DNA of 64,000 nt from Saccharopolyspora gregorii (GTDB lineage: Bacteria > Actinomycetota > Actinomycetes > Mycobacteriales > Pseudonocardiaceae): assembly GCF_024734405.1 (NCBI RefSeq), contig NZ_CP059556.1, positions 930,001-994,000 on the forward strand, in the 5' to 3' direction. This document shows, one piece after another, positions 1-64,000 of this stretch (the first letter of the stretch is position 1; each line of letters opens with the position of its first letter). The notes beneath the pieces are model-generated. The model did no database searches. It had not been told where the DNA came from and worked only from the letters and a program-made list of their open reading frames with translations. Both the position numbers and the translations under genes were made by a program.

Positions 1-1179
1 CACGCCGAACCCGAGACCGCCTTCGCCGAGCACCGCAGCGCCGCGAAGGTGCGCGAGCTGCTCGCCGCGCACGGGTTCGAGGTGGCCGCGCCCGTCGCCG
101 GGCTCGACACCGCCTTCACCGCGGACCGCGGCACCGGCGACCTCGTCGTCGGCATCTGCGCCGAGTACGACGCGCTGCCCGAGATCGGGCACGCCTGCGG
201 GCACAACATCATCGCCGCGGCGGCCGCGGGCGCCGCGCTCGCCCTCGCCGAGGTCGCCGACGAGCTCGGCATCACCGTCCGCGTCATCGGCACCCCCGCC
301 GAAGAACTCGGCGGCGGCAAGGTGCTCATGCTCGAACGCGGCGTGTTCGACGGGCTCGCGATGGCGATGATGGTCCACCCCGGGCCGGAGGAGATCTGCG
401 CGCCGCGCTCGCTGGCCATCAACGACCTGGAAGTGCGCTACACCGGCCGCGCCGCGCACGCGGCCGCCGCCCCCGAGCTCGGCGTCAACGCCGCCGACGC
501 GCTCACCGTCGCGCAGGTCGCGATCGGGCTGCTGCGCCAGCACCTCGAACCGGGGCAGATGGTGCACGGTATCGTCACCTCGGGCGGCGCCGCTCCGAAC
601 GTCGTTCCCGCCCGCACCGCGGCGATGTACAACCTGCGCGCCGCCGAATCGGCTTCCTTGGAGCGCCTGGAGAACCGCATCCGGGCCTGCTTCGAGGCGG
701 GCGCGACCGCGACCGGCTGCACCTCCGAGGTCGTGCAGATCTCGCCGGTGTACGCCGAACTGTCCTGCGACGACGAGCTCTCCGAGGCCTACCGCGCGGC
801 GATCACCGAGCTCGGCAGGGCACCTGTGCCGCGCGCCGAGCAGACCGACCAGGTCATCGGCAGCACCGACATGGGCAACGTCTCGCAGCTGCTGCCCGCG
901 ATCCACCCGATGATCGCGCTGGACTGCGGCGACGCGGTGACCCACCAGGTGGAGTTCGCCGCCGCCTGCGCCTCGCCCTCCGCCGACCGCGCGGTGCTCG
1001 ACGGAGCGGTGGCGATGGCGTGGACGGCGATCGCGGCGGCCACCGACCCCGGCCTGAGATCGCGGCTCGCGACCTCGGCCGAAGACCGCCCGGGGCGGAC
1101 CGGGAAGCACAACTCGGCCGGGCAGGGGGACGCCCCCGGCCCGGTGCGACGGCAACACACGTCGGGAGGCGTGGCGTGA
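1..1179 (+). CDS. M20-family amidohydrolase, 5' end outside window
   Basis: Metal-dependent amidohydrolase/carboxypeptidase of the M20 family, hydrolysing N-acyl amino acid or aminobenzoyl-glutamate-like amides in the cytoplasm. The frame is open from base 1 and already reads HAEPETAFAEHRSAA, the usual N-terminal M20 motif, so only a short piece is missing; a GTG at base 49 is internal. Visible motifs are CAEYDALP, the metal-binding GHACGHN and the acidic pair in GTPAEELGG, followed by the lid-domain segment YTGRAAHAAAAPE and a C-terminal CGDAVTHQVEF. The stop overlaps the GTG start of the next M20 gene by four bases, so the two are translated as a pair. From memory, M. tuberculosis has a similar tandem (amiB1/amiA1) near lpdA. 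Substrate cannot be read from the sequence. Confidence 0.88.
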   Translation, partial: HAEPETAFAEHRSAAKVRELLAAHGFEVAAPVAGLDTAFTADRGTGDLVVGICAEYDALPEIGHACGHNIIAAAAAGAALALAEVADELGITVRVIGTPAEELGGGKVLMLERGVFDGLAMAMMVHPGPEEICAPRSLAINDLEVRYTGRAAHAAAAPELGVNAADALTVAQVAIGLLRQHLEPGQMVHGIVTSGGAAPNVVPARTAAMYNLRAAESASLERLENRIRACFEAGATATGCTSEVVQISPVYAELSCDDELSEAYRAAITELGRAPVPRAEQTDQVIGSTDMGNVSQLLPAIHPMIALDCGDAVTHQVEFAAACASPSADRAVLDGAVAMAWTAIAAATDPGLRSRLATSAEDRPGRTGKHNSAGQGDAPGPVRRQHTSGGVA

Positions 1180-2528
1180 CGGTAGTGGATTCACGCGGCC
1201 CCGAGCCGCGCAGGACACCGAACGACGGCGGGACGAGCACCGCGGATCCGGCTGCGTGGGCGCAGGCCGAACTGGGCGCGCCACCGTCCGGCGAGCCGAT
1301 CGGCGGCGACGGCGACACCATGTCCGGCGTGGAAGATCTCGGCTCCGGACGCGGCCCCGCCTGGCTGGATGCCTGGCTCACCGCCAACGCGGGGCACGTG
1401 GTGGCCTGGCGACGGCACATCCACGCCAACCCGGAGCTCTCCCGCGCCGAGCACGGCACCACCGCGTTCCTCTTCGAGCGGCTCACCGAAGCCGGGCTGA
1501 GCCCGCGCGTGCTGCCCGGCGGCACCGGCCTGCTCTGCGACATCGGGCCGGACGGCGGCCAGCCGCGGCGCACCGTCGCGCTGCGGGCGGACATCGACGC
1601 GCTGCCGCTGACGGAGGCGACCGGGCTGCCGTTCGCCTCCGGCACCGACGGGGTCGCGCACGCCTGCGGGCACGACGCGCACACGACGGTCCTGCTGGGC
1701 ACGGCGCTGGCGCTCGCCACCGGACCGGAGCTGCCCGGGCGGATCCGGCTGATCTTCCAGCACGCCGAGGAGGTCATGCCCGGCGGCGCGCTGGACGTGC
1801 TGGCCGCGGGCGGGCTCGACGGGGTGGAGCAGATCTTCGGGCTGCACTGCGATCCGCGGCTGCCCGTGGGTCGGATCGGGGTGAAGTCCGGTGCGATCAC
1901 CTCCGCCAGCGACCTGCTGGAGCTGCGGCTGAACTCGCCGGGCGGGCACACCTCGCGGCCGCACCTGACCGCGGACCTGGTGCACGCGCTCGGCACCGTC
2001 ATCACCGGGCTGCCCACGCTGCTCTCGCGCCGCGTCGACCCGCGCACCGGCACCGTGCTGACCTGGGGTGCGGTGCACGCGGGGGAGGCGCCGAACGCGA
2101 TCCCGCAGACCGGCGTGCTCACCGGAACGCTGCGCACCGGTGACCGTGGCACCTGGGCGGAGCTGGAACCGCTGACGCGGGAACTGGTGGCCGGGCTGCT
2201 GGCGCCGCTGGGCGTGGGCTTCGACCTGCAGCACCGCCGCGGCGTCCCGCCGGTGGTCAACGACGCCGCGAGCACCGAGCTGATGTCCGCGGCGATCCAG
2301 GAGGCGCTCGGCGAGCACGCGGTCACCGGGACCCCGCAGTCCTCCGGTGGCGAGGACTTCGGCTGGTACCTGGAACACGTGCCGGGCGCGTTCGTGCGGC
2401 TCGGGGTGCGCTCCGGGCAGGCGCGGGCGCGGGACCTGCACCAGCCGACGTTCGACCTGGACGAGCGGGCGCTGCTGGTCGGCATCCGGGTGATGGTGGG
2501 GACGGCGCTGGCGGCCTTGACGCGCTGA
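1176..2528 (+). CDS. M20-family amidohydrolase (hippurate/IAA-amino acid hydrolase-like)
   Basis: Second M20 amidohydrolase, 450 aa, predicted to remove the acyl group from N-acyl amino acids. The GTG start sits in a GTGA overlap with the upstream stop and has a GGGAGG ribosome site six bases before it. ATG 1320 is an alternative, because the first ~65 residues are Pro/Gly-rich and not part of the fold. The core begins WRRHIHANPELS, then RADIDALP, ACGHDAHT (metal ligands), QHAEEVMPGGA with the catalytic Glu pair, HCDPRLPVG, the lid-domain GGHTSRPH and the C-terminal SSGGEDFGWYL. These are the classic aminoacylase/carboxypeptidase landmarks. It is translationally coupled to the upstream paralogue and is followed by a small hairpin at 2548-2567. 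Confidence 0.9.
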   Translation: MTVVDSRGPEPRRTPNDGGTSTADPAAWAQAELGAPPSGEPIGGDGDTMSGVEDLGSGRGPAWLDAWLTANAGHVVAWRRHIHANPELSRAEHGTTAFLFERLTEAGLSPRVLPGGTGLLCDIGPDGGQPRRTVALRADIDALPLTEATGLPFASGTDGVAHACGHDAHTTVLLGTALALATGPELPGRIRLIFQHAEEVMPGGALDVLAAGGLDGVEQIFGLHCDPRLPVGRIGVKSGAITSASDLLELRLNSPGGHTSRPHLTADLVHALGTVITGLPTLLSRRVDPRTGTVLTWGAVHAGEAPNAIPQTGVLTGTLRTGDRGTWAELEPLTRELVAGLLAPLGVGFDLQHRRGVPPVVNDAASTELMSAAIQEALGEHAVTGTPQSSGGEDFGWYLEHVPGAFVRLGVRSGQARARDLHQPTFDLDERALLVGIRVMVGTALAALTR

Positions 2529-2547
2529 CCTGCGAGAACGGTGCGGT

Positions 2548-2567
2548 GATCGGGTTGTCACCCGATC
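2548..2567 (+). terminator. Short hairpin after the M20 pair
   Basis: Perfect 8-base arms GATCGGGT and ACCCGATC with loop TGTC, 19 bases after the second M20 stop. There is no T-tract. It could be a weak terminator or a regulator site in front of the next gene. Confidence 0.4.
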
Positions 2568-2606
2568 GGGATGTATCTGTTCGGGGGTTCGCGGCCTCTT
2601 CAGGGC

Positions 2607-3488
2607 ATGACCGCGAACCTGCTCACCGATCCCGCTGATCCGGCGGCCGCTCCCGCCGCCGCCCGGCCCGTTCCCGTCCCGCCCGTTCCCGTCCGGCCTG
2701 TTCCCGTACCGCCCGCGGCCGTCGTGCCCGCGGCCGTCGTGCCCGCGGCCGTCTCCCGCGCGCCCGATCGGCCTGCCGCGCGGGCCGCGCCCGGTCCGCC
2801 TGCCCGACGGCGGGGCCGGTTCGATTCGGGGCGCGGGCGACGCCCCTGCGCCTCGCTGCACGGCGCGCTCGCCCGCTCCACCGCCGAGGAGGTGTTCGGC
2901 GCCGACCGGGTGCGCGCCGAACTGGACGCCGGGCGCTGGGTCGAACCGTGGGGCGGTGTGCTGCTGCCCGCCCGCCGCGCCCGGGACCCGCTCGCGCGGG
3001 CCGAGGCCGCGCTGCTGCGCGCCGGTCCGCACGCGGTGCTCAGCGGGCCCACCGCCGTCGCCATGCACGGCTGCACCGAGGCGTTCGACGACGAGGTCGT
3101 GCACGTCGCGGTGCCCTACCACCGCCAGCCCCGCTCGGTGCCCGGCCTGCTGATCAAGCAGGCCTGCGTCCGCGAGTCCGAGGTGCTGGAGCTCGACGGG
3201 CTGCGGGTGCACGCGCTTGAAGTCGCGCTGGTCGAGATGCTCTGCACCGGGGAACGGCGCACCGCGCTCGCCTGCCTGGAGCAGGCGCTGGCCGCGCTGG
3301 GCACGGCCGCCGAGCGGTTCCACGCCGTGGTGGCCGAGCAGGTGCACCGCAGGCGGGACCGCCGCGGCACCCGCCGCGCCGCGGAACTGCTCGATCTCGC
3401 GCGGCTCGGTCCGTCCGGTGCGGTCCCGATCGTCGCCCGCATCGAAGCCGCCGCACCGGCGAACGCGCTCGCCGGAGGTGCGTCGTGA
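2607..3488 (+). CDS. Hypothetical protein, AbiEi/DUF559-type N-terminal region with Pro-rich leader
   Basis: About 293 aa from ATG 2607; ATG 2571 is an alternative, but it follows a hairpin directly and neither start has a convincing ribosome site. Residues 1-75 are low complexity, with repeated Pro-Val and a 15-base DNA repeat around 2717-2755. The rest resembles the N-terminal half of actinobacterial proteins annotated as AbiEi-type antitoxin or DUF559 proteins: a winged-helix-like start, GRWVEPWGGVLLPAR, then LLRAGPHAVLSGPTAVAMHG. The C-terminal endonuclease-like DUF559 part usual in such proteins is absent; the frame stops at IEAAAPANALAGGAS. No partner toxin lies next to it. Function unknown. 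Confidence 0.55.
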   Translation: MTANLLTDPADPAAAPAAARPVPVPPVPVRPVPVPPAAVVPAAVVPAAVSRAPDRPAARAAPGPPARRRGRFDSGRGRRPCASLHGALARSTAEEVFGADRVRAELDAGRWVEPWGGVLLPARRARDPLARAEAALLRAGPHAVLSGPTAVAMHGCTEAFDDEVVHVAVPYHRQPRSVPGLLIKQACVRESEVLELDGLRVHALEVALVEMLCTGERRTALACLEQALAALGTAAERFHAVVAEQVHRRRDRRGTRRAAELLDLARLGPSGAVPIVARIEAAAPANALAGGAS

Positions 3489-3641
3489 CCGAGCGCCGGG
3501 ACATCACACGAACGCCTGTGATGACCGCATCCGAATGCGTTATGTTCAGCGAGGAACCCGGTATTCCGGCCCGATCCAGCACTCGCGTCCGCCGCCCCGC
3601 CGCGCGGATCCGCTGGGGCCGCGGGACGAGGAGGGCACGAG

Positions 3642-4430
3642 GTGTCACGCAACGACGATCGGTTCCCGGACCAGGTGCGGGGCTCGGCCCCTGTCCTGCC
3701 GAACGGGACCGCGGTCACCGGCACGGCGGAATCGCGCGCGGCGCTCGGCGAGCCCGTGGAGCTGGTGCTGCTGGACGTGGGTGGGCCCGTCTACGACGAC
3801 TGCTGGTACCGGGAAGCGCTGCTGCGGGCGACCTGCGAACTCGTCGCGGAGAACGGCGGGATGCTGCTCGAAGCGGAGTTCCAGCGGGTCTACGACGCGC
3901 GGCGGCAGTCGCAGGAAGGTTCGCTGCGCACCGCCATGGCCGAGCACTTCCTCCGCGACGGCGACCGGGAGCGGTTGTCCGACCGGGCCGAGAGCTACTG
4001 GTTCTACCCGCCCTCCGCCCTGCACCCGGACGTGCTGCCCGCGCTGCGGCAGCTGTCCGAGCGGTACTCGATCGCCGTGGTGGCCAACCAGCGGGCGCTG
4101 GTCGTGGACGCGCTGCGCCGCGACGGGGTGGCCCCGTTCATCGACCACTGGGCGATCTCGGAGCTGGTGGGGGCGGCCAAACCGGACCCGGAGATCTTCT
4201 GGCACGCGCTGAACCGGGCCGGCGTGCTGCCGCGGAACGCGGTGCACGTCGGCAACCGGCTCGACTCCGACGTGCGCGGCGCGCAGCGCCTGGGGATGCG
4301 CACCATCTGGGTGGTGCGCGGCGAAGCACCGCCGGACCCGACGCCGGAGCAGCTGGGCGAACCGGACATCGCGGTGTTCTCGCTGGCCGACGTGCCCGCC
4401 GCGGTGGAACGCCTGCAACGAGCCCGGTAG
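3642..4430 (+). CDS. HAD-superfamily hydrolase
   Basis: Cytoplasmic haloacid dehalogenase-like phosphatase, 262 aa. GTG 3642 follows a GAGGAGGGC ribosome site. Motif I is LLDVGGPVYDD, with the nucleophile Asp but Gly in place of the second Asp, as in the DxGG subgroup. Motif II is VVANQRA, with Ala instead of the usual Ser/Thr before Asn. Motif III is the Lys in AAKPDPEIF, and motif IV is VGNRLDSDVRGAQRLG with VGN in place of the usual VGD. The subclass IA cap lies between motifs I and II. Substitutions at motifs II and IV make high phosphatase activity uncertain. It converges with the downstream DeoR-type gene with only five bases between stops. Substrate unknown. Confidence 0.8.
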   Translation: MSRNDDRFPDQVRGSAPVLPNGTAVTGTAESRAALGEPVELVLLDVGGPVYDDCWYREALLRATCELVAENGGMLLEAEFQRVYDARRQSQEGSLRTAMAEHFLRDGDRERLSDRAESYWFYPPSALHPDVLPALRQLSERYSIAVVANQRALVVDALRRDGVAPFIDHWAISELVGAAKPDPEIFWHALNRAGVLPRNAVHVGNRLDSDVRGAQRLGMRTIWVVRGEAPPDPTPEQLGEPDIAVFSLADVPAAVERLQRAR

Positions 4431-4435
4431 CCGGG

Positions 4436-5200
4436 TCAGGCTTCGGCGACCTCCACCGCGACGCCGCGCTCGCGCAGCTCGTCCAGCACCGGTCGCGGGG
4501 TCGCCGGGTCCACGACGACCAGGTCGAACTCGGTCAGCGGCGCCAGCTCGTGCACCGCGCGCCGCTCGAACTTGGAGCGGTCCGCCAGCAGGACGCGGGT
4601 GGCGGCGGTGCGCATCAGCGCCCGCTTCACCTGCACGGACTCCAGCGAGCGGTGCAGGCAGTGCCCGTCCACCACGGCCGTCGCGGACAGCAGCAGCACG
4701 TCCGAGCGCAACGCGCCCGCCATCTCCGCGGCGTGCAGGCCGAAGAACGCGTCGTAGCCCGGGTGGAAGTCGCCGCCGAGGCCGATCACGTGCACGCCGT
4801 CCTCCTCGCGCAACCGGTTGATCACCGGGAGGAAGTTGGTGACGACGGTCAGCGGGGCCAGCTCGCCGAGCCGTTCGGCGACCGCGAGCCCGCTCGTGCT
4901 GTCGTCGAGCGCGACGACCTGGCCGGGGGAGAGGTGGCGCAGCGCGTGGCGGGCGATCCGGGACTTGGCCTCCGCCGCGTCGGACCGGCGGGCGCCGACC
5001 GACCTGGGCAGCAGCGAACCCGGGGTGGAGGTGGCGCCGCCGCGGACCTTGCGCAACCAGCCCTGGCGTTCGAGGACGTCCAGGTCGCGGTGGATGGTCA
5101 TCCCGCTGACGCCGTACTCCTCGACGAGCCGCTCGATGCGCACGGTGCCGTCGGCGAGCACCGCCTGCCGGATGCGCTCGCGCCGCTGCTGCTGGGACAC
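4436..5200 (-). CDS. DeoR/GlpR-family transcriptional regulator
   Basis: Sugar-phosphate-responsive repressor, 254 aa from GTG 5200; the frame is open up to GTG 5263, but the family normally starts at the QQQRRERIR helix. The N-terminal winged helix-turn-helix has GVSGMTIHRDLDVLERQGW followed by VRGGA. The C-terminal DeoRC sensor domain shows VVALDDSTSGLAVAERL, VVTNFLPVI and GLGGDFHPGYDAFFG. A perfect palindrome at 5251-5265, upstream of the chosen start, is a likely autoregulatory operator. The target operon is not obvious: the neighbours are a HAD hydrolase and a cyclotransferase. It is a paralogue of the glp regulator at 16.9 kb. Confidence 0.85.
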   Translation of the reverse strand: MSQQQRRERIRQAVLADGTVRIERLVEEYGVSGMTIHRDLDVLERQGWLRKVRGGATSTPGSLLPRSVGARRSDAAEAKSRIARHALRHLSPGQVVALDDSTSGLAVAERLGELAPLTVVTNFLPVINRLREEDGVHVIGLGGDFHPGYDAFFGLHAAEMAGALRSDVLLLSATAVVDGHCLHRSLESVQVKRALMRTAATRVLLADRSKFERRAVHELAPLTEFDLVVVDPATPRPVLDELRERGVAVEVAEA

Positions 5201-5250
5201 CGCCCCGCTGACCTGGCCCACACCCACCTCACCACCGACGTGTGCCGTCG

Positions 5251-5265
5251 GTGTGATTATCACAC
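5251..5265. promoter_or_regulatory. Perfect palindrome, candidate DeoR operator
   Basis: GTGTGATTATCACAC is a perfect 7-1-7 inverted repeat about 50 bases before the DeoR start. It contains TGTGA/TCACA half sites, which are also seen in the glpF-glpR control region. It could bind the adjacent DeoR protein or a CRP-like regulator. Confidence 0.5.
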
Positions 5266-5306
5266 GCGGGAGGTGACGTCCGGGCCGCTCGGCGGTGCCG
5301 AGTCGA

Positions 5307-5759
5307 TCACGGTCCGACGTTGCCGCAGGGCCGGGTGCGCAGCTTCGCCACGTAGTCCTCGGGCGCGCCCGCCGCCTCCGCCGCGTCGGCCATCACGCCG
5401 AGGTAGCGGGCCGAGGGCAGGCCGCCCTCGTAGGCGTCCAGCACGTACAGCCAGGCGAGCACCGGTCCGTCCAGGGTCTGCACCCGAAGCCGCAGCTTCT
5501 TGTGCATCCCCAGCTCGGAGCCCTCCCAGCGGTCGAGCTGCCGTTCGTCCTCGGGGCTGACGTCATACAGCACGGTGAAGACCTGCTCGCCGGGGTGCTC
5601 GACGATCGTCGCCAGCGCACCTTCCCAGCCGTAGTCCTCACCACCGAAGGTCAGCCGCCAGTCCATCAGCCAGCCCGTTCCCGCCAGCGGGGAGTGCGGG
5701 GCTCGCTCGGTCATCTGGGCCGGATCCATGTTGGACCCGTACGCGGCGTACAGCGGCAC
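5307..5759 (-). CDS. Gamma-glutamylcyclotransferase-like protein
   Basis: GGCT/AIG2-like fold, 150 aa. It starts VPLYAAYGSNM, where YGSNM is the substrate-binding loop of the family, followed by WRLTFGGEDYGWEGALATI, the expected Glu in VSPEDERQLDRWEG, and YVLDAYEGGLPS. GTG 5759 is chosen because the fold begins there and a TACCCT -10-like box lies seven bases upstream, suggesting a leaderless transcript. The frame extends to 5810 without conserved sequence. It is divergent from lpdA, as remembered for M. tuberculosis Rv3304/Rv3303c. The exact substrate is not established for this subfamily. Confidence 0.82.
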   Translation of the reverse strand: MPLYAAYGSNMDPAQMTERAPHSPLAGTGWLMDWRLTFGGEDYGWEGALATIVEHPGEQVFTVLYDVSPEDERQLDRWEGSELGMHKKLRLRVQTLDGPVLAWLYVLDAYEGGLPSARYLGVMADAAEAAGAPEDYVAKLRTRPCGNVGP

Positions 5760-5766
5760 GCCCCAC

Positions 5767-5772
5767 AGGGTA
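5767..5772 (-). promoter_or_regulatory. -10-like TACCCT before the cyclotransferase
   Basis: Minus-strand TACCCT ends seven bases before GTG 5759, the spacing expected for a leaderless actinobacterial promoter. No ribosome site is present. Confidence 0.45.
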
Positions 5773-5929
5773 GCGATCGATGGGCCCGATGTCGGAGTGG
5801 ACCGCGTCACCGCGGCGGCGAGTCGCGGTCCGAACGCCGCGAACGGGCGGGTACCGCCCGAATCGCCGCGAGCCGGCGAGACATAGGGTGGTGGCGCCCA
5901 CGAGGCTCGGAGTACGGAGGGACCGCGAA

Positions 5930-7333
5930 GTGACCCGCATCGTGATCATGGGAGGTGGGCCTGCCGGTTACGAGGCGGCCCTGGTCGCAGCGCAGAACGG
6001 CGCCGACGTGACGCTGGTGGAGCCGGACGGGCTCGGCGGCGCGTGCGTGCTCTACGACTGCGTCCCGTCCAAGACCTTCATCGCCTCCGCGGGCGCGCGG
6101 TCGGCCGCCCGCGACGTGCGCGAGCTCGGCATCCGCAGCGATCCGGACGGCGTCGAGGTGGACACCGCCGTCGTGCACGGCCGGGTCAAGGGCCTCGCGC
6201 TGGCGCAGTCCGCCGACATCCGCGCCCGGGTGCGCCGCGAAGGCGTCAAGATCATCGCGGGGCGGGCCCGGTTCACCAACCCCGCGCACGGCATGGCGCA
6301 GCACCGCATCGGCGTGGACCGCGCCGACGGCGGCACCGAGGAGCTGGTCGGTGACGTGGTGCTCATCGCCACCGGCGCCACCCCGCGGGTGCTGCCGGGC
6401 GCGGTGCCGGACGGGGAGCGGATCCTCAGCTGGCGCCAGCTCTACGACCTGCCCGAGCTGCCCGAGCACCTGGCCGTGATCGGCTCCGGCGTCACCGGGG
6501 TGGAGTTCGCCTCCGCCTACACGGAGATGGGCGTCAAGGTCACGATGATCTCCAGCCGGGACCGGGTGCTGCCGCACGAGGACGCCGACGCCGCGGGCGT
6601 GCTGGAGGAGGTCTTCGCCGAGCGCGGGACCGAGGTCGTCAAGCACGCGCGGGCCGAGCGGGTCGAGCGCACCGAGAAGGGCGTCGTCGTGCACCTCGCC
6701 GACGGCAGGCGCGTCGAAGCCAGCCACGCGCTGATGACCGTCGGCTCGGTGCCCAACACCGAGGACATCGGGCTGGAGCGGGTCGGCCTGGAGACCGACC
6801 GCGGCGGCTACGTCAAGGTGGACCGGGTGTCCCGCACGCAGGTCCCCGGCGTGTACGCGGCGGGCGACTGCACCGGGTTGCTGCTGCTCGCCTCCGTCGC
6901 GGCCATGCAGGGGCGCATCGCCATGTGGCACGCGCTCGGCGAGGGCGTCAGCCCGATCAAGCTCAAGACCGTCGCAGGCAACGTGTTCACCCATCCGGAG
7001 ATCGCTACCGTCGGCATCAGCGCGCAGGCCATCGACTCCGGCGAGGTGCCCGCGCGCACCGTGACGCTGCCGCTGGCGACGAACCCGCGGGCGAAGATGG
7101 AAGGTCTGCGCCGCGGCTTCATCAAGATGTTCTGCCGCCCGCAGACCGGTGTGGTGATCGGTGGCGTCGTGGTCGCGCCGAACGCCAGCGAACTGGTGCT
7201 GCCCATCGCGCTGGCGGTGCAGAACCAGGTGACGGTGGAGAACCTGGCGAACACCTTCTCGGTGTACCCGTCGCTGTCCGGGTCGCTCACCGAGGCCGGG
7301 CGCCAGCTCATGCGCCACGACGACCTGGACTGA
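5930..7333 (+). CDS. lpdA: NAD(P)H-quinone dehydrogenase LpdA (flavoprotein)
   Basis: FAD-containing disulfide-reductase-fold enzyme, 467 aa, that reduces quinones with NAD(P)H. GTG 5930 has a GGAGGG ribosome site; the frame extends upstream but only VTRIVIMGGGPAGYEAA begins the Rossmann fold. The redox-site region reads GGACVLYDCVPSKTF. The second nucleotide fold has VIGSGVTGVEFASAY, and the FAD motif is GVYAAGDCTG. The C-terminus (VYPSLSGSLTEAGRQLM) lacks the His-Glu dyad of true lipoamide dehydrogenases, matching the LpdA subgroup. A TAGGGT box at 5884-5889 could be its -10. From memory, M. tuberculosis has lpdA beside glpD2; here glpD lies about 10 kb away. Confidence 0.9.
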   Translation: MTRIVIMGGGPAGYEAALVAAQNGADVTLVEPDGLGGACVLYDCVPSKTFIASAGARSAARDVRELGIRSDPDGVEVDTAVVHGRVKGLALAQSADIRARVRREGVKIIAGRARFTNPAHGMAQHRIGVDRADGGTEELVGDVVLIATGATPRVLPGAVPDGERILSWRQLYDLPELPEHLAVIGSGVTGVEFASAYTEMGVKVTMISSRDRVLPHEDADAAGVLEEVFAERGTEVVKHARAERVERTEKGVVVHLADGRRVEASHALMTVGSVPNTEDIGLERVGLETDRGGYVKVDRVSRTQVPGVYAAGDCTGLLLLASVAAMQGRIAMWHALGEGVSPIKLKTVAGNVFTHPEIATVGISAQAIDSGEVPARTVTLPLATNPRAKMEGLRRGFIKMFCRPQTGVVIGGVVVAPNASELVLPIALAVQNQVTVENLANTFSVYPSLSGSLTEAGRQLMRHDDLD

Positions 7334-7405
7334 GCCGCCACCGCCGCGGGACCGGCCTCGACGGCGGCGGGGCCGGCGGGGACCCTGGGGACGGGAGGCA
7401 TTGCC

Positions 7406-7789
7406 ATGGCGACACCGGTGCTGGTCTACGACGGCGACTGCGGCTTCTGCACCCGCAGCGTGCGGCTCGCGGAGAAGCTGCCGCTGCGCGCGCGGATCGT
7501 GCCGTGGCAGGAAGCGGACCTGACCGCGCTGCGCACCACCGAGCAGCGCGCCCGGCACGAGGTGCTGTGGGTGGACGAGGCCGGCCGCGTCTCCGGCGGG
7601 TCGGACGCGGTGGCCGCGCTGCTGCGGCACTGCGGATTCCCCTGGTCGCTGCCGGGGGCGGTGCTGTCGCTGCCGGTGCTGCGCGGGATCGCCCGGCTCG
7701 GGTACCGCTGGGTCGCCGACAACCGGCACCGGCTGCCCGGTTCCACCCCGGCCTGCGCGTTGCCCGCCGACCAGCGCCCCGGCGCCTGA
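7406..7789 (+). CDS. DCC-family thiol-disulfide oxidoreductase-like protein (DUF393)
   Basis: 127 aa, starting at an ATG with GGGAGG nine bases upstream. The N-terminal motif VLVYDGDCGFCTRSV carries the CxxC-type pair that defines the DCC family. It is followed by IVPWQEADL, the family's ALRTTEQRARHEVLWVDEAGRVSGGSDAV-type region and a hydrophobic C-terminal half containing YRWVADNRHRLPG. It probably acts in cytoplasmic or membrane-proximal thiol redox chemistry; no substrate is known for the family. It converges on the glycosyltransferase gene, with a strong hairpin between them. Confidence 0.85.
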   Translation: MATPVLVYDGDCGFCTRSVRLAEKLPLRARIVPWQEADLTALRTTEQRARHEVLWVDEAGRVSGGSDAVAALLRHCGFPWSLPGAVLSLPVLRGIARLGYRWVADNRHRLPGSTPACALPADQRPGA

Positions 7790-7795
7790 GCGGTG

Positions 7796-7826
7796 CCCGG
7801 CGGCGCGGGGGTCCCGCGCCGCCGGG
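7796..7826. terminator. Bidirectional hairpin between convergent genes
   Basis: Perfect 14-base arms (7796-7809 and 7813-7826; left arm CCCGGCGGCGCGGG) with a three-base loop, placed between the DCC and glycosyltransferase stops. It has no T-tract, as is common in high-GC genomes. Confidence 0.75.
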
Positions 7827-7829
7827 ACG

Positions 7830-8996
7830 TCAGGCCGACTCCGCGCCGAGCCGCGCTTCGACGATCTCCGCGGCGCGCCGGGCGCCGCCCGCTTCGCCGA
7901 TCTCGCGGCGCATCGCCGCCGACCGGGCCAGCACTTCCGGGTCGGTGGACACCCGGTGCAGCGCCGCCCGCAGCGCCTGCGGCGTGGCCTCCTCCTTCGG
8001 CAGGTGCACGCCGAGGCCGAGCTCGGCGATCCGCGCCGCGTTCGCGAACTGCTCCGCGGCCTGCGGGATCGCGATCATCGGCACTCCCGCGTGCAGGGCC
8101 TCCATCGTCCCGCCCATGCCCGCGTGCGTGATGAACGCGTCGGCCTGCGACAGGACGTCGAGCTGCGGCACCCACCGGTGCACTTCGACGTTCGGCGGTA
8201 CCTCGCCGAGCACCGCCGGGTCGACGACCTCGCCGATGCTCAGCACCACCTGCCAGTCGAGCCCGCCGAACGCCGCCAGGCAGTCGCGGTACAGCTGCGG
8301 CTGGTCGGTGAAGGCCGAACCCATCGAGATCAGCAGCACCGGGCGAGCACCGGACCGCTGCCACCTCCCCTGGGTGCGGCGCGCGGTCAGCATCGGGCCG
8401 ACGAAGGTGTGGTTCGCCGCCACCGACTCGGCGTAGTACTGGAAGGAGCGCGGGATGGTGACCACGCTGCACTCCCGGTCCATGGTCGCGAAGGTCAGCG
8501 GCGCCCCGTGCTCGGCGAAGAAGGCGTCGGCCTTGGCGTGCACCGCCAGCAGCTCGGGGGAGTCGTCGAAGCCGAAGACGTCCTCGATCCCCTCGAACCG
8601 GACGTGCGTCGGGGACAGGCAGATCGCCGGGACGCCCCACTCGTGGGCGAGCACCGGTGCTTGCAGGGCCCCGATGTCGTAGATCACCAGGTCCGGCCGG
8701 TCCGCGGCGTAGGCCGCGGCCAGCTGCGGGTGCACCGAGATCATCTCGTCGACGAACAGCAGCACGGCCGCGGCCTGGTCCTCCGGCCACTCCTGCTGGG
8801 TCGCGGCCGAGGGCAGCGTCGAGGTGTACCGGACCGGTTCGGCACCGGCCTCGGCGACCTGCGGGGCGAAGTCCTCGGTGACCGCGTAGGTGACGCGATG
8901 TCCCCGGGCGGCCAGTTCGGCGACGAGGCCGAGGCCGGGGTTGACGTGGCCGTGCGCGGGGACGGCCATGAAGGCGATGTGCGCGGATCTGGGCAC
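7830..8996 (-). CDS. MGT-type (macrolide) glycosyltransferase
   Basis: GT1 glycosyltransferase, 388 aa, of the OleD/MGT subfamily that transfers UDP- or dTDP-activated sugars to macrolides and other small molecules; it may inactivate drugs or tailor metabolites. The N-terminal acceptor domain opens with FMAVPAHGHVNPGLGLV, containing the catalytic His in the GHVNP motif. The C-terminal donor domain has FITHAGMGGTMEALHAGVP and PQAAEQFANAARI, the usual signature for nucleotide-sugar binding. GTG 8996 has a GGAG ribosome site seven bases upstream. No polyketide synthase genes are nearby, so a detoxifying role is as likely as a biosynthetic one. Confidence 0.87.
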   Translation of the reverse strand: MPRSAHIAFMAVPAHGHVNPGLGLVAELAARGHRVTYAVTEDFAPQVAEAGAEPVRYTSTLPSAATQQEWPEDQAAAVLLFVDEMISVHPQLAAAYAADRPDLVIYDIGALQAPVLAHEWGVPAICLSPTHVRFEGIEDVFGFDDSPELLAVHAKADAFFAEHGAPLTFATMDRECSVVTIPRSFQYYAESVAANHTFVGPMLTARRTQGRWQRSGARPVLLISMGSAFTDQPQLYRDCLAAFGGLDWQVVLSIGEVVDPAVLGEVPPNVEVHRWVPQLDVLSQADAFITHAGMGGTMEALHAGVPMIAIPQAAEQFANAARIAELGLGVHLPKEEATPQALRAALHRVSTDPEVLARSAAMRREIGEAGGARRAAEIVEARLGAESA

Positions 8997-9666
8997 GGGT
9001 TCACTCCGATTCGAGCTGAGCTGAGCTGGACTGGGCTGAGCTGGGCTGAGCTGAGCTGAGCTGGGCGGGCGCTCGCGAGCACGAGCGGGCGGGATCCGCG
9101 CGGCACTTCGAAGGGGCTCACCACCGCGGACGGGGGAGCGGCGCGCGGGTGCGCCGGATCAGAGGTGCTGGTACCCGAACATGGCGCCACGGTAGCCCGG
9201 AAACGGTGGCGCCGTCCTCCCTTTTTCGCCCGCCCGGCCGGGTTCCCCGTCCAGCCCGCGTCCCACTCGCGTCGCTGATCGCTGATCGCTGCCCGCACGC
9301 CGGCCGCTGCTCCCGCGCTGACCGGCGTCCGCACGTCAAGCCGCGGTCCGCACCGGCTCCGCCCGGCCCGGCCGGAGAGCCGCAGCTCCGCGTTCGCGGG
9401 TCGGCGCTGCGCACGACCCCCGCCTCTGGAACGGCCGTCCGGCGAGAAGAACAGCCTGCCCGACGCCGAAACCGCTTTCCCCGCGAGCAGAACGCCCGCC
9501 CGACGCCAGACACGGCCCGCCGCGCGAGTAGAACGGCCCGCGAGACGACCTGCCCGGCGAGCAGAACGTCCTGCGGGACGGCTGGAACGCCCGTCCGACG
9601 AGAACGACCGGCCCGGCGAGCAGAACGCCCCGCCCGACAGGGTCGGACGGGCCGCCGCACCCGCGC
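8997..9666. other. Repeat-rich intergenic region, no gene seen
   Basis: About 670 bases between the glycosyltransferase start and the TPR gene stop. It holds a pentamer array at 9014-9063 and, from about 9430 to 9650, degenerate copies of an element around GCGAGCAGAACG separated by 30-60 bases. Frames that span it give Arg/Ala-rich nonsense proteins with repeats mirroring the DNA repeats. Confidence 0.6.
9014..9063. repeat. Pentanucleotide tandem repeat, about 10 copies
   Basis: Ten consecutive five-base units, mostly GAGCT with GGGCT and GGACT variants, immediately upstream of the glycosyltransferase start. Units like these are prone to length variation, and this one lies in the 5' leader or promoter of that gene. 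Confidence 0.85.
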
Positions 9667-10689
9667 TCAGCCGGTGCGTTCCGCGATCGCGTTCTCCACC
9701 ATCGTGCGGGTCTGCCACAGCTGGTTCCCGTTGACCTCGTCGCGCAACGCCATCAGGTCCGCCATCGTCGCTTCCGCGGGACGCCCCAACGCGTCGAGGC
9801 TCTTGAGCAGTCCCAGCCGGGACAGCGCGATGCCGCGCGGTTCGCGCAGCGCGCGGAACTTGTCGTGCGCGTCCCGGTAGGTGCGGGCGGCCTCCTGGTG
9901 GCGGCCGGCGCGGAACTGCACGTTGCCGCGCATCTTGCGGTTGTAGGCGAGGGCGCTGGAGAGGTCCATCCGGCGGCAGGTGCGCTCGGCGGCGGAGAGC
10001 AGCTCCAGCGCCCGGACGTGCTCGCCGCGCAGCGAGAGCACGTCCGCCTGCCCGCGCAGCGCCCACGCGTGGCCGCGGTCGTCGCCGGACTCTTCGGCGA
10101 CCTGCGCGGCTTCGGCGAACCGCCGGGCCGCCGAGTCGAGGTCGCCGGTGTTGCGCTCGATCTGGGCGAGGCCTTCCAGCGCCCACACGATGTGCCGGGA
10201 TTCCTCGCGACGGCGGGCTTCGGCGAGCACGTGCTCGTGGAGTCCGCGCGCCTGCTCGAAGTCCCCTCGGATGCGCAGCGTCTCGGCGACTCCGGCGAAC
10301 GCGTAGCCGTAGGCGGTGATGTCCCCGGCCTGCCACGACAGGTCGCGGCCCCAGCCGAGCAGCCGCAGCGCCAGGCTCAGCTCGCCGCGCTGGCGGGCCA
10401 GCGTGCCGCCGCTCCACAGCGCCCAGCCGCGGACGCCGTCGTCCCCGGCGGTGCGGGCGGCCCGGTAGGCGGCCTTCCACGCCCCGTCGGCCTCTTCCAG
10501 GTGGCCGAGCCTGCGGCAGGCTTCCGCGACGGCGAGCTCCGCTTGCGCGACGTCCAGCGCGGTGCCCTGCTCCGCCGCCCACCGGGACCGGTCGCGCGCC
10601 TGCGCCAGGACGTCCTCGTACGCGGTGTTCACCGACATGCCCCGGAGCGCGCCCTGGTACTCGGGGGCGAAAGCCCTGTTGCCGTCCAT
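9667..10689 (-). CDS. TPR-repeat protein
   Basis: 340 aa protein made almost entirely of tetratricopeptide helical pairs, for example ALRLLGWGRDLSWQAGD, GDFEQARGLHEHVLAEARRR and GDLDSAARRFAEAAQVAEESG, spaced about 40 residues apart. This architecture is a protein-protein interaction scaffold. No catalytic or DNA-binding domain is visible; related longer proteins are helix-turn-helix or STAND regulators, but that part is absent here. ATG 10689 (MDGNRAF) is chosen because the frame upstream to 10977 is Arg/Gly-rich and unlike the rest. It is divergent from the SDR/hydrolase pair across a 395-base gap. Function unknown. Confidence 0.75.
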   Translation of the reverse strand: MDGNRAFAPEYQGALRGMSVNTAYEDVLAQARDRSRWAAEQGTALDVAQAELAVAEACRRLGHLEEADGAWKAAYRAARTAGDDGVRGWALWSGGTLARQRGELSLALRLLGWGRDLSWQAGDITAYGYAFAGVAETLRIRGDFEQARGLHEHVLAEARRREESRHIVWALEGLAQIERNTGDLDSAARRFAEAAQVAEESGDDRGHAWALRGQADVLSLRGEHVRALELLSAAERTCRRMDLSSALAYNRKMRGNVQFRAGRHQEAARTYRDAHDKFRALREPRGIALSRLGLLKSLDALGRPAEATMADLMALRDEVNGNQLWQTRTMVENAIAERTG

Positions 10690-11084
10690 TCCGAAACCTG
10701 CCTCACTCGCCGAGCACCGCTGCCCGGCCGCCGTTCCTCGCTGAGGCGGGTGGCCGCCGCCCGACGCCCCGTGGCGGTGACCACCCGCGTTCCCCCGGTA
10801 CCCCTGACCCTCGTCGAACCTAGGCGCGCGGGTGGCGGGCGCGGATCGGCCGAAGTGCCGGAGGAGCTCGATCGATAGGCCGTGAAATCGCCGGCTCCTC
10901 GTACTTTCGGCCAGCGCTCGGCCGCTCGGCCGCTCCTTCCGCGGGTGCCGCAGATAGGTCTCCGCGGCGCCGGTCAACGTGATGATTCGAATGCCCGCGA
11001 CGCGTGCTCAAGGCTGTGACCTGCGCGTACGGTCGCGGATCGGGACGGGCGGAGCAGCCGTCCGCGATCTGCTGGGGGGATGGC
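10690..11084. other. Divergent intergenic region
   Basis: 395 bases between the divergent TPR and SDR genes. It must carry both promoters but I see no convincing -35/-10 pair. A short GCTCGGCCGCTCGGCCGCTC repeat lies near 10916-10935. Open frames across it are antisense-type artefacts. Confidence 0.5.
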
Positions 11085-11924
11085 ATGACGGTGCTGGTGA
11101 CCGGGGCGACGGGATCGGTCGGCCGGGAGGTGGTGCGCGGGCTGCTGGAGTCCGGCGTGCCGGTGCGCGCGGTGACCCGCGACCCGCGCCGAGCGGAGCT
11201 GCCGGCGCGGGCGGAGGTGGTCGCCGCCGATCTGGAGCGCCCCGCGGAGCTGCGCGCGGCGTTGGACGGCGTGTCGGCGGTGCACCTGTTCCCGGTGCCG
11301 GGCGGCGCGCGGGAGTTCGCCGAGCTGGCGGTGCGGGCGGGCGTGCGGCGGATCGTGGTGCTGTCCTCGGCGTCGGTCCTGGAGAGCGGGGCGGGCAGCT
11401 TGAGCGCGCAGCAGCACGCCCCGGTGGAGCGAGCGGTGGAGGAGTCGGGCGTCGCCGAGTGGACCCACCTGCGGCCCGGGGCGTTCGCGCTGAACGTGCT
11501 GGACTGGGCCGCGGACGCCCGGACGGAAGGTGTGGTCCGGCTGCCGTTCGCCGCGGCCGCTCAAGCGCTCGTCCACGAAGCGGACGTCGCCGCGGTCGCG
11601 GTCGAGGCGCTGCTCGGCGAGGGGCACGCCGGGCGGGCCTACGAGATCACCGGGCCGGCGGCGGTCTCCCAGCGGGAGCAGGTGGCGGCGATCGCCGAGG
11701 CGATCGGCGAACCGGTCCGCTTCGAGGAACTCACCCCCGAGCAGGCCCGGCAGGCCCTGCTCGGCCGGGGTTGCCCGCCGGAGGTCGCGGAGATGCTGCT
11801 GGACTACCTGGCCGCCGCGGCTGTAGCGCCGGACGTGCCCACCTCCACCGTGCGGCGGCTGACGGGCCGCCCGGCGCGCCGGTTCGACGAGTGGGCGCGC
11901 GACCACGCGGCGGACTTCCGGTGA
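11085..11924 (+). CDS. NmrA-like NAD(P)-binding SDR protein
   Basis: Atypical short-chain dehydrogenase/NmrA-like protein, 279 aa. It begins MTVLVTGATGSVGREVV, where GATGSVG is the dinucleotide-binding loop; an acidic or Arg-containing second strand (VTRDPRR) favours NADP(H). It lacks a clear YxxxK catalytic pair, as is typical of the NmrA/NAD(P)H-azoreductase-like group that senses redox or reduces quinones. ATG 11085 has a GGGGGG stretch 6-12 bases upstream. Its stop overlaps the GTG of the following hydrolase (GTGA), so the two genes form an operon. Confidence 0.82.
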   Translation: MTVLVTGATGSVGREVVRGLLESGVPVRAVTRDPRRAELPARAEVVAADLERPAELRAALDGVSAVHLFPVPGGAREFAELAVRAGVRRIVVLSSASVLESGAGSLSAQQHAPVERAVEESGVAEWTHLRPGAFALNVLDWAADARTEGVVRLPFAAAAQALVHEADVAAVAVEALLGEGHAGRAYEITGPAAVSQREQVAAIAEAIGEPVRFEELTPEQARQALLGRGCPPEVAEMLLDYLAAAAVAPDVPTSTVRRLTGRPARRFDEWARDHAADFR

Positions 11925-12904
11925 CGGCGCGGACGATCCGCTCCGGCGACGTGCGGTTGTGGAGCGAGTCGATCGGTGACCCGGCCGCGCCGCCGCTGCT
12001 GCTGGTGGCGGGGGACGTGACCTCCTCCCGCGGGTGGCCGGACGGGTTGGCGGCGCTGCTGGTCGAGGCCGGGTTGCGGGTGCTGCGCTACGACCACCGC
12101 GACACGGGCCGTTCCACGCACCGCGAGTTCGCCGCGCACCCGTACGGCTTCGACGATCTGGCGGCGGATGCGCTGGCGGTGCTGGACGGCTGGGGCGTGG
12201 CGTCGGCGCACGTGCTCGGCATGGGCCTCGGTGGTGGGTTGGTGCAGCTGCTGGCGGTCGCGGCCCCGGATCGGCTGCGCAGCGCGACGCTGCTGTGCAC
12301 GCACGCGTTGGGCGTGGACTTCGCCCGGAACTGGGCCCTGGCCCGGGCGGGCGAGCCGAGTCCGGACGAGTTCCCGACGCCGCGGCCGTGGTTCGTGCGC
12401 CGCGGCGAGGAGCCGTCGGCGGCGACGGACCTGGAATCGGCGCTGGCCGAGCGAGTCGAGTGGCACCGGCTGCTGTCGGGGGAGGAACTGCCGTTCGACG
12501 CCGCCGAGTTCCGGCGGGTCGAGCTGCGGGAGGTCGAGCACGCAGGCACCTGGCGCATCCGGGAACCGCATCCGCACGCGCTCCTGCCGCAGGTCCTCGT
12601 CGAGCGCGGCGCGGGCCTGGCGCGGATCGGCACCCCGACGCTGGTGCTGCAGGCGCCGCTGGATCCGATCAACCCGCCGCCGCACGGCAGGCTGCTGGCC
12701 GCCGCGATCCCCGGGGCGCGGTGCGCGGAGATCGCGGGCATGGGCCACGCGTTGCCGGGCGCGGTGCACGGGCAGCTGGTGCGGCACCTCGTCGAGCAGG
12801 TGGAGCTCGTCGACCGGGCGGAGCCGGCCGACCACGTCGAGCTCGTCGACCGGGCGGAGTCGGCCGACCAGGCGGAACGGGCCGAGGGCGCGGAGCGGTC
12901 CTGA
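11921..12904 (+). CDS. Alpha/beta-hydrolase fold protein with Gly at the nucleophile position
   Basis: 327 aa, coupled to the SDR gene by a GTGA overlap. The fold is clear: LLLVAGDVTSS oxyanion region, RVLRYDHRDTGRS, the elbow region, LVLQAPLDPINPP carrying the acid, and GMGHALP carrying the catalytic His. The nucleophile elbow, normally GxSxGG, reads GMGLGGG, so the expected Ser is Gly (codon GGC). Either the protein is not a classical hydrolase or it has lost catalysis. The C-terminus carries a 12-residue unit repeated twice (VELVDRAEPADH, VELVDRAESADQ) that is unrelated to the fold. Function unknown. Confidence 0.8.
   Translation: MTARTIRSGDVRLWSESIGDPAAPPLLLVAGDVTSSRGWPDGLAALLVEAGLRVLRYDHRDTGRSTHREFAAHPYGFDDLAADALAVLDGWGVASAHVLGMGLGGGLVQLLAVAAPDRLRSATLLCTHALGVDFARNWALARAGEPSPDEFPTPRPWFVRRGEEPSAATDLESALAERVEWHRLLSGEELPFDAAEFRRVELREVEHAGTWRIREPHPHALLPQVLVERGAGLARIGTPTLVLQAPLDPINPPPHGRLLAAAIPGARCAEIAGMGHALPGAVHGQLVRHLVEQVELVDRAEPADHVELVDRAESADQAERAEGAERS
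12800..12871 (+). repeat. 36-base tandem duplication inside the hydrolase gene
   Basis: Two adjacent 36-base units (12800-12835, 12836-12871) encode 12-residue repeats rich in Glu, Asp and Ala at the C-terminus of the hydrolase. The units differ at only a few bases, which suggests recent duplication. Confidence 0.8.
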
Positions 12905-12947
12905 AATTCGGTACCGCCGAGGTGCGGAGTGCAGCAGACTCCCGCGC

Positions 12948-13487
12948 ATGGAGCCGAGCGAGCAGTTGCACCACGACGGAGTGGACCTGCGCCGGTGGCG
13001 GCTGGAGGACGCGGGCACGGCGCTGCGGGTCGTGACCGAATCCCTCCAGCACCTGGGGCCGTGGATGGCGTGGGCGGCACCCGGCTACGGGATGAAGGAG
13101 GCCGCCGACTTCGTCGGCAAGGCCGAACGCGAGTGGGCGGCGGGCACGTCCTTCACCTACGCGGTGCTCGGCCCGGAGCGGCAGGTGATCGGGTCGGCGA
13201 GCCTGATGGACCGGATCGGGCCGGGCGGCCTGGAGATCGGCTACTGGCTGCACCCGGACTTCGAGGGCCGCGGCATCGCGCGCCGGGCGGCGCTGGCGCT
13301 GATCGACGAGGCGTTCCGGCTGGGCGCCGGGCACGTGGAGATCTGGCACGACGAGGCGAACCACCGCAGCGGCGCGATCCCGAAGGCGCTGGGGTTCGTG
13401 GAGGTGGGCCGCTCTCCGGCCGCGCCGGAACACGTCAGCCCGGCAGGAACCGGGATCCTCGTCGTCTGGCGCCTCCCCCGGCCATGA
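12948..13487 (+). CDS. GNAT-family N-acetyltransferase (RimJ/RimL type)
   Basis: 179 aa acetyltransferase that uses acetyl-CoA, probably on an N-terminal amine or small molecule. It shows the RimJ-like start LRRWRLEDAGTALRVV, the central strand LEIGYWLHPDFEGRGIARRAAL (the R/Q-x-x-G-x-G/A acetyl-CoA loop is EGRGIA) and the C-terminal ALGFVEVG. The start is ATG 12948; no strong ribosome site is seen. It stands 43 bases after the hydrolase, possibly in the same transcript. Substrate unknown. Confidence 0.85.
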   Translation: MEPSEQLHHDGVDLRRWRLEDAGTALRVVTESLQHLGPWMAWAAPGYGMKEAADFVGKAEREWAAGTSFTYAVLGPERQVIGSASLMDRIGPGGLEIGYWLHPDFEGRGIARRAALALIDEAFRLGAGHVEIWHDEANHRSGAIPKALGFVEVGRSPAAPEHVSPAGTGILVVWRLPRP

Positions 13488-13660
13488 CGCCGCTCGGCTG
13501 GTCCGCGACGGGATCCGAGCGCCGGGTCGGCGTGGGACCGGGCGGTTCGGGCGGCGGTGCCGCAGAATGCCGGAGCCGGTGGGCCGCCGCGGGACGAGCG
13601 GGGGCCGGGGGCGAAGCCGTCGTCGGACGGCACCCGCACCGGCCGGGACGAGGGGGACGC

Positions 13661-13804
13661 ATGCCGAAGGTGTCGGCGTCGTGGGCGCTGGCGGTCGCCG
13701 CGCTGATCGGGGTGGTGCTGGTGGTGCTCTCCGGGGGAGAACCCGTCGAACCCCGCCACGCCGAGTTCACCGGAGTCCCCGCCGCGGAACGAACGGCCCC
13801 CTGA
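13661..13804 (+). CDS. Small single-pass membrane protein
   Basis: 47 aa protein starting at an ATG preceded by GAGGGGGACGC. Residues 8-24 (WALAVAALIGVVLVVLS) form one transmembrane helix with a positive N-terminus (MPK), followed by a short polar tail rich in Glu, Pro and Arg. Codons end in G or C throughout, which supports real coding. No family is recognised. It lies just before the intergenic repeat copy at 13.85 kb. Confidence 0.5.
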   Translation: MPKVSASWALAVAALIGVVLVVLSGGEPVEPRHAEFTGVPAAERTAP

Positions 13805-13850
13805 TCCAACCGCTGACCGCCTGTCCCTGAACCTGCCCGCCGGGTCGTGT

Positions 13851-14019
13851 CGTTTTCCTGTCAGCGGCGAAGCCGCTGAGCGGCGACCACCAGAGCAACG
13901 GGACCACCCGCGGGTTCTCAGCTGCTTCCTCGCGAGGACAGCGTTTTCGCATGTGGCGGAGCCACCTGCGAAAACGATCCCGCAGCGAGGAAGCAGCTGA
14001 GGTTCCGCCACCCGAGAAC
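13851..14019 (-). repeat. Interspersed intergenic repeat, copy A, with nested inverted repeats
   Basis: This segment, read on the minus strand, matches 53479-53573 over most of its length (GGTGGCGGAACCTCAGC, GAGAACCCGC, GGTGGTCGCCGCTCA, CGGCTTCGCCGCTG). It contains outer perfect 17-base arms (13917-13933 and 13985-14001), inner 10-base arms (13942-13951 and 13967-13976) and a 5-base innermost hairpin, so it can fold into a long stem. The inner part is absent from copy B. Confidence 0.75.
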
Positions 14020-14050
14020 TACGCGGCAGAAGTAGCGACAGACAGCGGAA

Positions 14051-15550
14051 TCACGCCCAGTCGAAGGTCTTGGTGACCGCCTTCTGCCACTGGCCGTACT
14101 CGTGCGCCCGCCGCTCCTCCGGCATGACCGGGTCCCACTGCTTGTCTTTGGCCCAGTTGGAGCGGATGTCGTCCTCCCCGGCCCAGAATCCGACGGCGAG
14201 CCCGGCGGCGTAGGCGGCGCCGAGCGCGGTGGTCTCGCTGACGACCGGCCGGATCACCGGGACGCCGAGGATGTCGGCCTGGAACTGCATGAGCAGTTCG
14301 TTGCCGACCATGCCGCCGTCGACCTTCAGCGACTTCAGCGGGACGCCGGAGTCGGCGTTCATGGCCTCGATGACCTCGCGGGTCTGGAAGGCGGTGGCTT
14401 CGAGCACGGCGCGGGCGAGGTGGCCGCGGTTGACGAAGCGGGTGAGCCCGACGATGGCGCCGCGCGCGTCGGACCGCCAGTGCGGGGCGAACAGCCCGGA
14501 GAAGGCGGGCACGAAGTAGGCGCCGCCGTTGTCCTCGACGCTGCGCGCGATCTGCTCGATCTCCGGGGCGCTGCCGATCAGCCCGAGGTTGTCCCGCAGC
14601 CACTGCACCAGCGAGCCGGTGACCGCGATGGAGCCTTCCAGGCAGTACACCGTGTCCTTCGAGCCGATCTTGTACCCGACGGTGGTGAGCAGCCCGTTGT
14701 CGCTCAGCACGGGCTCGGTCCCGGTGTTGAGCAGCAGGAAGTTGCCGGTCCCGTAGGTGTTCTTGGCTTCACCGGGCGACAGGCAGGCCTGGCCGAAGGT
14801 GGCGGCCTGCTGGTCGCCGAGGATGCCCGCGATGGGGAGTCCGCCGAACACGCCGCGCTCGCGGAAGTGCCCGTAGACCTCGGAGGAGGAGCGGATCTCC
14901 GGCAGCATCGAGGTGGGGACGCCGATCTGGCGGCAGATGTCCTCGTCCCACTCCAGCTTCTCCAGGTCCATCAGCAGGGTCCGGGAGGCGTTGGTGGGGT
15001 CGGTGACGTGCAGGCCGCCGTCGGGGCCGCCGGTGCTGTTCCACAGCACCCAGGTGTCCATGTTGCCGAACAGCAGCTCGCCCTTCTCGGCGCGGGCGCG
15101 GACCCCGTCCACGTTGTCCAGGATCCAGCGGATCTTGGTGCCGGAGAAGTACGGCGAGAGGGTGAGGCCGGTCTTGGCGTGGAACCGGTTCTGCCCGCCT
15201 TCCTCGGCGAGCTCGCCGACGATGGCGTCGGTGCGGGTGTCCTGCCAGACGATGGCGTTGTAGACGGGCTTGCCGGTGGTCTTGTCCCACACGACGGTCG
15301 TCTCGCGCTGGTTGGTGATGCCGACGGCGGCGATCTCGGAGGTCACCAGGTCGGCCTTGGCGAGCGCCCCCGCGCACACCTGGCGGGTGTTGCTCCAGAT
15401 CTCCTCCGGGTCGTGCTCCACCCAGCCCGCCTTGGGGAAGATCTGCCGGTGCTCGACCTGGTCGACGGCCACGACGCGCCCGCCGTGGTCGAAGATCATG
15501 CAGCGGGTGGAGGTGGTGCCCTGGTCGATCGCGGCGACGTAGGAGGCCAT
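14051..15550 (-). CDS. glpK: Glycerol kinase
   Basis: Phosphorylates glycerol to sn-glycerol 3-phosphate using ATP; 499 aa, the normal family length. The FGGY-fold landmarks are [16 protein letters not shown] (phosphate-binding loop), the substrate-binding [36 protein letters not shown] and the C-terminal [17 protein letters not shown] 15550 has AAGGAC upstream, and the frame further upstream is not conserved. It lies downstream of glpF on the same strand (148-base gap), forming the uptake-and-phosphorylation half of the glycerol regulon. The regulator and glpD are on the opposite strand. Confidence 0.96.
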
Positions 15551-15698
15551 GATGTCGTCCTTTTCGATGGATTCCGAGATGTGCGTGGGCTCGGGGTGAG
15601 TGTCACCCGCCCGGCCCGGTCGGGCAGCCCCCCGGTGCGGGAACCGCGCGGTGCGGGCCCGGTCGGAGGGCCCGCACCGCGGGGGACGTGGCCGCGGC

Positions 15699-16442
15699 TC
15701 AGGTCGCGGGCAGCACCAGGGCGACCGCGCCCGCGAGCACCCCGCCGATGATCGGCCCGGCGACGGGGACCCAGGAGTAGCCCCAGTCGGCGGAACCCTT
15801 GCCGCGGATCGGCAGCAGCGCGTAGGCGATGCGGGGGCCGAGGTCGCGCGCCGGGTTGATGGCGTAGCCGGTGGGCCCGCCGAGCGAGGCGCCGATCCCG
15901 ATGACGATGAACGCGACGGCCGCGTAGCCGAGCGCGTCGTTGCCGAAGCTGAAGGCACCGTCGTCGCCGGGGCCGGAACCGGGCGTCTGGATGATCCACA
16001 GCACCAGCACGAAGGTGCCGATGATCTCGGTGACGAGGTTCCACGGCGCGTTGCGCACGGTGGGGGCGGTGCTGAAGATCCCGAGGGTGCCGGCCGGGTC
16101 GTCGTGCGTGTCGAACTGCAGCTTGTAGGCCGCCCAGCACAGCGCGGCGCCCAGCGTGCCGCCGATGATCTGGGCGACGACGTAGACGGGCACCTGGCTC
16201 CACGGCACCTGGCCGTCGACGGCGAGGCCGAGCGTGACGGCGGGGTTGATGTGCGCCCCGGTGGGTTCGGCGATGCTGGCGCCCGCGAACACGGCGAAGC
16301 CCCAGCCGAAGTTCACCAGCAGCCAGCCGCCGTTGTTGCCGAGCGCCTTGCGCAGTGTCACGTTGGCGACGACGCCGCACCCCATCAGGGTCAGCACGGC
16401 CGTGCCCATCAATTCCCAGAGGAAGATCTCACCCAGACTCAT
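15699..16442 (-). CDS. glpF: Glycerol uptake facilitator (aquaglyceroporin)
   Basis: MIP-family channel, 247 aa with six transmembrane helices, passing glycerol across the membrane. Both half-helix signatures are present: HINPAVT and [10 protein letters not shown]. The Asp after the second NPAR is the residue that distinguishes glycerol facilitators from water channels. The N-terminus [17 protein letters not shown] begins at ATG 16442. It is the first gene of the glpF-glpK pair and diverges from a GlpR-like regulator; the 418-base control region between them has an AT-rich core with two inverted repeats. Confidence 0.95.
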
Positions 16443-16860
16443 GTCCCAGGTCCCCTCGTCGCGGCGCCATCGGCGCGGTCGGGTGTGCGTTGCTGGTCCG
16501 GCTGGGCGGGTGGTGCCGGACGGCACGCCGCGCTGATCCGCCCCGGGTGAGCGCGCCGGTTCCGCGCCGCGGTTCCGCGGGCCGCTGGACGGCCGCGGAT
16601 GTCGCGAGCACGGGCACGTCGACCTCCTCCGTTGGAGCCGCTTCGGCGGCCGGACGCGCCGAAGAACATGGTCACATTAGGCATGTGAAAACAAACATTG
16701 CAATAGCTTTGCGATGGTGTTTTTATCGCGATGTACGGTGAACTCGCTGTGTCCGGGATTCGCGCGGCGAGGCACGACCGTCGGGCAGGGGTTCGGCTAG
16801 GAGGATGGGCACCCAATGGTGGAAGTCCCCGCAGGGGATGTGGCGGTGAGGGGGACGACG
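16443..16860. promoter_or_regulatory. glpF / regulator divergent control region
   Basis: 418 bases. The segment 16660-16735 is far richer in A and T than its surroundings and carries two inverted repeats: TCACAT-TAGGC-ATGTGA at 16672-16688, and an imperfect pair (16688-16703 with 16708-16724) built on AACATTGCAA/TTTGCGATGG. This is the natural place for promoters and GlpR operators. The rest shows no gene. Confidence 0.65.
16672..16688. promoter_or_regulatory. Candidate glp operator, perfect inverted repeat
   Basis: TCACAT and ATGTGA arms separated by five bases, inside the AT-rich core of the divergent glp control region. It shares the TCACA/TGTGA half site with the palindrome upstream of the DeoR gene at 5.2 kb. 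Confidence 0.5.
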
Positions 16861-17742
16861 ATGTCCGCTACGTCGGGTCGGCGCCCGTCCGGCAAGCAGC
16901 AGGACCGGCGGCGCAAGATCACCGAACTCGTGATGGCGGAAGGTTCGCTGCGCATCGACGACCTGGTCTCGACCGTGGGCGCCAGCGCCATGACCGTGTA
17001 CCGGGACTTGGCCGACCTGGAATCGCAGGGCCTCGTGCACCGCAACCGCGGCTACGTCTCCGCGGCCTCCTCGCTGCTCTACGAGGCGGCCTCGGAATAC
17101 CGGATGCAGCAGAACGAGGCGGAGAAGGACGAACTCGCGAGCGCCGCCGCCGAACTGGTCGAACCCGGCCAGGCGCTGGTGCTCGACGACTCGACCACCG
17201 GGGTCTACCTGGCTCGGCGGCTGCCGGAACGCGCACCGCTGACCGTGGTGACCAACCACCGCGGGGTGTTCGGCGAGCTCGCCGGGCAGCAGGGCGTGCA
17301 CCTGATCTCCATCGGCGGCGACTACCTGCCGTGGGCGGACGCGTTCGTCGGCGGCATGGCGCTGGACGCGCTGCGCGGGCTGCGGGTGGACCTGGCGATC
17401 ATGTCCGTCTCCGCGGTGACCGACGGCATCTGCTGCTACCCGCAGCAGGAGATGGTGCAGATCAAGAAGGCGATGCTGGCCGCGGCCAGCCGCCGGGTGC
17501 TCTACGTGGACCACACCAAGTTCCGCAGGCGCGCGTTGCACGCGGTCGCGCCCGCCGAGGACTTCGACATGGTGATCGTCGATTCCGCCACGCCGGAGGC
17601 CGACGTCGAGGTCCTCGTCGAGCGCGGCGCCACGGTCCGGCGCACCGGCGAGATCCAGCAGGACCGGGCGAAGAAGGATCTCGCCACGGCAGGTCAGAGC
17701 AGCAATGGCGCGGCAGGCGTGCAAGGCGCAGGCCGGGCATGA
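16861..17742 (+). CDS. DeoR/GlpR-family regulator of the glycerol genes
   Basis: Probable repressor of the glp genes responding to glycerol 3-phosphate; 293 aa from ATG 16861, which has GAGGGGG six bases upstream (ATG 16816 is also in frame). The N-terminal helix-turn-helix reads ITELVMAEGSLRIDDL and ASAMTVYRDLADLESQGL; the DeoRC domain has ALVLDDSTTGVYLARRL, VVTNHRGVF, IGGDYLPWADAFVGG and YVDHTKFRRRAL. The C-terminal ~25 residues are polar and not part of the domain. Its position between glpF and glpD supports the assignment, which remains inference from context. It lies 70 bases before glpD in the same orientation. Confidence 0.85.
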   Translation: MSATSGRRPSGKQQDRRRKITELVMAEGSLRIDDLVSTVGASAMTVYRDLADLESQGLVHRNRGYVSAASSLLYEAASEYRMQQNEAEKDELASAAAELVEPGQALVLDDSTTGVYLARRLPERAPLTVVTNHRGVFGELAGQQGVHLISIGGDYLPWADAFVGGMALDALRGLRVDLAIMSVSAVTDGICCYPQQEMVQIKKAMLAAASRRVLYVDHTKFRRRALHAVAPAEDFDMVIVDSATPEADVEVLVERGATVRRTGEIQQDRAKKDLATAGQSSNGAAGVQGAGRA

Positions 17743-17812
17743 TGACCACCGCGGAACGCGCCGACGGGGTGCGGGTCGGCGGTGATCGGGATTCGAGCGA
17801 GGAGGACGCCAG

Positions 17813-19588
17813 GTGTCCCACGACGAGAAATCAACCGCGACGACCGGTGCCACCGACGCCACCCGGGCCTCGGAGGAGGCGCAGGGCAGGCTGGGGCCGG
17901 GCGACCGCGAACGCAACTGGAACAGGCTGGGCTCGGAGGAGTTCGACGTCGTCGTGATCGGCGGCGGCGTCACCGGCGCCGGCGCCGCGCTCGACGCGGC
18001 CACCCGCGGGCTGCGGGTCGCCCTCGTCGAGGCGCGCGACCTGGCCGCCGGCACGTCCAGCCGCTCCAGCAAGCTCTTCCACGGCGGCCTGCGCTACCTG
18101 GAGCAGCTGGAGTTCTCGCTGGTCCGCGAGGCCCTGCGGGAGCGGGAGCTGATGCTGACCCGGCTCGCGCCGCACCTGGTGAAGCCGGTGCCGTTCCTCT
18201 ACCCGCTCAGCCACCGCGTGTGGGAGCGGCCGTACACCGCGGCCGGGCTGCTGATGTACGACACGATGGGCGGCGCCCGCTCGGTGCCCGGGCAGAAGCA
18301 CCTGTCCCGGGCCGGTGCGCTGCGGATGGTGCCCGCGCTCAAGCGGGACGCGCTGATCGGCGGCATCCGCTACTACGACGCGCAGGCCGACGACGCCCGC
18401 CACACCATGACCGTGGCTCGCACCGCGGCCCGCTACGGCGCCGTCGTCGCGACCTCCACCCAGGTCACGGGCTTCCTGCGGGAGGCCGACCGGGTCGCGG
18501 GCGTGCGGCTGCGCGACGTCGAGACCGGCGCCGAGACCGAGGTCCGCGCCCAGACGGTGATCAACGCGACCGGGGTGTGGACCGACGAGCTGCAGCGCCT
18601 CTCCGGCAGCCGCGGCCGGTTCCGGGTCCGCGCCAGCAAGGGCGTGCACATCGTGGTGCCGCGGGACCGCATCGTCTCCGAGGCGGGGATGATCCTGCGC
18701 ACCGAGAAGTCCGTGCTGTTCGTCGTGCCGTGGGGCGGCCACTGGATCGTGGGCACCACCGACACCGACTGGAACCTGGACCTCGCGCACCCGGCGGCGA
18801 CGAAGAAGGACATCGACTACATCCTGGAGCACGTCAACACGGTGCTCGCCACGCCGCTGACGCACGCCGACATCGAAGGCGTGTACGCGGGGCTGCGGCC
18901 GCTGCTGGCGGGGGAGAGCGACGAGAGCTCCAAGCTGTCCCGGGAGCACGCGGTCGCCCGCGTCGCGCCCGGCCTGGTCGCCATCGCCGGTGGCAAGTAC
19001 ACGACCTACCGGGTGATGGCCGCCGACGCGGTGGACGCGGTGGCGCCGGACCTGTCCGGCCGGGTCGCGTCCTCCATCACCGACCAGGTGCCGCTGCTCG
19101 GCGCCGACGGCTACCACGCGCTGGTGAACCAGGCCGACCAGATCGCGTCCGCGCACGGCGTGCACCCGTACCGGATCCGGCACCTGCTGGACCGCTACGG
19201 CTCGCAGGTGCACGAGGTGCTCGCGGCCACCGCGGACCGGCCGGAGCTGCTCAAGCCCGTCCCCGGCGCCTCGGCCTACCTGCAGGCCGAAGTGGTGTAC
19301 GCGTGCACCCACGAGGGCGCGCTGCACCTGGAGGACGTGCTGACCCGGCGCACCCGCATCTCCATCGAGTACCCGCACCGCGGGGTGGAATCGGCGGAGC
19401 CGGTGGCGCGGCTGATGGCCGACGTGCTCGGCTGGGACGAGGAGCGCGTCGCCCGCGAGGTCGAGGTGTACACCGCCCGCGTCGAGGCCGAGCGGGACTC
19501 GCAGACGCAGCCCGACGACGAAGCCGCGGACGCGAAGCGCTCCGCCGCCCCCGAGGTGCGGGACCGCATCGAGGAACCCATCGCCTGA
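17813..19588 (+). CDS. glpD: Glycerol-3-phosphate dehydrogenase (FAD)
   Basis: Membrane-associated flavoprotein that oxidises glycerol 3-phosphate to dihydroxyacetone phosphate and passes electrons to the quinone pool; 591 aa. GTG 17813 follows GAGGAGG. The FAD-binding loop is VVIGGGVTGAGAALDAATRG, followed by SSRSSKLFHGGLRYLEQLEF (the GlpD signature), ATGVWTDEL, VPWGGHWIVGTTDTDW and AGGKYTTYRVMA, then the C-terminal cap domain with EVVYACTHEGALHLEDVL. The last ~40 residues are charged. It completes the glycerol pathway with glpF/glpK and is followed by a hairpin terminator. Confidence 0.96.
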   Translation: MSHDEKSTATTGATDATRASEEAQGRLGPGDRERNWNRLGSEEFDVVVIGGGVTGAGAALDAATRGLRVALVEARDLAAGTSSRSSKLFHGGLRYLEQLEFSLVREALRERELMLTRLAPHLVKPVPFLYPLSHRVWERPYTAAGLLMYDTMGGARSVPGQKHLSRAGALRMVPALKRDALIGGIRYYDAQADDARHTMTVARTAARYGAVVATSTQVTGFLREADRVAGVRLRDVETGAETEVRAQTVINATGVWTDELQRLSGSRGRFRVRASKGVHIVVPRDRIVSEAGMILRTEKSVLFVVPWGGHWIVGTTDTDWNLDLAHPAATKKDIDYILEHVNTVLATPLTHADIEGVYAGLRPLLAGESDESSKLSREHAVARVAPGLVAIAGGKYTTYRVMAADAVDAVAPDLSGRVASSITDQVPLLGADGYHALVNQADQIASAHGVHPYRIRHLLDRYGSQVHEVLAATADRPELLKPVPGASAYLQAEVVYACTHEGALHLEDVLTRRTRISIEYPHRGVESAEPVARLMADVLGWDEERVAREVEVYTARVEAERDSQTQPDDEAADAKRSAAPEVRDRIEEPIA

Positions 19589-19609
19589 TCGCAGCGACCA
19601 GGTGGCCAC

Positions 19610-19639
19610 GGGCCGCTCGTCCACCCGGACGGGCGGCCC
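19610..19639. terminator. Bidirectional hairpin after glpD
   Basis: 13-base arms GGGCCGCTCGTCC and GGACGGGCGGCCC (one G-U pair in RNA) with a four-base loop, between convergent glpD and the EspG-like gene. It shares its core with hairpins at 23.3 and 27.2 kb. Confidence 0.75.
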
Positions 19640-19647
19640 GTTCCGCG

Positions 19648-20457
19648 TCAGCGGGCCAAATCGGTCAGCAGCTCGTCGACGTGGGCGATCATCCGGCGGG
19701 TGTCGGCGGGCGAGACGGTGCTCCAGGAATCACCGGACGGCGAATCCCGGCGCAGCTGCGCGTACCGGCCGTGCGGGGTGTCGAAGAACCCCACGACCCG
19801 CGGCGCCCGCACCCGGCGGCCCAGCCGGTCCCGGGCGGCGGCGCCGAACTGCCCGCGCGCCCCGGCCTCGCGGACCATCGAGGTGAGCATCTCCGCGTCG
19901 TCGCCGCGCACGCCGCGGCGGACCAGCTCGCCCGCCAGCGCTTCGGCGTTCCCGCCGGTCGCGGCCGCGGCGGCGTCCAGGTCGGCGCTGCGCACCGTCA
20001 CCGATCGGCCCGGCCCGGCGCCGAGCACCGGCAGCACCGAGGCCACCTCCCGGACCAGTCCGGCGGCCGACACCGGCCGCAACGTCAGCGCGTCCTCGTC
20101 CTTGACGACCAGCACCGCGTCCGCTCCGCTGCCGTCCGGCACGCCGGCGGCGGCGAGCACCCGGAGGCTGCGGTCGAACCAGGTCCGTCCGTCCACTTCG
20201 GACTCCGGGTGCGCGAGCAGCCGCAGCATCCGGTCCAGCGCCGGGTCCAGCTCGCGGCGGTCGCCGAGCTGCTTGGCGCTCATCGACCGCCACGCCGAGT
20301 CCGCCAGCTCCGCCCGCTCCGTCCAGGTGCGACCCGGCGAGGGCACCCGCAGCACCAGCGGCATCGTCTCCAACCCCAGGTGCTCGACGAGCACGTCGAA
20401 CTCCAACGCGGACAGCCGGACCGGGCCGGCACCCGCGAGTGCCGAACCGCCGATCAT
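19648..20457 (-). CDS. EspG-family type VII secretion-associated protein
   Basis: 269 aa. EspG proteins are cytoplasmic chaperones that hold PE-PPE heterodimers soluble before export by ESX/type VII systems. The sequence opens with RLSALEFDVLVEHLGLETMP, typical of the family, and contains the LVVKDEDALTLRPV strand region and a C-terminal SWSTVSPADTRRMIAHVDELL. The start ATG overlaps the PPE-like stop (ATGA), tying it to the two genes upstream. No ESX ATPase or membrane component is in this window, so this is a substrate-chaperone module separated from its machine. Confidence 0.78.
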   Translation of the reverse strand: MIGGSALAGAGPVRLSALEFDVLVEHLGLETMPLVLRVPSPGRTWTERAELADSAWRSMSAKQLGDRRELDPALDRMLRLLAHPESEVDGRTWFDRSLRVLAAAGVPDGSGADAVLVVKDEDALTLRPVSAAGLVREVASVLPVLGAGPGRSVTVRSADLDAAAAATGGNAEALAGELVRRGVRGDDAEMLTSMVREAGARGQFGAAARDRLGRRVRAPRVVGFFDTPHGRYAQLRRDSPSGDSWSTVSPADTRRMIAHVDELLTDLAR

Positions 20458-21323
20458 TGACCGGGATCTCCGCCGATGACCGGCCGGGACAGGGTCTGCG
20501 GTGCGTCGAAGAAGCCGGTGCTGCCGCCGACCTGCTCGGTCACCGAGCGGTCCACCGCGTCGTCGTCGCGGCGCCGCGCCCGGCCCCCGCCGGAACCGGT
20601 CGGGTGCGTGCCGCGGCCGCGCTCGCCGCCGCGCCCCGCCGTACCGCGCGCGGGCTGCCTGCGCGCGCCGCCGGGGGTGGTCGCCGAACCGGTGCCGCCG
20701 CGCGGAGCGGGCACCGGGGCGCCCGCCCAGCTGATCGTGATGTTCGGCTGCTGCAGGCCCTTCGCCGCGCCCGGCGGGGGGACGTGCGCGTCCACGACCA
20801 CCTGCGGCGGCGGCGCGAAGGAGGCCAGCGAGGTCGTGTTGGCCCGGGTGGAGGCCTCGTAGGTGCGCATCACCTCGAACGCGCGCTGCTCGGCGGCGTC
20901 CCGGCGGGACTCCTGCACCTCGTAGTCGGTCTGCCCGCCGAACAGGTGCACCAGCCCGGTGATCGCGGTGCCCGGGTCCTCGGTGGTCAGCGGCTGCGGC
21001 TGCGGCATGTCGGCGCGGGCCTTGCCGACGAACGAGGCCTGCTGCTCGGTGCGGTCCCGCATCGACTCGGCGGCCTGCTGCGCCTGCACGGCCCACTCGC
21101 CCAGCGGGCGGATCCCGCCGCGGGCGTTGTCGGCGGCTTCGCCCTGCCAGCCGGACATCGCGGAGCTCAGCGCGGCGGCGAGATCGCCGTCGATCTCGCC
21201 GAGGGTGCGGGTCAGCTCGCTCCAGCGGCGCACCGAATCGGTCGACGCGTCCGCGCCGGGGCCCTGGTGGATCTGCTCGTAGAGCTCCTCGTGGCGGTAC
21301 CCCTGCCAGCGGTGGTCGCTCAT
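20454..21323 (-). CDS. PPE-like type VII secretion substrate
   Basis: 289 aa. The first ~150 residues are helical with a WxG turn (SSAMSGWQGEAADNARGG) and long Gln/Ala-rich helices (WAVQAQQAAESMRDRTEQQA), as in PPE/WXG100 helical hairpins. Residues ~170-289 are Pro, Gly and Arg rich and probably disordered. ATG 21323 has GGGAGG nine bases upstream. It is sandwiched between a PE-like gene (31 bases upstream) and the EspG-like gene (ATGA overlap). The three-gene order of PE-like, PPE-like and EspG supports a co-secreted pair with its chaperone. Function of the secreted product is unknown. Confidence 0.72.
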   Translation of the reverse strand: MSDHRWQGYRHEELYEQIHQGPGADASTDSVRRWSELTRTLGEIDGDLAAALSSAMSGWQGEAADNARGGIRPLGEWAVQAQQAAESMRDRTEQQASFVGKARADMPQPQPLTTEDPGTAITGLVHLFGGQTDYEVQESRRDAAEQRAFEVMRTYEASTRANTTSLASFAPPPQVVVDAHVPPPGAAKGLQQPNITISWAGAPVPAPRGGTGSATTPGGARRQPARGTAGRGGERGRGTHPTGSGGGRARRRDDDAVDRSVTEQVGGSTGFFDAPQTLSRPVIGGDPGQ

Positions 21324-21354
21324 CGGGTCGCGCCTCCCGTCGCACCGGTCACGG

Positions 21355-21741
21355 TCAGCACCCTCCCCCGAGCCGCACCGCGTTCACGTCGTCGGTGTCC
21401 TGGTAGTGCTGGTTGGCCAGCTGCAGGGACTCGGCGGCCGATTGCAGCTGGTCGCGGTAGCCGCACAGCGCGGTCAGCGCGTCCTGGTCGCCGCCGACCG
21501 AGCGCTCGTTGAACTGCTCGGCGGCGGTGCTGCTGATCGGGTCGCCGGCCCACGGCCGGATGCGCAGCTCGGTGATCGCGTGCTCGATCTCCACACCGAC
21601 CTGGTCCAGCGAGGACTGCAAGGCGTTCACGAGGCTCGGGATGGCGGCGGGTTCGACGCGCATGGAGCCACCGGTGCCGGGGGTTCCCGGTAGGGCGGTG
21701 GAATCCGGCGAGCCGTCCCCCGACGGCGAGTACAGCGGCAC
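21355..21741 (-). CDS. PE/WXG-like small type VII secretion protein
   Basis: 128 aa from GTG 21741, which has GGGAGGG seven bases upstream; MRVEPAAI at 21663 is an in-frame alternative and looks more like a PE-type N-terminus. A helical hairpin is predicted, with the turn near RPWAGDP and a second helix ALTALCGYRDQLQSAAESLQ. Right after it comes HYQDTDD, which fits the YxxxD/E type VII export signal. It is the first gene of the PE-like/PPE-like/EspG set and probably forms a heterodimer with the PPE-like protein. Confidence 0.68.
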   Translation of the reverse strand: MPLYSPSGDGSPDSTALPGTPGTGGSMRVEPAAIPSLVNALQSSLDQVGVEIEHAITELRIRPWAGDPISSTAAEQFNERSVGGDQDALTALCGYRDQLQSAAESLQLANQHYQDTDDVNAVRLGGGC

Positions 21742-21877
21742 GGGGTTTCCCTCCCACGGGTAAGACGTCCGCGCTCACTCTAATCACTATTCATCACCGT
21801 GGGGAGTGCTCCAAACGCGGTGAGTATCAACGCGGTTGGGCCGCGGGGTCCAGTCGCGTTGCGCCGGACGCCCGCGA

Positions 21878-22618
21878 TCACTCCGTCGGACGGGGGCTCA
21901 TCAGCGGCTCCGAGGAGCCGCTCGTGGACCCGTCCGCGGAGGGATCCGCGGACGTGGTGGCGGATTCCGAGGTCTCCGGCGCCGGGTCGGCCAGCGAGGC
22001 CACCGCGTTCTCGGCGACCAGCTGCGCCCCTTGGCACAGGGCGTCCAGCGGCGGCGCGGGCTGCCCGCCGTCGTCGCGGTAGAGCACGTCGAGGTGCTCG
22101 CCCTCGGCGAGGTCCACCGCCACGTTGCAGGACAGGTCCAGGTCCGGGGTCTTGATCACCAGCGCCGGGAAGCCGTGCACCACCACCGGGGTCGCCTGCA
22201 CCTGCGCGGTGTCGTCCGTCCACACGCTCATCGACTCGGTGGTGATCAGCGACAACCGCGCCCCGACCTTCGCGGTGGTGTTGCGGAAGCTGCACGTGGG
22301 CGCGTCGCCGAAGCCGCCCTCGGTGTCGGCCAGCGGGTCGCGGTCGAACCCGAGCTGCCCGCGCTGCGCGGCGGTGAGCAGTTCGCACGGGTCCACACCG
22401 GACATGCTCAGCTCGTAGGGGCGCGGCGGCGGTGGCGGGGGCGTGCTGGTGGTGGGGGTGTGCGGCACGGGCGGCGGCGGTGCGGGCGTCTCCGCGGCGG
22501 GCTCGGAGCGGAGGAAACCGCATCCGGAGAGGGTGAGCAGCGCCGCAGCGCACACCCCGCCCAGCCGCATGGCCGACGTCCGGCCGTTCCGCGCCGAGGC
22601 GGTCCGCGAGCTCTGCAT
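21878..22618 (-). CDS. DUF3558-domain lipoprotein
   Basis: 246 aa exported lipoprotein. The signal peptide ends in the lipobox LTLSGC, followed by a long Pro/Thr linker and the DUF3558 domain, starting VDPCELLTAAQRGQLG and containing PTCSFRNTTAK. Paired cysteines in the domain are typical of this extracytoplasmic family, which has no assigned activity. ATG 22618 is preceded by a TACGGT box seven bases upstream and no ribosome site, suggesting a leaderless mRNA. It lies upstream of the type VII module on the same strand, but a 136-base gap separates them. Confidence 0.8.
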   Translation of the reverse strand: MQSSRTASARNGRTSAMRLGGVCAAALLTLSGCGFLRSEPAAETPAPPPPVPHTPTTSTPPPPPPRPYELSMSGVDPCELLTAAQRGQLGFDRDPLADTEGGFGDAPTCSFRNTTAKVGARLSLITTESMSVWTDDTAQVQATPVVVHGFPALVIKTPDLDLSCNVAVDLAEGEHLDVLYRDDGGQPAPPLDALCQGAQLVAENAVASLADPAPETSESATTSADPSADGSTSGSSEPLMSPRPTE

Positions 22619-22625
22619 GGGATTC

Positions 22626-22631
22626 ACCGTA
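22626..22631 (-). promoter_or_regulatory. -10-like TACGGT before the DUF3558 lipoprotein
   Basis: TACGGT ends seven bases before ATG 22618 on the minus strand. This fits a leaderless promoter; no Shine-Dalgarno is present. Confidence 0.45.
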
Positions 22632-22846
22632 ACGAAAGCGGCGGCCCGCCCGGGGCAACTCCGGGGGCGTGCCGCGCGGAGATCGCCCGGGTGACCGGCC
22701 CGTCGGCCCGGTTCGGGCGCTCGGACGAGGCGTTCGTCCGGCACCGGGCCGAGCGGGGGGAGCGGGGTGCCGCTGTTCGGGCGCCGGGTGCGGGAACCCC
22801 GGCGTGCGGCGGGAACTGGCTGGTTCTCGCCAGTCGGCGGCGCCGG

Positions 22847-23218
22847 TCACCGCCTGCGGGCCACCCAGGCGATGAGGAAGATCGCGAGGAAGCCGAGCAG
22901 CCACAGGTCCCTGGTCACCACGACCAGCACCAGCAGCAGAGCGGCACCGCCGAGGCCGAGCAGCACTTCCGCCCGGGGCCGGGTGCGGGCCGGTCGCCTG
23001 CCGGGAGCCCAGGTCGCGCCGCTCGCGGGCGTGGTGTCGGGCAGGTCCCGGAACAGCGCGTCCAGGTCGTCGCCGCTGCGGGCCGCGACCACCCGGGCGC
23101 AGCGCTCGTCGTACTCGACGAGGTCCAGCCTGCCCGAGGTCAGGTGCTCGCCGAGCAGCGCGATCGCGGTTTCGCGTTCGGCATCGCCGATCCGCAGTTT
23201 CCGGTCCCTCGCACGCAC
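22847..23218 (-). CDS. DUF1707 small membrane protein
   Basis: 123 aa. The N-terminal DUF1707 domain is clear: KLRIGDAERETAIALL, GRLDLVEYDERCARVVAA and DDLDALFRDLP. It is followed by a linker and a hydrophobic C-terminus with one or two membrane helices (LLGLGGAALLLVLVVV, LWLLGFLAIFLIAWV) ending in RRR. In actinobacteria DUF1707 proteins are common and of unknown role; some act near the cell envelope. GTG 23218 lies six bases after a TAGGAT box, so it is likely leaderless. Confidence 0.85.
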   Translation of the reverse strand: MRARDRKLRIGDAERETAIALLGEHLTSGRLDLVEYDERCARVVAARSGDDLDALFRDLPDTTPASGATWAPGRRPARTRPRAEVLLGLGGAALLLVLVVVTRDLWLLGFLAIFLIAWVARRR

Positions 23219-23224
23219 TCCGCC

Positions 23225-23230
23225 ATCCTA
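23225..23230 (-). promoter_or_regulatory. -10-like TAGGAT before the DUF1707 gene
   Basis: TAGGAT on the minus strand, six bases from GTG 23218. No ribosome site is seen. Confidence 0.5.
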
Positions 23231-23303
23231 GGGCCCGCGCTTCCCGGCGCCGACGTCCCGGACCGGACCTACCGGGCGAACGGCCCGTCCGGCCCGGAGG
23301 GCG

Positions 23304-23343
23304 GGCCGCTCGTCCCCGCGTGCCGGCACGGGGACGAGCGGCC
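23304..23343. terminator. Hairpin downstream of the symporter gene
   Basis: 15-base arms (23304-23318 and 23329-23343), GGCCGCTCGTCCCCG against its complement, with a ten-base loop, seven bases after the symporter stop. It belongs to the same hairpin family as those at 19.6 and 27.2 kb. Confidence 0.75.
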
Positions 23344-23349
23344 GGAGCA

Positions 23350-24681
23350 TCACGCCTTGGCGGTCAGCAGCGGCGGGTCGGACGGGGCGTTGAGCACCTC
23401 GTCGTCGATGAGGCCCTCGCCGCGGGCGACGACGGTCGGCACCACGATCTGCCCGGCCACGTTGGTCGCGGTCCGCGCCATGTCCATGATCGGGTCGACC
23501 GCGTAGGCGACGGCGATGCCGGTCGCCACCACCTCCGGCGGGAAGCCGAGCGCGCTCACGGTGAGGGTGAGCATCGTGAACCAGCCGGTGACCCCGGCGG
23601 TGGCGATGGAGCCGAACACGGCGACCGCCACGATCGTCAGGTACTGCACGACGCCCAGCTGGATGCCGAACAGGTTCGCGATGAAGATCGCGCCGACCGC
23701 GGGGTAGATCGCCGCGCACCCGTCCATCTTGGTCGTGGTGGCCAGCGGCACCGCGAAGTTCGCGTACGAGCTGCTGACGCCCAGGTTCTCGGCGGTCTGC
23801 CTGCTCAGCGGCAGGCTCGCGCCGGAGGAGCGGGACACGAACGCGAACTGCAGCACCGTCCACGCCTTCGCGAAGAACGTCGCCGGGCTCACCTTCGCCA
23901 CGAACCGCAGCAGCACCGGGTACACCACGAACAGCACCAGCGCGCAGCCGGCGTAGGTGGCGCCGATCAGCTTGAGCAGCGGTGCGAAGAACTCGTTGCC
24001 GTAGGTGGCGACCGCGTTGCCGATCAGGCCGAGGGTGCCGATCGGGGCGAGCCGGATGATCCAGCCCAGCACTCGCTGGATCACCTCGAACAGCGAGCGG
24101 TTGAAGTCCACGAACGGCTTCGCCGTGTCACCGAGGCTGTAAGCGGCGGCGCCGATGATGAGCGCCACGAACACCACCTGCAGCGTCTCGCCCTCGGAGA
24201 AGGCGCTGACCAGGTTGCTCGGGATCAGCCCGTTGACCAGGTCGAGCCAGGAGCCCTGCGTCTTCTCCCCGATGGACTTCAGCCGCTCCGGGTCGGGTTC
24301 GAGCACCAGGCCCTGCCCGGGCTGCACGAGCCGTCCCACCGCGATGCCGATGACCACGGCGATCAGCGAGGTGATCGCGAACCACAGCGCGGTCTTCCCG
24401 CCGAGCCGGGCCGCGGTCCGGCCGCCGCCGACCGAGCGCAGGCTGGTGATGCCCACGACGATCGCCGTGAAGATCAGCGGCAGCACGGTGAACGTGAGCA
24501 GGTTGGTGAACGTGGAGCCGATCGTGTCCAGCGTCGTGATCAGCCACTGGGCGTCGGTCGCCTTCGCGATCCAGCCCAGCAGCGCGCCGACGACCAGGGA
24601 GGCGACGACCGCGACGGCGAACAACCGCGGGTTGAACCGGGGCCGTCGCCGTTCGGGCTCGGGGGAGGTGGACACGGGCAT
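23350..24681 (-). CDS. Dicarboxylate/amino acid:cation symporter (DAACS family)
   Basis: 443 aa inner-membrane transporter of the GltP/DctA family that couples uptake of acidic amino acids or C4-dicarboxylates to H+ or Na+. Signature elements are VSRSSGASLPLS (the Ser-rich reentrant loop), TTTKMDGCA (usual TxNMDG region) and the helix-8 motif DPIMDMARTATNVAG with substrate-binding Asp, Arg and Asn. About eight hydrophobic segments plus two hairpins are visible. The start ATG 24681 is adequate; the tail is charged. It stands alone with a 384-base upstream gap. Which dicarboxylate it moves cannot be said. Confidence 0.92.
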   Translation of the reverse strand: MPVSTSPEPERRRPRFNPRLFAVAVVASLVVGALLGWIAKATDAQWLITTLDTIGSTFTNLLTFTVLPLIFTAIVVGITSLRSVGGGRTAARLGGKTALWFAITSLIAVVIGIAVGRLVQPGQGLVLEPDPERLKSIGEKTQGSWLDLVNGLIPSNLVSAFSEGETLQVVFVALIIGAAAYSLGDTAKPFVDFNRSLFEVIQRVLGWIIRLAPIGTLGLIGNAVATYGNEFFAPLLKLIGATYAGCALVLFVVYPVLLRFVAKVSPATFFAKAWTVLQFAFVSRSSGASLPLSRQTAENLGVSSSYANFAVPLATTTKMDGCAAIYPAVGAIFIANLFGIQLGVVQYLTIVAVAVFGSIATAGVTGWFTMLTLTVSALGFPPEVVATGIAVAYAVDPIMDMARTATNVAGQIVVPTVVARGEGLIDDEVLNAPSDPPLLTAKA

Positions 24682-25065
24682 CTCCTGACTGCGTGGTCCG
24701 GGTGGCGCGGGACGCGCCGGGGAGGATCGCTCGCGGGCTTCGCCCGGGCGGGGAGGTGCGCGGGCGGTGCGATCGGCCGGAATCGGCGCGGATCAGGTCG
24801 GTGCCGGAGCGCGCCGCGGGCGCGGGACCGGGGTTCGCCGCCCGCTCAGGGACAAGCGCTGCTGGCCTGCCGTCGCAGATCGACGTGCAGGCGTGAAGTC
24901 AGGTAACGCCGCTGAGCTCCCATCGCGGACAGTTCTAACCCGCGGTTCGGTCCAGACCATCCCGAATTAACCGAATTGTGTTCGCGTTCACCGGCGGAAC
25001 GGCGGAATTCGGCCCACCCGGCGGAATTCGGCCACGAACCGCGCCGGAGCGGTCACTCCCGGAGA
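24682..25065. other. Intergenic region between symporter and maf
   Basis: 384 bases with no gene. The symporter promoter must be here. An AT-richer patch lies at 24925-24990, and a 15-base direct repeat (CGGCGGAATTCGGCC) occurs at 25000-25014 and 25019-25033. Confidence 0.5.
25000..25033. repeat. Direct repeat CGGCGGAATTCGGCC x2
   Basis: Two identical 15-base units 19 bases apart, just downstream of maf. A partial third unit precedes them. Confidence 0.7.
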
Positions 25066-25680
25066 TCAGGAGCGCTGCCACAGCTCCGCCACGCCGACGC
25101 CCACCTCGGCGAGCAGGGTGCGGGTCAGCGGCAGGCTGATGCCGATCACGCTCGACGGGTCACCGTCCACGCCCTCCACGAACCAGCCGCCGAGGCCGTC
25201 CAAGGTGAACCCGCCCGCCACCCGCAGCGGCTCGCCGGAGTCCACGTAGGCCGCCAGCTCCGCCTCGCTCGGTTCCGCGAAGCGCACCACCGTCGTCTTG
25301 TGCGCGTGCGCCCGGGACACCACCTCGCCGTCGCGCAGCCGCACCACCGCGTGCCCGGTGAGCAGTTCGCCGCTGCCGCCGGCCATCGCGCGCCAGCGCT
25401 TCAGCGCGATCTCCGGGTCGTGCGGCTTGCCGACGACCTCGCCGTGGATGGACAGCATCGAATCGCAGCCGACGACCACCGCGTCCCCGCCGATCTCCGG
25501 CAGCACCGCGTCGGCCTTCGCCAGCGCCAGCGCGGTCACCAGCTCCGCGGGCGACGGGTCCGGCAGCGCGGCGGCCACCGCGTCCTCGTCCACGCCGGAC
25601 ACCTGCACGGCGGGATCGATCCCGGCGGCGCGCAGCACGGCGAGTCGGGCGGGGGACGCGGAGGCGAGGACGAAGCGCAC
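25066..25680 (-). CDS. maf: Maf-family nucleotide pyrophosphatase
   Basis: 204 aa housecleaning enzyme that hydrolyses non-canonical or modified nucleoside triphosphates to monophosphates. It begins VRFVLASASPARLAVLRAAG, the Maf signature. VVVGCDSMLSIHGEVVGKP contains the catalytic Asp and the conserved Gly-Lys-Pro, and the late motif GGFTLDGLGGWFVEGVDGD is also present. GTG 25680 is preceded by TACAGT six bases upstream (leaderless type). In M. tuberculosis, from memory, maf (Rv3282) lies close to accD5/accE5 and birA; here birA is 9 kb away and no accD gene intervenes. Confidence 0.93.
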   Translation of the reverse strand: MRFVLASASPARLAVLRAAGIDPAVQVSGVDEDAVAAALPDPSPAELVTALALAKADAVLPEIGGDAVVVGCDSMLSIHGEVVGKPHDPEIALKRWRAMAGGSGELLTGHAVVRLRDGEVVSRAHAHKTTVVRFAEPSEAELAAYVDSGEPLRVAGGFTLDGLGGWFVEGVDGDPSSVIGISLPLTRTLLAEVGVGVAELWQRS

Positions 25681-26098
25681 GCGGCGACTGTAGCCGCGCC
25701 CCGCGGCGGGACCTGAGGGCGGCCCGTTGCCCGCTTCGGCGTCGCCTGGACAGGCCGAACGGCCGAGCCGCAAGCCTGTGCGGTGCGGTTTCGTGCGTTC
25801 ACAGGGAATGCCATAGCTCTAATGGCGGTGCCTGGTTCAGGTGGAAGATTCCTAATGTCCTTCTCGCGGACACCTCCGGCGACGGCCGGACGAGACCGCG
25901 GGCGGGGAGCTCTCCTCGCCGGTTCCACCCCTTCGCAGTGGATCCACGCCTCCTCCCGGCCCGCGGGCCGGACACCGCTCTCCTCCAGCGCGGACGCCCC
26001 CCGTTCGCCTGACCCCGCGCGTCCCCGGAGCGCCGATCACGCCCCGCCGCGCGGCTCGCCCCATTCCGCAAGCACCGGATATCGAGGGAGATCGAAAG
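25681..26098. other. Intergenic region upstream of the secreted protease
   Basis: 418 bases between divergent maf and the protease gene. The part near 25805-25860 is less GC-rich and has TAATGG/TAATGT hexamers that may serve as -10 elements for the protease. No gene supported. Confidence 0.45.
25687..25692 (-). promoter_or_regulatory. -10-like TACAGT before maf
   Basis: TACAGT on the minus strand ends six bases before GTG 25680; no ribosome site. Confidence 0.5.
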
Positions 26099-27235
26099 AT
26101 GAGCCGGAAGCGAACCCTTCGCCTGGCGAGCGCCGCGCTGCTCGTCGCGGGCACCGCGACCGCGGCGATCAGCCCCGCCGTCACGGCCTCGCCGCTGGAC
26201 CCCGACCTGCTCGCCGCCGTGCAGCGCGACCTCGGCCTCACCGAGCAGCAGGCCCGCACCCGCCTCGCGCAGGAGGACACCGCACGGCGGCTCGACGAGA
26301 CGTTGAGCCGATCACTGGGCGGCAGCTTCGGCGGCGCCTACTTCGACGCGGCGAGCGGCGCGCTCGTCGTCGGCGTCACGGACGCCGCGAAGATCGCCGA
26401 AGTGGAGGAAGCCGGCGCCACCGCCCGGGTGGTGCGGCACAGCAGCGCCGAGCTCGACGCCGCCGTCGCCGCCCTCGACCGCGCCGAGGCGTCCGCCCCG
26501 GCGTCCATCACCGGCTGGTACGTGGACGAACGGGCCAACACCGTCGTCGTCGACGTGCAGGCCGCGCTGCGCGACGCCGCCACCGACGGCTACCTCGCCG
26601 AGACCACCGGGAACGCGCCGGTGCGGGTCGACGAGGTCACCGAGGCGCCGCGCACGCTCTACGACCTCGTCGGCGGCGACGCCTACTACATGGGCGGCGG
26701 GCGCTGCTCGGTCGGCTTCCCGGTGCGCACCTCCAGCGGCGCGTCCGGCATGGTCACCGCCGGGCACTGCGGGACCCGCGGCACCTCCGCCTCCGGCTAC
26801 AACCAGGTCGCCCTCGGCTCGTTCCAGGGGTCCTCGTTCCCCGGCAACGACTACGCGTGGGTGTCGGCGAACGGCAACTGGACCGCCCGCGGCCTGGTGA
26901 ACATGTACAACGGCAGCGGCCGGGCCGTCTCCGGGCACAGCACCGCGCCGACCGGGTCCTCGGTGTGCCGCTCCGGCTCCACCACCGGCTGGCACTGCGG
27001 TTCGGTGCAGGCGCTGAACCAGACCGTCCGCTACGCGGAGGGCTCGGTCAGCGGGCTCACCCAGACCAACGTGTGCGCCGAGCCCGGTGACTCCGGTGGT
27101 TCGTTCATCAGCGGCAACTCGGCCCAGGGCATGACCTCGGGCGGGTCCGGCAACTGCTCGTCCGGCGGCACCACGTACTTCCAGCCGGTCGGGGAAGCGC
27201 TCAGCGCCTACGGCCTGAGCCTCGTCACGAACTGA
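26099..27235 (+). CDS. Secreted S1-family protease, alpha-lytic/streptogrisin type
   Basis: 378 aa preproprotein. A Sec signal (residues ~1-30, RLASAALLVAGTATAAI) is followed by an alpha-lytic-type prodomain to about residue 190 that folds the enzyme, then a mature chymotrypsin-like domain. The triad is visible: His in MVTAGHCG, Asp in GNDYAWV and Ser in EPGDSGGSF. Disulfide cysteines (GRCSVGF, SVCRSGSTTGWHCG) match streptogrisins. ATG 26099 has GGGAG upstream. It digests proteins outside the cell. It converges with a second secreted peptidase across a hairpin. Confidence 0.95.
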   Translation: MSRKRTLRLASAALLVAGTATAAISPAVTASPLDPDLLAAVQRDLGLTEQQARTRLAQEDTARRLDETLSRSLGGSFGGAYFDAASGALVVGVTDAAKIAEVEEAGATARVVRHSSAELDAAVAALDRAEASAPASITGWYVDERANTVVVDVQAALRDAATDGYLAETTGNAPVRVDEVTEAPRTLYDLVGGDAYYMGGGRCSVGFPVRTSSGASGMVTAGHCGTRGTSASGYNQVALGSFQGSSFPGNDYAWVSANGNWTARGLVNMYNGSGRAVSGHSTAPTGSSVCRSGSTTGWHCGSVQALNQTVRYAEGSVSGLTQTNVCAEPGDSGGSFISGNSAQGMTSGGSGNCSSGGTTYFQPVGEALSAYGLSLVTN

Positions 27236-27245
27236 TCCGGGGGAA

Positions 27246-27282
27246 CGGCCCGTTCGACCGAGCGCATCGGGCGAACGGGCCG
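27246..27282. terminator. Hairpin between two convergent secreted peptidase genes
   Basis: 11-base perfect arms CGGCCCGTTCG (27246-27256) and CGAACGGGCCG (27272-27282). A flanking CTCGTCCCGTT follows, resembling the other gene-end hairpins in this window. Confidence 0.7.
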
Positions 27283-27298
27283 CTCGTCCCGTTCCGGG

Positions 27299-29290
27299 TC
27301 AGGCGCCGTCGCGGTTGAGCAGCACCCGCGGTTCGGCGGGGAGCCGGTCCGGGCGGACCGCGGCCGTCCCGGTCGGGGCGCGGTCGAGTCCCGCGTCCCG
27401 GACCGCGGCGGCGCCGCCGACGACCGGCAGCGACACCGAGGTGCCCGCCAGCCCGACCTCGACCCGGCCCGGTTCGGCCGGTGCCTGGATGAACGCGGAA
27501 TCGGTCCCGCCGACGACCAGTCCCAGCCGGTGCCCGGCGGGGATCACGTGGTCGGTGGTGGCCAGCCGGAACGTCATCTCGTACGGCGTGCCCGGCGTCA
27601 GCGGCGACTCCTCGGACAGCGATCCGTGGTTGGCCAGGTCGGCCCAGCCGCGGGACAGCACCTGGTAGTCGACGTCCGCGGTGGTGGCCTCGGTGTCCCG
27701 GTAGCAGGCGTCGTCGCCCTCGCGGCTCTCGCCCCAGCAGGACTCCGAGTCCAGGGTGCGGATGCCTTCGCCCTCGCCGAGCGCGTCCCGCGTGGTGGCG
27801 GGGCCGTAGTCGACGAGCACCGCCGACAGGTGCGCGGTCGGCGTCGCGGGCGTCGCGGTCACCGAGATCGAGCCGGTGCCTGCCAGCCGCAGGTCCTGCT
27901 CCAGCGGGGCGGTGGTGAACAGCGCGCGGGCCGGGGAGGCCTGGTCGGGCTCGCGCGCCCAGTCGTACTCGTCCTGCGCCGGGTCGTCGGTGAACGCGGC
28001 GCGCGCGTCGGCCGGGGCCGGTTCCGAGGTGAGCCCGCCGAGCCCGTCGGTGTCGCCGGGGACCGGGTGCAGCGTGGTCGGGGTCGCGGACTCGCCGGAC
28101 CAGGACGCCTCGTCGGACCACTCGTCCGGGGCGCGTTCCACGCTGGCGGCCGGTTCGGCGTCGATCCCGTTGTCCATGCCGAGCAGCTCGTGGTCGAACC
28201 AGCGGTGCAGGGTGTCCACCCACTCCGCGCGGCGGAAGTCGAACGGGTCGACGTGGCCGGTCTGGCTCAGCCACACCTTGCGCGGCACGTCGTTCGCGGC
28301 CAGCGCGTCCCACCACTGCCCGAACTGGATCATCTTCACGTTGAGGTCGTTGCGGCCGTGCACGGCGAACACGCTGGCCCGCACGTTCGCGGCGTCGGCC
28401 GCGTGGTCGCGTTCGGCCCACAGGTCGGTGACGTCGCCGTTGGCGGGCGCGCCCTCGTCGAGCCGCTGCTTGACCGGCGCGCACTCCGGCCGGCCGCCCT
28501 CCTCGACGGTCTCGGCGAGCCCGCGCGGGTCCGCGCCGAAGGACACGCCGTCGGAGCGGTAGTAGTCGTACCAGGAGCTGATCGCCCCGATCGGCACGAT
28601 CGTGCGCAGGCCCGCCACCCCGGTCGCGGCGACGCCGTTGGCGATCGTCCCGTCGTAGGACTTGCCGATCATGCCGACGGCGCCGGTGGACCAGCCCGCA
28701 CCGACCTCGGCGCCGCCGGTGGCCGCGTCGTAGCCCTTCGCGCGGCCGTTCAACCAGTCGACCACCGCCTTCGCCGAGCCCACGTCGGACGGGCCGCCGA
28801 CGTCCACGCAGCCCTGCGAGCGGTTGGTGCCCGCCAGGTCCACGAGCACCGTCGCGTAGCCGCGCGGCACGAAGTAGTTGTCGTAGAACAGCGGGAACCC
28901 GACCGGCCGGCCCTCGTCGTCGTAGGTCTTGAGCTCGTTCTCGTTGCCGCGGCCGCAGCACGAGTAGTACGGACTCGCATCCATGATCACCGGGACGGGC
29001 CCGTCGGTCCGCGGCCGCGCGATGTCCACCGCGACCCGGTCGGTCGCGCCGTCCGCGTCACCGTCCAGGCCGGTGTCCACCCAGACGGTTTCGCGCACCG
29101 GGTCGGCGGCGAACACCGGTTCGCTGCGCGGTGCGTCCGGTGCCGGTGCCGGGGCTGGGGCTGGGGCTGGTGGCGGTTGCGGGGCGGCGACCGCGGGGGT
29201 CGCGGTCAGCGCGAGCAGCGCGCCGCAGAGCACGGACGCCGGGGCGCGCCACCCTCGGGTTCCGGGGCGCGGGGAGCGGGAAGTCGGCAC
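27299..29290 (-). CDS. Secreted Xaa-Pro dipeptidyl-peptidase (S15/CocE family)
   Basis: 663 aa exported serine peptidase or esterase removing X-Pro dipeptides. The signal peptide (WRAPASVLCGALLALTATPA) is followed by a Pro-Ala linker and the S15 alpha/beta-hydrolase domain. Nucleophile Ser is in MIGKSYDGT, Asp in VHGRNDLNVK and His in SQTGHVDPF, and the C-terminal jelly-roll (PepX_C) region includes RLATTDHVIPAGHRLGLVV. GTG 29290 is preferred because GGAGG lies five bases upstream; GTG 29296 overlaps that site. It is probably co-functional with the neighbouring secreted protease in peptide scavenging. Confidence 0.9.
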   Translation of the reverse strand: MPTSRSPRPGTRGWRAPASVLCGALLALTATPAVAAPQPPPAPAPAPAPAPDAPRSEPVFAADPVRETVWVDTGLDGDADGATDRVAVDIARPRTDGPVPVIMDASPYYSCCGRGNENELKTYDDEGRPVGFPLFYDNYFVPRGYATVLVDLAGTNRSQGCVDVGGPSDVGSAKAVVDWLNGRAKGYDAATGGAEVGAGWSTGAVGMIGKSYDGTIANGVAATGVAGLRTIVPIGAISSWYDYYRSDGVSFGADPRGLAETVEEGGRPECAPVKQRLDEGAPANGDVTDLWAERDHAADAANVRASVFAVHGRNDLNVKMIQFGQWWDALAANDVPRKVWLSQTGHVDPFDFRRAEWVDTLHRWFDHELLGMDNGIDAEPAASVERAPDEWSDEASWSGESATPTTLHPVPGDTDGLGGLTSEPAPADARAAFTDDPAQDEYDWAREPDQASPARALFTTAPLEQDLRLAGTGSISVTATPATPTAHLSAVLVDYGPATTRDALGEGEGIRTLDSESCWGESREGDDACYRDTEATTADVDYQVLSRGWADLANHGSLSEESPLTPGTPYEMTFRLATTDHVIPAGHRLGLVVGGTDSAFIQAPAEPGRVEVGLAGTSVSLPVVGGAAAVRDAGLDRAPTGTAAVRPDRLPAEPRVLLNRDGA

Positions 29291-29419
29291 GGTCACCTCC
29301 GATGATCTCGCGGAACACTAAGCGGCGAGATCAACGCCGTGCCACGGCCGAAAGTGTGGCGCGACGCGGGGGAGGGGTGAACCGGCGGGTTCGTCCGGCG
29401 GCGACGCGGCGCGGCCCGG

Positions 29420-31282
29420 CTAGCTCGGGTCCTCCGGGCGCCGGTGCGCGCCGGACCGGAGGTGGATCGTGAACGTGCTGCCCGCGCCCACCTCGCTGCG
29501 CACGTCGATGCGGCCACCGTGGGCCCGCACCAGGTGGTGCGTGATGGCGAGGCCGAGGCCGCTGCCGCCCGCAGCCCGGTTCCTCGACTTCTCGGCCCGC
29601 CAGAAGCGGTCGAAGACGTGCGGCAGCGACTCCGCGTCGATGCCGGTGCCCGTGTCCGCGACCTCGAGCAGCACCTCGTCGCCGGTGCTGCGGGCCCGCA
29701 GCTCCACCCGGCCGCCCGGCGGCGTGTGGTGCACCGCGTTCGACACCAGGTTGCCCAGCGACTGCCGCAGCCGCGTCGGGTCGGCCCGCAGGTCCGGCTC
29801 GCCGTCCACGTGCACGCCCAGTTCGACGCCGACGGCCGTCGCCCCGCCCCGGTGCGCCGCCGCGACCTGGTCCAGGACGGACCGCACGTCCACCGGCTCC
29901 GGGTGCACGCGCAGCTTCCCCGCGTCGGCGAGCGCGAGGTCCTGCAAGTCGTCGATGAGGTGCTGCAGCAGCACCGTCTCCTCGAGCAGCGACGCCACCA
30001 GCGGCGGGTCGAGCTCGGCGACGCCGTCCTGCACGGCCTCCAGCCATCCGCGCACGTTGACCAGCGGTGTCCGCAGCTCGTGCGCTACGTCGCTGACCAT
30101 CGTCCGGCGCTGCCGCTCCGAGGTCTCGATCCGCGCCGACATCGTGTTGAACGCCGCCGCCAGCTCACCGATCTCCCCCTGCGCGCCCGTCTCGACCTGG
30201 ACGGAGCGGTCACCGTCGCCCATCCTCCTGGCCGCGCTGGTGAGCGCGTGGATCGGGCGGACGAGCCTGCCCGCCGCGAACGCCGCGACGCCGATCGTCA
30301 CGACGAGGACGGCCAGCGCCGTCCACACGATCTGCGACACGCGCACCGTGGACAGGTCCGCCGCGGCGACGTTGCCGTCGGGCCGCGTGATGTACAGCTG
30401 CGCGGCGGGCGCGACGTAGGGCCCGAGCTGCTCCCGCCGCGCGGTGTCGACGCACCGCTTCGCGTCGGGGCCGGTGGTCAGCTCGTCCGGTGCGGTCAGC
30501 GCGAGGGCATCGACGGGCAGCGGTCCGCTGCCCTGCCGGGCGAGGCACGCGTTCACGAGTTCCAGCAGGGTCTCGTTCGCGTCGCGCTCGGTCTGCGTCG
30601 TCGGCGGCGGGCCGGCGCAGACGTCGTCCCGCCAAGCCGGGGAGTCCTCGGCGGTGGCCCGCGCGGTGCCCTCGGCCGCGTGCCGGGACGAGCGCTGCTC
30701 GGCCGCCCGCGGCGCCGCCGACGGGGTCACGGGCGTGACCGCCGCGCGCCCGTTGGGCCGTTCGACGATCACGCCGTCCTCGCCGTACCTGCGCACGCAC
30801 GCCAACTGCGCCTGTGCGCTGCGGCGCAGCCGCTCGCGCTCGACCTCGGTGAGCCGGTACGGCCCGACGGCGCGCGCGTCGATGCCCGACGCCGTGGCGC
30901 CGGGGTTGAGCGCCGCGTCCACGGCGAGCGGATCGACCACCGCGGACGGGGTGCGCGGCAGGCCGACGCCCGGCGCGCCGCCCGAGTCGGCGATGGTCGC
31001 CCGCGTCGTGGTCGTCACCGTGACCCTGCGGCCGGTGCTCGTGGCCAGATCGTCGACGAGCCGCTGCACCCCCGGCCACCGCGGGTGCGTCGCGGCGTAG
31101 CCGAGGAGCGAATCGTAGATCTCCGCATCGTCGGCCAGCGTCTCGCCGAGCTCGCGGTTGATGGCGCCGCTCGTGCTCTGCGCGGCCAGCCACGCCGTCG
31201 CACCGATCGAGCAACCCGCGACGACCACGGCCATCACGAGCAGCCGGGTGAGCAGGCCGTGCCCGCTACGCCGGAGCGGCAT
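29420..31282 (-). CDS. Two-component sensor histidine kinase
   Basis: 620 aa membrane kinase. It has an N-terminal helix (LLTRLLVMAVVVAGCSIGA), a large extracytoplasmic sensor of about 280 residues containing four Cys, and a second helix (IVWTALAVLVVTIGVAAFA). HAMP (RLVRPIHALTSAARRMGDGD) comes next, then the H-box VSDVAHELRTPL, the N-box SLGNLVSNAVHH and the G-boxes DTGTGI and GSGLGLAI. It overlaps the response-regulator gene by 17 bases, so the pair is co-translated. It faces the sortase locus across a short gap, suggesting that envelope genes are its targets. Signal unknown. Confidence 0.93.
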   Translation of the reverse strand: MPLRRSGHGLLTRLLVMAVVVAGCSIGATAWLAAQSTSGAINRELGETLADDAEIYDSLLGYAATHPRWPGVQRLVDDLATSTGRRVTVTTTTRATIADSGGAPGVGLPRTPSAVVDPLAVDAALNPGATASGIDARAVGPYRLTEVERERLRRSAQAQLACVRRYGEDGVIVERPNGRAAVTPVTPSAAPRAAEQRSSRHAAEGTARATAEDSPAWRDDVCAGPPPTTQTERDANETLLELVNACLARQGSGPLPVDALALTAPDELTTGPDAKRCVDTARREQLGPYVAPAAQLYITRPDGNVAAADLSTVRVSQIVWTALAVLVVTIGVAAFAAGRLVRPIHALTSAARRMGDGDRSVQVETGAQGEIGELAAAFNTMSARIETSERQRRTMVSDVAHELRTPLVNVRGWLEAVQDGVAELDPPLVASLLEETVLLQHLIDDLQDLALADAGKLRVHPEPVDVRSVLDQVAAAHRGGATAVGVELGVHVDGEPDLRADPTRLRQSLGNLVSNAVHHTPPGGRVELRARSTGDEVLLEVADTGTGIDAESLPHVFDRFWRAEKSRNRAAGGSGLGLAITHHLVRAHGGRIDVRSEVGAGSTFTIHLRSGAHRRPEDPS

Positions 31283-31982
31283 CGGCCGAACCGCCCCGCA
31301 GCTTGTAGCCGACCCCGTACACGGTGAGCAGGAGGACCGGCTTGCGCGGGTCGGGTTCGAGCTTGCGGCGCAGGTTCATGACGTGGACGTCGATCGTGCG
31401 CTCGGTGCCGAACCTGTCCACGTCGAACGCCCGGCTGAGCAATTGGCCGCGGCTGAACACCCGACCCGGCTCCGCGGCCAGCACCGCGAGGACGCGGAAC
31501 TCCGCGGGTGTGCAGTCCAGCAGTTCCCCGGCCAGCGCGACCTCGTGCCGTGCCACGTCGATCGTGAGCGCACCGACCTGCAGCACCTGCGGCTCCAGGC
31601 GCTTCTTCCGGCCGGACCGGCGCAGCACGGCGCGGACGCGGGCGGCGAGCTGGCGCGGGCTGTACGGCTTGGTGACGTAGTCGTCGGCGCCGAGGTCGAG
31701 CCCGAGCAGCTCGTCGTCCTCCGTGGTCCGCGCGGTGAGCAGGACGATCGCCAACTCGGACTCGGCGCGCAGCACGCGGCAGACGTCGAGACCGTCGACC
31801 TTCGGCATCATCACGTCGAGCAGGGCGAGGTCCGGCGGCTTGCGCCGCGCCTCGTCGATCGCCGCGCGCCCGTCGTGCACGATCCGCACCGCGTGGTGGT
31901 CGCGCACCAGGTAGCGGCGGATCAGCTCGGCCTGCTTGGGGTCGTCCTCGGCTACCAGGATCTGTGCGCACACCCGGAGCAT
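31266..31982 (-). CDS. OmpR-family response regulator
   Basis: 238 aa. The receiver domain begins QILVAEDDPKQAELI with the acidic pair, the phospho-acceptor Asp is in LALLDVMMPKVDG, Thr in LLTARTTEDD and Lys in VTKPYSPRQL. The C-terminal winged helix has LLDCTPAEFRVLAVLA and TIDVHVMNLRRKLEPD, ending YGVGYKLRGG. ATG 31982 is chosen; the frame is open to 32096 without homology. It pairs with the overlapping histidine kinase downstream and diverges from the sortase substrate gene, 137 bases away. Confidence 0.94.
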   Translation of the reverse strand: MLRVCAQILVAEDDPKQAELIRRYLVRDHHAVRIVHDGRAAIDEARRKPPDLALLDVMMPKVDGLDVCRVLRAESELAIVLLTARTTEDDELLGLDLGADDYVTKPYSPRQLAARVRAVLRRSGRKKRLEPQVLQVGALTIDVARHEVALAGELLDCTPAEFRVLAVLAAEPGRVFSRGQLLSRAFDVDRFGTERTIDVHVMNLRRKLEPDPRKPVLLLTVYGVGYKLRGGSADAAPA

Positions 31983-32119
31983 TGTCACCGAAGCCGGCGG
32001 CCGTCCGACATGACCGGATCGAAAATCGAACAACTTCTTCACGATCACCGAACCGGATCCTGAAAGCGTTCCGGGAGCGTGCACCTCGTCCGGCAAGCAG
32101 ACACGAGAGGACGCGATCG

Positions 32120-32509
32120 ATGAGGATCAACCGAACTTGCGCGGCCGCCGCGGTGCTCGGGGCGCTGGCGTTGCCGCTGACGGGGACCGTCGGCTGGGCG
32201 GACACCGCGGCTCAGGAACGCGACCGGCCGGGGACGAGCGAGCAGGAGCAGGTCTCCGCGCGGGAGCGGGCGGCGGCGGAGCAGCGGGCCGGGCAGGACG
32301 CGGAGGGCAGGAGCTCGGCGGAGGGGACCGGTGCGGCCGAGTCCCGCCGCCAGGTCTCGCAACGACCGGTCGGAGCACCCGACACCGGCGGCGGTCCGGC
32401 CGGGTGGACCGCCACGCCCGCCTCCCTCGCGGGCGGTGCGGCGGCGGTCGTCGCGGCCGGGGGCGGGGCCGTGCTCCTGCTGCGCCGGCGGCCCGCGGAC
32501 GAGCGGTGA
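32120..32509 (+). CDS. Cell-wall sorted surface protein (probable sortase substrate)
   Basis: 129 aa. Signal peptide RTCAAAAVLGALALPLTGTVGW, then a charged, Glu/Gln/Arg-rich stalk, then GAPDTGG, a hydrophobic stretch (SLAGGAAAVVAAGGGAVLLL) and a positive tail RRRPADER. That C-terminal order (TG-containing motif, membrane span, Arg tail) is a sorting signal, with PDTG in place of the textbook LPxTG. ATG 32120 has GAGAGGA upstream. The sortase gene follows 10 bases later, making it the natural anchoring enzyme. The stalk has no recognised domain. Confidence 0.68.
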   Translation: MRINRTCAAAAVLGALALPLTGTVGWADTAAQERDRPGTSEQEQVSARERAAAEQRAGQDAEGRSSAEGTGAAESRRQVSQRPVGAPDTGGGPAGWTATPASLAGGAAAVVAAGGGAVLLLRRRPADER

Positions 32510-32519
32510 GGCACGGCGG

Positions 32520-33149
32520 ATGAACACGCGTTCCCGCAGGTGGGGAGGTCGCCGCGCCGCGGCCTCCCCGCTGCCGGTGCTCGTCGCCGTGCTCGCGCTG
32601 TCCGGCTGCTCGGCTCACGGGCAGCAGATCGACCTCGCCCCGCGGTCATCGGTCCCGGCGGTGGAGCGCTCGGCCGGGCGACCGCTCCCGGTGTCCGCAC
32701 CGGCCTGGCTCGACGTGCCGGACATCGGCGCGCGCTCGACGCTGCTCCCCCTGGGGCTGAACGACGACCGCACGGTCGCGGTCCCCTCCGTCCACGAGCC
32801 GATGCAGGCCGGCTGGTACCGCTACGGGCCGACGCCCGGCGAGACGGGGCCCGCGGTGGTGCTCGGGCACGTCGACGGCGACGGCCGAGACGGCATCTTC
32901 GCCCGCCTGCACCAGCTCGTGCCCGGCGCCGAGGTCCGCGTCGGGCGGTCGGACGGGACCGTCGCGCGGTTCACCGTGACCCGCATCGACCAGGTGCCGA
33001 AGGACCGCTTCCCCACCGACGAGGTCTACGGCGACACGACGACGCCCGAGCTGCGGCTGATCACGTGCGGCGGCGCGTTCGACGACGCGGCCGGCAGCTA
33101 CCGCGACAACATCATCGCCTACGCCCGCCTCACCGAGGTCGGGCCGTGA
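32520..33149 (+). CDS. Class E/F-type sortase
   Basis: 209 aa transpeptidase that links surface proteins to the cell wall. N-terminal export segment with a possible lipobox (LALSGCSA), so it may be lipid-anchored. The catalytic domain starts WLDVPDIGARSTLLPLGLN. The His is in VVLGHVDGDG, the Cys in LRLITCGGAFD and the Arg in SYRDNIIAYA, the complete sortase triad. Length and the single-domain layout fit actinobacterial class F sortases. It is in an operon with the preceding TG-motif protein and diverges from the two-component pair. Confidence 0.85.
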   Translation: MNTRSRRWGGRRAAASPLPVLVAVLALSGCSAHGQQIDLAPRSSVPAVERSAGRPLPVSAPAWLDVPDIGARSTLLPLGLNDDRTVAVPSVHEPMQAGWYRYGPTPGETGPAVVLGHVDGDGRDGIFARLHQLVPGAEVRVGRSDGTVARFTVTRIDQVPKDRFPTDEVYGDTTTPELRLITCGGAFDDAAGSYRDNIIAYARLTEVGP

Positions 33150-33374
33150 GCGGCCGTCCCGGGCGGTTCGCGAGGGGTACCGCCCGGGACGGGCGTCGCC
33201 GGGGAAGGGGAGCCGGCGGGAAGGGGAACGCCGGGGAGGGGAGCGCCGCGCCCGCGATCGACGTCCCCTCCCGGACGGCCTTCGGTCGCGCGGGCTCCCG
33301 GGACCGAGTCCCGCGCACGGCTCGGCCGAACCGGAACCGCACGAGAAGCCAACGAGTTCCTGACATCCGCTCCC

Positions 33375-33380
33375 TAGCCT
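33375..33380 (+). promoter_or_regulatory. -10-like TAGCCT before the trypsin-like peptidase
   Basis: TAGCCT lies six bases before ATG 33387, with no ribosome site between: leaderless-type spacing. Confidence 0.45.
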
Positions 33381-33386
33381 GACCGG

Positions 33387-34400
33387 ATGATGACCACGAA
33401 GTTGCGGAGCCTGGTGATGGGCTGCGCGGCGCTGGCGACGGGAGCGTCGACCGCCGCACCCGCCACCGCCGAGCCCGCCCCAGCGCCCGTCGTCGAGCAC
33501 CGCATGGCCACCAGCGCGGCGGAACAACGCGCGGTGCAGGACTACTGGACCCCCGAGCGCATCGCCGCGCTCACCGGAACCCCGTCGGACAACCCGCCCG
33601 TGGCCGGTCCGGACGGCGCCCCGTGGACCAGCGGGAACGCCCCGTCCAGGAACGTGGGGCGGTTGTTCTTCACCGACCACGGCGAGGACGCGAGTTGCAC
33701 CGCGACCGTGGTCGAGGCGGACAACCGCAGCACGATCGTCACCGCCGGGCACTGCGTCCACAACACCGACCTGCTTGGCGAGGACGGCCGGTGGACGGAG
33801 CACGTGCTGTTCATCCCCGGCTATCGCGACGGGAAGGCGCCCTTCGGCCGGTTCACCGGCCGGGTCGGGTTCGCCGACGAGACCTGGTTGCACAACGACC
33901 AGCAGCACGGCGAGGTGTACGGACCCCACGACCAGGCGTTCGTGGTGCTGAACCCGGACGAGCGCGGGCGGCGGCCGGTGGACGTGATCGGTGTCGCCCA
34001 GCGCATCGGCTTCGACGAGCCGGGTGCGGGCGCCGCGACGTCGTTCGGATATCCGCGCGCCTCGTCGGATCCCGCGCGCGACGGTCTACCGGAGTACATC
34101 GGCGAGCGCCTCGCCCACTGCTGGGGAACGGCGGCGGAGGCCCCCGGTGCTCCGGGGCGGTGGGGCGTGCCCTGCACCATGGGCGGTGGCGCCAGCGGCG
34201 GCCCCCGGATCTCCGGGCTGTCCCCGGAGACCGGCGTGGGCGCGGTCGTCGGCATCAACACCGAAAGCGCCTTCCGCGGCGGTGCCGGGACGGCGTGCCC
34301 TCCCGGTGAGCCGGCGGGGTGCACCCGGTACCTCGTGGGGCCGCGGTTCACCACCGAGATCACCGGGCAGCTGTACCGGGCGGCCGAGCGGATCGGGTAG
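33387..34400 (+). CDS. Secreted trypsin/V8-like serine peptidase
   Basis: 337 aa exported peptidase. Signal peptide RSLVMGCAALATGASTAAPA, a propeptide-like stretch to about residue 85, then the protease domain. His is in IVTAGHCVHN, Asp in GPHDQAFVVL and Ser in MGGGASGGPR. Cysteine pairs (SCTATVV/GHC, HCWG/PCTMG) are consistent with extracellular folding. Related actinobacterial proteins are annotated as trypsin-like or glutamyl endopeptidase-like; specificity cannot be read. It is monocistronic and the third secreted peptidase within 8 kb. Confidence 0.86.
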   Translation: MMTTKLRSLVMGCAALATGASTAAPATAEPAPAPVVEHRMATSAAEQRAVQDYWTPERIAALTGTPSDNPPVAGPDGAPWTSGNAPSRNVGRLFFTDHGEDASCTATVVEADNRSTIVTAGHCVHNTDLLGEDGRWTEHVLFIPGYRDGKAPFGRFTGRVGFADETWLHNDQQHGEVYGPHDQAFVVLNPDERGRRPVDVIGVAQRIGFDEPGAGAATSFGYPRASSDPARDGLPEYIGERLAHCWGTAAEAPGAPGRWGVPCTMGGGASGGPRISGLSPETGVGAVVGINTESAFRGGAGTACPPGEPAGCTRYLVGPRFTTEITGQLYRAAERIG

Positions 34401-34448
34401 TCCGCCACCCGCGGCGCACTCGACCGCGGCCGCGCCGGTGCGCGCTCG

Positions 34449-34454
34449 TAACCT
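34449..34454 (+). promoter_or_regulatory. -10-like TAACCT before birA
   Basis: TAACCT six bases before ATG 34461, no ribosome site. Confidence 0.5.
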
Positions 34455-34460
34455 GGGGTC

Positions 34461-35285
34461 ATGGTTGCACTGCTCGACGAGGCTGAGCTGCGCAGGCGGC
34501 TGGTCGACGAAGGCCCGTACGCGAAGCTCGACGTGGTCACCGTGACCGGATCGACCAACACGGACCTGTCCGCGGCCGCCGCGGCCGGTGCCCCGGACCG
34601 CACGCTGCTGTTCGCCGAGGAGCAGCAGGCCGGGCGCGGCCGGATGCGGCGGACCTGGATCTCGCCGCGCGGCTACGGCCTGCACGTGAGCGCGGTGCTG
34701 CGGCCCGCGTCGGTGCCGCAGGGCGCGCTCGGCTGGCTGCCGCTGCTCGCGGGGATCGCCCTCGCCGAGGTGGTCCGCGACGCGTGCGGGGTGCCCGCCG
34801 CGTTGAAGTGGCCGAACGACCTGCTGCTCGGCGGCGATGACGCCTGGCGCAAGGGCGCCGGGATCCTCGCCGAGGCGGTCAGCACCGCGGACGGGGTGGC
34901 GATCGTCGTCGGCATCGGCGTGAACGTGCACCACGGGCCCGGCGAGCTGCCCACCGGGGCGGGCGGGCTGCCCGCGACCTCGCTCGCCGAGCAGGGTGCG
35001 GACGTGGACCGGCAGGAGTTCGCGGTGCGGCTGCTGACCGCGCTCGCCGCGGTCGACGATCTGTGGCGCGAGCACGCCGGGGACGTGCTGGCGAGCGGCT
35101 TGCTGGACCGCTACCAGCGGTTGTGCGGCACGCTGGGCCAGCAGGTCCGGGTGGAGCTCGGCGGGAACGACCTGCTGGGCACCGCGACCGGGATCGACGC
35201 GGACGGGCGCCTGCTGGTGCGCGGCGCCGACGGGGCGGGCACCCCGGTGTCGGCGGGAGACGTGGTGCACCTGCGCCCGCGCTGA
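34461..35285 (+). CDS. birA: Biotin--[acetyl-CoA-carboxylase] ligase
   Basis: 274 aa enzyme that activates biotin with ATP and attaches it to the lysine of biotin carboxyl carrier domains. The biotinyl-AMP loop reads GRGRMRRTWISPRGYGLHVS, and ALKWPNDLL and ILAEAV are the other catalytic-core motifs. The C-terminal SH3-like domain ends GDVVHLRPR. There is no N-terminal DNA-binding helix-turn-helix, so this is a group I (non-repressor) BirA. It is followed 107 bases later by the PH-domain gene, an order conserved in mycobacteria as far as I recall. Confidence 0.94.
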   Translation: MVALLDEAELRRRLVDEGPYAKLDVVTVTGSTNTDLSAAAAAGAPDRTLLFAEEQQAGRGRMRRTWISPRGYGLHVSAVLRPASVPQGALGWLPLLAGIALAEVVRDACGVPAALKWPNDLLLGGDDAWRKGAGILAEAVSTADGVAIVVGIGVNVHHGPGELPTGAGGLPATSLAEQGADVDRQEFAVRLLTALAAVDDLWREHAGDVLASGLLDRYQRLCGTLGQQVRVELGGNDLLGTATGIDADGRLLVRGADGAGTPVSAGDVVHLRPR

Positions 35286-35392
35286 GCGATTCGTCCCGTC
35301 CCGCGGCACGCCGCCTGATCGAGGGACGCTCGGCGGTGTGGTCGGACGGGTAGCGTGATCAGCGCCTGGTGATCGAGGGAGGGGATTCTCCG

Positions 35393-35911
35393 GTGGCGTA
35401 TCCGGACGGTTTGCTGAGCGAGGACGAGTACGTGGTGGTGCACACCCACCCGCACTGGAAGATGCTCGTCGTGCCGGTGGTGCTGTTCCTCGCCGTGGTC
35501 GGGGCGGGCTCGTACGCCGCCGCGCTGGTCGCCGAGCTGACCTGGAACGTGCCGGTGTGGATCGCGCTCGCCGCCGTCGGTGCGGTGCTGGTCATCTGGT
35601 GGACGCTGGCACCGCTGATCCGCTGGCGCACCACCCACTTCGTGGTCACCTCGCGGCGGCTGATGGTCCGCGAGGGCGTGTTCACCCGCACCGGCGTCGA
35701 CATCCCGATGTGGCGGATCAACAGCGTGCGGTTCAGCCATGGCCTGGTGGACCGGTTCTTCGGCTGCGGCACGCTGATCGTCGAATCCGCCTCCGACGAG
35801 CCGCTGGAGTTCGATGACATCCCCAAGGTCGAGCGGGTGCACACCCTGCTCTACCGCGAGGTCAACGACGAATCCGAGCACGACGACCAGGACCGGTGGG
35901 AGCGGCGATGA
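35393..35911 (+). CDS. Bacterial PH-domain membrane protein
   Basis: 172 aa. After a short cytoplasmic N-terminus (LLSEDEYVVVHTHPHWKML) come two transmembrane helices (VVPVVLFLAVVGAGSYAAAL, VWIALAAVGAVLVIWWTLA), then a bPH2-type domain: TTHFVVTSRRLMVREGVFTR, DIPMWRINSVRFSHGLVDR and GTLIVESA. GTG 35393 is chosen because GGGAGGGG lies upstream; ATG 35369 precedes that site. The family is widespread next to birA in actinobacteria but lacks a proven role. Its stop overlaps the HMG-CoA lyase start (ATGA). Confidence 0.85.
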   Translation: MAYPDGLLSEDEYVVVHTHPHWKMLVVPVVLFLAVVGAGSYAAALVAELTWNVPVWIALAAVGAVLVIWWTLAPLIRWRTTHFVVTSRRLMVREGVFTRTGVDIPMWRINSVRFSHGLVDRFFGCGTLIVESASDEPLEFDDIPKVERVHTLLYREVNDESEHDDQDRWERR

Positions 35912-36861
35912 GCGCGCTGGAGGTCGGCCTGCCGGACCGGGTGCCGTCGCCGGAGCCCGGGGAACTGCCCGCCGCGGTCACCATCTGGGAGGTCGGGCCG
36001 CGCGACGGGCTGCAGAACGAGCAGGCCGTGGTGCCGGTCGAGGTGAAGCTGGAGTTCCTGCGCAGGCTCGCCGACGCGGGCCTGCGGATCGTGGAGACCA
36101 CCAGCTTCGTGCGCCCGGAGTGGGTGCCGCAGCTCGCCGACGCCGCCGAGGTCCTCGCCGGGCTGGACCGCCGGGACGGCGTGCGCTATCCCGTGCTGGT
36201 GCCGAACTCCCGCGGCCTGGACCGCGCCCTCGACGCCGGGGTCGCCGACGTGGCCGTGTTCGCCGCCGCCACCGAGTCGTTCACCCGCCGCAACCTCAAC
36301 CGCGGGCTCGACGAGCAGTTCGCCATGTTCGAGCCGGTGGTGCGCCGCGCCACCGACGAGGGCCTCGCCGTGCGCGGGTACCTGTCGATGGTCTTCGGCG
36401 ACCCGTGGGAGGGGCCGGTGCCCGTCGAGCAGGTCGTCGCCGCCGGGCGCCGGTTGCTGGAGATGGGCTGCGGGCAGCTCTCGCTCGGCGACACGATCGG
36501 TGTGGCGACGCCCGGGCAGGTGGAGGCGGTGCTGCGCGCGTTCACCGCCGCCGGGGTGCCGGTGGCGTCGCTGGCGGTGCACTTCCACGACACCTACGGG
36601 CAGGCGCTGGCCAACACCTGGACGGCGCTGCGGCACGGGGTGTCCGCAGTGGACTCGTCGGCGGGCGGGCTGGGCGGCTGCCCGTACGCGAAGTCCGCCA
36701 CCGGGAACCTCGCCACCGAAGACCTCGTGTGGATGCTGGACGGGCTCGGCGTCGAGCACGGCGTGGACCTCGCGGCGCTCGCCGCCACCAGCGCGTGGAT
36801 GGCCGAGCAGCTGGGCCGCCCCAGCCCGTCCCGCGTGGTCAAGGCGCTCACCGGGGCCTAG
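35908..36861 (+). CDS. Hydroxymethylglutaryl-CoA lyase
   Basis: 317 aa TIM-barrel lyase cleaving HMG-CoA to acetyl-CoA and acetoacetate, the last step of leucine breakdown. Key motifs are EVGPRDGLQNE (metal and catalytic Arg-Asp), ETTSFVRPEWVPQLAD, SLGDTIGVATPGQV, HFHDTYGQALAN (metal-binding His pair) and the flexible-loop signature GGLGGCPYAKSATGN containing the catalytic Cys. ATG 35908 overlaps the PH-domain stop. A MaoC-like acyl-CoA gene follows on the opposite strand. Other leucine-degradation genes are not in the window. Confidence 0.93.
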   Translation: MSALEVGLPDRVPSPEPGELPAAVTIWEVGPRDGLQNEQAVVPVEVKLEFLRRLADAGLRIVETTSFVRPEWVPQLADAAEVLAGLDRRDGVRYPVLVPNSRGLDRALDAGVADVAVFAAATESFTRRNLNRGLDEQFAMFEPVVRRATDEGLAVRGYLSMVFGDPWEGPVPVEQVVAAGRRLLEMGCGQLSLGDTIGVATPGQVEAVLRAFTAAGVPVASLAVHFHDTYGQALANTWTALRHGVSAVDSSAGGLGGCPYAKSATGNLATEDLVWMLDGLGVEHGVDLAALAATSAWMAEQLGRPSPSRVVKALTGA

Positions 36862-36936
36862 GCCGCCGTGCTCGGGCCCGCGCGCGGAGGGCTCGGCGCT
36901 CGCCCGCGGCGCGGTCGAGTCCGGAGGCGAACCGCG

Positions 36937-37386
36937 TCAGGACTGCTCGCGGGTGCCGAACATCGCCAGGAACGTGAAGCGCATGATGCGGTCGGCGTCC
37001 CGGTCCGCGGTGCCGGTGATCTCCACCAGGCCCAGGTTCGGCCTGCTCTTCGACAGCCGCCTGCTGTTCACCGTCATGCCGAACCGCAGCTCGTCGTCCG
37101 GGAACACCGGCGCCGCCCAGGACAGCTCGTTGCCGCCGGGCGAACCCTGCGAAGTGGACCCGGCGAGCACGTGGTCCACGTAGGCCCGCATCCACAGCGA
37201 CGAGGTGTACCAACCGGACGCGCACAGCCCGCCGAGCACCGACTGCGCGCCGGCCTCCTCGTCCAGGTGGAACGGTTGCGGGTCGAATCGGCGCGCGAAC
37301 GCCACCATCTCGTCCCGGTCGATCAGCACCGAACCCAGGTCGAACACCCGGCCAGGTTCGAGGTCTTCGTACGCGATACCCGCCAT
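36937..37386 (-). CDS. MaoC-like hotdog-fold dehydratase
   Basis: 149 aa single-hotdog protein, probably an (R)-specific enoyl-CoA hydratase or related thioester enzyme. It begins YEDLEPGRVFDLGSV, and FDPQPFHLDEEAGAQSVLGGLCASGW holds the Asp-x(4)-His hydratase pair and the hotdog-helix Gly pair. C-terminal strands (IMRFTFLAMFG) complete the fold. ATG 37386 starts the conserved region. It converges with the HMG-CoA lyase, with 75 bases between stops. Physiological substrate not determined. Confidence 0.88.
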   Translation of the reverse strand: MAGIAYEDLEPGRVFDLGSVLIDRDEMVAFARRFDPQPFHLDEEAGAQSVLGGLCASGWYTSSLWMRAYVDHVLAGSTSQGSPGGNELSWAAPVFPDDELRFGMTVNSRRLSKSRPNLGLVEITGTADRDADRIMRFTFLAMFGTREQS

Positions 37387-37644
37387 GCCCGGATCATCGC
37401 AGGACGCCCGGGCCGGGTGGTGCGCGGTGCCCGATCCGGCTCCGGTGCGGCAGGATCGACGTGGAACCATCGACCGCATGGGCGCGTCCCGGAACGCGGG
37501 GCGGGCGGACGCGCCCGCCGACGCCTCGACTGCGGAAGGGGGAGTGGCGGTGGCCACCGATAGCGCGCACGCCGAGGAGCTCGCCGCTCGACATCGGCGC
37601 CCGCGAGGACGGCAGGCACTCCCCCGGACGGGGTCGGTGCGGCC
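37387..37644. other. Gap before the TNT-domain gene with a doubtful short frame
   Basis: 258 bases. A 56-codon frame from ATG 37479 ends in an ATGA overlap with the next gene (stop at 37646-37648). Its third-position bias collapses after about codon 36, and a better-looking frame (LDIGAREDGRH) continues in another phase. This could be a frameshifted remnant of a small upstream partner; I do not claim a gene. Confidence 0.3.
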
Positions 37645-39375
37645 ATGAGCGGAGATCACGAGGACGTCCGGAAGCACGGCTCCCCGGCGCGGGACGAGCA
37701 CTCCGGCGGCATCGAGCGGGCGCGGTGGCGCGGCGACGCCGACCACACCGGCCCCGTCACGGTCGAAGCGGCCGGGTCCGGCGCGCTCGCCGCGGGCTGG
37801 GTCGCGGACGGGGTGGACCCCGCGTCGGTGACCGCGCCGCACCCGGTGCGCCAGGCCTGGTCTTCCGCCCCGCCGCAGGGCCGCGGCGATTCCGCCGCTC
37901 GCGGACCGCGGTCCGACGGGTTCGGCGCGAATTCCGGGCAGGCGGGCGGAATCCGCCCGGGGCACGGTCCGGACCGCTTCGGGCCGGGGCAGCAGTCCCC
38001 CGAGGGGCGGCCGGGCGGACACGGGCAGCGCGCGCAGGTCCGGCAGGCGCAGCAGGGGCGGCAGAACCACCGGGGGCAGCAGGGCGACCAGGGCCAGCAG
38101 ATCCAGCAGGGCAATCAAGCTCAGCAGGCCCAGCAGGGCAATCAAGCTCAGCAGGCCCAGCAGGGCAATCAAGCTCAGCAGGGCCAGCAGCCTCAGCAGG
38201 TCCAGCAGGTCCAGCAGGTCCAGCAGGGCCACCAAGGCCACCAAGCCCAGCAGGGACAGCAGATCCAGCAGGGGAACCAAGCCCAGCAGGGGCAACCGGG
38301 GCAGGGGAGCCAGCAGAACCAGCAGGTCCACCAAGCCCGGCCCGGCAGGCAGGGCCCCCTGAACCGCCCCGGCCAGCAGGACCGGCCGGACCACCGAGGA
38401 CGGCAACCCCAGCAGGTCCGGCGCGCCGCCGCGCCGGACGCGGGCCCCCGCCCCGGCCAGGGCGATCCGGTCGCGCGGCAGGTCCGCCCGCCCGCCGACC
38501 CGGTCCGCCCGCGCCAGGGCGACCGCAAGGAAGCGGTCGCGTTCATGCTCCACCAGTTCCCGATCGGGTACCTCCCGGTCGCCGCGGCGACCGCCAGCCG
38601 CCAGCTGCCGATGCCCGCCGAAGGCGTCGATCCGCTGGCCGGGCGCCGCTTCCCGCCGCGCGACCACCCGCGCGCGGACCTCGTCGACGACCGCGACGCC
38701 CTCGCCAGGGCCCGCTCCGGGGAGCTCGCGGTGGACCCGGCCGGATCCGACGGGGTGGAGCGCCCCGCCGAGTTCGCCGCCGGGCACGACCCGCTCGCCG
38801 AACTCAGCGAACTGGAGTGGGAACGCCGCTACACCGGCCCCGCCGGACCCCGCTGGCCCGCTGCCGCATCGGTGCCGGAGGGCTGCGCGGAACCGGGCGA
38901 GCCGATCGTGCTCGAACCGGACGCGGTGCTCGACGCGCTCGGCTCCGACGCGGGCCGGGTCGCCGCGCCCGACGGCACCGCGTTCACCCGGCGCAGCCTG
39001 CCCCCGGACTACCTGGAGCTGCCGTACCACCGCTACCGGGTGCTGCGGCCGCTGCCGGTGTGGCGGGCGGTGTCCGCGCCGTGGTTCGCGGGCAGCGGCG
39101 GTGGCGTGCGCTACCGGCTGACGCACTCGCTGGCGGAACTGGTGGCGCTGGGCCACCTCGTCGAGCTCACCGCGGCGCGGGTCGCCGCGGAGGCGGGCAC
39201 GCTGCGGCTGGACCCCGCCGTGATCGACGCGGCCGACCGCGCGTCCCGGCGCTCCGCGGGCGGGGGCGCGGAACCGGACGAGCGCGCCGACGCCGCACCG
39301 GACGAACCACCGGGCGCGGTCGACGAGCCCCGCCGCACCGACCGGCACGAGGTCACGGAGGAGATCGCGAAGTGA
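37645..39375 (+). CDS. Gln-rich repeat protein with C-terminal TNT-like (NAD-glycohydrolase) toxin domain
   Basis: 576 aa. Residues ~1-130 are low complexity; ~130-235 form a Gln/Gly repeat (QQGNQAQQA units); the folded part begins near AVAFMLHQFPIGYLPVA. Residues ~425-520 resemble the tuberculosis necrotizing toxin (TNT) domain: a Gly-rich start, GTAFTRRSLPPDYL, LPYHRYRVLRPLPV, SAPWFAGSGGGVRY and a closing LVALGHLVEL. TNT cleaves NAD+. The Arg and His in RRSLPP and PYHRY remain, but the family's Arg before the first Gly (here DALG) and its Gln in GGGxQY (here GGGVRY) are replaced, so activity is doubtful. The next gene overlaps by GTGA and may be its immunity protein. No signal peptide; a type VII route is possible but unproven. 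Confidence 0.7.
   Translation: MSGDHEDVRKHGSPARDEHSGGIERARWRGDADHTGPVTVEAAGSGALAAGWVADGVDPASVTAPHPVRQAWSSAPPQGRGDSAARGPRSDGFGANSGQAGGIRPGHGPDRFGPGQQSPEGRPGGHGQRAQVRQAQQGRQNHRGQQGDQGQQIQQGNQAQQAQQGNQAQQAQQGNQAQQGQQPQQVQQVQQVQQGHQGHQAQQGQQIQQGNQAQQGQPGQGSQQNQQVHQARPGRQGPLNRPGQQDRPDHRGRQPQQVRRAAAPDAGPRPGQGDPVARQVRPPADPVRPRQGDRKEAVAFMLHQFPIGYLPVAAATASRQLPMPAEGVDPLAGRRFPPRDHPRADLVDDRDALARARSGELAVDPAGSDGVERPAEFAAGHDPLAELSELEWERRYTGPAGPRWPAAASVPEGCAEPGEPIVLEPDAVLDALGSDAGRVAAPDGTAFTRRSLPPDYLELPYHRYRVLRPLPVWRAVSAPWFAGSGGGVRYRLTHSLAELVALGHLVELTAARVAAEAGTLRLDPAVIDAADRASRRSAGGGAEPDERADAAPDEPPGAVDEPRRTDRHEVTEEIAK
38110..38190 (+). repeat. 27-base tandem repeat x3 in the TNT gene
   Basis: Three near-identical 27-base units (starting 38110, 38137 and 38164), each encoding a nine-residue GNQAQQAQQ-type unit. 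They use AAT, CAA and GCT codons that are rare elsewhere here, the mark of recent in-frame expansion. Looser CAG-rich repeats continue to about 38330. Confidence 0.85.
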
Positions 39376-39704
39376 ACACCGAATCGATGCTCGGCTGGCT
39401 CGCGGCGCTCGGCGTCCCCGCCGAGCTGGTGTCGATCGGCACCGAGACCGACCACACCTGGTGCCTGGTCCGCGAGGAGGTGGACGGCGCCGCCGGGTGG
39501 GAGGTGTTCTGGCGCGAGCAGGGCAACCGCTACGACTGGGCGCGGTTCAGCAGCGAGCAGGTCGCCTGCTTCTACCTGTTCGGCAGGCTCAGCTGGACCC
39601 AGGCGCTGCGCGGCGCCATCGGCCCCGTCGACCAGGACCGCCCGCGCGCCCCGAAGGCGCCCGCCGAGCCGGCCACCCCACCCCACGGCACCCCGGCCCA
39701 GTGA
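39372..39704 (+). CDS. Small protein coupled to the TNT-domain gene, candidate immunity factor
   Basis: 110 aa, starting with a GTG inside the stop of the TNT gene (GTGA). Its compact domain has conserved-looking aromatic content: ESMLGWLAALGVPAELVSIG, TWCLVREEVDGAAGWEVFW and YDWARFSSEQVACFYLFGRL, followed by a disordered Pro-rich tail. It has no signal peptide or membrane segment, consistent with a cytosolic binder. In M. tuberculosis the CpnT TNT domain is neutralised by the immunity factor encoded just downstream (IFT). Position and size fit that role, but I see no sequence similarity I can name. Function is therefore inference from context. Confidence 0.6.
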   Translation: MNTESMLGWLAALGVPAELVSIGTETDHTWCLVREEVDGAAGWEVFWREQGNRYDWARFSSEQVACFYLFGRLSWTQALRGAIGPVDQDRPRAPKAPAEPATPPHGTPAQ

Positions 39705-39708
39705 CCGC

Positions 39709-39755
39709 CTGAACTTCGAACTCGGTTCGCGGAGCAGCACGAGTTCGGAATTCAG
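39709..39755. terminator. Imperfect hairpin between convergent genes
   Basis: 16-base arms CTGAACTTCGAACTCG (39709-39724) and CGAGTTCGGAATTCAG (39740-39755), with two mismatched pairs and a 15-base loop, spanning the gap before the hisN stop and overlapping it. Confidence 0.6.
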
Positions 39756-40525
39756 CGCAGCAGGTCCAGGGCCGTTGCGTGCAGGTGGCCGTTGGTGCTC
39801 AGCGCCGAGCCGCCCTGGAAACCGCGCCGCCCGCCCAGGTCGGTGAACTCGCCACCGGCCTCGCGGACGATGACCTGCACCGCGGCCACGTCCCACGGGT
39901 TCACCACCGCTTCGGCCGCCACGTCGATGGCGCCCTCCGCGACCAGGCAGTGCTGCCAGAAGTCGCCGAACGCCCGGTTCTCCCAGCACGCGTCCACCAG
40001 CCGCAGGTACGCCTCCCGCGAGTGGTGCTCCACCCAGCTGCCCAGGTGCGTGGTGGACAGGTAGGCGTCGGAGATCTCGCGCACCCCGGACACCGAGATC
40101 CGCTCCGCAGCGCCCCCGGAGCTCGCCCACGCGCCGCACCCCGCGGCCGCCCACCAGCGGCGGCCCAGCGCGGGTGCGCTGATCACGCCCGCGGTCGGCG
40201 TGCCGTCCTCGACCAGCGCGACCAGCGTCGCCCAGGCGGGCACCCCGCGCAGGAAGTTCTTCGTGCCGTCGATCGGGTCCAGCACCCAGGTGCGGGCCGA
40301 GGTGACCTCGCCGCCGCGCTCCTCGCCCGCGATCTCGTCGCCGGGGCGCTGCTCGGCGAGCACCGCGCGCACCGCGTCCTCCACCGCCAGGTCCGCATCG
40401 GTGACGGGGGTGCGGTCCGGCTTGCGGTCCACCGCGAGGTCCAGCGCGCGGAACCGGTCCGAGGTGAGCGCGTCGGCGGTGTCCGCGAGGTGCAGGGCCA
40501 GGTCCAGGTCATCGGCGATCGTCAC
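39752..40525 (-). CDS. hisN: Histidinol-phosphatase, inositol-monophosphatase family
   Basis: 257 aa Mg-dependent phosphatase, most like the actinobacterial HisN that dephosphorylates histidinol phosphate in histidine synthesis. Metal and catalytic motifs are PVTDADLAVEDAV, AGEERGG, WVLDPIDGTKNFLRGVP and the late NPWDVAAVQVIVREAGG. GTG 40525 is seven bases after a TAGAGT box. It could be another member of the family acting on inositol phosphate, but the length and the FLRGVP variant favour HisN. It is divergent from the second two-component pair. Confidence 0.85.
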   Translation of the reverse strand: MTIADDLDLALHLADTADALTSDRFRALDLAVDRKPDRTPVTDADLAVEDAVRAVLAEQRPGDEIAGEERGGEVTSARTWVLDPIDGTKNFLRGVPAWATLVALVEDGTPTAGVISAPALGRRWWAAAGCGAWASSGGAAERISVSGVREISDAYLSTTHLGSWVEHHSREAYLRLVDACWENRAFGDFWQHCLVAEGAIDVAAEAVVNPWDVAAVQVIVREAGGEFTDLGGRRGFQGGSALSTNGHLHATALDLLR

Positions 40526-40532
40526 GGCGGCG

Positions 40533-40538
40533 ACTCTA
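40533..40538 (-). promoter_or_regulatory. -10-like TAGAGT before hisN
   Basis: TAGAGT on the minus strand, seven bases from GTG 40525; no ribosome site. Confidence 0.45.
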
Positions 40539-40633
40539 CTTCCGCGCTCCGCGCGGCCCCGCTGAGGTGCGGCTACCAGACGGGCCGGGCGGAACTAACC
40601 GCCTACGACCCGGACCTGATCATCGCGGACCTC

Positions 40634-40639
40634 TAGGGT
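40634..40639 (+). promoter_or_regulatory. -10-like TAGGGT before the response regulator
   Basis: TAGGGT six bases before GTG 40646. A GGAGG also lies between, so translation could be leaderless or conventional. Confidence 0.4.
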
Positions 40640-40645
40640 GGAGGC

Positions 40646-41320
40646 GTGAGCGTAGTGCTGCTGGCCGAGGACGACCCAGCCATTGCTGTGCCGTTGTCGA
40701 GGGCATTGCAGCGGGAGGGCTACTCGGTCCGAGTCATCGACGACGGCCCCTCGGCGTTGCAGGAGGCGTCCTCCGGCGGAATCGACCTGATGGTGCTGGA
40801 CCTCGGCCTGCCCGGGATGGACGGGCTGGAGGTGTGCCGGCGGCTGCGCGCGCAGGGCCGCGGCATCCCCGTGCTGATGCTCACCGCGCGCACCGACGAG
40901 GTGGACTTCGTGGTGGGCCTCGACGCGGGCGCCGACGACTACGTGGCGAAGCCGTTCCGGCTCGCGGAGCTGATGGCCCGCATCCGGGCGCTGCTGCGCC
41001 GCGGTTCCCCGGAGACGCTGGAGGCGTCCGGGGTGCGGCTGGAGCTGACCGCGCGCCGCGTGCTCGTCGACGAGCACGAGGTGGGGCTGGCGAACAAGGA
41101 GTTCGAACTGCTGCGGGTGCTCATGCAGCACGCGGGCCAGGTCGTCACCCGCGAGGAGATCCTCGACGAGGTGTGGCCGGAGGCCAGCCGCAAGGGCAGC
41201 AAGACGCTGGACATGCACATCTCCTGGCTGCGCCGGAAGCTCGGCGACGGCAACGGCCGTGCCGACGAGCAGCGGATCGCCACGGTCCGCGGCGTCGGCT
41301 TCCGGTTCAACGCGGACTGA
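40646..41320 (+). CDS. OmpR-family response regulator
   Basis: 224 aa. Receiver: VVLLAEDDPAIAVPLSRALQ, phospho-acceptor Asp in LMVLDLGLPGMDGL, Thr in MLTARTDEVDFV and Lys in VAKPFRLAEL. Effector winged helix: LANKEFELLRVLMQHAGQVV, LDMHISWLRRKLGD and TVRGVGFRFNAD. GTG 40646 has both a -10-like box and GGAGG upstream. It is followed 11 bases later by its sensor kinase. Targets are unknown. Confidence 0.94.
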   Translation: MSVVLLAEDDPAIAVPLSRALQREGYSVRVIDDGPSALQEASSGGIDLMVLDLGLPGMDGLEVCRRLRAQGRGIPVLMLTARTDEVDFVVGLDAGADDYVAKPFRLAELMARIRALLRRGSPETLEASGVRLELTARRVLVDEHEVGLANKEFELLRVLMQHAGQVVTREEILDEVWPEASRKGSKTLDMHISWLRRKLGDGNGRADEQRIATVRGVGFRFNAD

Positions 41321-41331
41321 CGGGCGGCCCG

Positions 41332-42606
41332 GTGCACAGGCGGATCCTGGTCGCGACGCTGCTGGCGGTGGCGGTGACGGCGGTGGTGCTGGGCCTGCCG
41401 CTGGGCGTGACCGCGCTGAAGCTGGTGGAGGACTTCACCCGCACCGACCTGTCCACCCGCTCGCAGCAGATCGCGACCTCGCTGGACGAGCAGGTCGCCT
41501 CCCGCCACCCGATCGACGTGGAGTCGGTGCTGCTGGCGGTGCCGCGGGACGCGCGGCTGGTGGTGCGCACCAAGGACCACGAGTACGTCTACGGCACCGA
41601 CCCGGGCAGGTCGCCGCTCACCGAGAGCGTGCCGATGGTGCAGAGCGGCACGGTGACGCTGTCCGCGCCCAGCGGCCCGGTGCGCACCCAGCAGTTCCAG
41701 GTCGCGGGCCTGGTGCTGCTGCTGGTGGTGCTCTCCGCGGGCACCGGCATGGTGGTGGCGGGGTTGACCGCGCGGCGGCTGGCCGATCCGCTGCGGCACG
41801 TCGCCGCGCGCGCCGCCCGGCTCGGCGCGGGCGATTTCCGGGCCGATCCGAAGCGGCACGAGGTCCCGGAGCTGGACCGGGTCGCCGACGCGCTGGACGC
41901 CTCGGGCGCCGCCCTGTCCCAGCTGGTGCAGCGCGAGCGGGAACTCGTCGGCGATGTCTCGCACCAGCTGCGCAGCAGGCTCACCGCGCTGCAGCTGCGG
42001 CTGGAGGCGCTGGCCGACGTGCCCGACCAGGAGGTCGCGGAGGAGGCCGCCGCGGCGCTGGAGCAGGCCGAGCGGCTCTCCAGCGTCCTCGACGACCTGC
42101 TCGCCGCCGCGACCGCCGCGCGCGCCAGGGACGCCGAACCGCTCGACGTGTCCGAAGCGCTGTCCGAGGCCGCCGCGGAGTGGCGCGAACCGCTGCGCGC
42201 CCAGGGCCGCGCGCTGCGCCAGCGGGTGCCGGACGGCCTGCTCGCCAGGGCCACGCCCGGCCGGTTGCGGGAGGCCATCGGGGTGCTGCTGGACAACGCG
42301 GTGCGCCACGGCAAGGGGACGGTGACGCTGACCGCGCGCAACGGCGGCGGGACGGTGGTCGTCGAGGTCGGCGACGCCGGGCCCGGGGTGCCGGACCAGC
42401 TGGTGCCCTACGTGTTCGAGCGCGGGTTCTCCGCGGGCGGGTCCACGGGCGTGGGCCTGGCCTTGGCGCGGGCGCTGGTGGAGGCCGACGGCGGGCGCCT
42501 GGAGCTCAGCAAGGCCCGTCCCGCCCTGTTCGAGATCTTCCTGCCGGTGGCGCGGGCCGACGACGTGCTCGGCGTGCCGTGGAAGATCGAGTCCCGGCCG
42601 CGCTGA
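41332..42606 (+). CDS. Sensor histidine kinase partner
   Basis: 424 aa. It has two transmembrane helices (ILVATLLAVAVTAVVLGLPL and VAGLVLLLVVLSAGTGMVVA) around a small extracytoplasmic region (~100 residues), then HAMP (RLADPLRHVAARAARLGAGDF). The H-box is GDVSHQLRSRLTAL, where the residue after His is Gln rather than Glu and the usual Thr-Pro is Ser-Arg. N-box LLDNAVRH and G-boxes DAGPGVP and GVGLALA follow. GTG 41332 starts it. The last 101 bases overlap, in antisense, the end of the GtrA gene. Confidence 0.92.
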   Translation: MHRRILVATLLAVAVTAVVLGLPLGVTALKLVEDFTRTDLSTRSQQIATSLDEQVASRHPIDVESVLLAVPRDARLVVRTKDHEYVYGTDPGRSPLTESVPMVQSGTVTLSAPSGPVRTQQFQVAGLVLLLVVLSAGTGMVVAGLTARRLADPLRHVAARAARLGAGDFRADPKRHEVPELDRVADALDASGAALSQLVQRERELVGDVSHQLRSRLTALQLRLEALADVPDQEVAEEAAAALEQAERLSSVLDDLLAAATAARARDAEPLDVSEALSEAAAEWREPLRAQGRALRQRVPDGLLARATPGRLREAIGVLLDNAVRHGKGTVTLTARNGGGTVVVEVGDAGPGVPDQLVPYVFERGFSAGGSTGVGLALARALVEADGGRLELSKARPALFEIFLPVARADDVLGVPWKIESRPR

Positions 42607-43216
42607 TCCGGTTCCGCCGCCCGGTCCGCGGGCGCGGCGCCGGAGGCCCCGGCGCCGGGAGCTCGGCGCCGGATTCGTCGCCGGAAGGGTCGTCGCCGGA
42701 TGGTTCGTCGTCGGGGAGTTCGTCGTCGGGGGACCCGTCGGCGGGGAACACCCACTTCCGGAACGCCCACCACCGGAACACCATGCCCAGCACCAGGCCC
42801 ACCACCTGCGCGGCGGTGAAGTCGGCGATCTCCTCGACGAGCCTGCTGGTGTACGGGGTCTGCAGGTGCAGGGCGTAGCGGGAGAACCACAGCGGCGCCG
42901 CGTACAGCGCGACCCCGATGCCGCTGAACAGGAAGTACAGCGTGGCCTCGTGGTGGCGTTCCCGGCCGCCGCGGGTGCGGAACGACCACTCCCGGTTCAG
43001 CACGTACGACACGATCGTCGCCACCAGCACCGCGATCACCTTCGCGGTGACCGGTTTCGGCACCAGGATCGTCAGCTTCAGCGCGTAGAAGATCGCCGAG
43101 TCGATGAAGAAGGTGCTGGCGCCGACGATCGCGAACTTCACCAGTTCGCGATGGCGCACCGCGCGGTCCCGCAGCGGGCGCGGGACGCGGGCCAGCACGG
43201 CTTCCACGACGGACAC
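42506..43216 (-). CDS. GtrA-family membrane protein
   Basis: 236 aa. Four transmembrane helices are visible between residues ~25 and 155 (FAIVGASTFFIDSAIFYALK, VIAVLVATIVSYVLNREWSF, LYFLFSGIGVALYAAPLWF, VVGLVLGMVFRWWAFRKWVF), with the YxxNRxWSF motif of GtrA flippase-like proteins that move lipid-linked sugars. After residue ~158 comes an Asp/Pro/Ser repeat tail and then an Arg-rich stretch that runs antisense into the kinase gene; the true C-terminus is as odd as this frame predicts unless there is a sequence error. GTG 43216 follows TAACAT by seven bases. From memory a GtrA gene also sits by purK in M. tuberculosis. Confidence 0.84.
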   Translation of the reverse strand: MSVVEAVLARVPRPLRDRAVRHRELVKFAIVGASTFFIDSAIFYALKLTILVPKPVTAKVIAVLVATIVSYVLNREWSFRTRGGRERHHEATLYFLFSGIGVALYAAPLWFSRYALHLQTPYTSRLVEEIADFTAAQVVGLVLGMVFRWWAFRKWVFPADGSPDDELPDDEPSGDDPSGDESGAELPAPGPPAPRPRTGRRNRISAAGTRSSTARRARRRPAPPAGRSRTGRDGPC

Positions 43217-43223
43217 TCCGACG

Positions 43224-43229
43224 ATGTTA
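43224..43229 (-). promoter_or_regulatory. -10-like TAACAT before the GtrA gene
   Basis: TAACAT on the minus strand, seven bases from GTG 43216. Confidence 0.45.
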
Positions 43230-43300
43230 ACCGCCCCGCCGCGGCCGCCCGGAGCTCGTGCGGCCGCAGCGGTGCCGGGACCTCCCCGGCCGGTCTCCGG

Positions 43301-45703
43301 TCAGCGCGGGAAGCGCCACCAGGGCGGCGGGGCGGTCGGCGGCAGCAGCGGTTCCAGGATCGGCAGCCGCCGCTCGTCCGGGGCCGGTTCCGGTTCCGGG
43401 GACTCGGGCGGCCGGGTGGGCTCCGAGGACGGGGGTTCCGGCGGTGCGGAGGTGCCCGGTCCGGTCGGGACGGGCGTCGGTGCCTGCGTCGGTTCGGAAC
43501 CGGGCGTCGGCTCCGGGGCGGGCGCGGGGCCCTGGCTCGGCGGCGCCCACCCCGGCAGGCCAGGCAGGCCCGGCAGACCAGGCGGGCCCGGCAGCTCCGG
43601 CAGGCCCGGGACCTCCGGCGGACCAGGTCGCTCGGGCAGCCCCGGCACGTCCGGCAGCCAGCACGGCCACTCCGCACCGTCCGCCGGACGCAGCGGCCAC
43701 AGCGGCGGGAGCGGGCAGTCCGGCTCCGGCCGCGGGCGCCACGGGAACCAGAGCCGGGTGGTCACCGCGGCGCTGTCGTTCGCGGTGCCGAGCCGGGCGC
43801 GCACCGGGATGGTGACCTCGCGCTCCTCGCCGCCCGAGGCGCCGCGCGGTTCCACCGGAAGCCCGGCCAGCCACAGGTGGCCCCGGTAGGACTCGCCCGG
43901 ATCCAGCTCCGCCGAGCAGCGCAGCTCGTCGTCCGACGGCAGCAGGTCGCACGCGGGCGGGATCCCCAGCGCGCGCGCACCGGCGGGCAGCACCGCGACC
44001 GCCTCGGCCCGGCCCCGGGTCACGCCGGTGTTGCGCACGTCGAGGTTCAGCCGCAGCGGCGGGCCCTCCGGCACCTCGCCGCCCAGCAGCAGGTCGTGCA
44101 GCGGGTGCGCCGCCGCCGACACCGACACGTCCACCCCGTCCCCGGAGCGCATCAGCACCTGGATCCGGGACAGCGGCAGGTCCAGGTCCGCGCCCGCCAC
44201 GATCCGCGCGCCGATCTCGCCGCCGGTGGCGTCGGCCGCGGCCGTCACGTGCAGGTCGAAGGTCAGCTGCTCACCCGGTTCGAGGCCGCGCTCCGAGGAG
44301 CACTGCAGCCCGCCGTCCCAGCTCTCGCAGCGCACCCCCGGGCCACTGGCCGCCTCGGCGGCGCGCGCGGTGCGGGCGGACGCGGGCGCGGTCCCCGCGG
44401 GACCGGACTGCTGGGAGGTCACCCCCGGGATCTCCGAGCTGACGCCCGGCGGCAGCGACAGGATCGCGGTCACCGGATCGGACGGGCCGGTGCCGTCGTT
44501 GCGCACCGTGATCGGCAGGTCCGCGGGGTCGCCGCCCGGCACCAGCGTCAACGGCTCCGTCGGGCCGTGCGCGTCCAGCTTCGGCGTCGGCGCGGCGGGC
44601 GCCGGAGCCGGTGCGGGAGCCGGCTGCGGAGAGGGCTGCTGGGGGGCCTGCGGGCTCGGTGCGGGCGGGCGCGGTGCGGGCGGCGGTGCGACGGCGGGCT
44701 CGGGCGCGGGCGGGGGCGCCGAGGCGGACGGCAGCGGCGCCGTGCCCGAGGTCAGCGCCAGCGCCAGCGCCAGGCACAGCGCGGCGGAGGCCGCGACGCC
44801 CGACACCGCCTGGCGCGGCACCGAGCTCGCCGCGCCCGCCGCCGAACCCCCCGCACCGGCCGATGCGGCCGCGGCGGTCGCCGAAGCACCACCGCCGGAG
44901 AGCAGGTACGCCGTGGCACCGGTGCCGATCACCAGCGGCGCGATCACCGCGCGCAGGCCGCCGTTGACGTCGGCGAGCTCCGCCGCCAGCCCGCGGCACC
45001 GGCCGCAGCCGTCGAGGTGGTTGTCGACCTGCGCGGTCTCCCGCTTCGACAACCCGCCGCGCGTCCACGCGCCCAGCCGGTCCGCCGCCGCCCGGCAGGA
45101 CGCGATCCCCGGTTCGTCGTCGGACAGCGAGCTCAGGTGCACCTGCAGGTACGCCTGGCGCAGGCCCTCCCGCGCGCGGTAGGCCAGCGCCGACACCCCG
45201 TTCGGGGTGAGGCCCAGCAGCGGGCCGACCTGGGCGGGCGTCTCGCCCTCCACCTCGATGTGCCACAGCACCGTCTTCCAGCGCTCCGGCAGCCGCGCGA
45301 ACGCCCGCGCCGCCAGCGACCGCTCCAGCCCGGCGACCGCGGTGTCGGTGAACGGCACGCTCGCCTCGGCGCCGGAGACCTCGGTGACGTCCTCGGCCAG
45401 CTGCAGCTTCCGGTCCCGGCGCGTCCGGTCGTAGGCGACGTGGCGCAGCGCCGTCAGCAGGTAGGCGCGGAACGCCGTCGTCGGGCCGCGGCCGCCGCGC
45501 AACGTGGCCAGCACCTTCGCGAACGCCTCGGACACCAGGTCGTCGGCCTCGGCCTGCGATCTGGAGACCTGCCGGGCCATGTTCTGCGCGGCGGCGACGT
45601 GGCGTTCGTAGAGCGTCCCGTAGGCCTCCGTCGAACCGTGCCGGACGGCCTCGATCAGCTCGCCGTCGCTGGGGCCCTGCGCTTCGGCCGGGGCTGTGGC
45701 CAC
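43301..45703 (-). CDS. ECF sigma factor fused to zinc-finger/membrane/extracellular region
   Basis: 800 aa single polypeptide. Residues ~14-85 are a sigma-2 domain (EADDLVSEAFAKVLATLRGG), ~125-185 sigma-4 (LPERWKTVLWHIEVEGETPA, TPNGVSALAYRAREGL). Then comes an anti-sigma-like zinc-binding set, Cys203 and HLDGCGRC (His229, Cys233, Cys236). Two hydrophobic segments (~252-270, ~300-320), a Pro-Ala linker (~325-375), a region of beta-rich DUF11/CARDB-like domains (~380-645) and a Gly-Leu-Pro repeat tail follow. This resembles ECF groups that carry their own anti-sigma and surface domain (ECF52-like, from memory). It probably senses the wall from outside and releases or regulates sigma inside. GTG 45703 has AAAGGAAGG upstream. 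It diverges from the GGDEF-like gene. Confidence 0.86.
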   Translation of the reverse strand: MATAPAEAQGPSDGELIEAVRHGSTEAYGTLYERHVAAAQNMARQVSRSQAEADDLVSEAFAKVLATLRGGRGPTTAFRAYLLTALRHVAYDRTRRDRKLQLAEDVTEVSGAEASVPFTDTAVAGLERSLAARAFARLPERWKTVLWHIEVEGETPAQVGPLLGLTPNGVSALAYRAREGLRQAYLQVHLSSLSDDEPGIASCRAAADRLGAWTRGGLSKRETAQVDNHLDGCGRCRGLAAELADVNGGLRAVIAPLVIGTGATAYLLSGGGASATAAAASAGAGGSAAGAASSVPRQAVSGVAASAALCLALALALTSGTAPLPSASAPPPAPEPAVAPPPAPRPPAPSPQAPQQPSPQPAPAPAPAPAAPTPKLDAHGPTEPLTLVPGGDPADLPITVRNDGTGPSDPVTAILSLPPGVSSEIPGVTSQQSGPAGTAPASARTARAAEAASGPGVRCESWDGGLQCSSERGLEPGEQLTFDLHVTAAADATGGEIGARIVAGADLDLPLSRIQVLMRSGDGVDVSVSAAAHPLHDLLLGGEVPEGPPLRLNLDVRNTGVTRGRAEAVAVLPAGARALGIPPACDLLPSDDELRCSAELDPGESYRGHLWLAGLPVEPRGASGGEEREVTIPVRARLGTANDSAAVTTRLWFPWRPRPEPDCPLPPLWPLRPADGAEWPCWLPDVPGLPERPGPPEVPGLPELPGPPGLPGLPGLPGWAPPSQGPAPAPEPTPGSEPTQAPTPVPTGPGTSAPPEPPSSEPTRPPESPEPEPAPDERRLPILEPLLPPTAPPPWWRFPR

Positions 45704-45981
45704 GCCGCACCTTCCTTTGTGTGGTCCGCTGTCCGGGGTGTGCCGCTGGTCGGGCGGGTCCGCGCTCGGGGTTCCGGTGCGACCGGCCGACCGGGTGCGT
45801 CCGGATGCGCCGATCGGAGCAGATCCGCTTCATGGAACCATCCGCGCGATCGCCCGTCGATCCGCCAACGTGATGCGAATTCGCGTCGTGCCCATTGTGA
45901 TCGACGACTCCCCGCGCCCTGCACGCAGTCTTCCGTCATGGTCGAACGCGCAGGTCGTCTCCACGGTGAAAGGGGGTCGGG

Positions 45982-46779
45982 ATGAGTAACTGGATCAAGG
46001 GGTGCAACGGGATCGACCGGTCGTTGCGGATGCGCTGGCGCACGGCGAGCCTCGCGGCGGGATGGCCGTTCCCGAGCGATTGGGGGGTGCGCGCCGTCGA
46101 CGCGGTGTGCCGGGCGGTCGCGAGCGGGGCGGACCTCACCGAACCGCTGGGCAGGCTCGGTGCGGCGCGCGCGGAGGCCGGTGTCGGGCTGGCCGAGGCG
46201 CTGCTGGACGTGGCCGCGCTGCACGCCGCGAGCACCGGCACCGGCGACGGGCTGGTCTCGCCGGACCAGGACTCGGTGCCCGCGTGGATGCTGCGGCCGC
46301 TGGTGCTCGGCTGGGCCGAGGTGCAGGCCGAGTACACCGTGGGTCGCGAGGTGCAGGACCCGCTGACCGGCCTCACCACCGCGTCCTACCTGCGGGCCCG
46401 GCTGCACGAGGTGTACCGGGGATCGCGGTCGGCGGGACGCGCCGCCGACGAGGACCACGCGCTGATCACCGTGTCGCTGGACATCCCGCCGGACACCGGC
46501 GGCTACCCGATGATGATGGCGATGGTGCTGGCCGCGGACGTGCTGCGGGACGTGTTCGACGCGGGCGAGACGGTGTCGCTGCTGCGGCCGGACACCGCCG
46601 CGGTGCTCGCCGCCCGCCGGCCCTGCCTGGAGGAGCGGTGCGAGCGGGTGCGGATGCTGGTGCGGCGCAGCATCGCCGGTGATCCGGCGCTGCACCCGGT
46701 GGGGCCGGTGCGGGTCCGGCGGGAACAGCTGCCGGGCGACCCCGCCGCGGCCTGCGCCATGCTCGGCGCGGTGGACTGA
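45982..46779 (+). CDS. Degenerate GGDEF-like protein
   Basis: 265 aa cytosolic protein. A helical N-terminal half is followed by VQDPLTGLTTASYLRARLHEVY, which has the DPLTGL signature that opens GGDEF domains, then ALITVSLDIPPDTGGYPMMM and a final strand TVSLLRPDTAAVLA. The GGDEF active-site loop itself is missing, so diguanylate cyclase activity is unlikely; it may bind a nucleotide or act as a signalling scaffold. ATG 45982 has GGGGTCGGG just upstream. It diverges from the membrane-tethered sigma factor, sharing a 278-base control region, which hints at a linked function. Confidence 0.65.
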   Translation: MSNWIKGCNGIDRSLRMRWRTASLAAGWPFPSDWGVRAVDAVCRAVASGADLTEPLGRLGAARAEAGVGLAEALLDVAALHAASTGTGDGLVSPDQDSVPAWMLRPLVLGWAEVQAEYTVGREVQDPLTGLTTASYLRARLHEVYRGSRSAGRAADEDHALITVSLDIPPDTGGYPMMMAMVLAADVLRDVFDAGETVSLLRPDTAAVLAARRPCLEERCERVRMLVRRSIAGDPALHPVGPVRVRREQLPGDPAAACAMLGAVD

Positions 46780-46815
46780 CCGTTCCCGGTGGTCCGGGTG
46801 CCGGAGGGCGGGCAG

Positions 46816-46821
46816 TAGGCT
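46816..46821 (+). promoter_or_regulatory. -10-like TAGGCT before purK
   Basis: TAGGCT nine bases before GTG 46831, without a ribosome site. Confidence 0.4.
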
Positions 46822-46830
46822 CTCCTGCTC

Positions 46831-48015
46831 GTGGACCACCGCACTCGCACTCCCGTCGTAGGCATGATCGGTGGTGGGCAGCTCGCACGGATGACCCACC
46901 AGGCCGCGATCCCGCTGGGCCAGTCCCTCAAGGTGCTGGCCGTCTCGCCGCAGGACCCGGCGGCGCTGGTCGCGCCGGACGTGCAGCTCGGCGAGCACAC
47001 CGACCTCGACGCGCTGCGCACCTTCGCGGAAGGCTGCGACGCGGTCACCTTCGACCACGAGCACGTGCCCGGCGAGCACCTGCGCGAACTCGTCGCCGCC
47101 GGGGTCGCCGTGCACCCCGGGCCGGACGCGCTGCTGCACGCCCAGGACAAGCTGGTGATGCGCCGCAAGCTCGCCGGGCTCGGCTTGCCGGTACCGCCGT
47201 ACGCCGAGGTCACCGAGGTCGCGCAGGCGCTGGAGTTCGGCGCCGAGCACGGCTGGCCGTGCGTGCTCAAGACCGCCCGCGGCGGCTACGACGGCCGGGG
47301 CGTGTGGACGCTGAACACCCCGGAGAGCGCCGAGCGCGTCGTCGGCGAACTCCTCGACGGCGGGGCGCCGCTGCTCGTCGAGCAGCGGGTGCCGCTGCGC
47401 CGCGAGCTCGCCGCGCTCGTCGCGCGCTCCCCGTTCGGGCAAGGCGCCGCCTGGCCGCTGGTGGAGACCGTGCAGCAGGACGGCATCTGCGTGCAGGTGC
47501 TCGCCCCCGCCCCGGACGCCTCGGAGGAACTGCGGAACGAGGCGCAGAACCTGGCGCTGCACATCGCCGAGGCCCTCGGCGTCGTCGGCGTGCTCGCGGT
47601 GGAGCTGTTCGAGACCGACGACGGGCTCGTGATCAACGAGCTGGCGATGCGGCCGCACAACTCCGGGCACTTCAGCATCGAAGGCGCCCGCACCTCGCAG
47701 TTCGAGCAGCACCTGCGCGCCGTGCTGGACTACCCGCTGGGCAGCACCGAGCTCACCGCGCCCGCCGTGGTGATGGCGAACGTGCTCGGCGCGCCCACCG
47801 AACCGGCGATGGGCGTGGACGAGCGGACGCACCACCTGTTCGCCCGGTTCCCGCACGCCAAGGTGCACCTCTACGGCAAGGCCGAGCGGCCCGGGCGCAA
47901 GGTCGGCCACGTCACCGTCCTCGGCGACGACATGGCCGCCACCCGCCGCGAGGCGGAACTGGCCGCGCACTTCCTCTCCACCGGGGAATGGGCCGACGGC
48001 CACCCGATCCACTGA
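46831..48015 (+). CDS. purK: N5-carboxyaminoimidazole ribonucleotide synthase
   Basis: 394 aa ATP-grasp enzyme that carboxylates AIR to N5-CAIR in purine synthesis. Motifs: VVGMIGGGQLARM at the N-terminus, CDAVTFDHEHVP, VLKTARGGYDGRGVW (ATP-grasp lid), LVEQRVPLRRELAALVARS, VVGVLAVELFETDDGLVINE and AMRPHNSGHFSIEGARTSQFEQ (metal-binding Glu/Asn region). GTG 46831 is probably leaderless. purE follows 133 bases later in the same direction, forming the usual pair. Confidence 0.96.
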   Translation: MDHRTRTPVVGMIGGGQLARMTHQAAIPLGQSLKVLAVSPQDPAALVAPDVQLGEHTDLDALRTFAEGCDAVTFDHEHVPGEHLRELVAAGVAVHPGPDALLHAQDKLVMRRKLAGLGLPVPPYAEVTEVAQALEFGAEHGWPCVLKTARGGYDGRGVWTLNTPESAERVVGELLDGGAPLLVEQRVPLRRELAALVARSPFGQGAAWPLVETVQQDGICVQVLAPAPDASEELRNEAQNLALHIAEALGVVGVLAVELFETDDGLVINELAMRPHNSGHFSIEGARTSQFEQHLRAVLDYPLGSTELTAPAVVMANVLGAPTEPAMGVDERTHHLFARFPHAKVHLYGKAERPGRKVGHVTVLGDDMAATRREAELAAHFLSTGEWADGHPIH

Positions 48016-48148
48016 CACCCGCCTCGGCGAGCACCGGGGGTGCGGGGCGGCTGCCCCGCGGACGTGATGGGCTGGACGGCGGGCGGTCGCTCGCCGCGAC
48101 GACGAGCAGGAGCACCGGGCGCGGGCGCCCGGCGGGGAGGAACCGGAG

Positions 48149-48661
48149 ATGGCGCAGGAACGGCCGCTGGTCGGCGTGGTCATGGGCAGCGACTCGGACT
48201 GGCCGGTGATGGAGGCCGCGGGGCAGGCCCTCGCCGAGTTCGACGTGCCGTTCGAGGCCGGCGTGTACTCGGCGCACCGCACCCCGCAGCGGATGCTGGA
48301 CTACGCCCGCGACGCCGCCGACCGCGGCCTGCGCGTGATCATCGCCGGCGCCGGGGGAGCGGCGCACCTGCCGGGCATGGTGGCGTCCGCGACCGTGCTG
48401 CCGGTGATCGGCGTGCCGGTGCCGCTCAAGCACCTGGACGGCATGGACTCGCTGCTGTCGATCGTGCAGATGCCCGCCGGGGTGCCGGTGGCGACCGTCT
48501 CGGTCGGCGGGGCGCGCAACGCGGGACTGCTGGCGGTGCGCACCCTCGCCGCGGACTCCGGTGAGCTGGGCACCCGGTTGCGCGCGGCGATGGCGCGCTT
48601 CCAGGAAGGCCTGGAGAGCATGGTCCACGACAAGCACGAGGCGCTGCAGGCGCGCCTCTGA
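48149..48661 (+). CDS. purE: N5-CAIR mutase
   Basis: 170 aa octameric enzyme moving the carboxyl group of N5-CAIR to make CAIR. The class I signature is complete: [25 protein letters not shown] with the catalytic His, [17 protein letters not shown] and [23 protein letters not shown] 48149 follows GGAGGAACCGGAG. Downstream, converging, lies the lasso-like operon; the 54 bases between stops show no strong hairpin. Confidence 0.96.
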
Positions 48662-48715
48662 CGGACCCGTGCGGCGGGACGTCGCCGCCCGCCGCCGCGG
48701 TGCCGCCCGGCGGAC

Positions 48716-48979
48716 TCACCTGGTGGATTCCAGCAGGGCCGCGCCGCGGAGGCGTTCGACGATGGTGGCGACATCGTGGCGGGCCACCTCCGCCGGGATG
48801 CGGTGGCGGTCGGCGAGCTCGCCCGCGATGCGGTCCGCGTCCTGCCCGATCAGCAGGCCGCGCAGCACCTGGGTGCCGGTGCGGTTGAGCAGCCAGCGCC
48901 GCCCGGTGCGCTCGTCGCGCAGCACCGTCCCGTCGCCGAGGTCGGTGGGGTCGACGTCAGGACGCAGTCGCAGGTGCAT
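48716..48979 (-). CDS. PqqD-like RiPP recognition protein (lasso B1-type)
   Basis: 87 aa PqqD-family protein, the fold that binds RiPP leader peptides and hands them to modifying enzymes. The winged-helix pattern is seen in LRLRPDVDPTDLGDGTVLRD, RTGRRWLLNRTGTQVL and the last helix DVATIVERLRGAALLEST. Its start overlaps the end of the cyclase gene by 23 bases. In lasso peptide loci the next gene is normally the B2 transglutaminase-fold leader peptidase; here the operon ends and purE converges from the other side, so B2 is missing. It is the last gene of a three-gene operon with precursor and cyclase. Confidence 0.85.
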   Translation of the reverse strand: MHLRLRPDVDPTDLGDGTVLRDERTGRRWLLNRTGTQVLRGLLIGQDADRIAGELADRHRIPAEVARHDVATIVERLRGAALLESTR

Positions 48980-50803
48980 CGGTCCTCCCGGTGGAGCCCT
49001 GGGTGACGCCGCGCAGCCACGCCTCGCACCCCAGCAGGTGTTCCAGCGCGACCAGGGTGCGCGGTTCGACGTGCGGCGCGAGCAGGTGCTTGCGCAGCAC
49101 GCCGGTGTCGACCAGTCCGTGCGCGGCGAGTTCCGAGTCGGTGAACAGCGCCAGGACGGCGCCGCGGTGGCGGCGCAACCCGATGTGCACGTCCGCCCCG
49201 ACCCCGGCGTCCGGCCGGGGAGCGGGGACGGGCCGCTGCAGCACCGCGTCCGGTGCGGTGCCGCGGGCGGCTTCGGCCAGCAGCGGCTTGTACCGCCAGG
49301 GTGACGCCCGTTCGGCCGGGCGTACCGCGATCGCCGCCTCCACCACCCGGTCGTCGTAGTAGGGCAGTTCCAGCCGCACCCCGGCCGCCGCGTACCGCCG
49401 GACCAGCCGCCGGTACCCGGGTGCCGCGGTGCGCAGCGCGGTGAGCAGCTGGTGCCTGCCGCGGTCGGGCGCGAGCGGTTCGGCCTCGGTGGCCGCGGTG
49501 CGCAGCTCGGCGCGGGCGGCGGCCACCGCGTCGGCGCTCGCCCACGGCGCCGCGCGCAGCGGGGCGGGGCCCCAGTCCAGCGCGGTGTGGTGCCGCGGCC
49601 CGTTCGGCGCGGTGAGCCGGTCGGACTGCTCCCGCCACCAGTGCGCCACGTCGTGCGCGGCCAGCAGCGCCGCCATCGTCGGCAGCAGCGGCCAGCGGTG
49701 CAGCGACCGGTATCCGCGCAGTTGCCGGATCGCTTTCACCGGGCGTTGCCGCAGCAGCGAATGCAGATGTCCGGGCGGGCCGCCGAAGATTTCATCTCCG
49801 CCGAATCCGGCGAGCTGCCGCTGCACGCCGTGCTCGGCGAGCAGTTCCGCGCACCGGCCCGTCGCGGCGAGTTCCCGGAAAAGCGGAATGGGTTCTTCGT
49901 GGTCGGTGAGCGCTCCCGGGTCCTCGAATGCGGAGGGGAGTTCTCGCGGATCCAGCACGAGGTGCGTGCCGTCCGGCAATTGCCGCGCGCATTCGGCGGC
50001 GAACCGGTTCTCCCCGTTCTCGCGGTCGTTTTCCCGGCGGTTCAGCGTGACGAGCTCGGGTTCGTGCCGCGCGGTGAGGAAGCACAGCGCGGTGGAATCC
50101 ATCCCGCCCGAGAGGTCGGCGCCGGTGCGCCCGGTCCCGGACCGGATCGCGGTGTCGAGCGCCTCCCGGGTGGCGCGGGCGCCGCGGCGCAGCGCCACGT
50201 CCGGTTCCGGCGGCCGCCACCACCGCACCTCCCGGGCCCGCTCGGCGGCGAGCCGCAGGTACGAGTCGGGGGCAGCGCCCGCACCCCGGACCACGCGGTG
50301 CGCCGGTCCAGCGGCGGCCCGGTCGGTCCGACCGCCACCCGCAGCGCCAGCGCCTGCTCGTCGATGCCCGCGCCGGCCAGCTCGGCGAGCAGGTCGGCGC
50401 GATCACCGGCGATCGGGACGCCGCCGACCCGGGTGTGGAACACCTGCCGCAGCCCGGAGATCCCGCCCTGCACCCGGACCTCGCCGCGCACCGAGGCGGC
50501 CAAGTGCACCCCGCCGGGCAGCCGGTGCAGCACCGCGTCCAGGTCGGCGACCGAGCGCAGCCCGTGCACGATCGACGCGAGCCGGGTCGCGTCGATCGGG
50601 CAGGACCCCAGCAGCGCCACCCGGACCGGCCCGAGCGCGACCGGGACGAGGTCGTCGGTGCGGAAGCGGCCGACCAGCCAGGGGTTCCCGGAATCGTGGC
50701 GGAGCACGATCCGCCCCTGCGCCGGGAATCGGTCGACGACGTTCTTCAATCCCGGCACGTCGGGCAGTACGACCCAACCGGAGTGGTGCTGGAGCATGCT
50801 CAT
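48957..50803 (-). CDS. Lasso-type macrolactam synthetase (asparagine-synthase-like), frame broken
   Basis: About 615 aa if repaired. The first part (ATG 50803) is the glutaminase-like domain, with WLVGRF, LPGGVHLAASV, RVGGVPIAGDRADLLAEL and WSGVRALPP. The second part is the ATP-dependent synthetase: SYLRLAAERAREV, the PP-loop LSGGMDSTALCFL, LAGFGGDEIFGG and LPYYDDRVVEAAIAV. This is the lasso cyclase architecture, closing an amide between the core N-terminus and an Asp/Glu. The two halves are in different frames, joining at a five-G run (50268-50272); one extra base would restore the usual LPPDSYLRL. It is either a real frameshift or a sequence error. It is coupled by ATGA to the precursor gene upstream and overlaps the PqqD-like gene downstream. 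Confidence 0.8.
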
Positions 50804-50928
50804 TCCGTTCTCGGATCGGTGCGCGTCGCGGGGTAGGAGGAAAATGGTGCGGTGACCGGCTCGGGTAATTCCACGATTTCCACGAGCGTGGGAGTTTCGT
50901 AGCCGTCGGCAGCGGTCTGCTCGTCCAT
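50800..50928 (-). CDS. Lasso-like RiPP precursor peptide
   Basis: 42 aa from ATG 50928, with GGAGG five bases upstream. It contains YETPTL, the YxxPxL leader motif that lasso B1/PqqD proteins recognise, followed by an acidic stretch and a Thr (residue 26) near the expected cleavage site. The C-terminal 15 residues, from Pro28, contain Ser-Ser-Tyr-Pro and end in Arg-Thr-Glu. No Asp/Glu falls at position 7-9 of a core starting after Thr26-Ala27; Asp38 would be position 11. The stop overlaps the cyclase ATG (ATGA). A longer frame upstream to 51003 lacks a ribosome site. The product is not predictable with confidence. Confidence 0.75.
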   Translation of the reverse strand: MDEQTAADGYETPTLVEIVELPEPVTAPFSSYPATRTDPRTE

Positions 50929-50994
50929 GAATGCCTCCGCAGTGGTGTGCAGGCACGGATTCATGCCGACGATCACACTGCTAGGAGCCCGGGT

Positions 50995-51009
50995 GGGGCA
51001 CAATGCCCC
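50995..51009. repeat. Short inverted repeat upstream of the lasso-like operon
   Basis: GGGGCA-CAA-TGCCCC, a six-base perfect stem, 67 bases before the precursor start. ACAATGCCCC recurs at 51057-51066. The promoter of the operon should be in 50929-51118; no clear -35/-10 was identified. Confidence 0.4.
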
Positions 51010-51118
51010 CCGGGTGATGATGACCCCATTCGGTGAAGAAAGTACTAGTCACGTAACAATGCCCCGCGCGAAATGCGTCGGGACCGTCTCCGCGGTGTCG
51101 CGGCCGGGCCGCGCGGTC

Positions 51119-51901
51119 TCAGCCCAGGCGGTGCGCCAGCACCGCTTCGTGGGCCGTCCCGACCGGTCCGCGCTCGTCGAAGAGCCGGGCGCGGGTGACG
51201 CCGACGCCGGTGGGTTCGACGTCGCGCGCCATCTCCATCCCGAGCCATTCGCCGGCGGGCTCCCGGTGCAGGTACAGCGTGATGTCGCTGTTGATCCACG
51301 GGCCGAACAGCGAGCCGACGGGACTGCCCGCGCTGATGCAGTCGACGAGGACGGCGACCTGGCTCAGCCTGCTGGTCGGTTCGTCGGGCAGCAGCGGCAG
51401 CGGCAGCCGCATCCACGCCTGGGCAGGGCCGCCGGCGAGCTGGTCGCGGACCCAGCGGACCTGGACCACGTCGTGCACTCCCCAGCGCAGCCCGAGTTCG
51501 GCGGGCAGCAGCGAGGAGTCCGGCAGGCCCTGCGGTCCGGGGAACGGGGTGGGTTCGGGCGCGTGGTCGCCGTCGACCCCGCTGCGGCGCAGCACCTGGG
51601 CGGTGGCGCGGGTGACCTCGGTGCCGTCCTGGGCGAGGGTGACCTCGAACACGCGCAACCGCTTGCCGGCCCGGACGGTGCGGGTGGTGGCGGTGATCCC
51701 GGTGCGGGGGACGGGGCGGTGCAGGTCGACGGTGAGCCGGGCGACGAACAGGTCGGGTTCGTCGAGGGCCTGCTCGACGGCGCGGGCGACGAGTCCGGCG
51801 ACGGGCCCGCCGCCGGTGAGCTCGCCCCACGGGTTGCCCGCGGCTTCGGTGGGCACGAACAGGTCGCCTTCGCGGCGGAACAGGCTCTCGTCTCGGCGCA
51901 C
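51119..51901 (-). CDS. Double-hotdog acyl-CoA thioesterase family protein
   Basis: 260 aa. Two hotdog halves are visible: an N-terminal one with NPWGELTGGGPVAGLVARAV and LTVDLHRPVPRTGITATTRT, and a C-terminal one with SQVAVLVDCISAGSPVG, WINSDITLYLHREPAGEWLG and GVTRARLFDERGPVGTAHEA. This matches the TesB-like thioesterase family that hydrolyses acyl-CoA esters in the cytosol. GTG 51901 lies six bases after a TAGCAT box. It is not part of the RiPP operon: a promoter gap separates them. Chain-length preference unknown. Confidence 0.83.
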   Translation of the reverse strand: MRRDESLFRREGDLFVPTEAAGNPWGELTGGGPVAGLVARAVEQALDEPDLFVARLTVDLHRPVPRTGITATTRTVRAGKRLRVFEVTLAQDGTEVTRATAQVLRRSGVDGDHAPEPTPFPGPQGLPDSSLLPAELGLRWGVHDVVQVRWVRDQLAGGPAQAWMRLPLPLLPDEPTSRLSQVAVLVDCISAGSPVGSLFGPWINSDITLYLHREPAGEWLGMEMARDVEPTGVGVTRARLFDERGPVGTAHEAVLAHRLG

Positions 51902-51907
51902 GCCCGG

Positions 51908-51913
51908 ATGCTA
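51908..51913 (-). promoter_or_regulatory. -10-like TAGCAT before the thioesterase
   Basis: TAGCAT on the minus strand, six bases from GTG 51901; no ribosome site. Confidence 0.45.
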
Positions 51914-52094
51914 CTCAGCAGTATCTTACTTTGGGTAGGTCTGACGGCTGGGTCGTCCGGGCGCGTTCGGGTTCGGTCGTCCGGCGCAGCGGGGGTGCGG
52001 GTTCCGTGACCAGTTTCCCATTCGGCCTTTTATTTGAAGGTTCATGTATATGCTGGGCGGTCGGAACCCCCGTGCCCCCCCGAAAGGTGAGCTG

Positions 52095-52526
52095 ATGCAG
52101 CACCGTCTCCGCGACGTCACGATCCTGCTGGCCAGGTTGGTCGTCGGCGTGACCTTCGTCTTGCACGCCTACCAGAAGTTCGTGCTCAACGGCATCTCCG
52201 GCGTCGGCGCCGGATTCGAGCAGATGGGCATCCCGATGCCCGTCGTCGCGGCCGGGTTCACCGCCACCGTCGAACTGCTCGGCGGGCTCGCGCTCGTCCT
52301 CGGCGTGCTGATGCCCGTGGCGGGCGTGCTGCTCGCCGCCGTGATGCTCGGCGCGCTCGTCACCGCGCACGCGAGCGCCGGCTTCTTCGCCACCGACGGC
52401 GGCTTCGAATACGTGCTGGTGCTCGCCGCGACGAGCCTCGCGCTCGGCTTCAGCGGGCCCAAGTACACCGTGCAGGCGCTGTTCACCGGCGGCGCGCAGG
52501 CCGAACGCGCCGAGGTCGACGCCTGA
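52095..52526 (+). CDS. DoxX-family membrane protein
   Basis: 143 aa with four predicted transmembrane helices (ILLARLVVGVTFVLHAYQKF, VVAAGFTATVELLGGLALVL, MPVAGVLLAAVMLGALVTAH, YVLVLAATSLALGFSG). The first holds the DoxX pattern of Arg, His and Lys facing the membrane core, and GGLALVLGVLMPVAG is a family hallmark. ATG 52095 is preceded by AAAGGTGA six bases upstream. DoxX proteins take part in redox or membrane thiol stress responses in mycobacteria; the exact activity here is not known. It stands alone. Confidence 0.88.
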   Translation: MQHRLRDVTILLARLVVGVTFVLHAYQKFVLNGISGVGAGFEQMGIPMPVVAAGFTATVELLGGLALVLGVLMPVAGVLLAAVMLGALVTAHASAGFFATDGGFEYVLVLAATSLALGFSGPKYTVQALFTGGAQAERAEVDA

Positions 52527-52728
52527 CCCGGGTGCCGGGCGCGAGGCGGCCGCCGACCGAGGCGGTGCCGCGCGCGAGCACGGAGCCGCGCGGGCCCGAC
52601 GCCCGGTCCGCGCGGCCGGTGGCTCCGGCGGGGGCCGGAGGTTCGTGCTCCGCGACCCGGCACGCCGGGCGGCACCGCTCGGTGGTGGCGCCGCCCGGGG
52701 CGGTCGCGGAGCGCGGCTCCGGCGGCGA

Positions 52729-53442
52729 TCAGCCGTCGAGCTCGACGGTCACCTTCTCGTCCGCGCGGCGCCGCTGCGCCTTCGCCGGATCCGGATTGCT
52801 CACCTGCACCAGGGAACCCTGCGCCGACAGCACCGACAACAGGCCGTCCAGCACGCCCTGCGGCAACGTCCAGTTTCGCGCGGACAGCACCCGCGCCCCG
52901 CGGTCCACGCCCTGCTCGGCGGCCCGCCGCGACGCCAGTCCCAGCACCTCGTCCACGCTGAACTCCAGCAGCGCGGGAGCACTGCCCGGCACCGGGTCGC
53001 GCGGGGCGAAGTCGTCCCCGTGCACCCGCACGTCCGAGGCGTAGTCCACGACCTCCGCGGGCAGCCCGCGCACCGGCCCGCCCATCGCGTCCAAGCCGAC
53101 CGCGGCCACCACGTGCGCTCCCGCGCCCGCCTCCAGCACCGAGCCCGGCACGAACGCCACCTCGGCGCCCTTCGGATCGGCGACCACGTGCGCTCCGCAC
53201 CACCAGGCGCCCAGCAGCACGCCCAGCGTCTGCCAGTGCGCGGGCAGCGCGACCGCCACCGGGGCGCCCGGCTCCACGTCGAGCTCGTCCACCAGCCAGT
53301 TCGCCGTCTTCGCCGCCCAGTTCGCGGTGGTGGCCCTGGACAGCTCGACCCGCGCGCCGGTCGCGTCGTCGTAGTGCGTGATCAACGGCCGCGGTGATCC
53401 GGCGGCCACCATCGGGGCCAGCAACGCCTGCGTGATGCTCAT
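52729..53442 (-). CDS. TIGR03089-family protein (truncated acyl-CoA synthetase-like)
   Basis: 237 aa. It looks like the N-terminal half of an AMP-binding acyl-CoA ligase (PLITHYDDATGARVELSRAT, TANWAAKTANWLVDELDVEPG, VALPAHWQTLGVLLGAWWCG) but stops before the P-loop-like and adenylation signatures. This is the known actinobacterial TIGR03089 family of this size, so it is not a truncation artefact. Function is undetermined. ATG 53442 lies eight bases after TAGGGT. In M. tuberculosis the homologue, as I recall, sits next to the LytR-CpsA-Psr gene, as here. Confidence 0.85.
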   Translation of the reverse strand: MSITQALLAPMVAAGSPRPLITHYDDATGARVELSRATTANWAAKTANWLVDELDVEPGAPVAVALPAHWQTLGVLLGAWWCGAHVVADPKGAEVAFVPGSVLEAGAGAHVVAAVGLDAMGGPVRGLPAEVVDYASDVRVHGDDFAPRDPVPGSAPALLEFSVDEVLGLASRRAAEQGVDRGARVLSARNWTLPQGVLDGLLSVLSAQGSLVQVSNPDPAKAQRRRADEKVTVELDG

Positions 53443-53450
53443 GGTGGGGG

Positions 53451-53456
53451 ACCCTA
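53451..53456 (-). promoter_or_regulatory. -10-like TAGGGT before the TIGR03089 gene
   Basis: TAGGGT on the minus strand, eight bases from ATG 53442. Confidence 0.4.
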
Positions 53457-53478
53457 GTGGTTCTGCTGCGCAGCACCG

Positions 53479-53573
53479 GGGTGGCGGAACCTCAGCGGGA
53501 TCCCCCCTGAGAACCCGCTGGTGGTCCGGTTGCTTCGGTGGTCGCCGCTCATCGGCTTCGCCGCTGGCAGGAC
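53479..53573 (+). repeat. Interspersed intergenic repeat, copy B
   Basis: About 95 bases matching the reverse complement of 13851-14019: GGGTGGCGGAACCTCAGC, then CTGAGAACCCGC, GGTGGTCC, GGTGGTCGCCGCTCA and CGGCTTCGCCGCTGGCAGGA. It lacks the long internal hairpin of copy A and keeps only a short GATC-centred segment there. It lies between the TIGR03089 start and the LCP gene stop. Confidence 0.75.
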
Positions 53574-53630
53574 AGAGCCACGTCCCGCCTGGGCGGTTCG
53601 ACGGCGGGGGTGCGGGCCGTGCGGTCGGGT

Positions 53631-54803
53631 TCAGTTGACGCAGGGGATGCCCGTGGAGCTGATCGCGGGTGCGGGCGGGCTCTGCCGCCGCGCCGAACCG
53701 TCCAGGTCCAGTGCCGGGCCCGCGCCGAAACCGGCGGTGGGCACCAGACCGGCGATGAACCCGCGCACCTGCGCCGGATCCACCGTCACCACGCTCTGCC
53801 CGTGCTCGTCGCGGTCGCCGACCGAACGCACCGGCAGCGTCACGAACCGGACGCTGCCCGAGGCGAGGCCCTGCATCCGCGCCGCGAACTCGGTGACGTC
53901 CCAGCTCTGGTCCAGCACCACCGAGCGCCGCGCCGCCTCCTGCAGCTCGGCGAGCTTCGCCGGATCCGTGAGCGTCCCGGTGGACAGCAGCTTGTCCGTC
54001 ACCGCGGCCAGGAACACCTGCTGGCGCACGATCCGGTCCAGGTCGCCGCGCGGCAGCCCGTGCCGCTGGCGGACGAACGCCAGCGCGTCGCCGCCGGAGA
54101 CGGTCTGGCGGCCCGCCGCGAAGTCCGCGCCCGAGTCCTTGTCGCTGGTGGCGTGCCGCAGGCACACCTCGACCCCGCCGAGCGCGTCGGTCACCTCGTA
54201 GAAGCCCAGCAGGTTCACCTCGGCGTAGCGGTCCACCCGGATGCCCGCGAGGCCCTGCACGCTCTGCACCAGCGCGCGCTGCCCGGCCAGCCGCGCGCGC
54301 CGCTCGGCGGCGGCGCCGGAACCGGGGTCCTGCCGGGACGCGGCCGCCTTCGCCAGCCCGTACACCGCGTTGATCTTCTGGGTGCCGCCGCCGGGCACCG
54401 GCACCGAGGTGTCCCTGGGCAGCGACACCGCCGTCGGCTGCGAGCCGTCGTGCGGGATCCGCAGCAGGATGAGGGTGTCGGTGTTGAGCCCGCTGGTGCT
54501 CTCGGTGCGCAGCTCGCGCAGCACGCTCAGCGGCAGCGGATCGCCCTGCGCGTCGGTGCGGCTGTCGTTGCCGGCCAGCAGCACGTCGGTGGCGGCGTCG
54601 TCGGCCGGCGGCGCGTCGGGGGTCTCGGTGAGCACTTCGGAGCCGCCGACCTCGTCGCTGAGCCGGTCCAGCGCGGTCCACCCGGCCGCGACGACCGCGA
54701 GCACGCAGGCCGACAGCAGCGCGATCACCGCCCGGCCGAAGATCCGCAGCGCGCGGCCCCCGCGCCTGTCCGGCGCCCCGGGGGCGTCCTCGTCGACGGC
54801 CAC
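53631..54803 (-). CDS. LytR-CpsA-Psr (LCP) family glycopolymer transferase
   Basis: 390 aa. One N-terminal transmembrane helix (RAVIALLSACVLAVVAAGWT), then an extracytoplasmic LCP domain that attaches wall polymers such as arabinogalactan or teichoic acids to peptidoglycan. LCP motifs: TDVLLAGNDSRTD, DTLILLRIP, AVSLPRDTSVPVP, KINAVYGLA, YAEVNLLGFYEVTDALGGV and DALAFVRQRHGLPRGDLDRI. The C-terminus ends GIPCVN, as does the neighbour's (GVPCVN). GTG 54803 has GGGAGGGACC upstream. It lacks the LytR_C domain seen in its upstream paralogue. Confidence 0.92.
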   Translation of the reverse strand: MAVDEDAPGAPDRRGGRALRIFGRAVIALLSACVLAVVAAGWTALDRLSDEVGGSEVLTETPDAPPADDAATDVLLAGNDSRTDAQGDPLPLSVLRELRTESTSGLNTDTLILLRIPHDGSQPTAVSLPRDTSVPVPGGGTQKINAVYGLAKAAASRQDPGSGAAAERRARLAGQRALVQSVQGLAGIRVDRYAEVNLLGFYEVTDALGGVEVCLRHATSDKDSGADFAAGRQTVSGGDALAFVRQRHGLPRGDLDRIVRQQVFLAAVTDKLLSTGTLTDPAKLAELQEAARRSVVLDQSWDVTEFAARMQGLASGSVRFVTLPVRSVGDRDEHGQSVVTVDPAQVRGFIAGLVPTAGFGAGPALDLDGSARRQSPPAPAISSTGIPCVN

Positions 54804-54949
54804 GGTCCCTCCCCGATGCGGCGGCCTCCCCGGCGGAGCCGCCCCGACAGCGGCCCGATTCCCGGAGTTGATCCACTGTAACCGGATCGCCCCGCCGAGC
54901 GGGCCCGTTCGGGCCGCGCGGCGGGGCGATCAGCGGGGTCGTGCCGGGA

Positions 54950-56734
54950 TCAGTTCACGCAGGGGACCCCGCCCGCGTTGATCGGGCCGTCCGGCCCGTT
55001 CGGGTTCTGCTGCGCGGGCAGCGGCCTGGCCTGCCTGCCGCCGTCGAGCCGGATCTGCTTGCGACCGGCGAAGTTCTGCGTGCCGGGGCCCGCGTAGTCC
55101 GCGCCCAGGTACACCTCCACCGCGCCCGCGCCGAGGTTGCTGCTCTCCTTCAGCGGCAGCCCGCCGAGGCTCTCGGCGACCTGCTGCGCGGCGGCCTCGT
55201 CCCCGGGCGCGTGGTAGACCAGCGAGGTCGGCATCGAGTCCGCGTTGGAACTGCCGCCCTGGCTGAAGCCCTCCTGGCTGAGGCTGCTGAGCACGTCGGC
55301 GGCCAGGCCGGTCTTGCCGGAGGCGTTGAAGACGCTGACCGTGGTGCCGCTGCGCTGCTCCTCGGCGGCCTTCGCCTCCTGCTCCTTGGCCGCGCGTTCC
55401 GCGGGCGGCAGCAGCAGGTTGTCCACGAACTGCTTGACCTCGCGCGGGTTCGCCTCGACGTCCTCGGCACCGGATTCGCCGACCAGCTCGATCGGGATGG
55501 TCTGGAAGTCGATGTCGCCACCGGCGATGCCGGACATCTGCTGGGCGAAGTCGACCACGTCCCAGCCCTGGTCCAGCACCACGGACTTCTCCAGCGCCTG
55601 CATCAGATCGCCGAGCTTGCTCGGGTTGCTCAGGGTGCCGGTGGAGAGCATCTTGCCCGCCAGTCCGGACATGAACACCTGCTGGCGCACCACCCGGTCC
55701 AAGTCGCCGCGCGGCAGCCCGTGCCGCTGGCGCACGAACGCCAGCGCGTCCGCGCCGGAGATGGTCTGCGGGCCCGCCTTGAACACCGCGCCGGAGTAGG
55801 AGCTGTCGTCGACGTCGTCGAGCAGGCACACGTCCACGCCGCCGACGGCGGTGGTGATGTCGTGGAACCCCAGCAGGTTGACCTCGGCGTAGTGGTCGAT
55901 GCTGGCGCCGGAGAGCTCTTCGATCGTTTTGATCAGGAACTTCTGGCCTTCGGCCTTGGATTGCAGTTCCAGCTGCTTGGGGTCGGTGACGCCGTCCTGT
56001 TCGAGGCGGTGGCGGGCTTCGCTCTTGGCGCGGCCGAGGGCGGAGTTGAGCTTCTGCTCGCCGTAGCCGTTGCCGAGCTGGACCATGGTGTCGCGGGGGA
56101 AGGACACGGCGCTGGCGCGTTGCCCGCCGTTGGGGATGCGCACCAGGATCATCGTGTCGGTGAGGTCGCCGCCCTCGTCGTCGGTGGTGCGCAGTTCCTT
56201 GAGGACCTCTTCGGGCAGCGGGTTCCCGTCGGCGTCGGTGCGGCTGTCGTTGCCGACCAGCAGCACGTCGGTGGCGCCGTCCGGCGAGTTCAGGCCGCTG
56301 CCGATGACATCGCTGCCGGAGAGCCCGTTGTTCAGGTTGCGCAGCGTTCCCCACGCGTAGCCGGTGGTCCCGAGCACCAGCACCGACAGCAGGGCCGCCA
56401 CGGTGCGGCCGATGTGGGAGCCGGTGCGGCGTGCCGGGCGCGCGTGCTCGTCGGGCGGGGGTGGTGCGGGCGGTGCCGCCGGGTTGCGGGGTCCGTCGCC
56501 CGCGGGCCGCCGAGCCGGTCGTGCGGGCCGGTCGGGCGGGGTGCGTTCGGGCTTGGGGCGATCGGCCGGAGCGGGACGCCGGGGTTCGCCGCCGGCGGGC
56601 CGTCCGGCCGGTGCGCCGCCGGGGCGGGGCCTGCCGGGGGCACCGCCTGCCGGGCCGCCCTTCGGCCCGCGCGGGGGGACGGGCCTGCCCGGCTGCCCCG
56701 GTGGGCCACCTGGCCGTCGCGACCGGTCGTCCAC
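54950..56734 (-). CDS. LCP-family protein with LytR_C domain
   Basis: 594 aa. A ~105-residue Pro/Arg/Gly-rich cytoplasmic N-terminus precedes one membrane helix (VAALLSVLVLGTTGYAWG). The LCP domain follows with TDVLLVGNDSRTD, DTMILVRIPNGG, AVSFPRDTMVQLG, KLNSALGRAKSE, YAEVNLLGFHDITTAVGGV and FVRQRHGLPRGDLDRVVRQQ. A C-terminal LytR_C domain (TTVSVFNASGKTGLAADVLS) comes last, ending GVPCVN. GTG 56734 has GAGGAGG upstream. It likely ligates wall glycopolymers to peptidoglycan. Paired with the downstream LCP gene, and near the rhamnose genes that supply linkage sugars. Confidence 0.93.
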   Translation of the reverse strand: MDDRSRRPGGPPGQPGRPVPPRGPKGGPAGGAPGRPRPGGAPAGRPAGGEPRRPAPADRPKPERTPPDRPARPARRPAGDGPRNPAAPPAPPPPDEHARPARRTGSHIGRTVAALLSVLVLGTTGYAWGTLRNLNNGLSGSDVIGSGLNSPDGATDVLLVGNDSRTDADGNPLPEEVLKELRTTDDEGGDLTDTMILVRIPNGGQRASAVSFPRDTMVQLGNGYGEQKLNSALGRAKSEARHRLEQDGVTDPKQLELQSKAEGQKFLIKTIEELSGASIDHYAEVNLLGFHDITTAVGGVDVCLLDDVDDSSYSGAVFKAGPQTISGADALAFVRQRHGLPRGDLDRVVRQQVFMSGLAGKMLSTGTLSNPSKLGDLMQALEKSVVLDQGWDVVDFAQQMSGIAGGDIDFQTIPIELVGESGAEDVEANPREVKQFVDNLLLPPAERAAKEQEAKAAEEQRSGTTVSVFNASGKTGLAADVLSSLSQEGFSQGGSSNADSMPTSLVYHAPGDEAAAQQVAESLGGLPLKESSNLGAGAVEVYLGADYAGPGTQNFAGRKQIRLDGGRQARPLPAQQNPNGPDGPINAGGVPCVN

Positions 56735-57103
56735 GCCGAATCCTCCTCAGGGCCTGCCTTGCGAGCGTTACACCTCGCCGGGGTGATCCTCGGCGGGGTC
56801 ACCGTGCAGGCTAACGGTGATCTGCCGCTGGGGTTGCGCGCGGGCGGGACGATCGGTGTCACTCGAACGATGGGCAGGTTCGATCACGCCGAGCACTGTC
56901 CGATCTCATTCTCCGCAACGATCCACGAACCTCCGCGGGCGCCTCCCGGCGCTCGGGTAGACGCCGGGAAACCCCCCACAACCCGCTGCGCACGAGATCC
57001 CGCCGGTACGGTGATCCGGCCCGCCGCGCGCGTGGCAGACTGCGGGCGAAGCCAGCCCGGACCGGGCCACCGCCCGGCCCGGCCGCTCTTTCGGGAAGGT
57101 GCC
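56735..57103. other. Divergent gap between LCP gene and rfbB
   Basis: 369 bases without a gene, holding the promoters of the LCP gene and of rfbB-rfbD. A partly duplicated stretch (TCGCCGGGGTGATC / TCGGCGGGGTCACC) lies near 56774-56803. No clear promoter was read. Confidence 0.45.
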
Positions 57104-58093
57104 ATGCGAGTTCTGATCACCGGCGGTGCCGGTTTCATCGGGTCGCACTACGTGCGGCGATCGCTCGGCGGTGACCACCCGGAGTTCGCCGACGCCGAAG
57201 TGGTGGTGCTGGACAAGCTCACCTACGCGGGAAACCGGGAGAACCTGCGCCCCGTCGCGGACGACCCGCGGCTGCGCTTCGTGCAGGGCGACATCTGCGA
57301 CGCCGAGCTGGTCGGCGAGCTGATGCGCGGGGTGGACCTGGTGGTGCACTTCGCCGCCGAGTCCCACGTGGACAGGTCGATCCTCGGCGCCTCCGACTTC
57401 GTGCGCACCAACGTCCTCGGCACCGACGTGCTGCTGCAGGCCGCGCTCGCCGCCGAGGTCGGCAAGTTCGTGCACGTCTCCACCGACGAGGTGTACGGCT
57501 CCATCGACGAGGGTTCCTGGCCCGAAGGGGATCCGCTGGAGCCGAACTCGCCGTACTCCGCGGCGAAGGCCGGTTCCGACCTGCTGGCCCGCGCCTACTT
57601 CCGCACGCACGGCCTGCCGGTCTGCGTGACCCGCTGCTCCAACAACTACGGGCCGTACCAGTTCCCGGAGAAGATGCTGCCGCTGTTCATCACGAACCTG
57701 CTGGACGGTCGGCAGGTGCCGCTCTACGGCGACGGCGGCAACGTGCGGGACTGGCTGCACGTGACCGACCACTGCCGCGGGATCGAGCTCGTCGCCGGGG
57801 CCGGGCGGCCGGGTGAGGTGTACAACATCGGCGGCGGCACCGAGCTGACCAACCGGCAGCTCACCGACCGGCTGCTCGCCGAACTCGGCGCCGACGAGTC
57901 GGCGGTGCGCCACGTCGAGGACCGCAAGGGCCACGACCGCCGCTACTCGGTGGACCACGCGAAGATCAGCACCGAGCTGGGCTACCGGCCGGTCGTCGAC
58001 TTCGGCGAGGGCCTCGCGGACACCATCCGCTGGTACCGGGAGAACCGCGCCTGGTGGGAGCCGCTGAAGCAGGCGACGACGATCAGCCGATGA
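57104..58093 (+). CDS. rfbB: dTDP-glucose 4,6-dehydratase
   Basis: 329 aa extended SDR making dTDP-4-keto-6-deoxyglucose, the second step of dTDP-L-rhamnose synthesis. NAD-binding ITGGAGFIGSHYVRR, VVVLDKLTYAGNRENL, HFAAESHVDRSI, the catalytic STDEVYGS (Thr-Asp-Glu) and YSAAKAGSDLLARAY are all present, as is RCSNNYGPYQFPEK. ATG 57104 is well placed with GGAAGG upstream. It overlaps rfbD by ATGA. Rhamnose here probably serves the wall polymer linkage, given the LCP genes beside it; a secondary-metabolite sugar is also possible. Confidence 0.95.
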   Translation: MRVLITGGAGFIGSHYVRRSLGGDHPEFADAEVVVLDKLTYAGNRENLRPVADDPRLRFVQGDICDAELVGELMRGVDLVVHFAAESHVDRSILGASDFVRTNVLGTDVLLQAALAAEVGKFVHVSTDEVYGSIDEGSWPEGDPLEPNSPYSAAKAGSDLLARAYFRTHGLPVCVTRCSNNYGPYQFPEKMLPLFITNLLDGRQVPLYGDGGNVRDWLHVTDHCRGIELVAGAGRPGEVYNIGGGTELTNRQLTDRLLAELGADESAVRHVEDRKGHDRRYSVDHAKISTELGYRPVVDFGEGLADTIRWYRENRAWWEPLKQATTISR

Positions 58094-59040
58094 CGGAACG
58101 GGAAGCGGGCCCGATCACCGGGCCGGACGAGATCGCGCTGCTGGTGCCGGGCGGCCGCGGTCAGCTGGGCCGCGAACTGCACCGCCGGGCGCAGGGCCGC
58201 CTCGGCCTGGTGCACGCGCCCGGTTCCGGCGAGCTCGACGTCCGCGACGAGCAGGACGTCACCGACGCGGTGGACTCGTTCGCCGAGACCGCGCGGGACA
58301 ACAACCTCCGGCCCGTCGTCGTCAACGCCGCCGCGCACACCGCGGTGGACGCCGCCGAAGGCGAGCCGGAACGGGCCGCGGCGATCAACGAGGCGGGTGC
58401 CGCGGCGCTGGCCCGCGCCTGCGCGGTGCGCCGGGTGCCGCTGGTGCACCTGTCCACCGACTACGTCTTCGACGGCACCGCCGACGTGCCCTACGAGCCG
58501 TCCGACGAGACCGGCCCGCGCACCGCGTACGGGCGCACGAAGCTCGCCGGGGAGCGCGCGGTCCTCGCCGCCGCCGACCGGGCCTGGGTGGTGCGCGCCT
58601 CCTGGGTGTACGGCGCCGGGGGCGGGAACTTCGTCAAGACGATGGTGCGGCTCGCCGGCGAGCGTGAGCGGGTGACGGTGGTCGACGACCAGGTCGGCGG
58701 CCCCACCTGGACCGGCGACCTGGCGGCCGGGCTGCTGGAGCTGGCCGGGCTGCTGGTCGAACGCCGCGATCCGGCCGACCGGGTGCTGCACTGCACGAAC
58801 TCCGGGCGGGCCAGCTGGTACGAGTTCGCCCGCGCCGTGTTCGCCGAGATCGGCGCCGACCCGGACCGGGTGCTGCCGTGCGCCACCGCCGACTTCCCGC
58901 GTCCCGCGCCGCGGCCCGCTTACTCGGTGCTCTCGCCGCGCGCGTGGAACGCGGCCGGGCTGAGCCCGCTGCGGGACTGGCGTTCGGCGCTGGCGGCGGC
59001 GTTCGAGGTGGACGGCGCGGCGCTGCGCGGCGAGGGCTGA
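58090..59040 (+). CDS. rfbD: dTDP-4-dehydrorhamnose reductase
   Basis: 316 aa NAD(P)H-dependent reductase completing dTDP-L-rhamnose. The loop is VPGGRGQLGRELHRRA (a GGxGQLG variant), followed by VVNAAAHTAVDAAEGEPERA, the catalytic HLSTDYVFDG and TAYGRTKLAGERAV (YxxxK), VRASWVYGAGGGNFVKTM and DDQVGGPTWTGDLA. The first ~15 residues are an extra acidic leader. The start ATG overlaps the rfbB stop. From memory rmlD also sits next to an LCP gene in M. tuberculosis. Confidence 0.94.
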   Translation: MTEREAGPITGPDEIALLVPGGRGQLGRELHRRAQGRLGLVHAPGSGELDVRDEQDVTDAVDSFAETARDNNLRPVVVNAAAHTAVDAAEGEPERAAAINEAGAAALARACAVRRVPLVHLSTDYVFDGTADVPYEPSDETGPRTAYGRTKLAGERAVLAAADRAWVVRASWVYGAGGGNFVKTMVRLAGERERVTVVDDQVGGPTWTGDLAAGLLELAGLLVERRDPADRVLHCTNSGRASWYEFARAVFAEIGADPDRVLPCATADFPRPAPRPAYSVLSPRAWNAAGLSPLRDWRSALAAAFEVDGAALRGEG

Positions 59041-59462
59041 GGAGGCCGCCGGTCCCGGTTCCGCGCGTTCGCGGGGAGGGCCGGGACGGCCGCCGCTCCC
59101 GGTTCCGGGGCGTTCGCGGACGGCTGCCCGCGGCCCGCATTCATTGCGCGCGCATTCTTCGAGCCGTTCCGCTGTTCCTGCATTCGATTCGAGCCGCGCG
59201 GTTTCCGGTGAACCATTTCCGCTGCCAGCGCCGGTGTTACAGGCGAATGGGTGATCGTTGCTCCGGATCGGTGCGCGAACGACTGCGGTACCTGGTGGTA
59301 ACGAGACCGAAGTAGTCACTCTTCGAGCCTAGTGCGATCACTTGTTCGGCGGGTTGGCAGCCGGTTCCGGGCATGAGGAAATTTCACCGCGGCCGGCGAA
59401 CTGTCGGACCGACTGGGATGTCGCGGAAATCACGTGATCTGCGCTCGGGGGAAAGGTGTGCC
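59041..59462. promoter_or_regulatory. Upstream region of the lanthipeptide synthetase
   Basis: 422 bases. It starts with a ~31-base direct repeat (59044 and 59088 onwards, GGCCGCCGgTCCCGG type) that may also form a weak terminator for rfbD. Then a markedly less GC-rich tract (59140-59400) follows, including GGTGGTAACGAGACC near 59291-59305. This tract presumably carries the promoter and any RamR-like site for the lanthipeptide genes; no defined box was read. Confidence 0.45.
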
Positions 59463-62003
59463 ATGGACTTCCGGTACGAAGCATTCTGCTTCGCCGATCC
59501 GCTGTTCTTCGACGAGCAGAACGGCGCTTCCGGTGGTCCCGGCGAATACGCGCGGCTGCTCGAACTCCCGGAAGTCCCGAGCTGGTCGGACGCGACCGCC
59601 GGCGGCTGGCGGATGCTGCGTCCGCGCGGCGTGGACCTGCCCTCCCAGGGGTGGAAGGTGCACGTCTCGGCCACTCTGCACAACGCGGAACGGGTGCTGC
59701 GCACCGTCGGCGGGTACTGCCTGCGCAACCGGATCGCGTTCAAGCACCTGGCCGGGCGCGACGTGCTCCTCGCGCGGAACTCCAAATACGCGTCGCGTTC
59801 GTCGAGCGGGAAGTTCATGACGCTCTACCCGGTGGACGAGAACCACCTCGAACGCATTCTCCTCGAACTGTCCGCACCGCTGCGCGGCGAATCCGGTCCG
59901 TACGTGCTGAGCGATCTCCGCTGCGGTTCCGGTCCGTTGTACGTGCGCTACGGCGGATTCGAGCAGCGGTGGGTGGAAGTCGGCGGAACCCGGGTGCTCG
60001 CCGTAGAGCGGCCCGACGGAGCGCTCGTTCCCGATGCGCGCGGACCGGGATTCTCGGTGCCCGGCTGGGTGCGGCTGCCCGCATTCCTCGAACCGCACCT
60101 GGCCGCCCGCCGGGACCCGGGGACGACCCGGTTCCCGTACCGGGTGACGTCCTCGATGCACTTCTCCAACGGCGGCGGCGTGTACCGCGCCACCCGGGAA
60201 TCCGACGGCGTCGAGGTGGTGCTCAAGGAAGCCCGCCCGCACGCCGGGCTGGACCGCGACGGGACCGACGCCGAGGTCCGGCTGCGCCGGGAACACCAGG
60301 TGCTGCGGCACCTCGACGGCGTCCCCGGCGTGCCCGCGGTGCACGAGCTGTGCACCGCCTGGGAGCACACGTTCCTCGTCGTCGAACCGGTCCCGGGCCG
60401 CAACCTCGGCGCCTGGCTGGCCCGCAACTACCCGCTCACCCGCGGCGGCACCACCGCCGAGGAGCTCACCGCCTACGCCGACCGCGCGCTCGCGCTGCTC
60501 GACCGGGTGCGGGAGCTGATCGACCGGGTGCACGCCCGCGGCGTCGTCTTCGGCGACCTGCACCCGCTGAACGTGCTGGTGGACGAGGACGACTCGGTGG
60601 CGCTCGTCGACTTCGAGATGGCCGCGCTGGACGTGGACGCCCCGCGGCCCGCGCTCGGCGCGCCCGGATTCCGCGCCCCGCCCGGCAGCAGCGGCACCGA
60701 GGTCGACGGGCACGCGTTGGCCGCGCTCGCGCTGTGGATGTTCCTGCCGTTGAACGCGCTGCTGGAACTGGCGCCCGGCAAGCTCGACGCGCTCGTCGAC
60801 GTGGCGCGCCGCCGCTTCCGGTTGCCCGCCGAGTACGGCGGTGCGCTGCGCGAACGGCTGCTGCCCGCGGGCACCGCGCCCGCCACCACCGAACTGGACC
60901 AGCCCGCGCCGGACTGGGGGATCGTCCGCAAAGGACTCGCCGAGGGCGTGCTCGGCAGCGCCACCCCGGCACGCGCGGACCGGCTGTTCCCCGGCGACAT
61001 CGAGCAGTTCCGGGTCGGCGGCACCGGCATCGCCCACGGCGCCGCCGGGGTGCTGCTCGCGCTGGACGTCGCCGGTGCCGGGCGCTACCCGGAGCACGAG
61101 CGGTGGCTGCTCGACGCGGTGCGCCGCACCCCGCCGCAGCGGCCCGGGCTGCTCGACGGCGCGCACGGCACCGCGCACGTGCTCGACCACCTCGGGCACC
61201 GCGAAGCCGCGCGGGAACTCGTGGCGGCCGCCGCCGGGCTCGCCGCGCAGACCACCGGGCACGGCTACGGGGCGGGCCGGGCCGGCATCGCGCTGAACCT
61301 GCTGCACCTGGCGCACCGCTGGGACGACGGGGAACCGCTGAACCGCGCGCTGAACCTCGCCGACCGGCTCGCCGAGGAGCTGCCCGCCGCCGCGCCGCCC
61401 GGCGACGTGGGCCGGGCCGGGCTGCTCGACGGCTGGTCCGGGCCCGCGCTGCTGTTCGCGCACCTGCACGACGCCACCGGAGAACGCGCCTGGCTGGAGC
61501 TGGCCGACCGGGCGCTGCTGCGGGACCTCGACGAATGCGCCCGCACCGACGGCGGCGGCCTCCAGGTGCGCGACGGCACCGCCCGCACCCTGCCGTACCT
61601 GGGGGTCGGCAGCGCGGGCATCGCGCTCGTCGCCGAAGAGCTCGCGCTGCGCCACCCCGACGCGGAATGCCTGCGGTGGCAACCGGACCTGCTGGCCGCC
61701 TGCCTCGGCGAGTTCGTCATCCACCCCGGACTGCTGCACGGCCGCTGCGGGCTGCTCGCCGCGCTGGCCGCCGCGGACCGGCGGCGGCCCGAACCGGAGC
61801 GGACCGCGGCCATCGGCACCCACCTGGCCGCGCTGGGCTGGCACGCCCTGCCCTTCGGGGACGGCGGCATCGCGATGCCCGGCAACCAGCTGCTGCGGCT
61901 GTCCACCGACGTCGCCACCGGCGGCGCGGGCGTGCTCGCCACCGTCGCCGCCGTGCTCGACGGGCACGGCCGGGTGCTGCCGTTCTTCGACACGGCGCCG
62001 TGA
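59463..62003 (+). CDS. Class III lanthipeptide synthetase LanKC
   Basis: 846 aa trifunctional enzyme that phosphorylates Ser/Thr of the precursor, eliminates the phosphate and cyclises with Cys to lanthionine or labionin. N-terminal lyase region (~1-210): WKVHVSATLHNAERVL, FKHLAGRDVLLARNSKYASR, SGKFMTLYP and GPYVLSDLRCGSGPLYVRYG. Kinase domain (~220-470): VVLKEARPHAGLD (Lys), GVVFGDLHPLNVLV (catalytic Asp) and VALVDFEMA. C-terminal LanC-like barrel (~500-846): LLDGAHGTAHVL, GYGAGRAGIALNLL, LLDGWSGPALLF, GSAGIALVAEEL and LLHGRCGLLAALA. It lacks the Cys-Cys-His zinc ligands of classes I, II and IV, so class III. ATG 59463 has GAAAGGTG upstream. The precursor gene follows 117 bases later. Confidence 0.93.
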   Translation: MDFRYEAFCFADPLFFDEQNGASGGPGEYARLLELPEVPSWSDATAGGWRMLRPRGVDLPSQGWKVHVSATLHNAERVLRTVGGYCLRNRIAFKHLAGRDVLLARNSKYASRSSSGKFMTLYPVDENHLERILLELSAPLRGESGPYVLSDLRCGSGPLYVRYGGFEQRWVEVGGTRVLAVERPDGALVPDARGPGFSVPGWVRLPAFLEPHLAARRDPGTTRFPYRVTSSMHFSNGGGVYRATRESDGVEVVLKEARPHAGLDRDGTDAEVRLRREHQVLRHLDGVPGVPAVHELCTAWEHTFLVVEPVPGRNLGAWLARNYPLTRGGTTAEELTAYADRALALLDRVRELIDRVHARGVVFGDLHPLNVLVDEDDSVALVDFEMAALDVDAPRPALGAPGFRAPPGSSGTEVDGHALAALALWMFLPLNALLELAPGKLDALVDVARRRFRLPAEYGGALRERLLPAGTAPATTELDQPAPDWGIVRKGLAEGVLGSATPARADRLFPGDIEQFRVGGTGIAHGAAGVLLALDVAGAGRYPEHERWLLDAVRRTPPQRPGLLDGAHGTAHVLDHLGHREAARELVAAAAGLAAQTTGHGYGAGRAGIALNLLHLAHRWDDGEPLNRALNLADRLAEELPAAAPPGDVGRAGLLDGWSGPALLFAHLHDATGERAWLELADRALLRDLDECARTDGGGLQVRDGTARTLPYLGVGSAGIALVAEELALRHPDAECLRWQPDLLAACLGEFVIHPGLLHGRCGLLAALAAADRRRPEPERTAAIGTHLAALGWHALPFGDGGIAMPGNQLLRLSTDVATGGAGVLATVAAVLDGHGRVLPFFDTAP

Positions 62004-62120
62004 GCGCCGCGCACCCGCACTGCGCCGTGAGCACCGCGCACCCGCCGGGCGACCGGTGGCACCACGAACTCCGGGCGGGATCCCGCCCGGTCAACGAAGG
62101 AAACGACGGAAGGAACGACC

Positions 62121-62264
62121 GTGGAGATGGTCCTGCAGCTCCAGGAGCTCGAAGCCCGGAACGAGACCTCGTTCGGCGGCGGCGGTGGCGGCGACAACGG
62201 CAGCAACCTGAGCCTGCTCGCGTCCTGCGCGAACAGCACGGTGAGCCTGCTCACCTGCCACTGA
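62121..62264 (+). CDS. Class III lanthipeptide precursor (SapB/AmfS-like)
   Basis: 47 aa from GTG 62121, with AAGGA six bases upstream (ATG 62127 also in frame but farther from it). The leader VLQLQELEA matches the hydrophobic LLxLQxLE helix that LanKC kinases bind. A six-Gly linker (residues 19-24) follows, then a core with SNLSLLASC and STVSLLTC, two Ser-x-x-Ser-x(n)-Cys ring units as in SapB and AmfS, ending in His. Short length and a GTG start mean it is easily missed. It is the substrate of the adjacent LanKC; the product could be a surfactant-type morphogen. Confidence 0.9.
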   Translation: MEMVLQLQELEARNETSFGGGGGGDNGSNLSLLASCANSTVSLLTCH

Positions 62265-62633
62265 TCGCCGCGTCGCCCGCCTCGTGCCGCGCGGGGGTCA
62301 GGTGGCGGAGCTCCGACGACCCGCTCATCGCGCTCGAACCGGTGCGGCGCACCCACCTCCGGCGGCCCACCCGCCGGACGGCGGGGCCGCCCCCGGGAGC
62401 GGGACGTCGAGGAACCGCGACGGTGCCGGTCGCGACCGGTGGGCACCGGTCGGCGCGAACGCCGGCCGAGCGGCGGCACCACGCGGAGCACGATCCCGAG
62501 GCGGACGACGGCTGAAGTGCGGCCCCGGCACCCACGCGGTGCCGGGGCCGTCCCGTGCCGCGGGCCGTCCGCGGCAGGTCGCGCGCGACGGCGGCGGAGG
62601 GCACGAGGGCCGAGGAGCGGAGGAGGACGCCGG
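62265..62633. other. Gap between precursor and exporter genes
   Basis: 369 bases. One frame is open to a stop at 62513-62515, directly before a strong hairpin, but it has no good start and poor third-position bias, so I do not call a gene. GGAGGAGG at about 62619 serves the exporter. Confidence 0.5.
62520..62550 (+). terminator. Strong hairpin between lanthipeptide precursor and exporter
   Basis: Perfect 13-base arms CGGCCCCGGCACC (62520-62532) and GGTGCCGGGGCCG (62538-62550) with a five-base loop. It may attenuate read-through from the abundant precursor mRNA into the transporter. Confidence 0.75.
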
Positions 62634-64000
62634 ATGGTGGACCACGAACGGGTGTTGGCGCCCGCGGTGCGCGCGCAGCGGTGGCCGGTGCTGCTGCTGG
62701 TGCTGACCGCGCTGGCGGCGACCGGCTGCGCCCTGCTGCTGCCCGCGGCGCTCGCGCGGACCGTCGACGCCGCCGTCTCCGGCAGCGGTGCCGTCGCCCC
62801 GCTGCTGGCGCTGCTGCTGCTCGGCTGCGGCGGGATCGCCGCGCAGGTGCTGGCGGTGCTGCTGTCGGCGCGGATCACCGCCGCCACCACGGCCCGGTTG
62901 CGGGCCGACCTCGCCGAGCGGCTGGTGCTGCTCGGCCACCGCGGCCCGTTCGCCGCCGGGGACGCGGTCAGCAGGCTCACCGGGGACTGCGCGGGCGCGG
63001 GCGGGATCACCGCGACGCTGGTGGAGATCGCGACCGCGGTGCTGCTGTCGGTGGGCGCGCTCGGCGCGCTGCTGCGGCTGGACCTGCGGGTGGCGCTGGT
63101 GTTCGTGGTGCTGCTGCCGCTCGCGGTGCTGCTGGCCCGGTCGCACCTGCGCAGCACGGCCGTGGACCTGCTCGGCTACCAGGAGGCGTCCGGCGAGCTC
63201 GGCGCCCGGCTGCTGGACGCGGTCACCGGGCTGCGCACCATCGCCGCCGCCGGGGTCGCCGAGCAGGAGGCTCGGCGGGTGCTGCGGCCGCTGGACCGGC
63301 TCGGCGCGGCGGGCGCGGGCACCTGGCGCACCCAGTCCCGGTTGATGTGGCGGGCCGGGTTGCTGGTGCCGCTGGTGCAGATCGCGGTGCTGTGCGCGGC
63401 CGGGCTCGGGCTGTTCGCGGGCAGGCTCACCGTCGGCGAGGTGCTGGCCGCCCTCGGCTACGCCACCGCCGGGATGGGCGTCGTCCGGCAGTCGGCGCTG
63501 TTCACCGCGCTGTCCCGCGCCCGGTCCTGCGCGCAGCGGCTCGCCGAGGTGCACCGGGTCGCGCCGGAACCGGCCGGTTCCCGGGTGCTGCCGCCGGGGC
63601 CGGGGGAGCTGCGGGTCCGCGGCGCCGCGGTGCGCGGGGCGCTCGACGGGATCGACCTGGTGGTGCCTGCGGGCACGATCGTCGCCGTCGTCGGACGTTC
63701 CGGGGCGGGCAAGTCCACGCTGGCCGAGGTGCTCGCCGGGCTGCGCCCGCCCGACCGCGGGCAGGTGCTGCTCGACGGGGTGCCGACGGCGGAGCTCGAT
63801 CCGGCGGCGGCGCACGTGGGCGTCGCCTTCGCCCGGCCGGTGCTGCTGGGCACCACCGTGGCGACCGCCGTGTCCTACGGGGCGGTCGAAGCGGACGTGG
63901 CCGCCGCCTGCCGCGCCGCCCAGGTGCACGACCTGGTGACCCGGCTGCCCGACGGCTACCTCACCCCGCTCGCCGAGGTCCCGCTCTCCGGCGGGGAGGC
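62634..64000 (+). CDS. ABC exporter, membrane-ATPase fusion, 3' end outside window
   Basis: At least 455 aa, open at the window edge. ATG 62634 follows GGAGGAGG. The transmembrane half (residues ~15-320) has helices such as PVLLLVLTALAATGCALLLP and VALVFVVLLPLAVLLA; the ATPase half shows Walker A VVGRSGAGKSTLAEVLAGL, a Q-loop-like stretch and the start of the signature motif LSGGEA at the last bases. This is the half-transporter type (RamA/RamB, AmfA/AmfB) that exports class III lanthipeptides and often removes or accompanies the leader. It belongs with the LanKC and precursor genes; a second half-transporter may follow outside. Confidence 0.88.
   Translation, partial: MVDHERVLAPAVRAQRWPVLLLVLTALAATGCALLLPAALARTVDAAVSGSGAVAPLLALLLLGCGGIAAQVLAVLLSARITAATTARLRADLAERLVLLGHRGPFAAGDAVSRLTGDCAGAGGITATLVEIATAVLLSVGALGALLRLDLRVALVFVVLLPLAVLLARSHLRSTAVDLLGYQEASGELGARLLDAVTGLRTIAAAGVAEQEARRVLRPLDRLGAAGAGTWRTQSRLMWRAGLLVPLVQIAVLCAAGLGLFAGRLTVGEVLAALGYATAGMGVVRQSALFTALSRARSCAQRLAEVHRVAPEPAGSRVLPPGPGELRVRGAAVRGALDGIDLVVPAGTIVAVVGRSGAGKSTLAEVLAGLRPPDRGQVLLDGVPTAELDPAAAHVGVAFARPVLLGTTVATAVSYGAVEADVAAACRAAQVHDLVTRLPDGYLTPLAEVPLSGGE

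What the first reader, a model, noticed from the sequence alone, without database searches (positions are those of the whole stretch)
48716..50928. Lasso-peptide-like operon with no B2 leader peptidase
The sequence shows precursor, asparagine-synthase-like cyclase and PqqD-like protein in tight overlap (ATGA, then 23 bases), the canonical A-C-B1 order of actinobacterial lasso loci. The B2 transglutaminase-fold peptidase, normally next, is absent: purE converges 54 bases after the PqqD stop. No ABC exporter is present either. Either B2 acts from elsewhere in the genome, or this is a reduced system with different chemistry, or it is decaying. It sits between backbone genes purE and the thioesterase, so it looks like an insertion.
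Basis: partly seen in the sequence, partly recalled or inferred. Interest (0 to 1): 0.75.

Follow-up and report, generated by a model that had tools for sequence, protein, structure and literature searches.

The report
Lasso-derived operon without its peptidase
Four related Saccharopolyspora-type bacteria carry a lasso-peptide gene set that lost its leader-cutting enzyme long ago, and the peptide lost the matching cut and ring positions, yet the other genes stay under selection, which suggests a different use; the copy in this genome looks freshly broken.

Summary
Precursor (A), cyclase (C) and PqqD-like B1 lie at the stated places with no B2 before purE.

Of the five other genomes held of the genus, three have the same A-C-B1 set at the same place without B2; two have A-C-B1-B2 there. 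Of 111 C loci surveyed outside the genus, 104 have B2 close by; the only one with B1 but no B2 ends at a contig edge. So B2 was most likely lost once, before four species split.

Their precursors keep the B1-binding YxxPxL but lack Thr(-2), Gly(-8), the aromatic at -6 and an acid at core 7-9. C and B1 remain under purifying selection, C keeps its ATP-site residues, and the upstream region is conserved. A B2 exists elsewhere in the window's genome (3.94 Mb, beside a ruined second lasso locus), but one sister with the intact operon shows no B2 anywhere in its draft.

Best reading: a lasso-derived operon shifted to a B2-independent use, with this genome's copy probably recently inactivated. Slow decay is a serious rival. 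New variant of a known kind.

The parts
50800..50928 (-). precursor A, 42 aa, MDEQ...YETPTLVEIVELPE...RTDPRTE; stop overlaps the C start (ATGA)
   Evidence: orthologues in G003, G004, G005
50273..50803 (-). cyclase C, N-terminal part in frame with the start codon
   Evidence: 82% identical to the G003 copy
50268..50272 (-). run of C one base short in an alignment with five relatives: frame break in C
48957..50267 (-). cyclase C, rest (Asn_synthase domain with SGGMDST and GGDE) in the other frame, no stops
   Evidence: (PF00733 E 5.6e-34)
48716..48979 (-). B1, PqqD-like leader-binding protein (RRE)
   Evidence: NF033530 71.8 bits over cut-off 70; PF05402
50929..51077 (-). conserved upstream region (promoter/5' region) with short inverted repeats, e.g. 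at 50952-50967
   Evidence: 127/153 identical to G003 against 228/320 at fourfold sites of C
48662..48715 (.). short gap to convergent purE where B2 stands in G001/G002; hairpin strong in G003-G005, weak here

Best explanation
It is a lasso-peptide operon whose ancestor lost B2, and with it the parts of the precursor that go with B2 and with ring closure at positions 7-9, before four Saccharopolyspora-type species split. B1 still captures the leader through YxxPxL and hands the peptide to C, an ATP-dependent asparagine-synthetase-like ligase, which most likely still forms an amide on it, without B2. The acceptor may be the Asp that lies five residues from the C-terminus in all six precursors of the genus; the amine would come from cutting by an ordinary protease or from the leader's own N-terminus. 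In the window's own genome the C frame is broken, probably recently. Shown: absence of B2, absence of the precursor features, retained selection on C and B1, intact ATP-site residues, conserved upstream region. Inferred: that C still acts on A, the acceptor residue, that no B2 step is used.
Against: C is frame-broken in the window's genome and in G004 (the G004 assembly looks rich in indels: 4 of 10 genes with split matches in that stretch, C itself and purK among them, and 1 of 11 at another locus). The C-terminal half of A changes almost freely (G003-G004 over the whole of A: 2 synonymous, 6 nonsynonymous). No product, no exporter seen, no proof that C still uses A. The truncated C of the second lasso locus in G000 has a ratio just as low, so such ratios cannot see a recent death. 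Both halves of the genus have lost Thr(-2), which fits a loss of function older than the loss of B2.
Confidence: 0.45

Rival explanations
1. Slow decay: the operon lost its lasso function in the genus ancestor and is dying piece by piece (Thr(-2) gone in all six precursors, B2 gone in four species, catalytic Asp of C changed to Glu in the other two, frame breaks in two).
For: C frame break in G000, whose assembly shows few others (3 of 135 G003 genes flagged over 264 kb: C, one whose break lies before the gene, one not checked); G001/G002 C has Glu at both ATP-site Asp positions that are Asp in 109 and 110 of 110 others; free change in the core; the second lasso locus of G000 is ruined too.
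Against: The four species are separated by dS of up to about 0.5 in C, yet C is intact over 616 codons in G003 and G005 and no stop interrupts the parts in G000 and G004 (neutral simulation 2.6-5.6 stops a lineage, P(0) 0.007-0.07); low pN/pS; conserved upstream region.
Confidence: 0.36
2. Ordinary lasso biosynthesis with B2 acting in trans from another locus.
For: G000, G003 and G004 each have B2 at another lasso locus; in G000 that locus kept open B1 and B2 frames while its A and most of C are gone; elsewhere a canonical precursor with C stands without B1/B2 (L112/L246).
Against: No B2 found in G005; the precursors lack Thr(-2) and any acid at 7-9.
Confidence: 0.1
3. The frame break in C is a one-off assembly error and the window's copy is intact like that of G003/G005 (this concerns the window's copy only and can hold together with any of the others).
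For: One base in a homopolymer run; both flanks of the break show the same constraint.
Against: The rest of the assembly shows few such breaks.
Confidence: 0.35
4. C and B1 now serve another precursor or substrate, and A is kept for its leader or as the ribosome entry to C.
For: The leader and the RTDPRxE end, next to the C start, are the conserved parts of A.
Against: No second precursor of the canonical kind was found in G005 or G000 (that search also missed the odd precursors of the second locus, so it is not sensitive).
Confidence: 0.09

Closest known systems
Actinobacterial lasso-peptide clusters (A-C-B1-B2; e.g. L039, L041, L068 here)
   Same: gene order, B1, C, YxxPxL leader
   Different: no B2; precursor lacks Thr(-2), Gly(-8), aromatic(-6) and an acid at core 7-9
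Pseudomycoidin, a lasso peptide formed without leader and leader peptidase (only the title seen, in reference lists of PMC13352647, PMC10885120 and PMC13381572; paper not held)
   Same: to judge by the title, cyclisation without the peptidase is possible
   Different: there, to judge by the title, a laboratory result; here B2 is lost in nature and the core is changed
Linear polyphosphorylated peptides, LPP (PMC13381572, passages)
   Same: lasso-type RRE and YxxP leader put to another use
   Different: LPP clusters lack the cyclase and have a signal-peptidase-like peptidase; here the cyclase stays and no peptidase is seen
Ile/Val(-2) lasso precursors (PMC10368454, abstract and passages)
   Same: position -2 is not Thr
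   Different: the one studied there, BsfA, has B2, Gly1 and Asp8

Membership tests
lasso peptide biosynthetic cluster | discrete B1 (RRE) of the lasso type | tested here: met
   NF033530 71.8 bits against cut-off 70; G003 copy 80.4
lasso peptide biosynthetic cluster | asparagine-synthetase-like cyclase with intact ATP site | tested here: inconclusive
   residues kept, fold right for the G003 copy, but the window's frame is broken; NF033561 228 bits for G003, under its cut-off of 300
lasso peptide biosynthetic cluster | B2 leader peptidase in the cluster | tested here: not met
lasso peptide biosynthetic cluster | leader motif YxxPxL | tested here: met
   motif as given in PMC13381572 and PMC10368454 (passages)
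lasso peptide biosynthetic cluster | Thr (rarely Ile/Val/Ala) at -2 | tested here: not met
   Ser in three; Val in the window copy, which alone would be among the known exceptions
lasso peptide biosynthetic cluster | Asp/Glu at core position 7-9 | tested here: not met
   acids at 12/13 and 16/17 in the standard register; only a shifted start would give an acid at 8 or 9
lasso peptide biosynthetic cluster | threaded product | not testable with these tools
   needs mass spectrometry and NMR
LPP family | no cyclase, SpI-like peptidase | tested here: not met
   C is present; the peptidase was not searched for

The most novel reading that the evidence does not exclude
A natural B2-free pathway: B1 and C act on a precursor redesigned so that no lasso peptidase is needed, and C joins the Asp five residues from the C-terminus (present in all six precursors of the genus) to an amine of the peptide. 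If an ordinary protease cuts so that Ser/Thr is residue 1, this would be an 8-residue ring with a 4-residue tail, probably too short to thread: a branched cyclic peptide made by a lasso cyclase.
Probability: 0.22. Interest if true: 0.75.

Novelty: new variant of a known kind. Interest (0 to 1): 0.5.

Why it matters
Leader removal and ring closure are described as coupled in lasso biosynthesis, with Thr(-2) called invariant (PMC10885120, passages). A clade in which B2 and those precursor features are absent together, while the cyclase and leader binder are still kept, is a natural test of whether the cyclase has uses beyond lasso closure. It also warns genome miners that an A-C-B1 hit need not be a lasso peptide.

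Tried and rejected
Frame break as part of a generally bad assembly: unlikely for G000, likely for G004 (4 of 10 and 1 of 11 genes split). For G000 a loose screen of the window flagged 5 of 41 ORFs against G003, and 3 of 45 the other way; a stricter one over 264 kb flagged 3 of 135, and 3 of 138 the other way. Besides C, one flagged place has an in-frame stop in G000 in its first part, so the break lies before the gene; one at 194 kb and those of the reverse screens were not checked; the rest I took by eye for ORFs that run past their gene. A hidden B2 in G005: PF13471 (all 47 candidates scored) and an 11-row B2 alignment at E up to 10 (150 of 208 candidates scored), nothing convincing. A second canonical precursor in the genus: one search found the six known ones, one at another lasso locus of G004 and three weak hits (E 0.7-1.5) inside long frames. 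Selection on the orphan B2 of G000 locus 2: undecidable, since the ruined C beside it has the same ratio. PDB sequence search with C: no hit. Rfam at gathering score: no hit in 47500-52500 or the whole window. An ancestral core read in another frame: none seen by eye.

Print: searches (listing 20 of 44, 20 of 46, 15 of 44, 14 of 14 and 15 of 50 papers) showed no title or abstract start on an A-C-B1 set without B2; most papers were not opened. [quoted passage not shown] The papers by Tietz 2017 and Kretsch 2023 are not held.

Full report
Anatomy. B1 passes the NCBIfam lasso chaperone model. The C-terminal part of C is an Asn_synthase domain and both parts of C match the albusnodin/ikarugamycin cyclase model below its cut-off. 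But C is in two frames: 253 codons from the start to 50042, the rest in another frame. An alignment with five relatives places a one-base gap at a C run, plus-strand 50268-50272.

Relatives. The window lies in a 6.34 Mb chromosome (G000, unnamed). Six genomes of its genus, as grouped by the genome tool, are held, itself included. All six have the operon between purE and the thioesterase. G000, G003, G004 and G005 have A-C-B1; G001 and G002 have A-C-B1-B2. C is one open frame of 616 codons in G003 and G005; G004 has a frame break at another place, but 4 of 10 genes in that stretch, C and purK among them, have split matches in G004, and 1 of 11 at another locus, so its assembly is suspect. G000 is cleaner: a strict screen flagged 3 of 135 genes over 264 kb, one of them C, one with the break before the gene, one not checked; a looser screen of the window had flagged 5 of 41. 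The break in G000 is therefore more likely real than not, but one base cannot be settled here.

B2. PF13471 finds one B2 over cut-off in G000, at 3.94 Mb. It stands after an open B1 at a second lasso locus whose A and most of C are gone and whose remaining C is out of frame. G003 has one further lasso locus and G004 two, each with B2. In G005 nothing was found by PF13471 at E 0.001, and the best hit with an 11-row B2 profile has E 0.69 (150 of 208 candidates scored). G005 is a 70-contig draft, 97% complete, but the operon's own end is closed by purE inside a contig.

Was B2 lost? I took 111 C loci outside the genus. These are mostly the best-scoring of the listed matches, not all; the genus's own loci and L067 (G005) were left out, L044 and L060 were replaced by wider stretches, and at least two pairs of loci give identical precursors and may be the same species in both collections. 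B2 lies in the fetched stretch in 104 of 111 and B1 in 102. Of the seven without B2, L098 ends at a contig edge just after B1; the other six (three tandem-C loci, L088, L096, L112) lack B1 too, also in stretches of 13-19 kb. So C without B1 and B2 does occur elsewhere, but C-B1 without B2 was seen only in this genus. In a tree of 33 C proteins the four B2-less ones are a clade (100/99), sister to G001/G002 (100/100), nested among mostly B2-bearing loci (G000 and G004 entered with the part on one side of their break). One loss is the simplest reading.

Precursor. In the register given in PMC10368454 (YxxPxL at -17 to -12; passages), 87 of 111 outside loci gave a precursor with at least two of four features. 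Of these 82 have Thr(-2), 87 Gly(-8), 85 an aromatic at -6 and 86 an acid at 7-9 (the choice by these features inflates the rates, and 24 loci gave none). The four B2-less precursors have none of the four: Ser or Val at -2, Val at -8, Leu at -6, acids only at 12/13 and 16/17. They keep Y, P and L. PMC10885120 (passages) calls Thr(-2) invariant and says it is explained by a model of RRE and peptidase on the leader; PMC10368454 reports Ile/Val exceptions and mentions predicted Ala ones. G001/G002 have Ala(-2), Ala1 and Asp8 in a 12-residue core. All six precursors have Asp five residues from the end, and in the B2-less four a start at Ser/Thr would give Asp8. That is a pattern in six sequences, two of them identical, not a test.

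Selection. By Nei-Gojobori counts, made on three parts of C that leave out the surroundings of the breaks, C differs between G003 and G005 at 33 of 1277 nonsynonymous and 55 of 490 synonymous sites (p 2.9e-12), between G000 and G003 at 174 of 1267 and 160 of 497 (p 1.6e-17); B1 behaves alike, with p from 0.03 to 7e-6. The thioesterase gives similar or slightly lower ratios, purE lower ones. All this divergence is later than the B2 loss, if that was one event. A neutral simulation on the G003 gene expects 2.6-5.6 stops in C for each lineage, P(0) 0.007-0.07; none is seen in the parts compared. The limit: the ruined C of locus 2 in G000 still shows a ratio of 0.17-0.30, so recent death is invisible. 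In A the leader is constrained and the rest changes freely. The 150 bases upstream are 127/153 identical between G000 and G003, against 228/320 at fourfold sites of C (p 0.006); G003-G004 gives 144/156 against 234/296 (p 0.0003). A strong hairpin follows B1 in G003, G004 and G005 (z -4.1 to -6.3) but is weak in G000 (z -1.9).

Place. Of 24 purE loci outside the genus (of 33 such genomes with a purE match) with about 1.5 kb on each side, none has C or B1; one has the thioesterase and one the DoxX-like ORF. The operon is an old insertion, common to the six genomes.

Verdict. B2 from elsewhere: possible in G000, G003 and G004, not in G005 as assembled, and unlikely given the precursor. Decay: likely for the window's own copy, and arguable for the genus. 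A changed system: best supported for G003 and G005. I give 0.45 to a B2-independent use kept by selection, 0.36 to slow decay, 0.1 to trans B2. No product or activity is shown.

Noticed in passing
window 13844-14015 (+): One copy of a dispersed repeat of about 170-180 bases, found while checking the insertion between B1 and purE in G003. 43, 54, 51 and 59 matches in G000, G003, G004 and G005, with only 40 of 220-479 first-look candidates scored in each. The window copy folds into one long hairpin (-95.6 kcal/mol, z -7.0) and matches no Rfam family at gathering score.
   Followed up: partly
L006 9539-10639 (G000:C1:3940538-3941638): Ruined second lasso locus of the window's genome: A and most of C gone, the C end out of frame, B1 and B2 frames open. 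In G003 and G004 the locus is whole, with a precursor ending RRRPRHILL that recalls triculamin (likeness from memory, not tested).
   Followed up: partly
L028 8016-9830 and L029 (G002, G001): C of the B2-bearing sister clusters has Glu at both ATP-site Asp positions that are otherwise almost invariant, so these complete-looking clusters may be inactive.
   Followed up: partly
L096 6010-7779 and 8439-9557: Lasso-type C without B1 or B2 beside an ORF that looks to me like a SagB-type nitroreductase (label from memory).
   Followed up: no
L247, L248, L249: Tandem pairs of lasso-type C genes without B1 or B2 in 16 kb, in three genomes.
   Followed up: no
L112/L246 (G072): Canonical precursor (Thr(-2), acid at 7-9) with C, but no B1 or B2 in 19 kb; the genome has other lasso C loci, so B proteins may act in trans.
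   Followed up: no
window 50952-50967 and G003/G004/G005 equivalents: Inverted repeat upstream of A (CGGCATG-AATC-CATGCCG in G003 and G005) whose two arms change together in G004.
   Followed up: no
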